This document shows, in pieces, positions 1-64,000 of a stretch of DNA of 64,000 bases. The position numbers and the translations under genes were made by a program. The stretch covers positions 17,238,501 through 17,302,500 of the forward strand of contig NC_135247.1 in the NCBI RefSeq assembly GCF_947623445.1, given 5' to 3'. The stretch comes from Clavelina lepadiformis. Taxonomy: Eukaryota; Chordata; Ascidiacea; Aplousobranchia; Clavelinidae. How positions within the stretch are numbered: the first letter of the stretch is position 1; each line of letters starts with the position of its first letter. Under the pieces are notes generated by a model. The model was not told the origin of the DNA. It made no database searches and saw nothing but the letters and a program-made list of their open reading frames with translations.

Positions 1-2680
1 AAGTCATGCATAACAAATGCACACATGTCAAATACGCCTCTGGCGTTTTAACCTCGCAAGTTTCAAATCCTAAGCAAATGAGACTATAAAGAGCATCTAG
101 GATTTCCTATTAAATTCCTTTATTAAGGTTAAGAGAATGGAGAAGTAAATATGTTGAATTCCACGGCCGATATTTTTGTAACGACTGCTCTATTTGTATC
201 GACAGTATCATCATTGTTTTTTTCCTACGTTTTCTGACATAACTATGGATTTTTCGTTATTAAAGTCGTCATGACCCTTAACGTGTGCTAAAATTCACCT
301 TTGAACTTGGACACAGCCGTTCTCGTATACTCATTTCTTTAAAGCAATGCAGAACTTTTCAGTTGGCAAAAAAATAGTTTTATTTTGCTTAAAAGTTGAA
401 AGTAAACCATAGAGTTCTAATTGGCTGTCTTTAGTAACTACTTCACCGCAACATACTTTCTATGATAAGGGCAACATTACTTGCAAGATAGGCCTAAGAT
501 AGAATATAACCATGAGGTTTTGCTTCGCTGGCAATAGCTGCTTGCGTTTCTATCCTGTTTAGTGACCAATCAATGGACTCTGAAAGGAGGCGGGAACTTC
601 AGACAAGTGAAATGCAATATATGGTCAGCGGCTCTTCAACGTCTACTAGCGGCGAGATCAATTTACTTAAAACCTGAAATAAAAACAGATTTCAGCATCA
701 TAATTTGGGAAAAACTCGTTATTTTTGAAAAAAATATTTTTAAAAAAGGCAAAGATTTCCTTAAATGACAATATTAAAAGATGTTTCTTTTTCTAATCAT
801 TTTTGTACTTCTGAAAGCGAAATGTTTCATGATAAAGCTTCAGTAAGCGTTGCCAATGGCATACTATGCGTTTTCAGCAATGTTCTGTTTTTTTCATATT
901 TTGCTGTATGCGAAACAATTCACTTGAAATATCGCATTGCATCGTACTGTACACAAACTATGCTCTATGGTTTATATAATCTTATACTTTTCTTAAAAAC
1001 AAAATGTTCTGAATTATATAACAGAGTCACTGGATGTCGCTACCGCACCGTCACAGATACATTGACGTTCAGTCACCTGATGGCAATGATTGAAAGTAGT
1101 GATTATTCTTAAGGTCGTTTTTGTGAAAAAGACATATTTTTGAAACAGCAAAAGGGTTTTTGTTTTAACTTTCACATAGCTTAGCACATGACTGTGTAAC
1201 TCACGTGCTGAAAATTAAAAACGTTCGCACTGATGAAAGAGTGTTATTAAAAGCCTCAGTTTCCCTGAGTTAAGCCAAACATCAGGCATATGAATCTTAC
1301 TGCGCATGCTGGTAGGCTTTCATTGCCCGTTAGTCATAAAACAACGGCTGTACAAGGGTCTGAACGATTAAGTTAATTGCAACAAACTTGTGGTATGCAA
1401 CAAACTTAATATTTTGACCTGAAAAGGCGGACAGTTCAACTATGCTATATATGAACATCATTCACGATTTCAAGCAAATTGGCGCCGAATTATTCTCCTA
1501 CAATAAACAAACACCGAAATTTCCTTTTCGAAAGAACACTTAAGCTATTATCTCTTCGGAATTAAAACGCCGCGTCTCATTTTAAACTTTCTGTAAAGTT
1601 CGATCTAGCTTTTCGATTAAAGACAATTTTATATACATCCTACGCACGTTATGCGTAATGACGTACGAAAATTACAAAAGCTCTTAGCATTTAAATATCA
1701 TTAGAAATGTCAAGTATGATGTAAATGAAAAAAGGTGATCCCGCATTATGAGTCACAATATCCAGTGTGTTACGTATTTTAAATTTGGTTGAACAAAAAA
1801 GAACAACTTACCGGTGAAAGAAAAAATGCAAAGCCGCAGTAAAACGTGTTCGATGCGAACGATTTTCTGCAGATAAACTTGTTGCAAGTTTTGGTATGGG
1901 GCAAATTGAGTTAACTACGAGAAGTGCTTGGGACTAAATAAGTAAGGCCGAGTCATTGCGCAACTGCTGAACTTTCAGACAATGGCCAATTATAGTCTCA
2001 GCGACGTTACATGTCTGCAATAGTGATATATAACAATGACATTATTTGTTGGTACAGCTCTCATAAAATTAAATTGAAGTACAAAAGACGTTTATCACAA
2101 GAGTGTCATAAAATTAATTGTCTCTTTATCTTGAGATCAAATGTCAGTAGAAAACGAAAAGCATGTTTCGAGGGCAATCAACTATTTATTTGCTGGTGTT
2201 CTTCTGATGACCATTCCCTACCTTCTAAAACGAATGGTGTAGCAAGTCGCAATATAATTTATCAATAATTGCCACTTCGAACACTTTGCAGTCTAAACTC
2301 GCTTTGTGTCCGGTGCAAAGTCTAAAAAAGACAGAATTTGTTTTGAGATTCGTTTGATTGTGGATGAGAAAGATAAGAAAGGATTTGCAGAAGCTTAGTT
2401 GTTTAAACCTTTAACCAGCAAAAAGACTGGTGAAAACTAAGAGGCATAGAAATGCGTTTAATGTAAGAATTAATATCAGGCGTTTCCTTATAAACAAGTA
2501 CACTTCTTAGAATAACTTCTACAAAGAAATATAATTTTAACCATACAATTGGACCATGCTGATAGCCTACTTCTAACTTCAAGAAATGTTTCTCGTCTAC
2601 AGCATTCAAGGTCAATTTAAACGCCTGCCTGCGTGTTATTGTACAAAGTCTTTTTTAATAGTCTGCATTCAGTCGCAAAG
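1..2680. other. 5' spacer, no gene recognised
   Basis: About 2.7 kb of AT-rich sequence before the first gene. The short open frames here (for example 562-768 and 765-1112) are lysine and phenylalanine rich, have no recognisable domain and no convincing splice sites. The proximal promoter of the intermediate filament gene should lie at the right end, but I see no clear TATA box. Confidence 0.5.
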
Positions 2681-5600
2681 ATGTCTTCAAAATCAAGCAG
2701 GTCGAGCTACAGGAACACTTTCGGGAACCAGACCGCCTACTCCACCGCTGGTTCGAAAACCTTCATGAAGGGTTTCGGGGTCGAGGAACCTGTGACGTCA
2801 AAAAGAGTCTCGTACTCTTATTCTGCTTCGTCATCATCGGGAGGAGCCGCTGGATTGGGAGGTAAGTGTGAATTATCCGTTCTTAAAAACCCAACTTGGC
2901 TACATGACCTGGTCAGCTAATAACTTTTGTGCTTTGTTTGCTTTTACAAGATTGCGCAAGAATGTTGACTTTTTCAATAAGCCTTTCTTTAATAATAGTT
3001 AATCAAAGTTTTGTATTCTACAACGTCCATGTCAACAGCAAAGAATAGTGTAGTTTGGAAAAGCGTGTTATGCATTTCTTCAGATTATTTCACCAAACCG
3101 TTATCGCCTGTATGGTTTTTAACTCAGTCATCAAAATTTATCCATTTCCAGCGGCGGCGACCCCTAGTATGCTAGAGCGTGACATGGTCAACTTGAAATT
3201 GAACGAGAAGGAAACTTTGAGCGGAATCAACAACAGATTTGCGAATTACATCGAAAAAGGTTGAAGTCACTCTTATTCGTGATATCAATCAATTTTGTGA
3301 CGTGATTTGAAGATGACGTGTTTCGTGACGTATCGTGTGACGTTTTACAGTCAGGTATCTGGAGCAGGAGAACCAGAGGTTGGAGAAGTTGATCCAGGAC
3401 GCGAGCGCGAATAAAGAAGTCGATCTCGGGGAGGATAAGATCGAGAATCTTCGGAGGTTGCGCGCGCAGGTGGATGACGCGACGTTGGCGAAGGTCCGAT
3501 CCGAGATCCAAAGAGACAACCTGAGAGGAGAGGCGTCGGAGTTTAAATGGAAGTAAGTATGGGGATGGGGAGGAGACATACTCCGGAGTAAAATCATTGC
3601 TCATTGAAAAGGAAAAAGAATTTATTTCTTTAAACTTCGAGACAAAACCCATGCTGGTACGTATCACGAAAAGCATCGCGGTGATAGAGTGTTGTAGCGA
3701 TTTAACGAGAATGTCATTCGCTTATACATAAACAAACGTCACAATGGAGCTTAACCTAAAGATGATATGACGTTATCGTTTAAAGACTAAGATACGTCAA
3801 CGCAAAAGTTACAGAAAATGTCAAATTTTTGCTAAACGTTTTTATTTAAAATGAGCTTCAATTCTCTTTATGAAATGCTATTGCCTTTTACCGAAGGTTT
3901 ATTTTAAAATCTTCCGGCTAATACTCCAAAAGTTACCGCGTTGCACGCCCAAGGCTATAAAACCCGCAGACAAATCGAACAATATTTATTTTGGCTTTCA
4001 CACATAAGGCTGCAATACATGAGCGGGGATAAACGTGCGGATAACAATTCACTTCTAAACCAGATAAAAAGTTGTTAGACTTATCAAAGAATCAAATCCT
4101 CAGAAGTTTAAAATCTAAGCTATTCACGCACACGATTTATTAATTATTTATGACTTATTGTTCTGCAAAAAAATTGTTTGAAATCCCTTGATGGCTTTTT
4201 ACGTTTTTAGTGTTTGCACTTGGAACGAAGCCGTTATAACGATGCTAATATTTAACAGGATGCTCGCGAGAAATTCGTGATAAACATCAGTAGAGATTTG
4301 TGCCACTTTTATCGTGTCTATAATTTCACCAAGATCAAGAAGAATCTCCGAAAATAGTCAAAACGAATTCGTGTTAAAAAGCTCGCAATGTAAACCATAA
4401 AAGGTCACCGCCAATACGCCATGCCCCATGGCATAAGGAATGGGTTACAGGCTATCGCAAACCTGTCTGTCATAATTTAAGTGACATCACCATGACGCGT
4501 TGTGACAAGCGTCAGAGAGAAAATTGGACAATAAAACAAGAGGAGCTTTAACTTGAAATAAGTCAAATAAACCTTCATATGGTTACTTTATTATTTTAAT
4601 TGTTTCTAATTTTCCGATTTTTTAAAGCTTTAGGAAAATATAACCTGTTTGACCTTTCTAAAATGTCCTGACCGTTCAGGCTGGACCACGAGGGACGCCT
4701 CCGTTCCGAGCTTGACGATGAATTGGGCCGATTACGTAAGGATGTTGATGACGCAACAATGGTACGCGTCGATTTGGAGAGAAAGATTGAAACGATGAGG
4801 GAGGAGCTCGATTACGGAAAGAAACTTCACGCTGAGGTGAGTGCGTTTATGACGTAATGTTGGACGTCATATTGCTTTAGAAACAACAATATATTGGATA
4901 ATCCAACAGAACTGTATAATCTATAGTGCTTGGTATCGATTCTAACGTTAATTTTCCCGCAAACTTCAGGAAATCGAAGACCTTATGGAGCAAATCAAGA
5001 ACCAGGGAGTGAGCGTGGAAGTTGACGGAATAGCTCCGGATGTTGCGGAGCTGCTCCGGCAGATCCGCGCCCAGTACGAGTCCATGGTGCTAAAGAACCG
5101 AGACGAAGCTGAGCAATGGTACAAGAGCAAGGTATATGACGTCATTTTAAAATAACGTGCCCGACTTCAAATGTCAACCCAAATACGACAAAGTATTTTG
5201 TCTTTAAGTGTTTTATGTTGTCCGAATTGTAGATGTTTTTCACCGTCTAACTGTGAGTTGTCTTACAAGGTTATCAAATTTACAGAGTATTCTCTTTCGT
5301 CATTTATTGCAATTGGATACGATAAAAATTATTCTCAAGATAGCAATCATTTGGTCGTACAAATATGTTTGAAGTCGGGTTTGAATAATCGGGTTTGAAT
5401 ATAATCTTTGTACAACCATCAGTACTTGATATTGATGTTCCGATGCTTGTTAAAGTGCTTACATAATTCTTTTAAGTTGTAAGCTTTTAATTTGTAAGCT
5501 GTTTATAATTTTGAAACAAATCAGTTCACAGTTAAGAGTTGAACGCTAAAGCCTATATATTGCTATACCCTATTAAAGTATGCGAATTCATCGGACATCT

Positions 5601-8106
5601 AACATGTAGGCCTACCGGTGCCATTCTGTTAATTTAAACAAAATTATCAAGTTTTTTCATGATGGCAGTTTGAGCGCCATTGTTGCCGACAAAAACATCG
5701 TACGTAGTTTTGCAACGTTTTTGTGAGGAAAGTTTTAAAATTAAACTTGCTAGCGAAAGAAGTCGACAGACAGCTACACTTGCTGGAATGTTGAAATGTC
5801 AATTGCTAAAACACACTTGTAGCCCTAGGCCATTTTAACTTAAATGTTGCTGATTTCATATACGTAGCGAACTCAGTTATCAACTTAAATCCAGTTCAAA
5901 CTGCTTATGGCTGTCATGCACCTATGTGACTAAGTATACAGCTTTTAAATATTCTATCAACAGGTATAATGCTTTTTCGAAAACAATCGTCTCTCACTTT
6001 TTCCGAACATGATTTCTGTATTTTTAAAAACCTTCGATTAACTTCAATGCGAAATGCAATAGCACGTTGACACCATAACATAAAAACATTCAATGATCAT
6101 TGCAAACCCAATCTGCAGAAGTTGTATCGCCTCCGTGCACGATTTACTGTGGAGGCAACAGAGCAAAACAAAGATCAAGAAATGAGTCTTTGCACGTTTT
6201 TTTTTCAGTTTGATGATTTGGAAGATCGCGCCAAGCTCAATATCAACGAGCTTGAGAAGGTCCAGGTGGATGTGAACGATTACCGGAAGCAGGTCACTCA
6301 ACTCGAAATGGAGCTTGAGTCACTCAGGGGATCGGTGAGTTCACATATGAAACTTACGACCTGTAGGTCCATTACACTAAGTCCTATAACTTTCAAGAAC
6401 TATAACGCAACCATATCAGTTTAAGTATAATTGCAAGAAGTGATATTGAACCTACGCACTTGACCTAAATCGGATTAATTCTGACACCGACAAGTAAAGC
6501 GTTGATTCTACAAACCTTCGAGATTCTGCGTTGAAAATAAGCGCACGTTCATTCAGCCAGCGCAAAAAACTGAGCCTGTTGTCATAACATAATACGCCGG
6601 TACATAGATCCATATTTGGTCTCGCCACCGAAAAGGTCGTTTGACATCAGGTTCGGCTGATGACATTCAACTTCGCCCGAGGCGTTAACATGCGAGTAAA
6701 TACAGCCAGACGGACTAAACTACAGCACGAATCGTCATGTTTTGGTGGTACGACGAATTTTAAAATCTGGTAAACAACATACCTCGTTTATTAGCGGCCA
6801 CTCCGTTTATTTCCAACAAAAAACCTCATAATAGCGGTGATAAATGGATTTTTTTCAGCATCTTACAACGCTGTCACCAGCAAATTGGGCTATTCTGAAA
6901 TTACGACATACAACTTATTTCATTTATATAAACTTTAAAGTAATTTTAGATCAAGACCAAGTGTTGACAATGTGTGCATCAATTTCACTTTGCAAAGAAA
7001 TTTTGTTTTCCCCGTTAGAAGGCAATGAAGAGTCAACATTAAAAAACCTTTCATGATGTAAAATCAATGCAAGTTACCCAATTAAACCAACACAATTTAA
7101 GGACGACAACCTCCTGTTTAAAGATTATTGGATCATTTCACTGCAAAAATACTTGTTTGATTAATTAATATCGTATTATTTGTATTAAGCTATAGCTTGT
7201 CAAGATATGACAGCATTGTTGCAGCTTTATAAGCTCGAGTTGTTTATCTTTGCAGAATGAATACCTCGAGCGCAACCTAGCGGACGTAGAAAAACGCTAC
7301 GAGCTGGAAGCACAGCGATACCAGGCTCGTGTCGGACGACTTGGCAACGAGCTTGATTACGCTACGCAGGAGATGAAACGCCATCTGGCGGAATACAAGA
7401 GACTTATGAGTGTTAAAATGTCTCTGGAAAAAGAAATTCTCACCTACAGAAGGTTGCTTGAAGGAGAGGAGAAAAGGCAAGTTTAAGACATCACATTTCA
7501 AATAATGACGTGTACAAAGTACGATGACGTGTCAGCATGTTGACCCCAGCAACTGATGAAACGATCCATGAACAAACTCTCTTAGCATTGTGAACGTGAT
7601 TGCCTGGATGTAACGGTTTAATTCATAAGGATTACAGTGTTTTGTTTTCTGTGCGTTTTATTTAAGTCTCGTCCTGCGCGAAGTTTTGATAACATTTAAA
7701 ACTGATAGTGATGAATGGTTACTTGTCCTATTTATATCATGAGTCGATCACAAAGTTTTTGGTACCAACCTTGTTATGTTGTTTCTATGTTTAGGGTTTC
7801 TTCGTCAAGTGACGAGAGCGACAGTGAATACAAGACAAAAACAACGAAGAAAGTGATTGTCAAAACCATTGAAACGAAGTAAGAAATATCTCAAGGTCTA
7901 CACTTTGAACGTTACAACCAAATTCAACAACATTAAAAAGATAAATAAAACTGCAAATTTTAAATAAATTAACTGAACTTACTACATTTACTAATTCATG
8001 TGATGTCTATGTCAGAGATGGAAAGATTGTTTCGTCATCGATCTCAGAAAAACAACTGGATGGCTCGGAAAGCTTTAGCTCTTCTTCCTCCAGTGACGAA
8101 GACTAA
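2681..8106 (+). CDS. Cytoplasmic intermediate filament protein
   Basis: Structural cytoskeletal protein that forms coiled-coil dimers and 10-nm filaments. Nine exons: 2681-2861, 3152-3259, 3351-3552, 4680-4836, 4970-5131, 6209-6334, 7256-7476, 7795-7878, 8016-8106; the reading frame stays open and gives 443 aa. A Ser/Gly/Tyr-rich head (about residues 1-70) is followed by a rod of about 310 residues. The rod opens with the helix-initiation motif (INNRFANYIEKVRYLEQEN, exons 2-3) and closes with the helix-termination motif (TYRRLLEGEEKR, end of exon 7). Coil 1B is the short chordate cytoplasmic form without the lamin insert. The tail is acidic and serine-rich and contains a KTIETKDGK stretch like vertebrate type III/keratin 8 tails. 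The start was chosen at 2681 because it opens a typical IF head. Intron 7 uses a GC donor. Whether it is the vimentin-like or keratin-like ascidian member is not settled. Confidence 0.93.
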
Positions 8107-8642
8107 CTTTAAGGACGTTATCAATGACGTCACCAGTTGCAAAAATTATGACGTCACGTCGGGTGATTAACATCTGCAGCGCAACATGTAAAGTATTATA
8201 TTGGGGAAACTATTACCTTATTCGTATAACTATTAGCGATTGTTTCACGTTGTTTCATAGGCCGGCGACCGAAGGTGCCTTTGTGTACATTTGTCTAGTA
8301 CCTACAAGTACCGGTGTTGAGTTTTATATAAACAGTAGTTTTTTTGATTTGTTTTGTCAAAAACGAGCAATACTACTTTAGCCTGTAGGCTGTGAATATT
8401 TGTACAGGCCCAAAAAGCTAGAGGACAAGTTTATAACGACAAAGTGCTGTACATAGGCTATAAGCTATAAACAACAATAAACATGTCACATCAGCCTACG
8501 AGATTAACTGCCACAGAAAATACAAATGTTTTGCAACGACTCGTCTATGGTTGATACAGTACAGCTGTTTGTATACGGCGTACCAAAAGAGTTTCTGTTC
8601 TGCTTGCTCAGATGTGCCTGTTTTTGTGCCATGTCTTCTGTA

Positions 8643-8648
8643 AATAAA
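8643..8648 (+). terminator. Candidate poly(A) signal of the IF gene
   Basis: AATAAA about 540 bases after the IF stop codon; another AATAAA-like site lies near 8475. Either could end the transcript. Confidence 0.45.
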
Positions 8649-8649
8649 G

Positions 8650-11600
8650 TGGTGAATTTGCTTATCAAAGTATTCGTATCTTTCAGAATTTAGCGATTCT
8701 AAAGAGTGGTTACACAGAAAAGTTTCTGAACAAAGTTTAGCTAAAAGTCTAACTTAGATCGTATTAAATAAGCATAAAACTAAAAGGCGTGATACGAGAA
8801 GAAACTTCAGCATAAATGACTTAAACCATTCTAGACCCCCCAGAGCTATGTTATTTGTGTACAAGGGTCAACCAAATATCAACATTCAACGGCTTTGTCG
8901 CGCGTTTCCAATGATAATAACAATGCTGTCACAGTGAAGCATCAGTTAAAATGCGAGTTATGTAATGTTTGATATTTAGCGGCATACCAAGTGATGGGGA
9001 AAATTAAAGGGACTATAATTATCTGAAAGATTTGAGTTGACAAATAATATCAAAGATGAACTTTGATCAACGGCCTAAAAAGGCAAAACCTGGGTTATTA
9101 TTCAACAAAAAAATAACTGATTCATCAAAAAAGTTACCTCATTGTTTTAAAAATATTTGATTTTTTACGCCAAAACCACGAAAACATCGTTGATACAGAA
9201 TGATTTTTCTAAAATTTCTAAAAATATTGTCGTGACAAGTTCGATGAACGTCGTACAGTGATTTATAAAAAAAGGGGCTATATATGCTGACTCACGATAA
9301 TAAAAATTTGGTGGAAATCATCAAAATTATGAAGAAAGAGGTTTAAGTAAACGAGTGCACAGTAGCATTACGTTGAGGTAAAGTAAAAACGTGTCATCAC
9401 ACAGAGTGGATTACAAATACCTATTCGTAAATGTCCAAAATTCTTATAACTGGTGTAATCTACTCATACGGCGTGACAAGAGATTTCCAGGCGTACTTCT
9501 TAGCGCTGCTCAATTACTAAAACATCAAGAAGGAACTTCCGCAACACCAAACTGTTGATAGAAAACAGGATTCACATGACATATTCCATTTCATCTTAAA
9601 CGACCACTAACGTGTTTTCAACGACCTCTACAGGAGGTTTATAAAAGCAAAAACTCTTAAGACTTCAATGTATAACTATCGGCAGTGACTAATTTGCAAG
9701 GGGCTTTAACGAATTCCTGTTGAAGTCACGTAATTTGACCTATTCAACCAATCACACACGAACACGTCGTTTATGGGGTTGGGTTATTCATTTTTCCCGT
9801 TAAAAGTGATGTAATTACAAATGAAACTTGTTTTCCAGGCAGATCCGCGTTTTCTCAGGTCAGCAAAACGACTTAAAAATAAAATGGTTCAACCCAGGAA
9901 CTGTCGTGAACCATCACAATTTACTGAGTAGTAGTGAAGACTATTATATATAAAAGCGAATAATTCCCAAGAAACTAAAAAAAATAAATAGTTTTCCGGT
10001 TGGTCAATGTTACTAAACGATAAAACGATCGTAATTGATTACGTCCGGTTGGCAGAAGATTTATAACGCGGTACTTGACGACAATTTTTAGAAGTTTTCG
10101 AATCACGTTTTTACGTATTTGACGCATCGTGAGTAATTATAGTTGCGTATGTATAGACTTGGACATGGGAAATGTAACATTTTGCTGCTACAATATGTTG
10201 AGTCAAACACTTCAGGAGTGTTTTAAAGCAAAACACACTTCTAGAGAAACCATTTTAAAACTGTTTCAGAAAAAGCTCAACTTTCAAGTTCGTTGCAAAT
10301 TTAGCAACCCGCAAATAGGACAAATTAATCGTGCGTGACCATCAAAACATTACGGACGATTGTGACGTTACCATATCCTTTGTGACGTTCGCTACGTGAT
10401 GTGATCTACGGGGTGCTGCGCAATTTCTGAGGAATGTCTTACTTGGCGAATTACCAGTTTTGAAAATGGAAAACCCCTTTTTAAAGGAAAGCATATGTTT
10501 GATGACGTCATACTTTGACAATAAAAGGCCCGAAAGAAGAAGCAATTAGTTAATAGCCGTAAAAAGTACGAGGAATTTCCGTTATTTTAAGACATAAATC
10601 TTAATAAAGCGTCCTGCCTAACACCAGTGGTTAGGCCGAAATTTACAGTCACTGAATTTCGCACCAGATCGCTCTAAAATAAACAAATAAAGTCCACGGC
10701 AAATAAATTTCTCCTGAATCATTTTTAATAAGGGGCCTTATGACATAAAAGGGGGCCTTTGACGTCAAAGATTCGTGAAGCGGAAATAGGGATATTGGCG
10801 CATTTTGCAAAAATAAATTGACAAGGTTTCAGACAAAAAGACGCATTTTAGAGTCGCAGGAAGTCGGCTGGGTTATCGAATTACGTCGAACATTTGCAGC
10901 AAAATGATAAATTTAAAACTTCCACCTAACAAAGCAAATGCATTTTAGTGTTTGCAAATTTGCTTGAGGTAACGGCTCATTGCCAGAGCGAGCGCCAGTG
11001 TACACATTTTTAGACTCTGTGGGACAAACCAAATATTGACCGTTCATAAACGAGACACGGTAAATGGTTTTTACGTATTACTTTCCAATTAGATATGCTG
11101 CCGATAATTACAGTTTATATTAGATTAATGGGCATATCCTGTTATTCGCCATTAACTACACCAAAATAAAATTTTTATGGAAATATTCTAAGGTTGTTTA
11201 TTTAAACGCTGCTACTGAAAATGTCGACATTACGTATAAACATTTGTAAACTATGTCGTTTAAAAAGGAAGCGGACAAATAGTTGAAGAATTTAAATATC
11301 AATATACAGTATCTTGAAAAGGAAGAGCTGTTGATAGCTAACAGGAACTGTTGGCGACATTGCGATTTCTTCCGTTATCAAAGGTTTTCGTAATACCTTT
11401 GAAATGCTGTATTCAGCAGGGTAAACGTTATGCGCTATACGTCTATTTGCGTAAAGGTTTCACTGCTGGTTCGTCCAGTAATACATCATAACACCGCCCA
11501 TACCTGCCTTTGTAAAATTTGGCGGAGTAAATCCTTTTCAGAATAATACAAGGGCTAATAAAATCAAGAACCGTGAAAAAGAAATTTAAAAGGCTTGTTG

Positions 11601-12240
11601 GGCAAGGCAAGGCCTTCCTTTTATACAAGCTATTTAGCTCAGTAATATCGAAGCCCAGTTTGCGGAAAGATATCGTGCCTCACTTGACTGATAGGCCGTG
11701 ACTTTCAGAGTGGTTTATTGCGTAACTGCTGATTGCCGCCTTGGTAAGAGAAATGTCAATGCAAAATGAGGTCGTCGCGGCTGCATACTTTTGGTTTTTG
11801 GGTAAACAGACCAAAACATAACCGGTTAAACAGTAACCACTGTCAAATCGTTAAATGATAGATATCCCATTAAACACTCAGCAAATTTACTTCGCTATTG
11901 GCAAGTGTTAGTTAATGGTTAGCGTGTCTTGAAATAGAACAGCATTTAGAATTAAGCACAAGGTATTAATTCAAATTATACAAAGTTAGAATTTGAGATA
12001 AATATATGGGAAGATTAAATCATTCTAGTTATTGAACACATGTTTTAGCCCCAATATTAGACCAGAATACGATCTACTCGAATTGTTTGTTATTACGGTT
12101 AAGAGAAAGGGCCACCAACATCGTCTGAGCTAATTCTCCTGACCAATTTTTCAGAGCTTCCTGAGTCTGGTCAAGTTTTAAAATCAAGCGCATTATTTTT
12201 GCTCTATGACGCAACAAGTGATATTGTTCGCTCACACAAG
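8650..12240. other. Intergenic spacer, no gene recognised
   Basis: About 3.6 kb of AT-rich sequence. Open frames at 10129-10338, 10342-10545 and 11443-11628 show no domain, no coding-like composition and no flanking splice pattern. It probably holds 3' UTR of the IF gene and distal regulatory sequence of the metalloproteinase gene. Confidence 0.45.
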
Positions 12241-12244
12241 GAGA

Positions 12245-12250
12245 TATAAA
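12245..12250 (+). promoter_or_regulatory. Candidate TATA box of the metalloproteinase gene
   Basis: TATAAA followed by AGCGGG, about 430 bases before the start codon. A possible 5' UTR intron runs from a GT near 12304 to a pyrimidine-rich acceptor ending near 12502, which would bring the mRNA start close to 12275. Confidence 0.5.
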
Positions 12251-12672
12251 AAGCGGGAATTAGGCGAGAGTCCAACAGAGCTAACACAGCTTCATCAAAA
12301 GAGGTAGTGGACAACGGCTTAAATTGCTTCCCAGGAAATGAGCGTTTTACAATTTAACAGTTGTCTGTAAATTGCAATGGATAAATTAACTTTCGAAATT
12401 GGTTAAAGCGTTTTTCGAATCAGGCAAGCCTAAAGATATTAGCGCAAGTGTGTTGAATGTGTTCTGAAAGTAAATAACCTAAAGTTTAATAATTTTTTTG
12501 CAGAGAAAAGTGAATTTATTTATTTATATATTTATTAAATACTTCCGTTTGAGAAAAGTTTAACAAAAATCTGCAAAGTGAAGAAATATTTCAGAAAGTT
12601 TCTGCTTCAGTTTATGACAAAACTTTATTAACAAAAACTTTAAAGCAAACAAACAATCAAAGTTCAAAAAAG

Positions 12673-17973
<5,301 letters not shown>

Positions 17974-18257
17974 GACTTTTGTGACGTCATCAAGAAGGAT
18001 GGGACTTTCCTTAAACTGAAAACTTGATGTAACCAGCATGTACAACCTATTAGAAGTAGTGTCATTCGTTTTCTAGTACTAACTTAATGTTTTTCTCCTC
18101 CTAAGATGCCGTCTTTCTTTGCATTTTCTACTACCCATTAAATATATGCAATTATCTCGGAACATATTTAACACTTTTTTAAGTTTTGATAATAATCAAC
18201 ATTTTTTGACTATTTATTGCGCTTTTGTAAATTATTGTCTTTTTTGTATTCTTTCGT

Positions 18258-18263
18258 AATAAA
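18258..18263 (+). terminator. Candidate poly(A) signal of the metalloproteinase gene
   Basis: AATAAA 285 bases after the stop codon, inside T-rich sequence. Confidence 0.5.
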
Positions 18264-18570
18264 TCTGGAAAAAAACTTTCTACACATCCAAAAGTCAAGG
18301 TCAAAATTTTCTCTGGTTGCTTGAACTGAAAGCTTGCTCCACTTTCCCGTTCATTGGGTGCTCATGGCCATTAGGCTGTAACAAGGCATAATTCTTTCGC
18401 TCCTAACAGTCGCTGGCAAAAAATAAACGACACCATCAACACGTTCAACGTAATGCTACGAGTTAACATCTGTTAGATGACGCTTGCCTCACAAAATTCT
18501 GACACAAACAAGAGTAAATACTAGCTGACAATGCGATCTCGTGTAATCAGATTAATTATTAAAGCATATA

Positions 18571-19184
18571 CAGTCAAATCCGCTTAATTCGGACACTTTG
18601 GTTCCGCTCACTTTTGGCCGAATTAAGCGGAGAAACGGCTTTGTCCGAATTAAGCGGATAATCAATTGTTCGTTTCATGGTAATGCGTAAAGGCAAAAAA
18701 CGTATTTAAAATACTGTAGTGTTGCGTAATAAATGAATTGCAGCTGCGCTATACTGCAGTAACTGGCACTGATCGCATAAAACGTCTTCGTTTACTTTAG
18801 TGACCAATTTCACTTTTTGTGCTAAACTTTTCTGTACAATTTTGTCCTACAAGATGGACGCGATTGTACCGAAGTAAAAGCGACTATGAAGCTGGCACGG
18901 CCTTATATGAGTTCATTGTCGATTGTTACTGCATGGATCGTCATTGTTTCACCATAATCGCTCATAATGCAATTGCATCTTGTCTTAAAACGAACGAAGT
19001 ACTGTTTATTGTGTCATAACCTAACGATGGAATTGCGAACATGTGTCCGAATTAAGCGGAGAATTGTCCGAATTAACAGGAGTTTTTTACGTTCAATTTT
19101 TACTTTTGTTCCGTTCCCGAGCATTTTGGCCGAATAAAGCGGTTGTCCGGGTTATCCGGTGTCCGAATTAAGCGGATTCGACTG
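18571..19184. mobile_element. pogo/Tigger-like MITE, TA target site
   Basis: A 614-bp element with inverted ends CAGTCAAATCCGCTTAATTC on the left and the matching GAATTAAGCGGATTCGACTG on the right, flanked on both sides by TA. The subterminal sequence repeats the CCGAATTAAGCGG unit several times in both directions. CAGT termini with TA duplication are typical of the pogo/Tigger branch of Tc1/mariner. No transposase is encoded; the 66-residue frame inside (18819-19019) has no recognisable motif. Confidence 0.8.
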
Positions 19185-19189
19185 TATCA

Positions 19190-20400
19190 TGTTAGCCTAT
19201 AATGCAACAATGAGTTAGACAGCAAGTTAAATTTCAATCACCGCCTCTGATTATCATGGGAATTTGGTTGCACTCTTTTCTTTATAAACGGTATAACAAG
19301 TAGTAAGCACCTTTGTAAAACGTCCATATGAAAATATTCTCACTGTTGACCGCCACGTATCATTCAGGAAAAAACACTTAGACCTTTTGAGTTGAAACTC
19401 TAATTTCGATTGACAATAAAATTCGTAGAAAACAAAGCAATTGGATTGTGCAAAATCATGCAACATTGGATATATAGCACATAATAATATACAGTTCAAT
19501 TATTTCTGCACGATTACTCTTGGTGTAACACTTGGTGTGTAAATATTATTATATTATAGGCATCTGCACTAGCGTATTAAATACAGAAAATGTGTGAACA
19601 CCTCAACGAACAAATTCATCGAAACAAACAATTACTGTATTCGGATGATTTTGCCAACTTCCTCAAGTGTTTATGTAACCTGCACACAAACAAAAATATT
19701 GAATCGTGTATGAGGCATCAGGATGTATGCAATTAAATTGAAGCTTGTTTGAGTTCAACATTTGGACAGGCACAGTGATTGTTTAATGTAATTTATAATA
19801 AATTCCAAACCTGCAACATATGTGCCCTATGTGGCAAAAAGTTTATAACGCAAACAAAAAATAGTGTCCGAAACCAGACAGCAGGACAAAGTGACAACGA
19901 TATCATCGACATCATATAAACCTTTAGGATTTTTTGAAGTAATGATAGGTAGCTTGCTGAAATTTACTATTATCTATTGTTAAAAATTTTGAAGTAAAAA
20001 AATTTTGCATAACGTATTTCATAACATTAAAACAATGAAGTACGATGCGATTTTTTATGTTTTGATTGAAGAATAATAACGCAATCATTGAAGAGAATCA
20101 ATTTACAAAATCATTTGAATTGTAAAAACTGAAGCAAAAATTTTAAAAGATTTGATTTGAAGATCTGTGGTGACTCTTTACAGAACAAGTAAATCGTAAA
20201 AAGTAATTGGAGAAATCTCTAAATGAACTAGATTTCTACACGCTAAGGTTCCAACAACTACATATGAGAAGAAAAAAGAAGGAAAAAATGAATTATCTTA
20301 TACATTGCTTCTTCCTTGATTAGTGACTTTGTTCTCATTCTCATATTTTACCTGGATAGAAATTGCATTGCATTGGGACCAAAAAAGTCTAGGAATCAGA
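19190..20400. other. Intergenic spacer, no gene recognised
   Basis: AT-rich sequence between the Tigger-like MITE and the end of SLC35C1. It probably includes the 3' UTR of SLC35C1 on the minus strand. I see no coding exon or structured RNA. Confidence 0.4.
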
Positions 20401-20404
20401 CTAT

Positions 20405-23400
20405 TCATAATGTATAATTTACTGAAGCTATTAATGGTAGATGCTCTGGTGTTGTTACCTTTTCATCATGGTTTTGTTTCATGATACTTCTTCGTACAAC
20501 AGCATAAAAGAAAGAACCGCCCAAAACCATCATATTACTCAACCACCACAAAGCTGTCTTTGGCATTTGATAATACACCACCGCTAATATTGTTTGCGCA
20601 CATGCTTTTGCCGTTCCGCTGATGTTGTGGGTAAGAGGAGTTGTAACCTGTTGCAAATGATCAGCAATAATCCACTAATTACGCTGTTAAATGCTTCCCA
20701 ATGTTGTAGTGTGACTCCCACCTGTATTTGCCATGTTGAAATGAAACCAGTCATGAAACCGAATACACCAACAGTCACCATCACAAACCACAGATACCCA
20801 CTAAATATACCTGGGTAATTTCGAAGAGCAGAAATGTCCCCAGACATTAAAAGAACAGGCAACATTAAAATGCATGAGTTGAGATTATTGTAATAACCTG
20901 TAAGACAAAAACAGCCGTTTATGGTTTGTTCAAGTTGATTGACAAGCATCAGTATAATTCAAGGTATGTGAAACACAACAGTTTTTTCTACACCAGCATA
21001 AAATAGAAATACATACAGTTAAATGGTTTACGACTTCCATTTAAAATACAAACATTTGACATAAATATGCATAATATATTTTGATGTCGGACAGTTCTAG
21101 GAAAATGTTTTAAAGCGTATAAGAGGCAAGAAACATTTCTGTACTTACCCAACCTCCAGAGATTTTGATCGACCGCTGGTAGTACTCTAGAAGTCAATAT
21201 GGCATTTAAGCTTACGAACAAGCTAGAGACAATCCCATACCATACACCAGAATATGATAAATCAACCAAGGAACCTTCTGTGCTTACACCAAGCAAATAT
21301 CCTGCATGGAAAACCCTTTCAATAAATTAAAAAATATGTACTAGCTAAGCAAAATTACTGACACACATAAGGTTATCGATTAATAATAGCCTGCTTGAGT
21401 ACGATAATTTAGCAAAGCTAAAATAGGACACATAGTTAATGTATAATTTTGCAATATAGCATAAGAGATAAGATAGTATTGTATAATTTGTATCCTATAT
21501 GGCACTTTCAAAATTTAATCACGGAAGCTACCTGCGATAATTACAAGGCAGCAAAGCAATGCTAGTGGAGGTGTAGTTCTCTTCAGCACAAAGTAAGACA
21601 GTGCCACGTTAAATAACGTTGTCAATGAGCGTCCCATATTGTAAAACGCCACACCAAGCTCTCTTAGACAAAGATTATTGAAAGTAATCATCAATACGAA
21701 GCAAATTGACACCGGTAATACCTCTCTTGATATTTTTTGGTCAAATCTGTCATAAATGATTAATGTGTATTTCATGTTCAAGTAAAACTATACTGCTACA
21801 CTTTAATGCAAAATATGTGTATATATGTATATATCATACTGTTTACAATTTAACCCACCTAAGTGATGGAAATTTGCTATCTTTTCTAAACCGAGATAAG
21901 AACGAGACAAAATGGCAAAGTACAACCGCAACAAAGCACTGGAATGTTGTCGTGAAAATTGGGGCATCCAACTTTAGTTGTTTGGACTTCAACAACTGCT
22001 TGTTCAAGAACACCATTGTAATCGAAATAAACCTGCAAATGTAGATCATGTTTTCAGATTTTGATGTATAAATTAGCATAAACTGACAACTACAAAATCT
22101 GCAATGTGGCCTGACCTTAAACTAGACTCAAATTGTTTACAGTACGTTGCGAAAATCGCATTCAAAATAATTAAGATCAAAGGGAACTAAACCTATAACA
22201 GCTCTGTACTAATGAAATATCCAGCAAATGCTATAAAAATGCAATCTGGATTGAAATAAGAAGGTATGTCAATTTTGAATGAGAAATAATGCGCACAGTG
22301 GAAAATTTATTAGGCTGTTACAGTGTGTACTGATTTTTTGTTTATTTCTTACAAATTAGTGTTTAAACACTTAACTGTGTGCCTTGTTTCCTTAAAATAG
22401 GAGTGGGCTATACTGGGGTGATTTTTCAAAAACAACAGAACTGGAGTTTAAAAGGTGCCTATAGACATACCTAGGAATGTTTAAAAAAAATTTTTTGATT
22501 TCGTGCAAATTCCGGATTGAGCCCGGACTTTATGTGAAAAATTCAAGATGGCCGCCATACAAATAGACAAATCTGCAATAAATCTGCTTCCTGTCAAGCT
22601 TTTGGGCTGATTTTGGTGTCAAAAGAAGCAGAAAGTTGAGTTAGCAACACATGTTCCTAAACACATACTGTGCAAGTCACATGTGTGTGAGAAATTGGAT
22701 GAGTCATGCCTACATGTCCTAAAATCAGCAGAAGTCCAAATCGGTTTATGCCAGATGTTAGAGAAACGAGAGCCGAGACTGAAGTCATACCTTCGAGTAG
22801 GCAAGTCAATTATCGCCTCAGTTGTAGTCCCGACTCTAGTGAAGCTTGTGGCTAGGGGTGGTGATGGCAAGACTACTTCCATGGCAGACGAGTTTAGCTT
22901 GGTGTTGGAGGAGAATGGTACTCACAAATCCTTCTCGCTCTATAAAGACCGCAGATTCACAAGATTGGGTCACACTGCTGGTGCGTTGGTTGATTGTGTT
23001 CTCCATTTCAAGAAGATGCTATCCAGAACTAGCAAGAATAACCTCCTTGTCAGAGCCTGTTCCCTTTACCTGGAGAATGAGTTCATTGTGGCATCACTAA
23101 AAGCATTGTCTCACTTCTGTTACAAGGTGACAATGTCTTACCTCAACATGGTAGAGCGTTGCCAGCAATCCGACCTCGTCCGGATCCTTCCTAAACTATA
23201 CAAAGATCTTGAGAGGGCTAATCTGGAAACCCTGTCTGAGTTCCATGTTCCCTGGAAGCATGTGAATGCTGAATCATACAGCCCCACAACAGACCTCGAC
23301 CATTACTTAGTTACTGCTATGGCCAAGCAGAGTGCACTTGGCCTCAAGATGCAATGTGGAAGAGAGTACTGGGAAGACGAGACAGAGAATAGTGAGAGGA

Positions 23401-26134
23401 GTACAAGGATCCATACACTAACTGAAGAAATGAGGGTAAACCTCCCCACAGAGAACTTGCTTGCAGAAAGATACTTAGCCCGATTCGGAAATCTTGCAGG
23501 ACTGTCCGCAGGACATTCAAATAGATACTTTAAAGCGAAACGAATAAAAGATGATCTAATGTTTGCTAAAGATGCACCAATTGACAGTGAGCTAGAATCC
23601 TGTAAAGTGATGAAGAAGTTAGATGAAATGGAGATTGCATGGACAGAGATACAAAAAGAATTGATGAAAACTAAACTGAAGGAACGCATTAAAAAAGCAG
23701 GAGGGAGGGAGATTTCCTCAACCACCTGGTGGATCAATGTAAGGGACATGGGGGCCCAATTACAAAAGTAGAAGAGCTCCGAGCTCTGCCAACAGCATCA
23801 TCATCCACGCTGAAAAAAATCATCCGCATGGAGATCCAGTACCAACGGATGATTCATCCACACGACAGCCAGGCAAATCCTAGCCTCTACTAAGTAAACA
23901 GCTTGAATGTAGATACCATGCTGGTGAACCTAGCTGTGATTCTTGGAACTGAGGATGAGGATGTTGGGACCATCTTCCCAACAGAAGATGAGGTATATGC
24001 CATCTTAACCTCTACTGCTGCAGCTTCCTCTGTTGACACAGATCAACCAGTGAAAATGTGTATTGCAGCAGCAATTCCTGAACTCCATAAAGAATACCCT
24101 ATAGGAACGAATGTGGCTGTCGTGTGGGACGGAGAAAACAATCAACATCAGTGGTTTTTGGCAAGGGTCTGCCATTTAAACAATGATGGCACTGTACAAT
24201 GTGACCACTACCAGCGGGTTAACGATAACAACAATACGATGTGGAGGAGACGAAAAAGAGATGACATTCAGGATGTTATTCCTGTTCAAATCGTCCCTGT
24301 CACAGTAGAGACTGAATGGGTGTTCCAAGGTGTGACGACCATTGTGTCGTTACTAAAGTGTATAAATGTTTCTCAAATCTCTAGTGTATTTCATGACATT
24401 TTTATGTGAATTTCATATACCGGTAACAAGTTATTTGTATATAGTGTTGAAATTGTCATCATTATTCTTGGATGCGACCAGCAATCTAAAATTGCACCAA
24501 CAAAAATGAAAAAATTATGAAAAATAATGACCAAAATATAATAGTTTCAATGTTTTAGGAAACTTTCAAGCATGCTGGGGTTTTTGTTGCTGTTTTAAAG
24601 TAACAGGCTCAATTTTCTGCTTCTTTTGACACCAAAATCAGCTCAAAAGCTTGACTGGAAGTAAATTTATTGCAGATTCGTCAATTTGTATGGCGGCCAT
24701 TTTGAATTTTTCATATAAAGTCCGGGCTCCATCCGGAATTTGAACAAAATCAAAAAAAATTTTTTGCACGTTCCTAGGTATGTCCATAGGCACCTTTTAA
24801 ACTCCAGTTCTGTTGTGTTACTTGAAAAAAGTCAAAATCACCCCAGTATAGCCCACTCCTACTTAAAATATAAACCAGACTATACTTAAAACTTTAGCAT
24901 GCAATTTAATATGTGTTATGCACATGTCATGTTCTACAATTTTTCCATGTAATGTAAATATTTCATACTGCATATTCATCATGATTGGAGGATATCAAAG
25001 TTTTGATAACATTTACATAATGCAAAGTAAACAAAATTCAGACATTTTTTCACACATTTTAGCTACTATTACCAAAGCTACAGAGTCTAAATACGACAAG
25101 GGTGCATTCCATGTGAGTTACATCGAAGAGCAGCGTAAAATTGGTTTAACTTAAAACTTTAAATTTATTTTGCTCTTCCATTTTTCTCCTGTTTAAATGA
25201 AAAAGAGCACAATATCTCCTTTTTTGTAGAGATTGGCATAAAGCCTTATGGCATATTCAAAAGGTACACAAAACTGACCTTCGGTATATGCATAGCATGG
25301 AATGCACCCTGGAGATATGATTTAGTTCATGACTATAAAATGACCAACTTTCCTTAAAAAAATATACATATGACATTTTTTGATAACTCAGGTATAATTC
25401 AGAATTTGCAGTTCAGTCGTGTGCAGAATTAAGCTAAACATTGCAATAAAAGTAGCTAAAATTGTTTTTTTGGTCAAAAATAATAATGTCGATTTTGCGC
25501 CTCTGTTAAAAAAGTTTGCATCATAGTTTTTTGATGGCATTTTATGGAATGATAGTCCAAAGCATACCAAAGTTTCATGCAAAATTTCAGAGAGCCCCAT
25601 GGAGGATTTTTAGAGTAATCAGTTTTTTATCAAATTCACTGTATAATAAAAGAAACCAAAATTTTATGGTATTTTTTGCTATTTGGCGGCACCTTAGTGA
25701 CTGATGTATGGAGCTATTGCAGCTACTTGCAAGCACCGGAGACAAACATACACAGAGATCAGAATTGTTTGGTTTAAAAGATCTAGAATGGCATAGTAAA
25801 CATCACATTTTGCCTTTCTTGTAACAAGTAGTGTATTGGGAAAATAATCAGAAGTTTGAAACTTCTTTGTGTCATTTTTGCAAAACTTAAAGAGATCATT
25901 TTAAGTGTTTTAAAACATATGACATTTTGTGGTTATATACTGCATGTCTTACATTCACAGCCTCTAAATACACAACAGTCACACTGAATAGGTAATAATA
26001 TATATACATGAATATTGGTCACCCTATTAAACCACTACGCCTATTCATAACGACATTAAAATTTAAACTTACCAATAAAGAATAACGACAAAGCCAATCT
26101 TCAGAGTTTTTCTAAAAAACGGTTCTTCTGCCAT
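20405..26134 (-). CDS. SLC35C1: GDP-fucose transporter (solute carrier 35C1)
   Basis: Golgi nucleotide-sugar antiporter that brings GDP-fucose into the lumen for fucosylation of glycoproteins, including Notch. Six exons, reading downwards: 26134-26073, 22032-21859, 21746-21532, 21301-21149, 20897-20722, 20647-20405; 340 aa against 364 in human. The match runs almost end to end: [12 protein letters not shown], the core [18 protein letters not shown] with [32 protein letters not shown], and the signature [17 protein letters not shown] followed by [13 protein letters not shown]. About ten membrane helices are expected. The start codon at 26134 opens a short cytosolic N-terminus and joins in phase to a TGG split by intron 1. 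That intron is 4 kb long because of an inserted transposon; the other introns are 74-251 bases. Confidence 0.93.
22683..23771 (+). pseudogene. Transposon ORF 1, probable transposase part, frameshifted
   Basis: A 362-residue open frame starting just inside the left inverted repeat. It is well composed for coding and has blocks such as [19 protein letters not shown] and [14 protein letters not shown], but I recognise no named domain. Near 23700 the frame appears to shift within a run of GGGA repeats: the downstream frame stays coding-like up to a stop near 23890 and then leads into the next open frame. I read this as a DNA transposon gene that has decayed by one frameshift and one stop. Cys/His pairs near the end (DQCKGHGG in the shifted frame) could be metal ligands, but this is a guess. 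Confidence 0.55.
23903..24409 (+). pseudogene. Transposon ORF 2, C-terminal part with Tudor/chromo-like barrel
   Basis: A 168-residue frame in the same reading frame as the shifted end of ORF 1, so the two were probably one protein. It contains [20 protein letters not shown] followed by [11 protein letters not shown], the pattern of a small beta-barrel (Tudor, chromo or SH3-like) in which a Trp/Tyr pair and an acidic loop recur. Similar barrels sit at the C-terminus of some transposases and integrases and bind DNA or chromatin. The assignment rests on pattern only. Confidence 0.45.
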
Positions 26135-26334
26135 GGTTATATCCTTTTTGCCAACAACTTAACGTTTTTGACAACAAACGATGCAATAAAATATTAAATA
26201 TGACGCCTTTAGGACTAGGCTTTTATTGGTGCTACTGCAATGACCTGTTATGGCATGACGCTGGCTGCATGCCAACGTTCTACAAAAACGGAAATTAAGA
26301 GATGGTATGATATAATTATCATTACCCTTGGACC

Positions 26335-26363
26335 AACGATATAAAGAACTTCTTTATATCGTT
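26335..26363. repeat. Perfect 14-bp stem hairpin
   Basis: AACGATATAAAGAA, a single C, then the exact reverse complement TTCTTTATATCGTT. It lies about 200 bases upstream of the SLC35C1 start codon. It could be a foldback end of a small element or a chance palindrome. Confidence 0.5.
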
Positions 26364-26399
26364 GCTTGGACTGAGGAAAGTCAACACGTTTTATTTCGT

Positions 26400-26570
26400 T
26401 TTTTTCATATTCTATATTAGACTGTTCACACGGTCCACTGAACAGGAGTAAGTGTCGTTAATGCCTTGCCCAAAGGCGTTACAACGGTATGACGCCACTA
26501 GATATCGAACACGGAACATAAGCCACATATCTTGCAAGGCCAGCTTTCGAATCACTGGGCTACCAAACCT
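26400..26570 (-). mobile_element. tRNA-derived SINE, copy 1
   Basis: Read on the minus strand it has an A-box-like TAGCCCAGTGATT, a B-box-like GTTCGATATC about 40 bases later, then a conserved body with TTGGGCAAGGCATTAA and CTCCTGTTCAGTGGACC. The same order occurs at 51385-51567. This is the layout of a tRNA-derived SINE with a non-tRNA body. The tRNA part is too diverged to be a working tRNA gene. Confidence 0.7.
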
Positions 26571-26571
26571 A

Positions 26572-28110
26572 CATCCTGATGCAATTCGACCGATTTTTAT
26601 ATTAGTTGTTTTTTATGGTGGTTTGTAGTCGGTGACCGCATGTTTTCAAGTTAGACGATTCAACGTATGGTGGTGAAACCCAGGATGACCCAACTAACAT
26701 CTGTGGATTGAATAGTTCTTAGGTTGGATTGGTCAAAACAGATTTAAACACATGAGTATAAACTTCTCTTTTGCGCATGACGTCATTTTTATTTCTTTTA
26801 TTTTCTTGGAGCAGCCTTACAGACTAAGACACATTAGTATAGTATAGGCAGGGTTGCCAATTGCCATACCATCCTTGTTTCTAAGATTTGTCCTTATTTT
26901 AAAGGTCCGTGTCTTATAAAATATGTTTGTCCTTTTTTCTAAGAAATATCCTAATTAATAAGCAATAAATAAGCATCTTATCTTACACGAAGTTAGCTGC
27001 ATCGTCTTCTGGGTCACAATCTATTTCAATAATTAACTTCAAATTAACATCCACTGAATCCCAACAACTACACCACACTAGCAACACGTACCGATAGTAA
27101 ACAGATCTGAAATTAAGACTTTCAGTGGCCTATTTCAATAACACAACACCTGCAACATAAGCCCTATAGTAATGAGTCCTAGTCATGTCTGTAAAGTTTT
27201 TATTCTGCGCGGGGAGCGTAATTTTCCGCACAGACGAAACAAACAAAATAATAACAAATAACGTGTCTGTTATTGTTATGATTGTCCTAGCAATCCCAGC
27301 CTAGATTACAACTGTTCAAGAAACAAAGTACAGAAAAGGTAGGATAGATAAAGCTAGATAACCTTAAATACTAAGCTACACAACTCAAGGCTCAACGAAA
27401 TCAAATCCTATCAGGTTGAGAAAGACGTGTGGTCAGACAGCAGACGAAAATCAATATTTTAAAATTGACCTTATCTGACAGTCAATCTATAGGAAAGACG
27501 GTATTCATTTCAATACAAGTCGATCTGTATTGACACGGGATAATAAGATTGTGCAACAAAAAGCAATGCATATCAGCATTCATGTGCAGGCGTTAAATGT
27601 TAAAAATCTTTTAAGGAACCGAACAATCCGTAGGGGTTAAAATTTTCACAGTTTCGTTTTCAGACACCCGAATAAAATATTTGTTTTTTCAAGACAAAAG
27701 GAACATTTCATTGAAGAAAGAATTAGAACAAGCATAAAAACATCTTGAAGCAAAAGACACATAACAAGCAAATGTGGCTGTGGTTACAAGCCAAAGAGAA
27801 TTAAAACAATTCGCAACAAGGATATAGACAGCTTAAATCATGTGACAGCACCTAGTATGGGATTGGATTTTAAACTATGCAACACTGCAATTGTATTAAT
27901 CTGAGGGAACTGTACAATACAAGCTAACGCATACACAATGCTTCATTACAAGTTCAATGCTGTAAACACAAGTTTTTACAGGGCACCAGGCAAAAACGTT
28001 AGAAGCTTCAAAACAAGTGTATCAAACAAAGATTGAAGAATAGCACAGTGCAAAAACGTGTACAACAGTATATCCGTCTCTAAACAGCAACAAAACCATG
28101 CTTATCTAGT
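26572..28110. other. Intergenic spacer, no gene recognised
   Basis: AT-rich spacer between the SLC35C1 promoter side and the 3' end of GAS2. A CAGGGTTGCCA motif near 26849 resembles an hAT-type terminus, but I could not find its partner. Nothing else identifiable. Confidence 0.4.
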
Positions 28111-28117
28111 AAACATT

Positions 28118-28123
28118 TTTATT
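28118..28123 (-). terminator. Candidate poly(A) signal of GAS2
   Basis: TTTATT on the plus strand, AATAAA on the minus strand, about 26 bases beyond the stop codon. This is very close, so the 3' UTR may be short. Confidence 0.5.
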
Positions 28124-28148
28124 GCCACATTTACAACAAGGCGTTTCT

Positions 28149-30766
28149 TTACTTAAGTGCGGAGTGTGGCCGTCTCGTTAGTGGCACGAAGTATCCTTTG
28201 TCAGTTTTTAGAATTCTCATTGTCTCCTTGGGCGTGGCGCAACGTCTGTTGGGAGTACTAGAAACGCTGCATGAACGCGATTTCGGATTGGCCATGTCCC
28301 TTGACAAGCTGTCACATATTTCCTTTGCTGAGATCTTTGGTATGAAGTGGGTAGGGTCATGTTTTATTAGATAATGTTCCAGAGTGTCCCAGCCCCCGCC
28401 AACGCGAACCATCACGTGTCTACCGCGGAGCATCTGCCAAAGGAAGGTATAAGTATAAAGACATTAAATAAACAAACCAACAAGCAACTGCCGTGAGAGT
28501 AATCTAGAAATCTTTGTAACATGCACTATATCAGTTTTTAATTATTTTGCTCATAGTTGACAGTTAAAAGCTTTTAGAAGTTTTATGTCAGCATTCATAC
28601 CCGCACAAAAATTAGTTTTCCTTCAATGCGGTATCTGCCTTCTCCGAGTCGTTCAATATCAATTTGTCCTTCAAATGGCGGCCCGTCCACAATACGGTAA
28701 ACAGCATCATCTAATTTTAAAGCCTGCAAAAGTAGCAAAACAAAAGAGTGAGTGTAAACTGTTGCCAGAGTAAACATGACTTGAATGAGGCTGAAGTTTA
28801 ACAATGCACTCATAACAATGGAAAATGGGTATAGTTTGAAGGCACTCTGTTATACTCAGTTGTTTGGGTCAAAGAACTACTACACTATGAAGGAAAGCCT
28901 GACAATAAAACAGTGGCTTCTTGATCATGTACAATGTTCATGTTCGAAAGTAAGGTTAAAAATTTGAAAGAGCTGCATAAAATTACTTCACCTATCACTG
29001 AACAGATAAAAAATCATGGATGTAACAGGTTTCCTTTTGTCTATGTAACAAAGTACATCCTTCACAAAGACAATAACAAATAGAGCCAATATTCACAGCA
29101 ACACTGTTGTACCTTTGCCCTTGTTTTTACATTCATTGATATTGGCAGAGGTTGCGATTGTTCAACAAACTTAATTCTTTTCTCCTCTTCTTCAATTTCC
29201 TCCTCAAGCTCCACAAGTTCTGGAGCAATTATCCCATGCCTGGGATATAATAACACACGACTTCCTGACCCAATTGCACGTAAAATGTATCATACCCCAA
29301 ACTAGTTAAGTTGTTAACTGTAGTTCACTTTCTATGCGAAATCATTCAAACTTAAAAACAGATAAAAAAATCTTAACTACCTTGCCGCTATCCGAGCAAC
29401 ATCAAGTAGACATAAAATAACGTTTCTTGGCTGTTTCTGTAAAACTGTAACAAGGACGTAAAATTACCTTGAATGCAAAACTTCTGATTTTAACAGCCTG
29501 ACAAAAACATATTGATTCACAGCAAAAATAAACAAAACGCTTTAAAATTAAATCTATTAAAATTCGACAAAAACACAGTACATATGTACCAAGACATTCT
29601 GATTCAAACATGCAGACTTCATCGACTCCAAGCTGGCGACACCAAGTGATGAAATTTGCGGCATTGTCCCGAGCCAAAAATGAACCAGGTTGGGCAGATT
29701 TTTTGTATTTTGGTGGCAGAGGCAGAGGCCTGACTATATCTTCACATAAAAACATCTTGTATTGTACAGTATGTATAGAAAACTTGGCAATTCATTTCGA
29801 CTATCTTAATCTTGGTCCCTAATGAATTAAGCAAATTAGTTGTATTCAGAAAATAAACCAGGATTAACCAAACAAGAATGAATACACAAGTAACAAACGT
29901 ACATAACACTGCTATAATTCACTGAACGTCCGACAAGTTGTAAAAGGCAGTACCAAGATTAAATTAGCACTAAGCAGATATTTAAACCGAATAAAACAAC
30001 CGCAAAAGTTGATATTTGAAGTACTATCATACCTCTCCTAGCAATACTTTGCACAGAGGTCGGTCTTCCCCCATTAACGATAGGATTTGACGACTTAATA
30101 TAAGCTGACTTTGGCCTATTTTGGTGCTTGTCTATCTTCTCTGACGGAAGTGCAAGGCTACAGATGATGTTGGCCAATTCACACAATGCTGCTCCTGTCT
30201 GCAAATCTTCCATCAAACTCGCTTCTCCGAAGTTTCTCCCTAATAAGAAACAAAGAAGAATAATACAAATGTTGCCACATCAGCAGACATGACCCTGTCT
30301 TAGAAGGAATAATGTTGAAAGTTGCGAGTCATACTTGGGAAAAATACATTTTTATGATTCATTTGTGGCTTCGTTGGTGCACTCGCTGTTACCACTAATA
30401 TGTCATAGCAGTGTGGAACAGATTGCATCTATGTACACGAGAAGTGTAAGTCATTTGGTATAACCTATTATTTAATGGTTATATCAATGCTTATTTATAT
30501 TATTATTAATGGTGCATATCACTGCCAACTTCATCACAACAACGATAGCTGAGATTAGGGGATAATTTACCCAGTAGTTTCGACAACCAATCTGCCAGAT
30601 CTTCTTTCAACGGAATGAGCGCCTTTCTCTGTTGCTCTGCTATCTTGCTCATGATTGGAGATGACATGGTTTCATCTCTCCAATCTTCACTTATTTGTTG
30701 CTTCGGCTCTTCTGGAAAGAGCAGCTCATAGTCTCGTTTTTCACGAAAAACTCGATAATTTTCCAT
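28149..30766 (-). CDS. GAS2: Growth arrest-specific 2 (GAS2) family protein
   Basis: Cytoskeletal linker that binds actin through a calponin-homology (CH) domain and microtubules through a GAR domain. Seven exons, reading downwards: 30766-30571, 30239-30033, 29733-29590, 29444-29381, 29239-29113, 28723-28601, 28433-28149; 381 aa, all phases consistent. The N-terminal part ends in [15 protein letters not shown], the start of the CH domain. CH features follow: [30 protein letters not shown] and the closing [18 protein letters not shown] Glu-rich helix ([11 protein letters not shown]) leads to the GAR domain over exons 6-7, with [14 protein letters not shown] and the signature [20 protein letters not shown]. 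The tail is Ser/Arg rich and ends RRPHSALK. The layout and size fit GAS2 rather than the longer GAS2L proteins. Confidence 0.92.
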
Positions 30767-30769
30767 GAC

Positions 30770-31166
30770 GCCTCAAAAGAGGAACCCACTTATAAACAGT
30801 TTACCATGAAGGAAATGAAGACCAAGCAAGTTCTGCCAGTGTAATAGCAAGTAATCCAGAAACCTATCTTGTAACTCCAGCATGGGTATATATTATAGAA
30901 ATTACATCATTTGTACATTAATATTCATTACGCATAAAACTGAACTTGCACAATGCAGCACAAACTTGAATTTCCTATAAAACGTGATAAGCAGAATTTG
31001 TACTAGCATTCAACTACTGTATTTGATTTACTTGTCTGACACATCAAATATAGTTACACTGTACTTTTTTACGTAATCAAAGGCAATGCATGCTTCAATA
31101 ACTAGCCAGTGCTATAACGTCTCAGAGTTATTGCAATTAACAGTAACACCAATGATAGCATAATTA
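30770..31166. other. Spacer upstream of GAS2
   Basis: Likely promoter region of GAS2 on the minus strand. No TATA box or other defined element seen. Confidence 0.3.
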
Positions 31167-31457
31167 CCGTAAAACCTCTATTTCACCGCCATAGCGCTCT
31201 ATTTTTCAACTCTTGTTTAAAAGTGGCGTTCTATTAGAGGTGACGTTCAATTAGAGGTTGGCGCTCTATTTTTCGACTAGCTGGTCAGAATTATCAGTAG
31301 AGACCTGCTAATACAATTCCGCCGCTAAAAGTGGTGTTCTATTAGAGGTGGCGTTCAATTAGAGGGAGGCGCTCTATTTTTCTACCCTTCTTTAAAAGTG
31401 GCGTTCTATTAGAGGTGGCGTTCAAATAGAGGTGGCGGTGAAATAGAGGTTTTACGG
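31167..31457. mobile_element. Small TA-flanked MITE (mariner/pogo type)
   Basis: A 291-bp element with perfect inverted ends CCGTAAAACCTCTATTTCAC and its complement, flanked by TA on both sides. The interior is built from alternating GGCGTTCTATTAGAGGTG and GCGCTCTATTTTTC units, so it folds on itself several times. No coding capacity. Confidence 0.8.
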
Positions 31458-32217
31458 TAGCTTATGGAATCCTTCATCATGATAACTTGACATACGAAAC
31501 AGCAAGCTATATAATTTAATCAAAGCACGAAATATGAAAATTTTTAATAAAACACCATCCAGGCAAACATTGCAATAAAATTCACTGTCTTCTACATTAT
31601 TTGTTGATTTGTCATAATGCAAGTTGGTGTTCAAATAACTTAACTTAATTATTATTATTATATAGTTGAACTATGCTTGCAAAAAAATGCCAAGCAAATT
31701 GTTGCGCAAGTCTTGTGTACATGTTCTTACCTTTTCAGTATGCCGTTGTAAAAGAACACACTACAATGCACATGAAACATAAGACCGCTAACCTATAGAA
31801 CTTCTTTGGAAAGTATTAACTGTGTATATAACTTTAATATATACATACCAGTATCCAATCATGAAAACAGTTTCCAAGTTTCATACAAAACCTGATTGTG
31901 TTTTCCTTCTGTTTTAATTTTTTATTTTATTGTTGTTTTATTTTATTTCTTTTTCTGTTTATCATACAGATGATGTATAAGTCTGAAAGTGTATGTGGAA
32001 ACTGCCTACCGGTAGCCTACAAATTTTTAGATTGTTATTATTTTTTACTGATCACCAACAAAATCTAGGGACAACTTTTGGATAAGCTGGCCTAAACTTG
32101 CTGCTTAGTGCTCCATAGTACAGTCGTAGAAAGTTTGAAACTGTGCACAAAGAGGCCATGAACAAGATTAATCAACAAACACGCTGAACTTTTTCACGTT
32201 ACAAATTGATTTATTAT

Positions 32218-32370
32218 ATTGTATTGTATTGTTTATTTTTTGCAATTAACTGTGTGGAGCGAAAGTTACGATGCTAACCATTGTAGTTATATCACAATAA
32301 AACCACACGCTCACGAACAGTAAACGAGTGGGAAAAAGTGGAAAAGCCAGGGCTTAAAACATGCAAGATA
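32218..32370. repeat. Dispersed repeat, copy 1 of 4
   Basis: Contains TTTATTTTTTGCAATTAACT, GGAGCGAAAG, GGGAAAAAGTGGAAAAGCC and GGCTTAAAACATG in this order, the same order as the copy at 59690-59820. The type is unknown; there are no clear inverted ends or coding frames. Confidence 0.5.
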
Positions 32371-32624
32371 ACAATTGTGCTACATGATGGTAGGTTAGCA
32401 TTAATATACAAATTACAAACCAGGCAAAATTGCTTACAGTTTAAACACAATTTGTATTCATAAGTTTGGCAATAAATAAACAAAGAATTAAAGTCTTAAT
32501 GCACGTTGTCACATTAAAATTATTACCGGCACATTAACACTCTCACAAACAATTTCTCAGCACTGACGTCACATAGGCTATGGATATGAACTTTTTACTT
32601 ATGACGTTATGATCAACGTTAATC

Positions 32625-32765
32625 AAACATTTTATTTTTCTTTAAAAGCACGGTAGGGACCTAAAAACAAGCCATGAACGGAAAAAAGTGACAAAGCGTG
32701 CTTAAAAATAATTAGGGTAATACAGTAATAATTGCTGGCAACAACTAGCACGGCCACTAAGAAAC
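32625..32765. repeat. Dispersed repeat, copy 2 of 4
   Basis: Matches the copy at 42122-42300 closely: a GCGG/ACGG-TGGGGAC type start, ATGAACGGAAAAAAGTGACA, AAAATAATTA, TAATAATTGCTGG and CTAGCACGGCCACTAA. Confidence 0.6.
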
Positions 32766-33455
32766 CACCATAATGAATAAATCAATCATAATCAGCTGTT
32801 AAAATCATATTTAAAACTAAAACAACTGAAAAGAGAAACCACACAACACATTATGCCTACGGGTGCAACCGTTGTTCCAATAATTTCCATCAATTGAGTT
32901 TAGTTCCTTGCCTTCCACGAAACTCGTAAACTGACAAAGGTTACTATGAGAAATATGGGTTTGCATAAGGGTATTCCCAAAAGACTAATGACGTCAAACT
33001 ACGAATGGCTGTGTGACGTTTAAGTTTATAAAAAAAACTTTAGTTTTTATCATGATAAAGACAACATTAAAAATTCATTAAAATTCAATAAAGTAGCAAT
33101 TTGTAAAGTAGTGTTAAAAAAATTCGTTAAAATGGAAAAGATGGAAGCAAGACTGGAAAGACTAATATGACATTAAAATCATATAATTCAAATTAATTTC
33201 AAAGATTTTGAAAAAAATTAAAGAATTAAAAAAGTTATAGATAACAGTAGTTGTAATTACAATTTTAAGCAATATATTTTTTATACGTTGTTAGATTTTT
33301 TTGTTAAAGATATGATTCTCTTCTACTTTTAAAGTGACTTATTTGCCACTTAAAATTATATGATTTAATATTAGCTTTTGTTAAAAATCGCTGCTGGTTT
33401 CTTGCTGAACTTTCTTTTCGTGTGTGTTAGAAAGGTGGTTGGCGTGTTCTAAAAA

Positions 33456-33899
33456 ATGGCAGAACAAACGCAGCAAATTCCAAAAAAGAGAACTTTTAGG
33501 AAGTTCACCTACCGCGGCGTAGATCTAGATCAACTATTAGACATGTCCAGAGAGCAGTTGATGGACTTGTATTGTGCTCGTCAAAGGCGTGCGTTTAGCC
33601 GTGGCGTTAAGCGCAAGCACAATGCTTTGTTGAAGAGACTTCACAAAGCCAAGAAGAATGCTCCGCCGATGGAAAAACCCGAAGTCGTCAAGACCCATCT
33701 TCGTAACATGATCATCGAACCCGAAATGGTCGGAAGCATGGTTGGTGTTTACAACGGTAAAACCTTCAATCAGGTTGAAATCAAACCAGAGATGATTGGC
33801 CATTACTTGGGCGAATTCAGCATCACTTACAAGCCTGTCAAGCACGGTAGGCCCGGTATTGGTGCCACCCACTCCTCAAGATTTATACCACTGAAGTAA
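33456..33899 (+). CDS. RPS15: 40S ribosomal protein S15 (uS19)
   Basis: Component of the head of the small ribosomal subunit (uS19 family). The 147-aa frame matches animal RPS15 over its whole length: [32 protein letters not shown]-like [15 protein letters not shown], then [20 protein letters not shown] and the invariant end [12 protein letters not shown]. The coding region has no intron here. A pyrimidine-rich CTTTCTTTTCG at 33411-33421 could be a TOP-type transcription start, and a TTAG about 25 bases before the start codon could be a 5' UTR or spliced-leader acceptor. Codon use is rich in strong codons, as expected of a highly expressed gene. There is no poly(A) tract, so a retrocopy is unlikely. 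Confidence 0.97.
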
Positions 33900-33928
33900 A
33901 CATTAAATATTTGCTGCTATGTGGTTAA

Positions 33929-33934
33929 AATAAA
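33929..33934 (+). terminator. Poly(A) signal of RPS15
   Basis: AATAAA 30 bases after the stop codon, giving a very short 3' UTR typical of ribosomal protein genes. Confidence 0.65.
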
Positions 33935-34640
33935 CAAAACTCAACAGATCTTAATGCATTGATTTGTATCTGCAAGGCTAGTCAAGTCAAATTTGTCCAG
34001 AGCGTATATAGCTAAGTTTAGGGCATACTTTAACCACCAGTTTTATAATTCTAAAATGAAATTAGCAACCAACCAGTACTATAAAAGTTTACAGCAGCCC
34101 AAGTATGATAGTTTGAGATGACAAAGTGATGCTAGGTCTGTAATTTGAACACTATTTAGGCCATATCCTTGAGCGTTTGCCCAATGTAAAACCATTATTT
34201 CTATTGTGAATCTTATGATTATGCTGAAAATATGGTACTCCCTTGCTATCACACCGATGTGAGGTGGCTGGTACTTGCATTCTGCTATCACACTAACTCC
34301 TATTTACCCCAATACTTAAACATACTCACAACCTCACCTAAAACTACATCCATAATACGCATCACCCTATCAACTAGTTGTGGGTTTTACGAAGTTGCCC
34401 TATATATTTTATCTGTAACTAACTTTTAATTCTGGGTTGAAAGTTAAGACATATGCATGCTTGATATTTACAGTATGTAAGTTTTGGTGACAATGTTGTT
34501 GTACCTGTACGCATGCAGTAGAATTTATCTTACAGGGCTGATTATGATATGTTATGAAAGGTTTATCAAGTGAGTATATATGCAAATTTCATATAGGTGC
34601 AATTCCAAAAGTTTCAATTCAAGTTTTACCAATTTTATGG
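33935..34640. other. Spacer between RPS15 and EDEM3
   Basis: AT-rich, convergent 3' ends on both sides. No exon recognised. Confidence 0.4.
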
Positions 34641-34759
34641 TTTATTAGCATCTACAAACTGTGCGGATATAGTTGATCATAGAAGGAAGTCTTAAGAACA
34701 AAAAAGCACATTCACCAGGAAACAAACGGTACTAAAACATTTTCGTACACGTGACATTG

Positions 34760-34902
34760 TTACGTATCGCAGTCGACAGTAACAAGCATTTTCTTTGGAA
34801 GGCTACCATTTAAAAGCAGTATGGTACACAAAGCGATCATTGAACAAACAATACCACCAACAGATGCTGCAACTCGGATTGTAATATGAGGCATACTTTC
34901 TG
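34760..34902 (-). CDS. Possible alternative last exon of EDEM3, transmembrane C-terminus
   Basis: A minus-strand exon candidate with a strong acceptor (CTTGTACTTTTCAG) followed by 47 codons and a stop. It encodes a short lead, a hydrophobic segment (VGGIVCSMIALCTILLLNG) and a basic stretch SLPKK. It starts in phase 1, the phase in which EDEM3 exons 16 and 17 end, so splicing to it would replace the ER-retrieval tail by a single membrane helix. An AATAAA on the minus strand lies at 34646-34641. It could instead be a chance open frame. Confidence 0.4.
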
Positions 34903-35871
34903 CTGAAAAGTACAAGTATTGCACTTCAAACAAATTATGAAAGAACTGCAACAAAGAAAAAACACACAATATTTCTTAATATGCTAAGACAAATGTATTA
35001 ATAAGGAAAATGCTAAAGCTAAATGCTAAAATAAGACGTCAGAAATGGCCCACTTACATTTCAAAGCAGAAAAAGCTAATCAAATCACTGGGCACTGCAG
35101 TAGATGAATTTCACAAGCAGTTAATACACAATAGAAGCTCATAAACTGAAAATTTCTGTTAAACTGAAGCAACTAAATAGGTCATGGCAAAAAACACCAA
35201 CGAAGTTATATCAATTAAAACAACCATTGTCATGGGTCCCTTCAGGTTCGAGTAAACAAGCTACCACTGTATTTAGTAAAACAACTGATCAAAGCACCCA
35301 GTTAGGACTTAAACGTACCATGGAGACAATGGCTATTAGCAACAATTGTTGTGAGAATGAAAAACTGGAGGTCTATGACTCTCAGTAACGATGTCAGAAA
35401 TGGCGTTTAAAAAGTGCAAAGTTTTCATCAACATCCAGGTATGAGAGATATTTTGCCTGGCTCTATACTTAAAATAGAGAAGGCATAAAGGCAAAGACAA
35501 ATTACAAGACAAAGAACGCCTTGAATTTCAGCGACAAAAAAAACATGAAAACACGACACTATCTCTCATAAGAATTTTAAGCTGCTGCCAACAATCAGAC
35601 AAACAAACATTGGCAAAGAAAGAAACTAAATAAGAGAACTTCAATGCAAAATCGTAAAACGTTTTAAAGACTAGCAATCATGGGCTATGCTTTCACCATT
35701 ACTATTCGAAAAAGAACTCAATAAAATGAAAAAAGTTTTTGACAAACAAACGTTTCCTACTTAAAAACTAGCAATTTCTAAAAGGGTTTCAACAAAGAAA
35801 ATATGTTAAATAGTTTGTAATATATGAAATTGCACTATCACAAAGGCAAACAAAGAAAACTTAGGTAAACA

Positions 35872-38800
35872 TCATAACTCATCTCTTTTGTCGGATTCAC
35901 TGAGTTCAGTTTTACATTCTTCACCTTTGGCCTGTTTCGGCCTTTGTACCGAAGACGTTTTTTGATTGTTATTCTTCTCAGTTTGTTTAGATTCTGAACC
36001 AGATAGTTCCATTCCTGGCCTATAGATTGGTGGTTTTTTGTTTTTCTTCGTTGTGTCAGGATCGTTTGTGGAGTCTTCAGTAAAAATAAAGCATGCTGAT
36101 ATCATTTTACAGATGCTGGGTTATTTATTGACATATATCTTGCAAAAAATATGACGGAAACGGAAAGACACTGAGTATTTAAATCATCAAATATCACAAA
36201 CATGAATCTTACCTGCATATACTTGTGCTTTTACAGGAGAAGTATTTTTCATGGATAGATGATCTTTTAAGAGAAGTTCATCTGCAAAAAAAGCAAACAA
36301 TGTTACTCTTTGCTAATACCTCAATTAAAGAAAATTTTTTAGTAAGCTGTGTACGACAAGCACTAGCATGTAATTTAACAAAAAGGTCAAAAATACCTGC
36401 TGTCGTGTCACACCTTTATCATATAATCATTTACATTCATGTAAAATTTACGACACTTACTTAAAGGTTTCAATTTGTTCGCTAACATCACTTTCAGCGG
36501 TTGTTCCTTTATTGCTTGTTCAATAGCCGCATCTCGCAGCATGTTGCCCTCATGGCTAAACAGGAACACGGCAGGTATCGACGTTTCAGTTTTTTCATCC
36601 CCCGCCATTGCAAAGGGCGAGCTCGTTTCAAATGAACTCACAGCATTATCTGTGCCGAATTAAAAAAGACGATTGATTATTACAGTCTTGTCACAGAGAT
36701 GATTTGCTCACAGTGCTTTCTTCTTCACAAATACAGAAATCTGACTGACATTTGAACATCTCGTCTGACATCTTGTTCTCATCATCTCTAATTCAACGTT
36801 TTTTTGTGCAAAAAATGAATATATACCTTGGATTTTGCTTTACAAAACTAATATTGCAAGGCGACAAACCAAAAAGACAAGTATTAAGTGGACAACGCTT
36901 TCTCCATAAAAACAATGTTTTCTGACATGTACAGGGCACACGCACATGGTTGTTTCAGAATCAGGCAAAAATTCATATTCATACTTTTACGTTGTGTCAA
37001 GAAAAAATGGAACCTGAAATCAATCATGTGCGACCAACCTATTATTATAACACCAATTCCACCAGCCTCTTCAATCCTTTTTGCTTTCTGCACAAACATG
37101 CACTGGCCTCTCTGTGCGAGGACAATCTTTCCTTGGACTGATTCGGCGTTACCGAGAGGAACACACGCATCGTAAGGATCCGCTATTTCTACCTCTCCTT
37201 CCACCTAAAAATGAAATTATTTTCATCTGATAAAGGAAACATCCTGGAAAATTTGTGAATACAATAAAGTTACTTCAGTACTATTTTACATTGAAGGTAA
37301 CGTTATTATTATTATTATTCACAGTGGAAACGAAAAAAAATGCAGGTATTAAGAATTGTACATGTTCAAACAAGTAGAATTGAGTGCACTGTAAATGACT
37401 GTGTATACTACCAGTAATCTGAATACATCAAACAATAAAGAAACATAACACAACATAACCCGCATTAAATACTCGTACCCCTTCTATATTTTCTAATCTT
37501 GGCCCAAACTGAGCGGGGCCACCTCGGAATGCAAGTGAGCCCAAGAAAGGATGACTTATGAGCTGGACATGGACTGGCTTGTTTGCCACTTCACTTTTTT
37601 CCATCTTTGACAATTCGATCATCTCTTGCATAAACAAGGCACCCTCCTGGATGCAATGGCATCAGAATTAGTTGCTTCTTGTTTTGAAGCTAAAATTATA
37701 AGTGTCTGACTGTATATATATTAGGATGTTTCATTTTTTCACCATTTTGGAATTTAAAAAAGCTTGGGGTCTCCCTAGGCGGTATTTTGGGCACAATGAA
37801 AGAATCTAAACTTTTTTTTAATTTATGACGTCATTTTGAGGTTGCACCCCCTTGTTGAAGTTTCAGTGGAGGTGCATTGTTCTAATTTGGCGATATCTTG
37901 GTAACCGATTGAGCTAGGGCCATTATCAAGATGTCAAAAGATGCAGAATGGCTGGTTTCCTATAACCACTCAATACATTTTAATTGCATTTTCGCTCTAG
38001 AAAAAAAGTTAAGAAAAACCTAAGTTTTGACATATTTTGTATGTTGGGAACTACATTGTGATTTGCATAAAAAATATGTCAAAACTTAGGTTTTTCTCAA
38101 ATAACTTTTTTTCTAGAGCGAAAATGCAATTAAAATGTATTGAGTGGTTATAGGAAACCATTCTGCATCTTTTGACACCTTGATAATGGCCCTAGCTCAA
38201 TCGGTTACGAAGATATTGCCAAATTAGAACAATGCACCTCCACTGAAACTTCAACAAGGGGGTGCAACCTCAAAATGACGTCATAAATCAAAAAAAAGTT
38301 TAGATTCTTTCATTGTGCCCAAAATACCGCCTAGGAAAACCCCAAGCTTTTTTAAATTCCAAAATGGTGAAAAAATGAAACATCCTAATATATATGTATT
38401 ACTGTGGCATCCTTCACTGAAACCGCAGAGTTTTGCTCTTGCATCAACTGCACTTTTCCATCTTCTAGCATTAAAATTTTTATTCCCATCTTCCTGAGGA
38501 TGTCAGTGTGTTGCTGATTTCCAGGTGTAAATTCTTTCGCTAGCAGCTGTCTCTTTCCGTTCCAGGTCATGCGAGTTTCGGTTTGCGTATTTCGGCTGAA
38601 TAAATGTGTTTCTGGTAATGACGTTTGTCAACAACTGTTCCAAGCATAATTACAATTTTCAACCTTTCAGATATGATAAGATCGAAAAATCGGAAGCTCA
38701 GATAAAACAGGTCATAAAGAATCTCATTAACCTGTACATCTGAAAAGTTAACACAAAAACACACCATTGTCCAGGATTGAAAGACTTTATTTTGTTGATG

Positions 38801-41800
38801 TGATTTTGGGTTTTCTCTCTCAACTCTTGGATTGTTTTCAAGCTGTTTGTACGGACATATGCAGAGTTCACACAAGATCGCTCAAAATTTTCAGGGGCAT
38901 TAACAGGTGATGTTACCTGAAAATAATATTGGAACAGTTTTAGTCTAAAGAATAAAAAATTGATGGAACATTTCAAGATATATACAGTATTTTGAGAATC
39001 ATGTAAGTCAATTCATCATTAAATGGACAAAATCTCTCAATAACATGTAAGCTAATATAAAGCAAATCACAAAAACTGGCATGTCATTTTTTTATTATTT
39101 GATAAAAAATATTCAAAAAGCAACAAACGTAACCGAAAATAACCTCTTCAAAAGTTGAATTTGGCGGAGTCCTTAGTGAAAGCTTCAATGGCAGAATGTG
39201 GGCTTCGGTAGTGAGAATATAATCTTCTATGTCAATTCCAAGTGGCTCAGACTCAGGAGCAAATAAAAGATAAAGATATTTGAACATCTCCGCAAGGAAG
39301 TATGAGTCCATTCTATCTTCATGAGTAAATGTCCTCACGTCCTTCATAACGGAATTATGATATTACATAATATTACATAATTATTACATAATATTATGCA
39401 TTAATTGTGCATTGTCAACTACAAAAATCATAATTAGTCAAAACATAGTTAGTGGTTGACACATAACACAGGAACTATGATTGTTTCAAAAACTGTAAGC
39501 CATAACACCAAAACAAAAATATTGAATGACTAATTTGTGTACTGAAAATAGTTTGTTCACAAACCTTAATACCAGCAAATCCACATTTTACTCGAGCTTT
39601 CTTTTCAAGATTTTCGATGATGGTTTTGCCAACCTCAAGATAATAGGGATCTTTTGTTGCCTGTACGATTGGGCATTGAAAAACGCATTTGTAAAAATTC
39701 CTTTTAAAAATGGTAAACACAACAGCAAAGGATAGAATTAAGAAATCTAAGACACTAAAAAAGTTTCACAGACAAAACTATAAATTCACTTTGAAAAGAT
39801 AAGAAATTACCTTATATAAAAGATAGGTGCTCTCAGCAAACTCGGGTCTAAGAGGATACTGACCCCAGTGAATGTCGAAATTTGTTGTAAACGCTTCCGG
39901 TAGAAATGTATGACGAGTGAAAACTTGATAAAGGAGTTCATGAGTTTCTATCGCCGATTTTACATCACCTTTCAACACCTGAATATTAGTGAAAAAAATG
40001 ATTTAGATGACATGACACCCTGGCTGTGATGTAACTTTACCTAATTACATGATTAATAAGCAACAAGACAGCGAGTTTTTCAGCCAAGTTTTTTCAGAGT
40101 TTTCAACGAAAATTTCACCAATGGTAGGTTCCAGGTTAGCATTTGGTTTTCGAAAAAGATATGTAAAAGGTGAAAGGAATATTCGTCAAACAAATATACT
40201 GGCAAATATCCTCCTTCTCACCATGAAATAACTTTGAAGAGACATCACATAAAAATATACAAAATAAGGGGGGGTGTAACCACTACAAAGGTTGAAAACT
40301 AAGCCACTGCTAACTCCATTAAACCCCAACCCGTGAAATAATTGTTCCTTCACGAAAGCAACATTGATTAAATATGTTAAATTAATATTTATACATTCAG
40401 AAAAAATGACCAATCACACTGATATCTAGGTTTTGTTTTTGAAATCATAGACGTACTTGAAGTCCAGGCCAAAATGCTGAAAGAGCGTCAACAAAATTCC
40501 GAGCTGACGTGGTTGGTTTATGCATAAGCACATCCACCACTAGAGGGCCTTGAGCACAGTATTGTTTGATAGCCTGTAAAAAGCTTATTATTTATAAAAA
40601 ATATATAATTAAAAAGATGGCTTATACAGTAAAACAAGGAATAAACGATAAATACATGAACACTTAAGTTGTGAAAAGCAAGTTGGCCAAAATCGATTTG
40701 TGCTTCACCTGATAATGAGTGTTGAATCGCTCTAGAAACGTTTCATCTCCGAGAAAAATATAGGCTTTAAGGAGGTACTCGTAATATGAGTCAATGCCAG
40801 CCCCTATTCCGCTCTCCTTTCTAAAAGTTATGAAAGAGTCAACTTTAGTCGTGTTTTCCATATACAAATTTTGCTTTATGATGTAACACGACAAAAATGA
40901 AATGTATGACGATTTGAAAAACTGTCAACTAACTCATTTCATAAAAATCTTAGCAATAATTTAGTACTGCTCAAAAGGCTGGTTCGCAACAAGTGCTATG
41001 TAATTATGTTATATCCAGAACATGAATGATTGCTAGTGTAACTTAAAATTAGTCAATAAATAACTTTCTGTGTAATAATAAAGTATCCAAATCCGCAACA
41101 CATATAAATTGGTACTTTCAAACTAGTGCAATAGTGTTAACAAATTGTCAAAGTGAGCATAGTTTCACGTTAATGTAATCTTGTTAATGTTCAAAGTTAA
41201 TGTTTTAACTTTGAACAATTGCAATGCAATGAAATATAATGTAATATCTTATATGTATAATGCTTGCAGAGTTTTGATGAAGATTAATATTACACCAATA
41301 AGAAATACCTAATTTGCTCAATTTCTAAAACAAATATGAGTATCCCCACCTAACCCAGTTCCCATTTTCAACATTAAGTACAGTCCCCATCAGATCTGAC
41401 GACCGCTGACGTCGTGACCATAGATAATCCATCGCTGCTCGAGCTCGGGTTTCGTAAATCGGGTCACCTTCAAACGGAAAAGAATTGTCAAAAAATTTAG
41501 TTCCATGCTCAGAAGATTAATTAATGCCTACATCAAACGGTAATATTAATGGTTTTACAAGCCAAATGCCTGAGCAAAATTATATGTATAGTTACAGCAA
41601 GACAAAGACTATAATTATATTGGACTATTACAAGACAAAAACAAGTAATTCTAATTTGTAACGCTAATGATCATGTTTAGATTTTTGTACCAGTAACATT
41701 GAATTAGACCATGAAAATGCCTTGTTTCACGTGACAGATAGATATACATTAATTGCCATTTAAACAAAAATTGCTCACCTGTGTATCTTGACAAAGCAGC

Positions 41801-43389
41801 CATTTCAAGGATCATTGTACCAGCACAAGCAGTGCATGTGTCTCTGTCCCTCTCTTTTCTAACTGCACCAGTCAGCAGATTTATCTTCAAAACAGAAAAA
41901 GGTTGTGAAATGAGGAAGGACCATTGTGATAAGGCAAACAGACCACAACTTATCTATGCTTGTTTGAAAATTTGAAGTTTAATGAATTTTTGAAACATGA
42001 CAATAAGTAGATGTTAGAGTTAAAAACAAACAACCATCGAGCAGCTTCTACGTATAATGTTAATACTTCACACCACTGTTATATTGAAGTTTAACAATTA
42101 CGACCATTCAAAATTATAGATATCAATCAATCATTTATTTTTCGTCAAAACCGCGGTGGGGACGGAAAATCAAACCAGTTGTTACTAACACACGCCAATG
42201 AACGGGAAAAAGTGACAAAGCCGAAAAGGCTTAAAACGTGTTCAAAAATAATTAAGGCAATAATTGCTGGAAAAAACTAGCACGGCCACTAAACCCATTA
42301 TCAGTATCATAACTCACAATACTGTTGTTCAAAATACAATATTTTCAATTAGTTACAATAAGAACTTACTCGACTTAAAGGCATGCCTGATGTTGTGTTA
42401 AATGCTGGCAGAAGACGATCACCAAGTTCTTTGGCCAATGTCAGTAGCGAGCCATTATACCACTTCATGCGATTATGCCGCTCTTGTATTTCCAGTGCAG
42501 CAGAATGCCCACCAAGAAGACCACTATTATATATACACAAACACATGAATAGTAAATTTTGCTTTTGATGCCAAATTCAGACCATGTTGACAGTTTTGTG
42601 GTTTGGGTTGAAAAAAATTAAATTAAGAAATGCAGTCTGAGGTAAGCCTGTGGCTTGAAATTTTCTTACCCAAGCATTCGAATGTTCGTTTCAAACACAG
42701 ATATGGAAAGATCAGCGTTGAAGTTGACATCTCTCTCCACCTTCCTCACGGCATCTTCAAACTCATCGTACAGACCGAGAACAGCTAAAGTGTCTAGGGT
42801 ATCAACCAGCGTCAGAGAAAAGCTAAAAAACAAATGTACATGGGTGATAAACTTTGACCGTAAAACAAGTCGGTCAAATGCAAGATGATGTAAAACATTC
42901 ATTGAGGAAAAGCTCACTTTCCAAGAGCATCATCCACATCTCCTCTTGAAGGAGTGATCCCACGCACTCTCCCTTTACAGGCGATTGGCATCAGCTCGTC
43001 GGCAGGATAAGCGTTCCTCATATAGGCACCATATGCATGATTAAACATCTCAACAACCTTGTCCCTATGGAAAGCAATGTAAAGAAACAATGAACTGCAA
43101 TTAGGTAGGCAGCAGTTGAAAATAATTATCAAAACCACATATTCAACACATAGCTAAAGCCAAACTCAATAACTATATATATCGTAATCGTTTTACTGTA
43201 TATCATTAAGAATATAACAAACAATTAAATATATCATTAACTTGATGACTAAAATTACCTGAGTTCCAACCGACTCGAAGTGGTGATGTTCTTGGGTCCC
43301 CAAACTGGACTTAAAATAGCTATGATGGCAACAAACCATAACAGGGTCCTCTTTCGACGCCATAGTTGGCAAATTGGAAAATTTTCCAT
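35872..43389 (-). CDS. EDEM3: ER degradation-enhancing alpha-mannosidase-like protein 3
   Basis: GH47 family protein of the ER lumen that trims mannose from misfolded glycoproteins and sends them to ERAD. Eighteen exons, reading downwards: 43389-43259, 43064-42918, 42822-42670, 42523-42370, 41884-41779, 41467-41350, 40820-40709, 40573-40457, 39978-39811, 39660-39565, 39341-39144, 38916-38765, 38595-38403, 37646-37479, 37204-37039, 36649-36461, 36281-36213, 36074-35872; 879 aa. An N-terminal hydrophobic signal ([16 protein letters not shown]) precedes the GH47 domain: [46 protein letters not shown]-like [45 protein letters not shown] and [10 protein letters not shown] protease-associated domain follows ([24 protein letters not shown]). 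The protein ends KRDEL, an ER retrieval signal. Exons 12-13 are the least conserved and their junction is the least certain. Confidence 0.93.
37722..38387. mobile_element. 666-bp palindromic foldback element in an EDEM3 intron
   Basis: Two 317-bp arms (37722-38038 and 38071-38387) that are nearly perfect inverted copies, with a 32-base loop. The ends read TAGGATGTTTCATTTTTTCA. An ATATATAT on each side (37714-37721 and 38388-38395) could be an 8-bp target duplication, though the sequence is simple. The element fills most of the intron between exons 13 and 14, and its right end is only a few bases from the splice donor at 38402. No coding frame. Confidence 0.8.
42122..42300. repeat. Dispersed repeat, copy 3 of 4
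   Basis: Lies in an EDEM3 intron. Shares ATGAACGGGAAAAAGTGACA, AAGGCTTAAAACGTG and CTAGCACGGCCACTAA with the other copies; closest to 32625-32765. Confidence 0.6.
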
Positions 43390-43549
43390 TAAACGTTTCC
43401 TAGTGTTCTAATGGGCTTGCCATAAATTTGCAAATTGATACTAGCCTTACATCAATGCATCCAGCGTATGTGCTAAAACTTGAAAAAAATCATGTATAAA
43501 CATAACACTGAATAGCTGAATCACGAATGTATTTTCTTGTAGAGTAGAT

Positions 43550-43857
43550 AAAGGTTTCCCGAACTAGGGCCTGCAGACCACTAGGGGTCAGTGACAACAT
43601 CACAAAAAATATAAAAAGTCAGACGTATACATACTTGCCGCATTAATTCATAATTGAAATGATTTCGTAAGCTTTTGCAATGGTATTTAAGCAACCTCAT
43701 CCGTCCTATTCATGTTGTTAATGTTTATTAATAAACGTGATATTTATTTTTTGTTTTGTATTATCCTTCAATGCCGGCTGCGCAGAAAAAGTTGACCCGA
43801 CTGGAATAACACATTCACAAAAAGGGGTGCGCAGCCCAAATAGTTTGGGAAACACTG
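43550..43857. mobile_element. hAT-type MITE upstream of EDEM3
   Basis: A 308-bp element whose right end reads TTTGGGAAACACTG (CAGTGTTTCCCAAA on the other strand) and whose left end reads GGTTTCCCGAACTAGGG. An exact 8-bp duplication GAGTAGAT flanks it (43542-43549 and 43858-43865). CAGTG ends with an 8-bp duplication are characteristic of hAT transposons. No transposase. Confidence 0.8.
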
Positions 43858-43865
43858 GAGTAGAT

Positions 43866-45106
43866 GAACTCATTATAGTAAAACTACAAAGTACAGTAGC
43901 CTATAGACTATAACACGAATGCATAGTCCCAACTGGAAAGTACGACAGTTTTAACGAGAAATCATGCGTGCAAACATTTTTGGCGTGATGGCGTGCACAG
44001 AAGCCTTAATTTTTGTTTATTTACTACAAATTGGCATTCAAATAAGCAGTTTTCCTTTGTTTATTTAGCATAAATCGGAGTGTTGATGAATCTTATGGGT
44101 GCAAGTGCCACACTTTCTACTATGGCAGTAAGTATTGCAGTTACAGTAAGCCTACGTCTATATTGGTCGTAGTGGACGACAGGAACGCATATATAGTCAG
44201 ATTGTGATACTGTAGGCGGGTCTAGTATACCAGATGATAGGCCTATCATAACTCAAGTAGCTGGGGTCTAGTATACATAAGGCATATTCTGTTTTCGTGC
44301 ACCTGTATACTAGTCCCTTGTAGGCTACCTTGGTCAGTGCGTTTTTCGTGGCAGCTTCACACTCGAGATTATATCCAAATAAACTTTTTGCACACTTAAT
44401 TTTAAATAGGTTAAACCTTAATTTCTGGACCAAATGAATAGCCACTTAATAGTACTGTAGTATAAATTTACCCTTGCTCCTATAAACATCAATTAAGCAA
44501 GAACTATAGCTAAATTTCATCTCATTCTGGCAAGCTTTTACCATCTCAAATCAAATATTGTACCACTACCATACTTCATCCAACAAATGCTACGCTTAAG
44601 CTAGAGTACAATAACCACGAAAGAAAAAACTCCAACATCAGAAAAAACAACAAAATGCTGTCCTGAAAGAAGCTGTACGTCAGAATAACGTCACCTATGT
44701 TATCAAACTGGATACCGATTTGGTCAGGCTAGCAAACAGTATTTGTGGAAAATCAGTTTGCTATCTTTTTAAAAATGAAATAAAAATCAAATGCAAGCAA
44801 GCAAAATTATAAAAATAAAATTTAACAACATCAAAAAAAAACTAAAATGTGTAACAAAACCTAGATCAAAACTGAAAATTATTTGGCTATTTGCCATTTG
44901 CCACGCATTTTGCTAACGCAGTTAGTGTTTTTCGGTTTAGGGAATTTTCGAAAGCTTGCGTTTCTTGCTTTAAACTTTTCAGGGACTTTATTGTTTTTAG
45001 TTAGTGGTTATAACCATTAACCACAAGCTAATAGGCGTCTAATCTAGTAGGCAAGCCTGTAGGTCAACAGATAAGGTCACTTTATTTTTTAACATAATTA
45101 ACAAGA
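43866..45106. other. Divergent promoter region between EDEM3 and MPND
   Basis: Head-to-head spacer of about 1.2 kb apart from the hAT MITE. It contains one half of an inverted repeat pair (44090-44330, partner 45600-45745). No TATA box or coding exon recognised. Confidence 0.4.
44259..44276 (-). repeat. Inverted repeat pair, member 1
   Basis: GTATACTAGACCCCAGCT on the minus strand, identical to 45639-45656 on the plus strand. Weaker similarity extends over about 150 bases around both sites, so this is probably a diverged dispersed repeat. Confidence 0.4.
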
Positions 45107-48100
45107 ATGGACAGTGAATCGACTCCTGTAAGCCTGACTGCTGTTCCAACAGTTGTTTCCACGCCGTTGGTTGCTCCTTCACCGAATATATCGACGGCGA
45201 ACCGAAGTGAACTAGAAAAAACCAATACACACATAGCCAAAAGAAGCATTTCAAAGAACGACGAGAAAGAACTTGATTCAAATGCAGATGACACAGAAAG
45301 TTTGGATTCCAACAGCAGCAAGAAGGTAGATCTTTGAAGTTTTGGTGTTTAGAAGTAACGTACTGTATATACAGCATAAGTATGAAACGCAAATTCAGAT
45401 TGCAGAAACACAAATTTTGGCGTGACAGTGTGCACTATAACCTCAGTTGTCTCTTTATTTGTTATTAATAGCCATTCAAACAATAACTATAATTATTGGT
45501 AAGCTTGATAGTTTATTATAAATCTAGACAGACTGGTAAATGTAAACAAGTTTATCTAGACAGTAAATGTACAAAAGTTTACTGAACACATTGACAAATG
45601 GGGTATAGTGCAGAAGTGCATAACCGCAGGATGCATTTGTATACTAGACCCCAGCTGCTCATATTGTGTTGTCACTTGGTTGCGCACTTCTACACTAGGC
45701 CCGGTAAATGTTGTTTATGTTCGTGCCATACTTTCCGTCATTGGCATCTTGCGTTTCAGCTTATTTTGTCAAATTACAATTAATCTTGGAGTTAATTGTA
45801 CTCAGGATGTATCTCCACGCTATCCTCGCAACACTTCCCGAAGCGTAACTATGCAGACGCTCTTGCAAGAAGGTGTTCTTGAGCCCGGACATGCAGTATT
45901 ATCCATCGATTACTTGGTATCACTTCACAATGTTGTTTAGATAATTATTTTGTATTTCCATATGAATTTATTTTGATACTGTAGTTCATTGACGTACATT
46001 TATAGATTTTGTGATGTTTATTACATAATTTTTATTCTAGGGCCAAAAATATTGTGGAGACTTGCTAACAACAGGAAAAATTCTGTGGGAGAACTCGCAT
46101 TTTGCATCGCCAAGCTCATGGGCAACTCACATAAAAAAGAAAGTCAATCCATCGAAAAAGTCTGGCTGCGGTTGGAATTCTGTTAAATACAAAGTAGGTG
46201 TGTTGTATTTTTCCATACAGTACTCATGTGGGTTTTAATTTACTTCAATCAGTGTCTTTATCAGTAATACTTGTCTCTTAAGTTCTTCAAATTTAGGAAT
46301 TCTGTGCACATTTTAGATAATTTCCAAATAATGCTAAAATACTTGAGTAAAAAGGAAAAGGAATATCCACTGTAAAACTAATTTTCTAGGGAAAAAAGTT
46401 GGACAAATTAAAGTCAAACTGGGTTCGTAAGAATAACCCAAGCCTTTCCACTGGACTTTCACCGGCTTCTGTAAGTTTAATACCGAAATAAGTTGTAAAA
46501 CATTTAAACTATTTTTATGCTTTATTACACTTATTGACTTCGTGTAACCTTGAATTTTCAATTTAATCTTATGTGCAAATACTTAGCATGCTGAAATCGC
46601 TTTTAAAAACTATTTTTATACTTTATTACACTTTTTAGCTTTGTATAACTTTGGATTGTCTAGTCATTTTTATGTGCAATTATATATTTAGCGTACTAAA
46701 TTCACTTCTTTCAGAACGTGGATGATGATTATGCAAATCAGACTCAAAACACATATGTTGACAACAGAATGATGAGAAAGATTTTGAGATTTGCTGACTT
46801 AAAACAGCATACTAATACGTAGGCAGCATAATTATCTAGGCAAAAACCTTACTGCACTGTAGTACTAAACCTGTTGTATTTGTATAGCATTACCAACTTT
46901 CATATTAAGATTCAAGTGCGTACTTTACACTTTCATAACTGAAGGGATCCCAACACTATGGTGGAGTATGAATGTTTCAATGAGAATGCTGGAAAGCCCC
47001 AGCCTTTTACAGTGATGGTATCAACTTCAGTGCTTCTGATGATTGACTTTCATTGCCACCTGACAACCAACGAAGTGGTGGGCTACTTGGGTGGAAAATA
47101 CGACCCTGTTAAGAAATGTATTATAATAATAAATATAATAGTAGCATATAATGTAATACTGTGTATAGTACGATCAACTCAACACATCTAAATGCTTTGG
47201 CTTAAATTTTATTCAATATCTGTAAAACAGTGTGAGATCCACCTAGTACAGAATCTCTCCTGTTTGAAATGTATAAATAATGAATAGGGATGAATACATA
47301 TTTGCAGAATTGCAGTAGCGTAGGTAGACTTCTATTCACTATTGCATATGTTTACTGCCCATCACAGGCTTGTATTTAATGCAAACATTTCCGTGTCGAT
47401 GCAAGCTCGGTGACCACGACAATGCTGGAAGTATTGAACAGGAGGTAAACCTAAGCATAAAAACTATCGTGCAAGTATTTTTACATCTTAATCCTGTGCT
47501 TGTGTTCATTTGTTGATAAAACTTGGTTATTATTTGATCCTCGTTTCATTTTTTACATTGTGTTGATTGCTTCGCTGTCAGATCGCTAACAACCTGATGA
47601 TGCGAGGTCTTTCCAGGGTAGGTTGGTATCATTCCCACCCAACGTCAGCGGCGTTGCCCACTCTTCGAGACATTGACGTTCAGTACGAGTTGCAAGCTAC
47701 TACAAACGCCCACCCGGCAATTGGATTCATTTGTGGTACTGTTTTTCAGTGTAATGGCGATAAATCTTATCTGATTATGAACGTTACAGTATTCAAACTG
47801 TGATTGTTTGTGGTTTGAACTTGTGCATTTACCGGCTTGTCCAAATGTAAGACTGTATGCATTTCATTGTGTAATATATTAACTCTTAAAAAGTCTCCAA
47901 GGGCTTTATTTTGGATACAACTTAATTTTTACAGTTGTTTATATGTTCTCTAACTTGAACACTTAAAGTAGACTTTCTAGTATGAAGTGACGCTTATAAA
48001 ACCAACCAAGATGCAACAACTAAAAGTCGTCTTACAGAAAAGCATGTTAATATTATAGTTATCGAGCTTACTGCCACTATGTTCGTATTATCCTGATTAT

Positions 48101-48967
48101 GTTTATTTGTGAGTTGCCAAACATATTTCTATGAAGCGCCATTTGATATGAGGGATATGACCCGGAGTGAGTCAGCCTACAGTGCATTTTGGGTAATTTA
48201 CCCGCATGAACACAGCCAAGACGCAGTTTCGTTCGGTATGCCAATGAAACTGATGTACACTGAATGTCCAGAACAAACTATTCATCCTGACCTTTTGAAT
48301 GAAATGGTACTTATGCTCATTTTGTCTTGGTAATCTGTTGGAGAATACATAAAATTTACCTTAACTACTTGTCAATGCAGTATCGTTATAATATGCTCAA
48401 CCTGAAACCTGTTTATCTTGTTCCTATCCTGTAGCGATTGTTGATTGAGTTCTACAAGCATCAACCTGATCTGATTATTTTCAACAAACTGTGGAATGGG
48501 GTTATGACCTACCTTGACAAGATCAAAGTAAGCATTGGCGTTGATTTTCAACACTGGAATAAGATCGTTGATCGCAGATAATTTCATGTTATCTAATCTA
48601 TTGTCAGCTGTTGCTGTAGAATACGCAGAAAACCGTAATTTGTTCGTGGTAACCCATTAAAACTGGTTTAGTTGTAATTATTATTTTGTAAAGCCGATTA
48701 GTAATTATTTCTTATCAAAATAACAACTAAACTTTCCAAATTGTTTTAGAAATAAAATTCACATACATGCAATTCCTAGGAAACCACGCAGAACATATTT
48801 CTTAACAACACTCATACATTTGCTCGTGTGTAATTAATTTTCAGCTCTGCATGCAGAGGAAGCTATCTAAGGATCAATCCGGAGCACAACTGATGCAGTT
48901 TGTTCATGACTTACTCACCAGCGTGTCTCCTCCTCCTGCTCCTCTTGCTCCTCCTGCAATAAGCTAG
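45107..48967 (+). CDS. MPND: MPN domain-containing protein (MPND)
   Basis: JAMM/MPN+ family protein with an N-terminal RAMA domain, related to MYSM1 and linked in mammals to chromatin. Eleven exons: 45107-45325, 45806-45916, 46041-46193, 46390-46470, 46715-46818, 46945-47117, 47368-47444, 47582-47735, 48137-48306, 48435-48527, 48845-48967; 485 aa against 471 in human, all phases consistent. After a low-complexity Ser/Asp N-terminus comes the RAMA domain (TMQTLLQEGVLEPGHAVLSI, then KKVNPSKKSGCGWNSVKYKG and KLDKLKSNWVRK). The MPN domain has NEVVGYLGGKYDP with the first glutamate, and GWYHSHPTSAALPTLRDID with the His-x-His...Asp metal ligands. The usual JAMM serine is threonine here. The protein ends in a short Pro/Ala tail. 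The exon 9 acceptor at 48136 was picked because it restores phase and the C-x-P-F motif seen in human. Confidence 0.92.
45639..45656 (+). repeat. Inverted repeat pair, member 2
   Basis: Partner of 44259-44276, inside MPND intron 1. The shared core is 18 bases, with diverged similarity around it. Confidence 0.4.
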
Positions 48968-50425
48968 CGAGTAGACACAGCACTGCCATTTGGTTTTGAC
49001 TATGCTTACACCTTCCTTTTGTATCAAGCTAAAGTTTCAAGCCAGTTGAATTAACCTGACATGATTTAACCTAACTGAACTGCCAAACCAGTCACCATTG
49101 CTAGGTGCTGCACATCCTGTTTTATGCATCATTATGTACTAAGATCAAACCTTTCTGTTTTTGGTTTCATATTTTGCAATTTCCGAATACCGGCAATTTC
49201 TTACTCTGTTGCCATAATTCAATACAATTAGTCAATTACGCATTTCGCTGCAATAACTTTTGAATTTTCAGGTTAGTAACATTGGTTATGCAAAGGTATA
49301 AGACTTAGAATTCCAGTTAAAAAAGTGCAGTTGCAAGCATTTCTGATGATCATTTCCTACAACTTCTGTGTGGGATTGCTTGCGGCAGTATACAAGCAAG
49401 ATGCATAAAATACAAATGCCAGGGTGATTGGTAGACCAACTAAAGGTTGTATTGATGAGACGGTTTCAATACAATAAAGACCAAGAAAGCCTGCCACTGT
49501 ATTTCAAACATAGGGTTGGTGCAAGAAATACAGCTGAGATACATGTTGGCCATGGCACGTTTTATCACGGACCATTCAATACTTAAGAAAGAACGTGTTA
49601 GTTACATGCAAGAAAAATAAATTGTCTCCATTGTTTACCAAAAAGTTGGCCTGATCGATGGCAAAAAGCACAAGACCAAAGCAATTGGCCAGCCTTTGCT
49701 CTTTTTATAACATAAAATACATTTCAAGATTTTTGTTCGAGCCGTTTTTCTTGTTAAGTATGATTATGTAGAAGCATTTTGAGCAGTTTTGAAACGGCAA
49801 CACGGCTATTGTGACAAAGGTCTTATGCAAGAAAAAGTATAAACTGTTCCGGTCCAGTGCACATGTGATCTTAATTTGTGATGGTTTGTTGTTGTTATGG
49901 CGTTTGCTGAGTGTAGGTTCAGGCTAAAGTTGACGTTTTGTGCTGGTTCAAAATTAAGGCTTTTTGGCTGATTTTTTTGGAAACAATTAAGGGAAAAAGT
50001 TGTTTAAAAGTTGAAGCATTTGGTATGAGAATTCCAGATACGAGAATTTGCTCAAAATACTGCATTAAGTCCTTTTAACCTACATCTCGGCGGATACAAA
50101 AACTCAGACTTGTTTAGAAGCAAACTCAAATTGAAAATCTACCTTGCATTGTTTAAGATAGGTCTTCGGATGGGCCTACAGGCCCTTAAAGAGAAGCAAA
50201 AGTGACCTTCCAATGGCATTTAAATAAACGATAAGTTTTATGGAAGCTAAAAAAGCTACTGCATTATGAGATGTATTTCCAAAATTGAACTTGGCAGTCT
50301 ACATCACAAGAAAGGTATCGCAGAAATTTATACATACAGGGCAATGTGAATCAGATAAACACCAACACGAATCATTATAAATGCAGCAAAGTTTCATCGT
50401 ATATGAACTCGGTGACAGTTGAGAC
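48968..50425. other. Convergent spacer between MPND and the complement gene
   Basis: AT-rich sequence holding the 3' UTRs of both genes. No open frame with coding character and no element recognised. Confidence 0.4.
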
Positions 50426-53400
50426 TTAATAATCTGAAGCTTCTTTGAGCTTCCTCTTAACCCACGGCATCATCCGCAAGACGTTTGTGTAGTATCCTGG
50501 AAAAGGTTTGGTAATGCCTTCACGTCGGTATGTTTTCCAACAACCAAATGCAGAGGATACGATGCCAAGTTGTACCCAACATGACTCAGCAGTGGACGAA
50601 TCATAAACCTGAAAAGTAACGTTGTTATTATTTTACCTTTTAAACCTGGCTCCTTATACTTCATGGTTTTTGTTAACAAACAGCGATGGTTAGCTGAAAT
50701 ACCAAGCCGCACTCACCTGACTAACTAACGGACCACCACCGTCTCCTCGACAAGAACTGACATGTCTTTGTTCATTTTTAGGCACAGCACAAAGTAAGTT
50801 GTCTGTATATTCAAGTGGCGGAAGGGACCCAACGTATTCAGGGTTAGTTACAATACTTCGACATCTGAAAGGAATAGCTGAGTTTAGATTATACATTCTA
50901 ACAAAGTATTGAAAATAATTTTCTTATCCTGCATATAGTTTCAGATTGTTGTAAAACTTGCAATGCATCTTCTTCTATCTGCACTAATCCTTGTCTTAAG
51001 ACATCGGTTAATGCTTGAAGCGGAGGTCGATCACTTGACGAGAGAGGTAGCGTGTATCCGAACCCTGTGATAACTGCCAGATGACGTTTCTTAGCTCGTC
51101 CAACCTCAAATAGAAAGTCATCTGTAAACAAATGACGTATCGTAAATTACATTCTATTTGAATAAGACTGACGATACTAGACAGTAACAGCAGGCGAAAT
51201 ATATTTCTGTCTTAAGATTTTACATTGGTTAATTATGACGTATGGTAAATTGGTAGGGTGTGGTATGGTAATCTTGATCCTCTTGAAAGTCTTTGCACGA
51301 CTTGAACCCGGCTATGATTCCTTGTCGCTCACGCCCCGATTTTCGAGCTAGTCTCGGTGCAAATTCAGATTGCCACCTATTTTTCATACTGATTTTATAT
51401 ATAGCTTTTCTCGAATTTAGAACGGCCCAACAGGTCAACTGAACAGGAGCAAGTGTACTTAATGCCTTGCCCAAGGGCATTACAACGGTATAGCACCACT
51501 GGGGATCGAAACAGGGTCCGCATCTACTTTGACGCCAGTTCTCAAACCACTCGGCTACCGAGTTGACATTAGTTATAGGCCCACATTATTTTTGTGACAA
51601 TATATAGGAAATCATAAAGTTTACTTTGTATTCTGCAACTCTCTTCTTCAGTTTCACTTCCATCCAAAAACGAATATTTTTGAAGATAGTTTTCAACGCA
51701 GTTGTTCTCCATACAAGGCAAGCAAACCGGACGTATATATTCAGTGAAGTTGACCCATCCAACGTTTGGTATTCTATCTCCCCAAGTTGCTCCGTTTGTC
51801 AATAACTGATCTCCAATTTTAATCTGCGGTTTATTATTTAAATAAACTAAACTGGTTACCAAACAGGTTATAGGTCAGCTATAAACCTGCGTCACTCTCA
51901 AGAACAAGTATCATCAAAAGAAAAATGAAAGAGTGTTAGAAGCAAGTTGTTACAGCAATAACTTAATGCTCGTGCAATCATAATCACTTGTCTTCTTGTA
52001 AATTATATTTTGTAGTTTTAGAACCAAAGGTCAACATTTCTTGACGTAAACGTCCCTAAATGCCTCGCATGCTTGACTTTACATTACTGTCGATGAACGA
52101 TTTTAGCTTTATCTAGAGTTTTCAAGACATACTTACAAGAGCAACATCATTGTTGAAGTGGTCATAATTTTCATGAATAATGATTTGTTCAGAATAATAT
52201 ACTTTAACAGTAGGTGGAAGCCCTTCAAATATGGGCCGTCTGTGAAGCCCTATTTGAAAAGAAAAACATACCAATGCGATAGTGTTTCCAGCTATTTAAA
52301 GTTAACTTTTCTAAGCTTAATAAGACAAGGCTCAAACCTTACCATAAGTTACGAGCACTCTGCCGCTTTCTGTCCTAAAGACCTGTGCTGCTGTTAAAAC
52401 CCACCGGTTATTGATCACGCTACCACTACCTCTGAACGATGGTTGTCGATATGTCTATGATAATGACAAATATTTAAGTGATAGATCAGCCAATAATAAA
52501 CATTGCTATCATCTTTCAGATGTGTGTTACCAGTACGAGGTATACATGGTTTCATTTCAACACTCCATAGACTATCTGTAAAGTTTAACGTGATTTTATG
52601 ACTGCATTAAAAGGCCTATCGAGTTAAGGCCAAACACATATAAATCATGACTTAAAGAATGATAATTACACGTTATGCGCAAATAATTATTATATAATAT
52701 TATTAAAACAAAAATATATTATGCTGGATATGGGTAAGTTTTTCAGTCTACAAGTTTGCCACAAAAGCACTTTTTCTCTACGAAGACATTTGTTTTACCA
52801 TCCGTACCCTTTGACTTGTTTTGTATTCTATCAGTTTAACCTTTCTGCTTTCAATATTAAAACAAAAACCCATAAACTAGTTACACCAAAGCACACAATG
52901 TATCATCCTGAATATTCAACCAAGTGAAATAGAACATGGCTGATATTTAAACCAAACATAGGTTATGTTGGTATTTTTATTCAAAATGCATTTACTAGTC
53001 ACAATGTCACTATACCATGTGACAATTGTAACATTGTTCGCCTCAACCTGAAATTGCATTTTTATATAAATTTGTTTCTTACGCTGTGAAGAATTCATCA
53101 GAGCTTCTTTACTCGAGTACTAATTTCTCAGTACTTGGTTGTATTTGATTTTTTTTTAAATACTTGAGTTGGTACTTACCTATCATTTTTATAGTTAATT
53201 TGTTACTGCATATTAATCCTTCTTAAATAAGTTTATCACACTATATAAGCTGAAGCAACAGTACAGTACCGTTCGTGGCATTTTCCGAAGCATTTTTTAC
53301 ACCATTACCCTTTTGATTATTATATTCGCCTACTATGTTTAAGAATGAAAGAATTCAAGAATTATTCTGCAATGTTTATATTCCAGTGCTAGGGTACCTA

Positions 53401-56400
53401 TGTTGAGTACTTGGTACTTGCGGTTTGGCCTGGTACTTGAATCTCTTTTACTTGTACTCAAGTAATAAAATTAGTACTTGTATATACAGCTCTGGAGTTC
53501 ATATGTTGTATGAGAAAAAAATTCAGTTTCACACTAAACATTTATGCTCTGCTTAACAATAAAATGATAGCAGCAAAGTCTGTGATCACCTGAGATATGC
53601 TATGACGGCGTTCTGTTATGACAACATGCCAGGGCCATGCTCTGTCAGTCGCTTCATCACCATTCATGATCCTGTCTAATCGTGCTTGTTCTCTGATGCT
53701 GCCAACGTCACCAGCTTTCCCACATACACTGTAGTCTAAACAGATTTACAAACAATAAAAAAAGTTTAAAATGGCTTTTGTTTCATGCTTCATGGCAAAT
53801 CATTGCTTTTTATCAAATAGATCAAATAATAAATCATGCTGGGAAGGCATCTGTAGCTTCTGTTATTTCTTTTTCTGTTATTTCGATTTCAATGTTGTGA
53901 TTTATGCATTGAAGGATTTTAAGACAAGTTCAAATACGAGCAAAATAAGTAAAAAATCGTAATAAGGCTGATTATCCTGACAAGTTTAGGAACACACTAA
54001 GAGAGTAAACAAGCAAGAGTTTTATTCAGCGTCAGATTCAAATTTATCAATAAAAGTTTAAGCTATGAAAACAAAACTCGGCAGTAAAATATAATGGTTT
54101 TGTTTCAAGTTTTTCACTGCTTTTCTTTAATATTTGAACCAAACCTGTTCTGGCATCTGTGATTTTATCCAGCGCATCATTTATCAGATAAAAATCTTCA
54201 AGCAAATGCAAATTTTTATCATTATCCTGAGAAAGTTGAAAAAACTCAGTGTAAGCGTCCTCATCCAATCCTGGCTTCACACAACGCACGCAGCCGGTGA
54301 CCACATAGAACTGCGATAATTGTTTCAACAAAGTTTCAGTATAACATCAAACATTATTTCAGTATAAATAATAAATATAAATAATAAATAATAAATGAGA
54401 ATAACCAGCAATACAAAAGCATAATTCCTACCATAGGTTCCTGTGTAGAAGAACTCAAACTAACCATGGAAAACGAGGGAGAAGGTCCCAAATCTCGAAC
54501 CCCTTAAGATAAAATACGGATAAAACTGTATGACATCTATTTCAAACGATTCTTTCTAAAAGAATTTTTTCTGATAGACTTAACACAATACACTTTATAT
54601 ACTACAATTTGTCAAACACCCGAAATGTTTAAATTGAAACAACATCAAAAATATTACAAAAAATTAAAGTCGTTTTTTTCTAATTTTTTAGTATAATTTG
54701 ATGCTTTATACTTAACACGTAGTGGTATATTTACTACTACTTTCCATTTACTACTTACTGATATCAAACACACTAACATGCTTTAACTGATACAAATACC
54801 TTCAAGAAACAAGAAGATGTGATGTTTTGAATTAAGCTTGACTTGATGTTGTAAAATATTCATTGAATCTGCCACAGATTCTAAAGCTGCTGATGTATTT
54901 CTTCCTTCGCCTATTTCTCTTCGAATTGATTCTGAAATCGAATTGAAATTTTAACTAATACTTGAACTTGCAGAATAAGATGTTATATTTTAAAGGTTTT
55001 TGACTGCATTCACCTCTGCTTTTGTAGATACCATAAAGCCTGTCTTTCACAGCGTAACACATAGATGGGTTATGACGAACAAAACACCGATTGCCCAAGA
55101 TCCATTTTGTTCGTGAAGCAAATACAAGGATCTTTATAGTTGGTCTATTTGTATTTTCTTTTAGCTAAATCAAATTTTTATAAAAGTTATTAACAGGTTT
55201 ACAATATTATCTTATAAAGCCAAACTAAAGCTTTAATTTATTGAATAAAGTTAACCAAATAATTTATTAGCCAAGACACTACACAAATGTTTTGCAACTC
55301 CTTTCTCCACAAAACTATACGCTAAAGAATTACCAAATAAAAATACACATTCCTCAAAAAATTCTCCAAGCAAAACTTTTTATATAATGCGTACTTAAGT
55401 ATGAAGAAGCATCACCAAATATTAATCGTGTAAAGACCCAACGCAGTTTGACGATTTATATACTGCGATAGCATACCACCTCCTGAATACTTACTAACCC
55501 TCTGTGCAAGTCTCGCAGCAAACGTAACAGAATTAGTCAAGGCTTCATCAGAGACTTTACCGGAAAGATCAAACACAAAATATATCTCGTGACCAGCTTG
55601 ATGTGAAGCAGAAATAAAACTTGGTTTGTTATCTGCAAGACATGTAACATTTACAAATAGAATAATGTCATGGTGTATTGTAACCAATTCATACAAAAAC
55701 GTTAGACCTACATAAAATTTGAGAAATACAACAAGTAGAATATCAAATGACTGACGTACAATATCACTAAAATGAATCACGTATTTACCTACACATGCGG
55801 GTGGTGGTTCGGTCCATTTCCCATCTCGGCATATTGATCTAAGAGATCCATGTTTGTTACCAAGCATATGATATCCTTGATTACATCTAAATTCTACCAT
55901 TAAAATGAGAACTTGTGGAACAAGACGTCTGAAAAAGCTGTTAGGATTTGGCACGGGATCAGCGCAATCTGTCTCTAAAAAGACAGCTTTTAAATTAAAA
56001 ACCAGTTTGGTCACTTACCATAAAACTTACAACAAAACATTGTGCAACAATTATGATAGGGTATCTGATTTGCATCTTTACACTGTCAGTTGAAAAATCA
56101 AAATGAAGACTTTTCATTCATTCTATCCATTTTACTTGAAAGTTACATTGCAACAGAATGTGACATCATGAACACCATAAATAATCGTAATTCACTTTTT
56201 ATGCAAAATAAAGTTCTTGGTGATTAAAAAAGTGGCAGAGAGATTAATCCCGTAAAAACAAAATCACAAATTTTTAAAACACACTCAAAGTATTCATGAG
56301 AATCTGACCCAAAGAGTTGTATAATATCAAAGATGTAAAAAATATACTCACTTCTACATAATGGTGAGGATCCAGACCACCACTTATCAGATCTACATGT

Positions 56401-59400
56401 TCTGTTTCTTGTACCTACCAATGTATAACCAATCTTACATGTGTAAGTTATTGTTCTACCATGTTTTCTTCCTCCATTAATCAACCCATTCTGTATTGGG
56501 GTGGGGTCATCACAAATTGCATCTAAGAAAAAAATGTTAGTTAAAATATTTTATCTAGGTTTTACCGTGTAAACTTAACCCACAGTGGCCTAAATAATTC
56601 TTGAATTCAAAATTATAACTTTGAAATAATATAAAGTAATTCACCAAATAGTTTTCGCGTAGGCTTCGGATCGCAATTATTACATAGTAATAGTGCAGAA
56701 AACAAGCAATACTCTGAATGTAACACCAGGATAATTAAGATTTAAAAAACGTGAAAATTTAAGCAAACCAGGATTAAAACAAGACATTCCACAAACATCA
56801 TCGCATCTGCATCGTTTCGATGCTCCCCGGCAATCTGCATCAGTCTGACAAGATTTCCTGCATTGTCTTCCTTCTTCGACAAGTGTCAAATTTCTCGTGC
56901 AACTCTCTACTTGGGCTGCATAAAAAATAGGATTTCTAAAGTTCCAGTAACATTGAGGAAATGTGAGATTATTACCTTCAAATAAGTTGTTCTTCAGCCA
57001 TGGAATCAGTGGCAATAGGTTCGTATAAAAGCCGGGATAAACCACTCTTGAGTTGTTGACATAGGACACAGTGGCACAACCAAAACCCCAACTTACAATG
57101 CCAAGTTGAAGCCAACAACTTTTGCCATTTGCGTTACTTTTAACCTTGCAGATATATATTAATATTGTAAAAGGGTTTCATTTAAATAAGCTTACAGAAA
57201 ATGAAAATATATATTACATATATTGTCGTACTACCTGTCTCACTAATGGGCCACCGCTGTCTCCGAAACAAGCATCTACAACACGTTGAAGAGTACCGCC
57301 AACACCACACATCATTCTGTCGGTGAATTGAACAGTACTTGCAAGTCCGTCCTGAATCATAGCTGGAACTATTTCTCTGCATCTACACACAAGCAGTGCA
57401 ACACGCTTAACATGACAGGTACTATCTCTTGGTATGTAAACACAGGCAGTCCAAGCACACTTAACGTGATGTGGAGGAGGACTTAACAAGCAGTGCAAGC
57501 AAACTTTAACACAATGCAGACCTTCAACTAGAGAGCTGACATACAAATAGTTTGCCAAAAGTATTTTGCCAGAATTGAACAAAATACAGTTTTTGAGCTA
57601 ATTTCTGATATGATATAAATATCACAAACACAAACCATAAACATGACATCTACCTACATCACAATTTACAGCACACAAGTCAACTGACAAATGTTTGCAG
57701 TATATGCAGTATGCTTATTACATTAAAAAAGAAAAACGTTGGTTTGCATTTCTAAAAGGGAAGCCAAACTGGTAAAACCTTGCATTTTTTCTTAGTCTTA
57801 TTGCTGCTTGTTTTAAATATTCTGCCTTAAGCCCTTGTTCAGTGATGCCAAATCCAGTTATTGCAGCCAAGATATTTTTAGTATCTCTATCATCTTCCTG
57901 ATATATCCAGGCACCTTAAAAAATAACGAAAGAGTAACCACTGTGCATTTTATCTGTAAACAGGCGAACAGTACCTTCTTTTCTACACCTTATATCTTCA
58001 TTCTCTGCTCCATTTATTATTCCTAAACTTCTCAGATGATCTCCAGCACAATTGTTCTCCATGCATGGCAGACAAACTGGTTTTATGTAAGTTGTGTAAT
58101 TCAACCAGCCACCTTCGTTTGTCTGCTGCCATTGGTTGCCATTTTGATTATATTGTCTGCCAACTTTTATCTGGAAATTAGTTTCATTTCGGATAATTTT
58201 ATGGAATAAGCTGCAAACTAAAACTATTTCCAAGCGTCATCAAACGTACACTGTAATTTGCTGAGATTGCACGGTGCTGAAAACATATCTTTAGTAGAAA
58301 TACTATATAAAAAGTCCGAAATTTGCAGCGCAGAGCATACACATTCATCTAAGCCATTAACTGTTTACCAAGATTCAACAAAAATACAATTAAAGCTTTT
58401 TTATTTACATACCAAAGCAATATCATAATCATAGTTCTCTGGCGTTTCTCTGTAGCTTGGGTGAATGATTACTTGAGCTGCATTGAATATTTTCACATAC
58501 TGTGGTAGCACAAAGTTTTCTATGCTTTGAATTCTAAAAATACCTATAAATATTAAGATTAATCAGATAAAATGGGTTTTATATAATGAACTTAAAATGC
58601 ATTGTAAAACAGCAGAGCTTCCAAAACTAACTTCATTTACCGTAAGTCATTGGGTAACATTTTGAATACTCAGGAACATAGCACAAAAATTTCCTTTGTA
58701 ACACGCTTACCAAATGTCACCAAAATACTTTGTTCCCAGTTTCCAGTTTTCTTAAAAGCTGTGTCATTATTAAACAAATGAGCAGCAGTGAGGACCCACT
58801 TATTATTTATCAAAGATCCACCGCCACGAAATCCACCACCACGGCCACCAGCGTACGTCTAATTAAAATATCAAACAGAAATCTACAAAATCACCAGGTT
58901 TTGAAGAACAACTGAACATACCAATTAGAACACTTACCTTAGAAACCGTAGAACGCTGTATTGTGACAACAACTTGCCAAGGCCATGCCCCAACATTGGC
59001 GTTGTTTCCATGAATAATTTTACCGATTCCCAAATTTTTTCCTATTGCACCAATATCACCAGCTTTGCCACATTCATGCAAAGTGTTTTGAACAATGCCT
59101 ACATAAATCACAGTATTTAACACACAGATAAAAAATAGCACTTTGCATAACTCTGGAAGTAATGGATTGGTGTTAAACATTATACAAGTTATTGACATTT
59201 TGTCAATTTTTGCCCATTAATTAATTATCAATTGAATACTACTGACAATTAACTGCTGTATATTTTGTCAATGACATCAATTAAAACTAAGTGCTGATGC
59301 AAGAAATGTTTTCACATTGCAATAAGAAACCTGTACAAGTAAAAATACTCATACACAAGATACCTTGTCCTATGCCACACTTGAAACAATTATACAGATG

Positions 59401-62400
59401 GGAAATGCATATTTTTAACTATGAACAAATTATTTACTGACCGGCGTTTTGTTGATTTCGAAGATTATTAATATTGGGATTTGGCAGAAATCTTCCAAAT
59501 GGTGCGGCAAGTGATTGAAGTTCATTATACGAGCGTGCATCTTGAAAACCATTTCCAAACGATATCACATAAACCTGTAAAAATTCACAAAGAAAGATAA
59601 TATAATTGCAAATTTTTGTTTGTCAAAATTTAGTTGTATTAATTAATTTAGTTGGCATTTATTATTCAATTATATTTATATATTTTATTTTTTGCCACTG
59701 ACTGTAGGGAGCGAAAATATAGGTGCTAACCTTGTCATAGCAAAACATAACAATAAATAGGCCCACAAACAACCAATGAGCGAGAACAAAGTGGCAAAGC
59801 CCAGAGGCTCAAAACATGATGTTAACTATATGCAGTCGTCTTACAATGTTGAAAGGTGAGGGAGGCCACCGATTCCAAAATTAACAGATTTTGTTTGAAA
59901 AGAATTGCAATTGATGACAAATCAATTACGTAATAACTGAAAAACATAAATCTGTTCACAAATAAAGAATTAACATTAACCTCTTGCAAATTTCCTTCAT
60001 GATTTCTTTTGATAGCTTCCATTTCTGCTACAGGGAAACCCCCTTCATCATTCCGCCCTGTAAGTGTGACAAAATATCACCGACTACTCTTTAACTGCAT
60101 TATAAGCAAAACCGAAAATTTCCAGTTACAGTCAGTTCACAATAAACAAACACCTAAGAAATACTAGAAGTAGACAATGATATAGCACACCTGGCTTGTG
60201 ATATAATTTTAAAACGACAAAGTTAGCATAATCGACCAATAAAAGAGTTGTATTCAAAATTTTTATTATACTCAATGACATGAAAACTGAGTTTACTCTA
60301 CATAAAAACTATTCAGGATTTTTTAATAAATAAAGTTTGAAGACAGAGGAGGTGGGGAGGCTCCAGGAATCCCAGTTACAGCTTGTTTTGGTGCAAATTT
60401 TGAAAAACTGATGAAAGTCATCCAAAGACTTTCTTAACTCTGAGGACAAAGATTATGATGATGACGTTATGATTATGGTTATGATAATTATGATGATGTC
60501 ATGATGACACCACCACAAATAGATATTTTTTATTTGCATTTTTAATCTTTTTATGATGTTTAAACTGCAAACTATATATAGTCTATCATTTATAACAGCG
60601 TGGTCCAACTTCTTTTCATCGCGGGCCAAAATCAGAAAATTTTTTTATCTTGTGGGCCAATGTTTATAAATCAGAACTGAAGAAATGTGAAATTAGAACT
60701 GAAAAACAATGTGACATTGATATTAGAACTGAAACTAGAATAGTTCAAAATTTAGCGATTAAATGCTGATCAATGTGACATCTGCGGTCGAGGTTCTTCC
60801 TCGACAATAGCGACTATCAAAGCTGACTATCAGTTCGCGGGCCAAAAAATCAGTGCTCGCGGGCCAAAGTTGGCCCGCGGGCCTGCAGTTGGACCACGCT
60901 GATTTATAACATTGCTTCTTGGTTGTTATAGTAACTAAAAGGCTTTGAGCTTGTAAGTTGAAGTCATTTGAAAACACAAAAAATGAGTTGTTTTTTTTTC
61001 AATTGTTGCAATGCTACCTATGTCTAGCAAGATTAATAGCTGTATTAGGTTCATCAGGAACAATTGGTTAGTATTCACCTAAAAACTACCCTAAATCTGG
61101 TATTGCCCGTGTCATTGACTAACCATTTCCAATTTTATTATTTTCAGAACGATGTTTGGTCAAGTAATGGTCAGGAGTCAAGTAATGTTCGATACCACAA
61201 ATGAAAAGACTAGCCTGCCATATGGGTAATATTTTATAAACAAGCTGCACATGTAAAGTGTTGCACATTAATTAATCAGTCCTTAATTGTGCCTTTGATT
61301 GTTGAAAACCAGACAAAAGCCAAAAAAACATCTCATCAGAAGTAGGTAAAATCATCACTCATTCTAAACAACAAAAAAGTACTGTGTGCACTTGGAGCAC
61401 CTTGTGCTGGTGAGTAAAAGTACAAACTCACCATGAACAAAAAGGAAAATATAGCGTTGAGCATCTCTGTTAGCAATAAATGATTGTTGAAGCATTTCAC
61501 CAAGGGTAGATAATGCCAAGTGAGTATTTCTGCCGTAACCAATATCTTGAAGCAGTTTTTCTACAGAAAAGTATTCAAATAAATCCTAGAAACAGTTAAA
61601 CAAATTTTCTTATGCTATTTTCACGTAGATAAATGATGTAAACAGGTACAAGACTTACGTCGATTTCTTAACATTTCATTCAATACCGCAACAATGTTTG
61701 GAGTTGTGCTTATTGCCAGGTCAAAGATGACACGAGTGTTTGATGAAAATGAAATAACTGCAAACTTTACTTGTTGACCAGCAGAGAACTGTAATAGATA
61801 TCACAGGATTTAAACATAAGATCATTCTCGTAAGACTACAAGTTATGAAGTTAAACGTTCAAATAAGGTAACATTGTTGTTGAGACAAGAAACATGTTTT
61901 GACTTAAAATAAACGAATTTTGAAAAACTTTACCACATTTTGAAAACGAACTATGTAAAAAATGATTGCAATGATTTGAAGCGTGAGTTATGTGAAATGA
62001 AGCTCGATGATTTTATCATCTAGTTAGAATCTCGTTGTATGAAAGTCTATAACGTTACAAAAAAAAACAAACTCTTTACTTACAGCCAATATGCGATCTT
62101 CTGCAAACTTTATAGAACTTCGAATCAAATCAATCCTAACATCTTCAGATATGTCAATGATGATGTAGATTTCTAAACTACTGGATTGATCAGACAACGA
62201 GGAACCACGTCCAGCACCAGCACCTTGTAATAGCGCTCTTGAATGTTCTGTTGCTCTTTGTAGCTTTGCAATCACATAATCATTGCTTTGTGGGAGTTTG
62301 GGGTCTGTTGATTTTGTTAATACTAAGTTGAAAATGAAAAATATACATAGCGCATTGTTCAAACAATATACAAATGCACAAGTGACTTTCATTTCAGCTG

Positions 62401-63645
62401 AACACTGTCTATATGTACTAATTTACAAACTACTGCTATTTCTAAAGTGCATTTATGTATCTATATGAAGTTACCAAATACTAGGACACTTGGTGCTACA
62501 TGTAATATTTTTTAATGAACAACTACACAATCAACTTATCACCATACTACTAACTTACAACTCATTCATTGTCTATTGATATGCCATGAGTTTCACCACA
62601 AAGCATCATGCTGTACAAGTATGAAGCATACCTATGCACTTTGGGCTTCCTCCACCACTCCATTCTAGAAAGTAATAGCACTCCTGGCGAGCTTCACCGA
62701 CCATTACATAATCAGGATCACATTCAAACTCGACAAAGTCGCCAACACTGAAATTTCCTCCCAGTGTAAGGCGACCATTGATAGGAATACCGGGATGAGG
62801 ACAACGTACTTCATTGTCTAAAGAATAAAGTATAATCAAATCAGTGTGTGATTAGCATCACTAAGTCTAGCTCACAAACAAACCAAAGTACGAGTCTGAT
62901 GCTCTAATTTTCACACAAATCATCTGACAAAAACTTGGCCAACAGGCTCAGACAACAGTTACTCTATTTTAGCTACAAACGCCATCTACAGCCCTGTAAT
63001 CGGTGTCCTGTTTTGATGGCAACAGATATTAAGGTTGACTCCAGAAAGGAAAAACCATGAAACATATTTCGATATTATTTCTGCATGAACCAGAAAAAGT
63101 TAAGTATCCACAATTTTGGGAAAGGATAGCTGAGCTAATGAACTATCAACGTAATTTGAGTTTCAGTTCTTTCTATAATTCCTAAAAGTTGTCAGTTAGA
63201 ATAAAATCTGAAAAATCTCACATTTAAAAGCAGCTAAATTTAACATGCTTACTAATTATTCCTTTTACTTGAATTCTTGATGCAAACATGTTATTTTTCT
63301 TTCTATGTGTGCATGTCTCAATTCTATTTAAATTCAAAATAAGCTTATATTGTTACGACCGTACCAGTTCCAATAAGTTTCACAAAAAATACAATGTAAA
63401 ATTATGGAAAAGTTTTTTATGCTCATATGTTATATTCATAACCATACCTATTGTATCACAAACAGTGTCCTCTCCACTCCATAGACCACTCTCAAGACAA
63501 GTCCTCTTACCACTTCCAAGCATCCTTCTTCCAGAGAAACACCGAAGAGTGATTTCGTGACCAACATAGAATGGTCCAGGCAACCCATAAACAACTCTGC
63601 CTCCCATCAGTTGAATAGAAGTTAAAGGATTGCTGCATGTTATTC
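50426..63645 (-). CDS. Fused double complement factor B-like protein (5' end unresolved)
   Basis: Complement factor B/C2 family, with the whole CCP-vWA-protease cassette present twice. Twenty-nine exons read downwards, first 63645-63448, then 62818-62632, 62322-62084, 61788-61659, 61560-61432, 60057-59981, 59574-59442, 59098-58938, 58858-58711, 58543-58413, 58170-57975, 57914-57779, 57382-57235, 57144-56976, 56915-56769, 56522-56352, 55974-55789, 55632-55499, 55164-55014, 54931-54800, 54502-54432, 54310-54145, 53735-53590, 52454-52343, 52249-52137, 51823-51625, 51121-50929, 50864-50717, 50608-50426. All phases agree, giving about 1477 codons. Order: CCP, CCP, vWA, active-type protease, WAP, CCP, CCP, vWA, inactive-type protease. 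Factor B binds C3b and, once cut, forms the C3 convertase. The signal peptide was not placed with confidence, and the gene may continue beyond the window. Two separate genes are possible but would need a promoter, a leader and a terminator within about 250 bases. Confidence 0.8.
51385..51567 (-). mobile_element. tRNA-derived SINE, copy 2
   Basis: Same family as 26400-26570. On the minus strand: TCGGTAGCCGAGTGGTTTGA (A-box-like), TTTCGATCCCCAGTGG (B-box-like), then GCCCTTGGGCAAGGCATTAA and CTCCTGTTCAGTTGACC. It lies in an intron of the second factor B unit, in the same orientation as the gene. Confidence 0.75.
53099..53494. mobile_element. hAT-type MITE in a complement gene intron
   Basis: A 396-bp element with ends CAGAGCTTCTTTACTCGAGT and, on the other strand, CAGAGCTGTATATACAAGTA, rich in AGTACTT/AAGTACT motifs. 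Flanks GAATTCAT (53091-53098) and GAGTTCAT (53495-53502) form an 8-bp duplication with one mismatch. CAGAG ends and the 8-bp duplication point to hAT. Confidence 0.7.
54359..54397. repeat. ATAAATA simple repeat
   Basis: Short tandem ATAAATAATAAAT tract in an intron of the complement gene. No function implied. Confidence 0.6.
56769..56915 (-). other. WAP four-disulfide domain exon between the two factor B units
   Basis: One exon encodes EEGRQCRKSCQTDADCRG, then CRCDDVCGMSCFNPG, with eight cysteines in whey-acidic-protein spacing. WAP domains often inhibit serine proteases or act on microbes. Donor and acceptor phases (1 and 1) fit both neighbours. If the donor is not used, the frame continues about 30 codons to a stop near 56680, which would end the protein here as an alternative form. 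Confidence 0.75.
59690..59820. repeat. Dispersed repeat, copy 4 of 4
   Basis: Lies in an intron of factor B unit 1. Shares TTTTTTGCCACTGACTGTAG, GGAGCGAAAA, GTGCTAACC and GGCTCAAAACATG with 32218-32370, in the same order. Confidence 0.5.
60460..60512. repeat. Imperfect GAT/TGA trinucleotide repeat
   Basis: Run of GATGATGACG, GATTATGG and GATGATGTCA type units in an intron. A degenerate microsatellite. Confidence 0.5.
60596..60901. mobile_element. hAT-type MITE in a complement gene intron
   Basis: A 306-bp element with perfect 14-bp inverted ends CAGCGTGGTCCAAC and GTTGGACCACGCTG. An exact 8-bp duplication ATTTATAA flanks it (60588-60595 and 60902-60909). The interior repeats GCGGGCCAAA near both ends, a typical subterminal transposase-binding pattern. 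No coding capacity. Confidence 0.85.
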
Positions 63646-63743
63646 CTTTGGACAATTAAATTTAAACAATCATTTATAATTTTACATAGATTTTTACATA
63701 ATTTTACATGTTCAATGTCCACCACATGTCTTTTGTCACTTAC

Positions 63744-63896
63744 AATTGACTTAAATTGTGTTAATTCAGTCCAACATGTTTTGAACTGCGCATTTGTGAG
63801 TGACTGAGCAAGCATTAATGTTATTGTTGCCAATATTGTGTAAATATTAAGGAAAACTGGAAAAATGCAGATGCGTAATCTTAACAAATCAAACAT
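63744..63896 (-). other. Candidate signal-peptide exon of the complement gene
   Basis: A minus-strand frame opening with Met and a long hydrophobic stretch (ICIFPVFLNIYTILATITLM) then AQSLTNA, ending at a good donor GTAAGT (63743). It would suit a secreted protein's first exon. However, it ends in phase 0, while the first CCP exon begins in phase 1, so direct splicing does not work. Either another exon is missing or the true start is outside the window. Confidence 0.3.
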
Positions 63897-64000
63897 GCTA
63901 GGAAGTTAATGGTACATAAATAATAGAACAACTTACTGTAGTGTAACAACAACCAACTAATTAACATTCGTCACAGTAGCACCACAGCATAGTTAACATC

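Follow-up and report, generated by a model that had tools for sequence, protein, structure and literature searches.

Factor B and C2 are regarded as single-unit proteins, and in vertebrates they consist of three CCPs followed by one vWA domain and one trypsin-like protease. The Mg-dependent adhesion site (MIDAS) of the C2 vWA domain has the ligands D260, S262, S264, T337 and D376 (D-S-S-T-D), and PMC9797810 reports that these five residues are conserved without exception across 151 sequences of C2 and factor B. Human factor B is cleaved in the linker before the vWA domain, at R234-K235 (PMC8222914). Ascidian factor B (Ciona intestinalis P0013/P0014 and Clavelina P0008/P0011) shows by eye the order WAP-CCP-WAP-CCP-CCP-CCP-vWA-protease; it has a single vWA-protease pair, ends after the protease and keeps the five MIDAS residues. 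Several protease domains in one chain are found in polyserases, which probably belong to another protease lineage and are not known to have factor-B-type vWA-protease pairs. For human polyserases 1-3, some of these domains are reported to be inactive (PMC1435904). No title or abstract start in the open-licence literature searched concerned a double factor B or a Clavelina factor B.

A gene of Clavelina lepadiformis differs from these single-unit proteins. It lies on the minus strand, with exons at 63645-50426 of the window (the whole stretch of 64,000 nucleotides analysed). Its 34 exons join in phase and stop-free from a start ATG at 68122, outside the window, to the TAA at 50426, and the predicted product has 1704 aa. 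The model was drawn by eye ahead of any database match, and it equals the NCBI prediction P0001 (‘uncharacterized protein LOC143468357 isoform X1’) in 1704/1704 residues after one acceptor was moved by 18 nt (62322 to 62304). The continuous frame and the NCBI model bear out the first-pass annotation, according to which the exons of one CCP-CCP-vWA-protease set are followed in frame, after an intervening WAP exon, by those of another. The exon range given there also holds, but the true start lies about 4.5 kb upstream and adds a signal peptide (68122-68068) and the exons of WAP1, CCP1, WAP2 and CCP2 (down to 66562), all outside the window. The complete domain order is signal-WAP-CCP-WAP-CCP-CCP-CCP-vWA-protease-WAP-CCP-CCP-vWA-protease, in which WAP-CCP is an exon pair repeated within the gene itself. 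Judged from its sequence, this is most likely one gene encoding a single predicted secreted protein with two factor-B-like units from different lineages.

Unit 1 resembles ascidian factor B in domain order when taken together with the N-terminus. Its CCP3 exon (63448..63645, exon model and Pfam Sushi) and CCP4 exon (62632..62817, exon model and Pfam) are followed by a linker which holds an Arg (GAGRGSS, by eye), and by a vWA domain in five exons at 59442..62304 (62304-62084, 61788-61659, 61560-61432, 60057-59981 and 59574-59442, the acceptor 62304 being that of the NCBI model). The serine protease occupies seven exons (56976..59098; exon model, Pfam and residue check) and has H57, D102 and S195 as well as D189. 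The two units are bridged by the WAP3 exon (56769..56915, Pfam), which ends in phase 1, as do both N-terminal WAP exons, and by a junction intron of 246 nt (56523..56768; donor CTG|gtttgc, acceptor tttcttag). The phase-1 junction from 56769 to 56522 is exactly the one annotated earlier.

Unit 2 opens with the CCP5 exon (56352..56522), followed by CCP6 (55789..55974; both exon model and Pfam), and is without a linker, the CCP passing straight into the vWA domain (KPSFIS versus GRFIS in the canonical protein, by eye). This vWA domain has five exons at 54145..55632 (55632-55499, 55164-55014, 54931-54800, 54502-54432 and 54310-54145; exon model, Pfam and alignment), and its Pfam score of 19.9 bits is below the 23.8-bit cut-off. 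The TAA-terminated protease of seven exons (50426..53735; exon model, Pfam and residue check) carries H57Q, S195G and D189S while D102 is kept. Unit 2 is open over 690 codons in 14 exons. It includes a GC-AG intron of 97 nt in the protease (50865..50961, donor ATT|gcaagt, identical junction in P0001), whose donor is the weakest of the 66 donors of this gene and its paralogue; all other donors of the gene begin with GT. The enumerated GT-AG options for this SP5/SP6 junction either lose conserved residues at the SP5 end or SP6 start or need a 25-nt intron, and were rejected.

A second double-unit locus on the same chromosome has the same architecture and is 68% identical, with 34/34 exons in the same phase and 22/34 of the same length; its introns are all GT-AG and its junction intron has 317 nt. 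A third locus on this chromosome is a partly decayed double-type copy with a stop in unit 1, so decay does occur in this family, and with D102N in unit 2. Its protease-WAP splice is kept in the DNA, and WAP-CCP is found in its NCBI model. With a second locus of the same architecture and this third copy, an error at the junction is unlikely. Further factor B loci are also located on the same chromosome as the three double-type loci.

The MIDAS positions, with the Thr taken as the first T of GTNT in an alignment of canonical P0008 to C2, read D,S,D,R,H in unit 1 (S to D, T to R, D to H) and D,S,K,R,E in unit 2 (S to K, T to R, D to E). Three of the five residues are lost in each of the five vWA domains examined, namely the two of this gene, the two of the paralogue and the unit 2 domain of the third copy. 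The double protein has the CCP-vWA-trypsin-like protease order of factor B and C2, and the catalytic triad in unit 1, but two vWA-protease pairs per frame (here and in the paralogue) instead of one, no five-ligand MIDAS in either unit and no complete triad in unit 2. The initial claim of two complete factor B units is not supported, with the MIDAS broken in both and unit 2 apparently lacking the linker. The description of one half as active and one as dead fits the present gene, but it is not general because the second protease of the paralogue keeps its triad. As the Mg-binding site, by which factor B assembles its enzyme complex, is lost in both units, the double protein is probably no ordinary complement enzyme.

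Several other explanations of the continuous frame were considered. Two separate genes, with unit 2 expressed on its own (e.g. operonic, with a spliced leader) and the fusion a prediction artefact, are highly improbable. Gene prediction does merge tandem factor B genes, as in the Rhinatrema bivittatum ‘complement factor B’ P0054 (1669 aa), in which two factor B units are joined by a linker with an internal signal-peptide-like stretch (by eye). No such linker is present here, however, and a search for an internal start of unit 2 gave as first in-frame Met residue 83, with no signal peptide there (by eye), and residue 95 in the paralogue. The junction intron is devoid of AATAAA and TATAAA, as the first reading had stated of the gap, and also of ATTAAA and of a usable start; its sole ATG runs directly into a stop, and another ATG, with which the CCP5 exon opens, does not lie in the reading frame. 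Unit 1 has no in-frame stop before the WAP domain either; its last protease exon reaches the WAP exon by splicing or by read-through of a 60-nt open intron. The same junction at the second locus, together with the contrast to the Rhinatrema merge, makes an artefactual merge unlikely. A less remote, though still unlikely, alternative is a genuine fused frame that nevertheless yields mainly unit 1 plus WAP, through retention of the junction intron, with unit 2 as a minor or regulated extension. The weak junction donors (7th weakest of 66 here and 2nd weakest in the paralogue) and the AATAAA in the paralogue's junction intron would allow such a unit-1-only protein to arise by intron retention or early polyadenylation, and the frame is open through WAP3 into the intron up to a TAA at 56682-56680. 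On the other hand, the intron of the present locus is without either polyadenylation motif, the CCP5 acceptors are strong (62nd in this gene and 66th in the paralogue, of 66), and the tails obtained by reading on show no sequence that the three loci have in common (by eye). The full double form is in the database for both loci, while a separate unit-1-only entry of either is absent from the 92 matches, which come from the best 7994 candidates scored and among which clusters may hide short isoforms.

The second half might also be a relic in decay, still being read although selection no longer maintains it. H57Q, S195G, the GC-AG donor and the long unit 2 branch in both trees point in this direction, as does the third copy with its damaged unit 1 and unit 2. 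However, the 14 exons remain open, a state retained in 0/2000 neutral simulations under each of three assumed neutral shares, and 20 cysteines are common to the second units of both loci, with two private here and none private in the paralogue. Moreover, dN/dS between these loci is 0.15-0.38 in each of 8 segments and so below 0.4, although it averages both loci, is no separate test of this copy's dead half, and is rough for unit 2 because dS (1.1-2.5) is near saturation. A relic is accordingly considered improbable. Slightly more doubtful still is a double C3-convertase subunit with one half active and the other a regulator. The domain order and the intact triad of unit 1 agree with this, and the fold model of the third-locus predicted protein P0029 best matches factor B and C2 (top 30/30 rows); this model is not of the present gene, has a mean pLDDT of 69.5 with the first 112 residues unreliable, and gives low TM-scores, so that it denotes fold kinship only. 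Against it are the missing linker of unit 2, the existence of other factor B loci on the chromosome, and the MIDAS loss in all five domains examined, in contrast to the universal conservation described for C2 and factor B (PMC9797810), which makes a classical C3-convertase subunit unlikely. Of the new architecture first proposed, the two vWA-protease pairs stand, being absent from the other aligned ascidian factor-B-like proteins except the paralogous loci, whereas the convertase role is not supported.

The origin of the two units appears to be different. Uniting them in one clade is rejected by the AU test for both the protease (p-AU 3e-6) and the vWA domain (p-AU 3e-15), so that internal duplication of a single unit is rejected as well, and suggests that they descend from different factor-B-type lineages. 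In the protease tree, unit 2 falls in the clade of canonical Clavelina factor B; in the vWA tree this grouping is neither supported nor rejected (p-AU 0.49), and placements in both trees are unsure because of several long branches. Protease-WAP-CCP tails recur among other Clavelina family members (by eye), such as P0003, P0004, P0006, P0007 and P0009. The order of events that we infer is that a MIDAS-less factor-B-like unit, of a class often with such a tail, was joined to the vWA and protease domains of a factor B of canonical type. A probable Styela clava protein, P0005, has two proteases and one vWA, and its second protease shows S195N, comparable to the Ser-less unit 2 protease; its first protease is in another clade, suggesting a separate origin. 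None of these six proteins has two vWA-protease pairs. Like the polyserases, the predicted double chain has more than one protease domain, and one of its two keeps the full triad; both fall among ascidian factor-B-like proteases (in a tree without polyserase), and polyserase-2 database matches are far weaker than those to factor B. A sequence search of solved structures gave one row, thrombin, for the vWA-protease of unit 2 (cut-off 1e-12) and no match for that of unit 1 (1e-18). With its CCPs, unit 2 gave CCP proteins on top, and the best 60 of 408 (1e-3) also included factor B, C2 and many thrombins, while the vWA domain of canonical P0008 gave C2 and factor B.

We are reasonably confident in the explanation as a whole, i.e. 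one gene and a single predicted secreted protein in which two lineages are joined; its translation as a single chain and its secretion are predictions. The mode of action is put forward more tentatively. The double protein would be a multi-CCP haemolymph protein and not a classical C3-convertase subunit, with unit 1 a trypsin-like protease that could be switched on by a cut before IIHG. Unit 2 of this gene, catalytically dead, may serve as a binding module, either competing with canonical factor B or steering it, or alternatively bringing substrate to unit 1. It is a still more speculative proposal that it represents a new complement-family class, with a factor-B-like protease and a factor-B-derived pseudoprotease of separate lineages in covalent linkage, both released from Mg-dependent C3b docking. 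Such a protein would serve the alternative pathway as a built-in regulator or decoy, and would have diversified as protease modules were exchanged with canonical factor B genes.

A conserved double chain with all examined MIDAS broken would mean that the factor B scaffold has been recombined and removed from classical docking in a close vertebrate relative. It makes testable the question of what role a vWA-protease plays without Mg-dependent C3b binding, and the double gene offers a case of likely module exchange among related immune genes on one chromosome.

The gene LOC143468357 of the aplousobranch ascidian Clavelina lepadiformis lies largely within the window (C8 17238501-17302500 of a 209-Mb genome) and was modelled by eye as 34 minus-strand exons, in phase at every junction, with a frame running from an ATG at 68122, beyond the window, to a TAA at 50426. 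A TATA-like TATAAAAA was seen about 110 bases 5' of this ATG. The domain order is signal peptide-WAP-CCP-WAP-CCP, then CCP-CCP-vWA-protease (unit 1), a linking WAP (WAP3) and a further CCP-CCP-vWA-protease (unit 2). Pfam matched Trypsin, Sushi, WAP and VWA within residues 1-1020, and the linking WAP exon when searched alone; unit 2 matched Trypsin and Sushi, its VWA falling below the curated cut-off. Given one acceptor choice, the model equals NCBI isoform X1 (product P0001) at 1704 of 1704 residues, and the NCBI isoform shares both the junction between the units and the GC-AG intron. A GC-AG intron and numbered isoforms may be a sign of transcript support in NCBI's pipeline. Elsewhere in the window, a 386-aa open frame extends from stop to stop at 22611-23771 on the plus strand.

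The first-pass annotation had described the units as joined across a gap lacking AATAAA, TATA and a signal peptide, and this description holds: AATAAA, ATTAAA, TATAAA and a usable start are all absent from the 246-nt junction intron between WAP3 and CCP5 (splice of 56769 to 56522). The earliest in-frame methionine of unit 2 is its residue 83, and a product made from a spliced leader at 56522 would therefore lack a signal peptide. The 60-nt intron preceding WAP3 is open and in frame, leaving unit 1 without a stop codon ahead of the WAP. The appearance of merged tandem genes is illustrated by a caecilian factor B entry of 1669 aa (P0054, Rhinatrema bivittatum), whose two units flank a long linker containing an internal signal-like stretch, and LOC143468357 is unlike that pattern. 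Scored relative to the other donors of this gene and its paralogue, the WAP3 donor is the 7th weakest of 66 here and the 2nd weakest in the paralogue, and the CCP5 acceptors are strong, ranking 62nd and 66th of 66 from the weakest, respectively. A regulated short form of the protein is possible.

The paralogue encodes P0002 (LOC143468237 isoform X2, 1717 aa), which maps exactly to C8 17028235-17015145 in 34 exons with GT-AG introns throughout. Exon phase equals that of LOC143468357 in 34 of 34 exons and exon length in 22, the introns are barely alignable, and identity is 68% over 1694 aligned codons (60% over residues 600-1680). Between the two loci dN/dS is 0.15-0.38 in all eight segments, and dS is 0.23-0.65 through WAP3 inclusive and 1.1-2.5 beyond it. 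This jump indicates that the two halves have had different histories since the loci parted, the likeliest reason being patchy gene conversion. At a third double-type locus (about C8 17049600-17035039) the protease-WAP splice is present in the DNA and the order WAP-CCP in the NCBI model P0029, which begins within the unit 1 protease; the CCP4 exon of unit 1 holds an in-frame TGA, and the unit 2 protease carries D102N. Extra factor-B-type protease exon matches occur nearby (C8 17052109-17052333 and 17079305-17079478). Among the matches listed (28, 21 and 92), P0001 and P0002 are the only double-unit tunicate proteins, with P0029 a truncated third; the 21- and 92-hit searches scored the best ~8000 candidates and represent few tunicate species. 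Since database entries exist and the literature searched gave no description, the predicted double protein is public, yet undescribed within reach of these searches.

The protease tree comprised 29 domains of 26 proteins, chosen from 43 returned by two database searches, and left out one partial P0029 domain and proteins first found in the 92-hit search. Unit 1 proteases pair at 100/100, and unit 2 proteases nest in one clade (95/93) alongside P0008, P0011 and P0012, which are factor B proteins of Clavelina; within it, the paralogue's unit 2 protease is sister to P0011 (99/93) and that of the third copy to P0008 (100/99). With groups chosen after the tree was seen, a single clade was rejected for the three unit 2 proteases (p-AU 1.3e-4) and for unit 1 plus unit 2 (3e-6), and was not rejected for unit 1 plus the tailed class, in which a WAP-CCP follows the protease (0.086). 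The vWA tree, of 25 domains, unites those of unit 2 from all three loci in one clade (99/96); unit 1 plus unit 2 was rejected (3e-15), and unit 2 plus Clavelina factor B was neither supported nor rejected (0.49). Taken jointly, and within the limits set by long branches (among them unit 2 of LOC143468357, 0.66 and 1.17 in the protease and vWA trees), the trees suggest that unit 2 arose once and that factor B modules later overwrote its protease at two of the loci; no such overwriting is apparent in unit 2 of LOC143468357. Tailed factor-B-like matches occur twice with identical scores, in the approximate intervals 18.645-18.711 Mb and 18.725-18.790 Mb of C8, and are shifted by an almost constant 79473 bases; either the segment was duplicated very recently or the assembly duplicates it in error.

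The proposal that one half of the protein is dead applies to unit 2 of LOC143468357, which has Q, D and G at H57, D102 and S195, but is not general, as the triad of the paralogue's unit 2 is intact. Of the 29 protease rows, 25 have the complete triad; besides unit 2 of LOC143468357, the exceptions are the third copy's unit 2 (D102N), Styela P0032 (S195T) and the second protease of P0005 (S195N). The unit 1 protease has D189 and a basic residue before IIHG. The MIDAS residues, as named in PMC9797810, with the Thr position set by aligning P0008 to C2, are complete in 12 of 25 vWA rows, which are 12 of the 13 single-unit factor B types. The site is broken in the remaining 13, namely five double-type domains, five tailed Clavelina proteins, P0015, P0005 and P0032; the second Ser, the Thr and the last Asp are gone in all five double-type domains examined, which come from both units of LOC143468357 and of its paralogue and from unit 2 of the third locus. 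By eye, P0046 and P0053 (Styela clava) and P0005 (probably Styela clava) combine CCP-WAP-CCP-protease blocks with further proteases, TSP or vWA. The single vWA and S195N second protease of P0005 suggest an independent origin of its double protease.

Two loci match P0008 exon by exon (C8 18075126-18081547 and 18089287-18095349). Their presence, together with the broken MIDAS, indicates that the double protein is probably an addition to factor B and not its replacement. The role of a double convertase subunit originally put forward is disfavoured, as the usual C3b docking would not be expected of vWA domains with these residues. A trypsin-like unit 1 and a dead unit 2 on a six-CCP chain may instead act as a regulator, a decoy or a substrate-recruiting protease.
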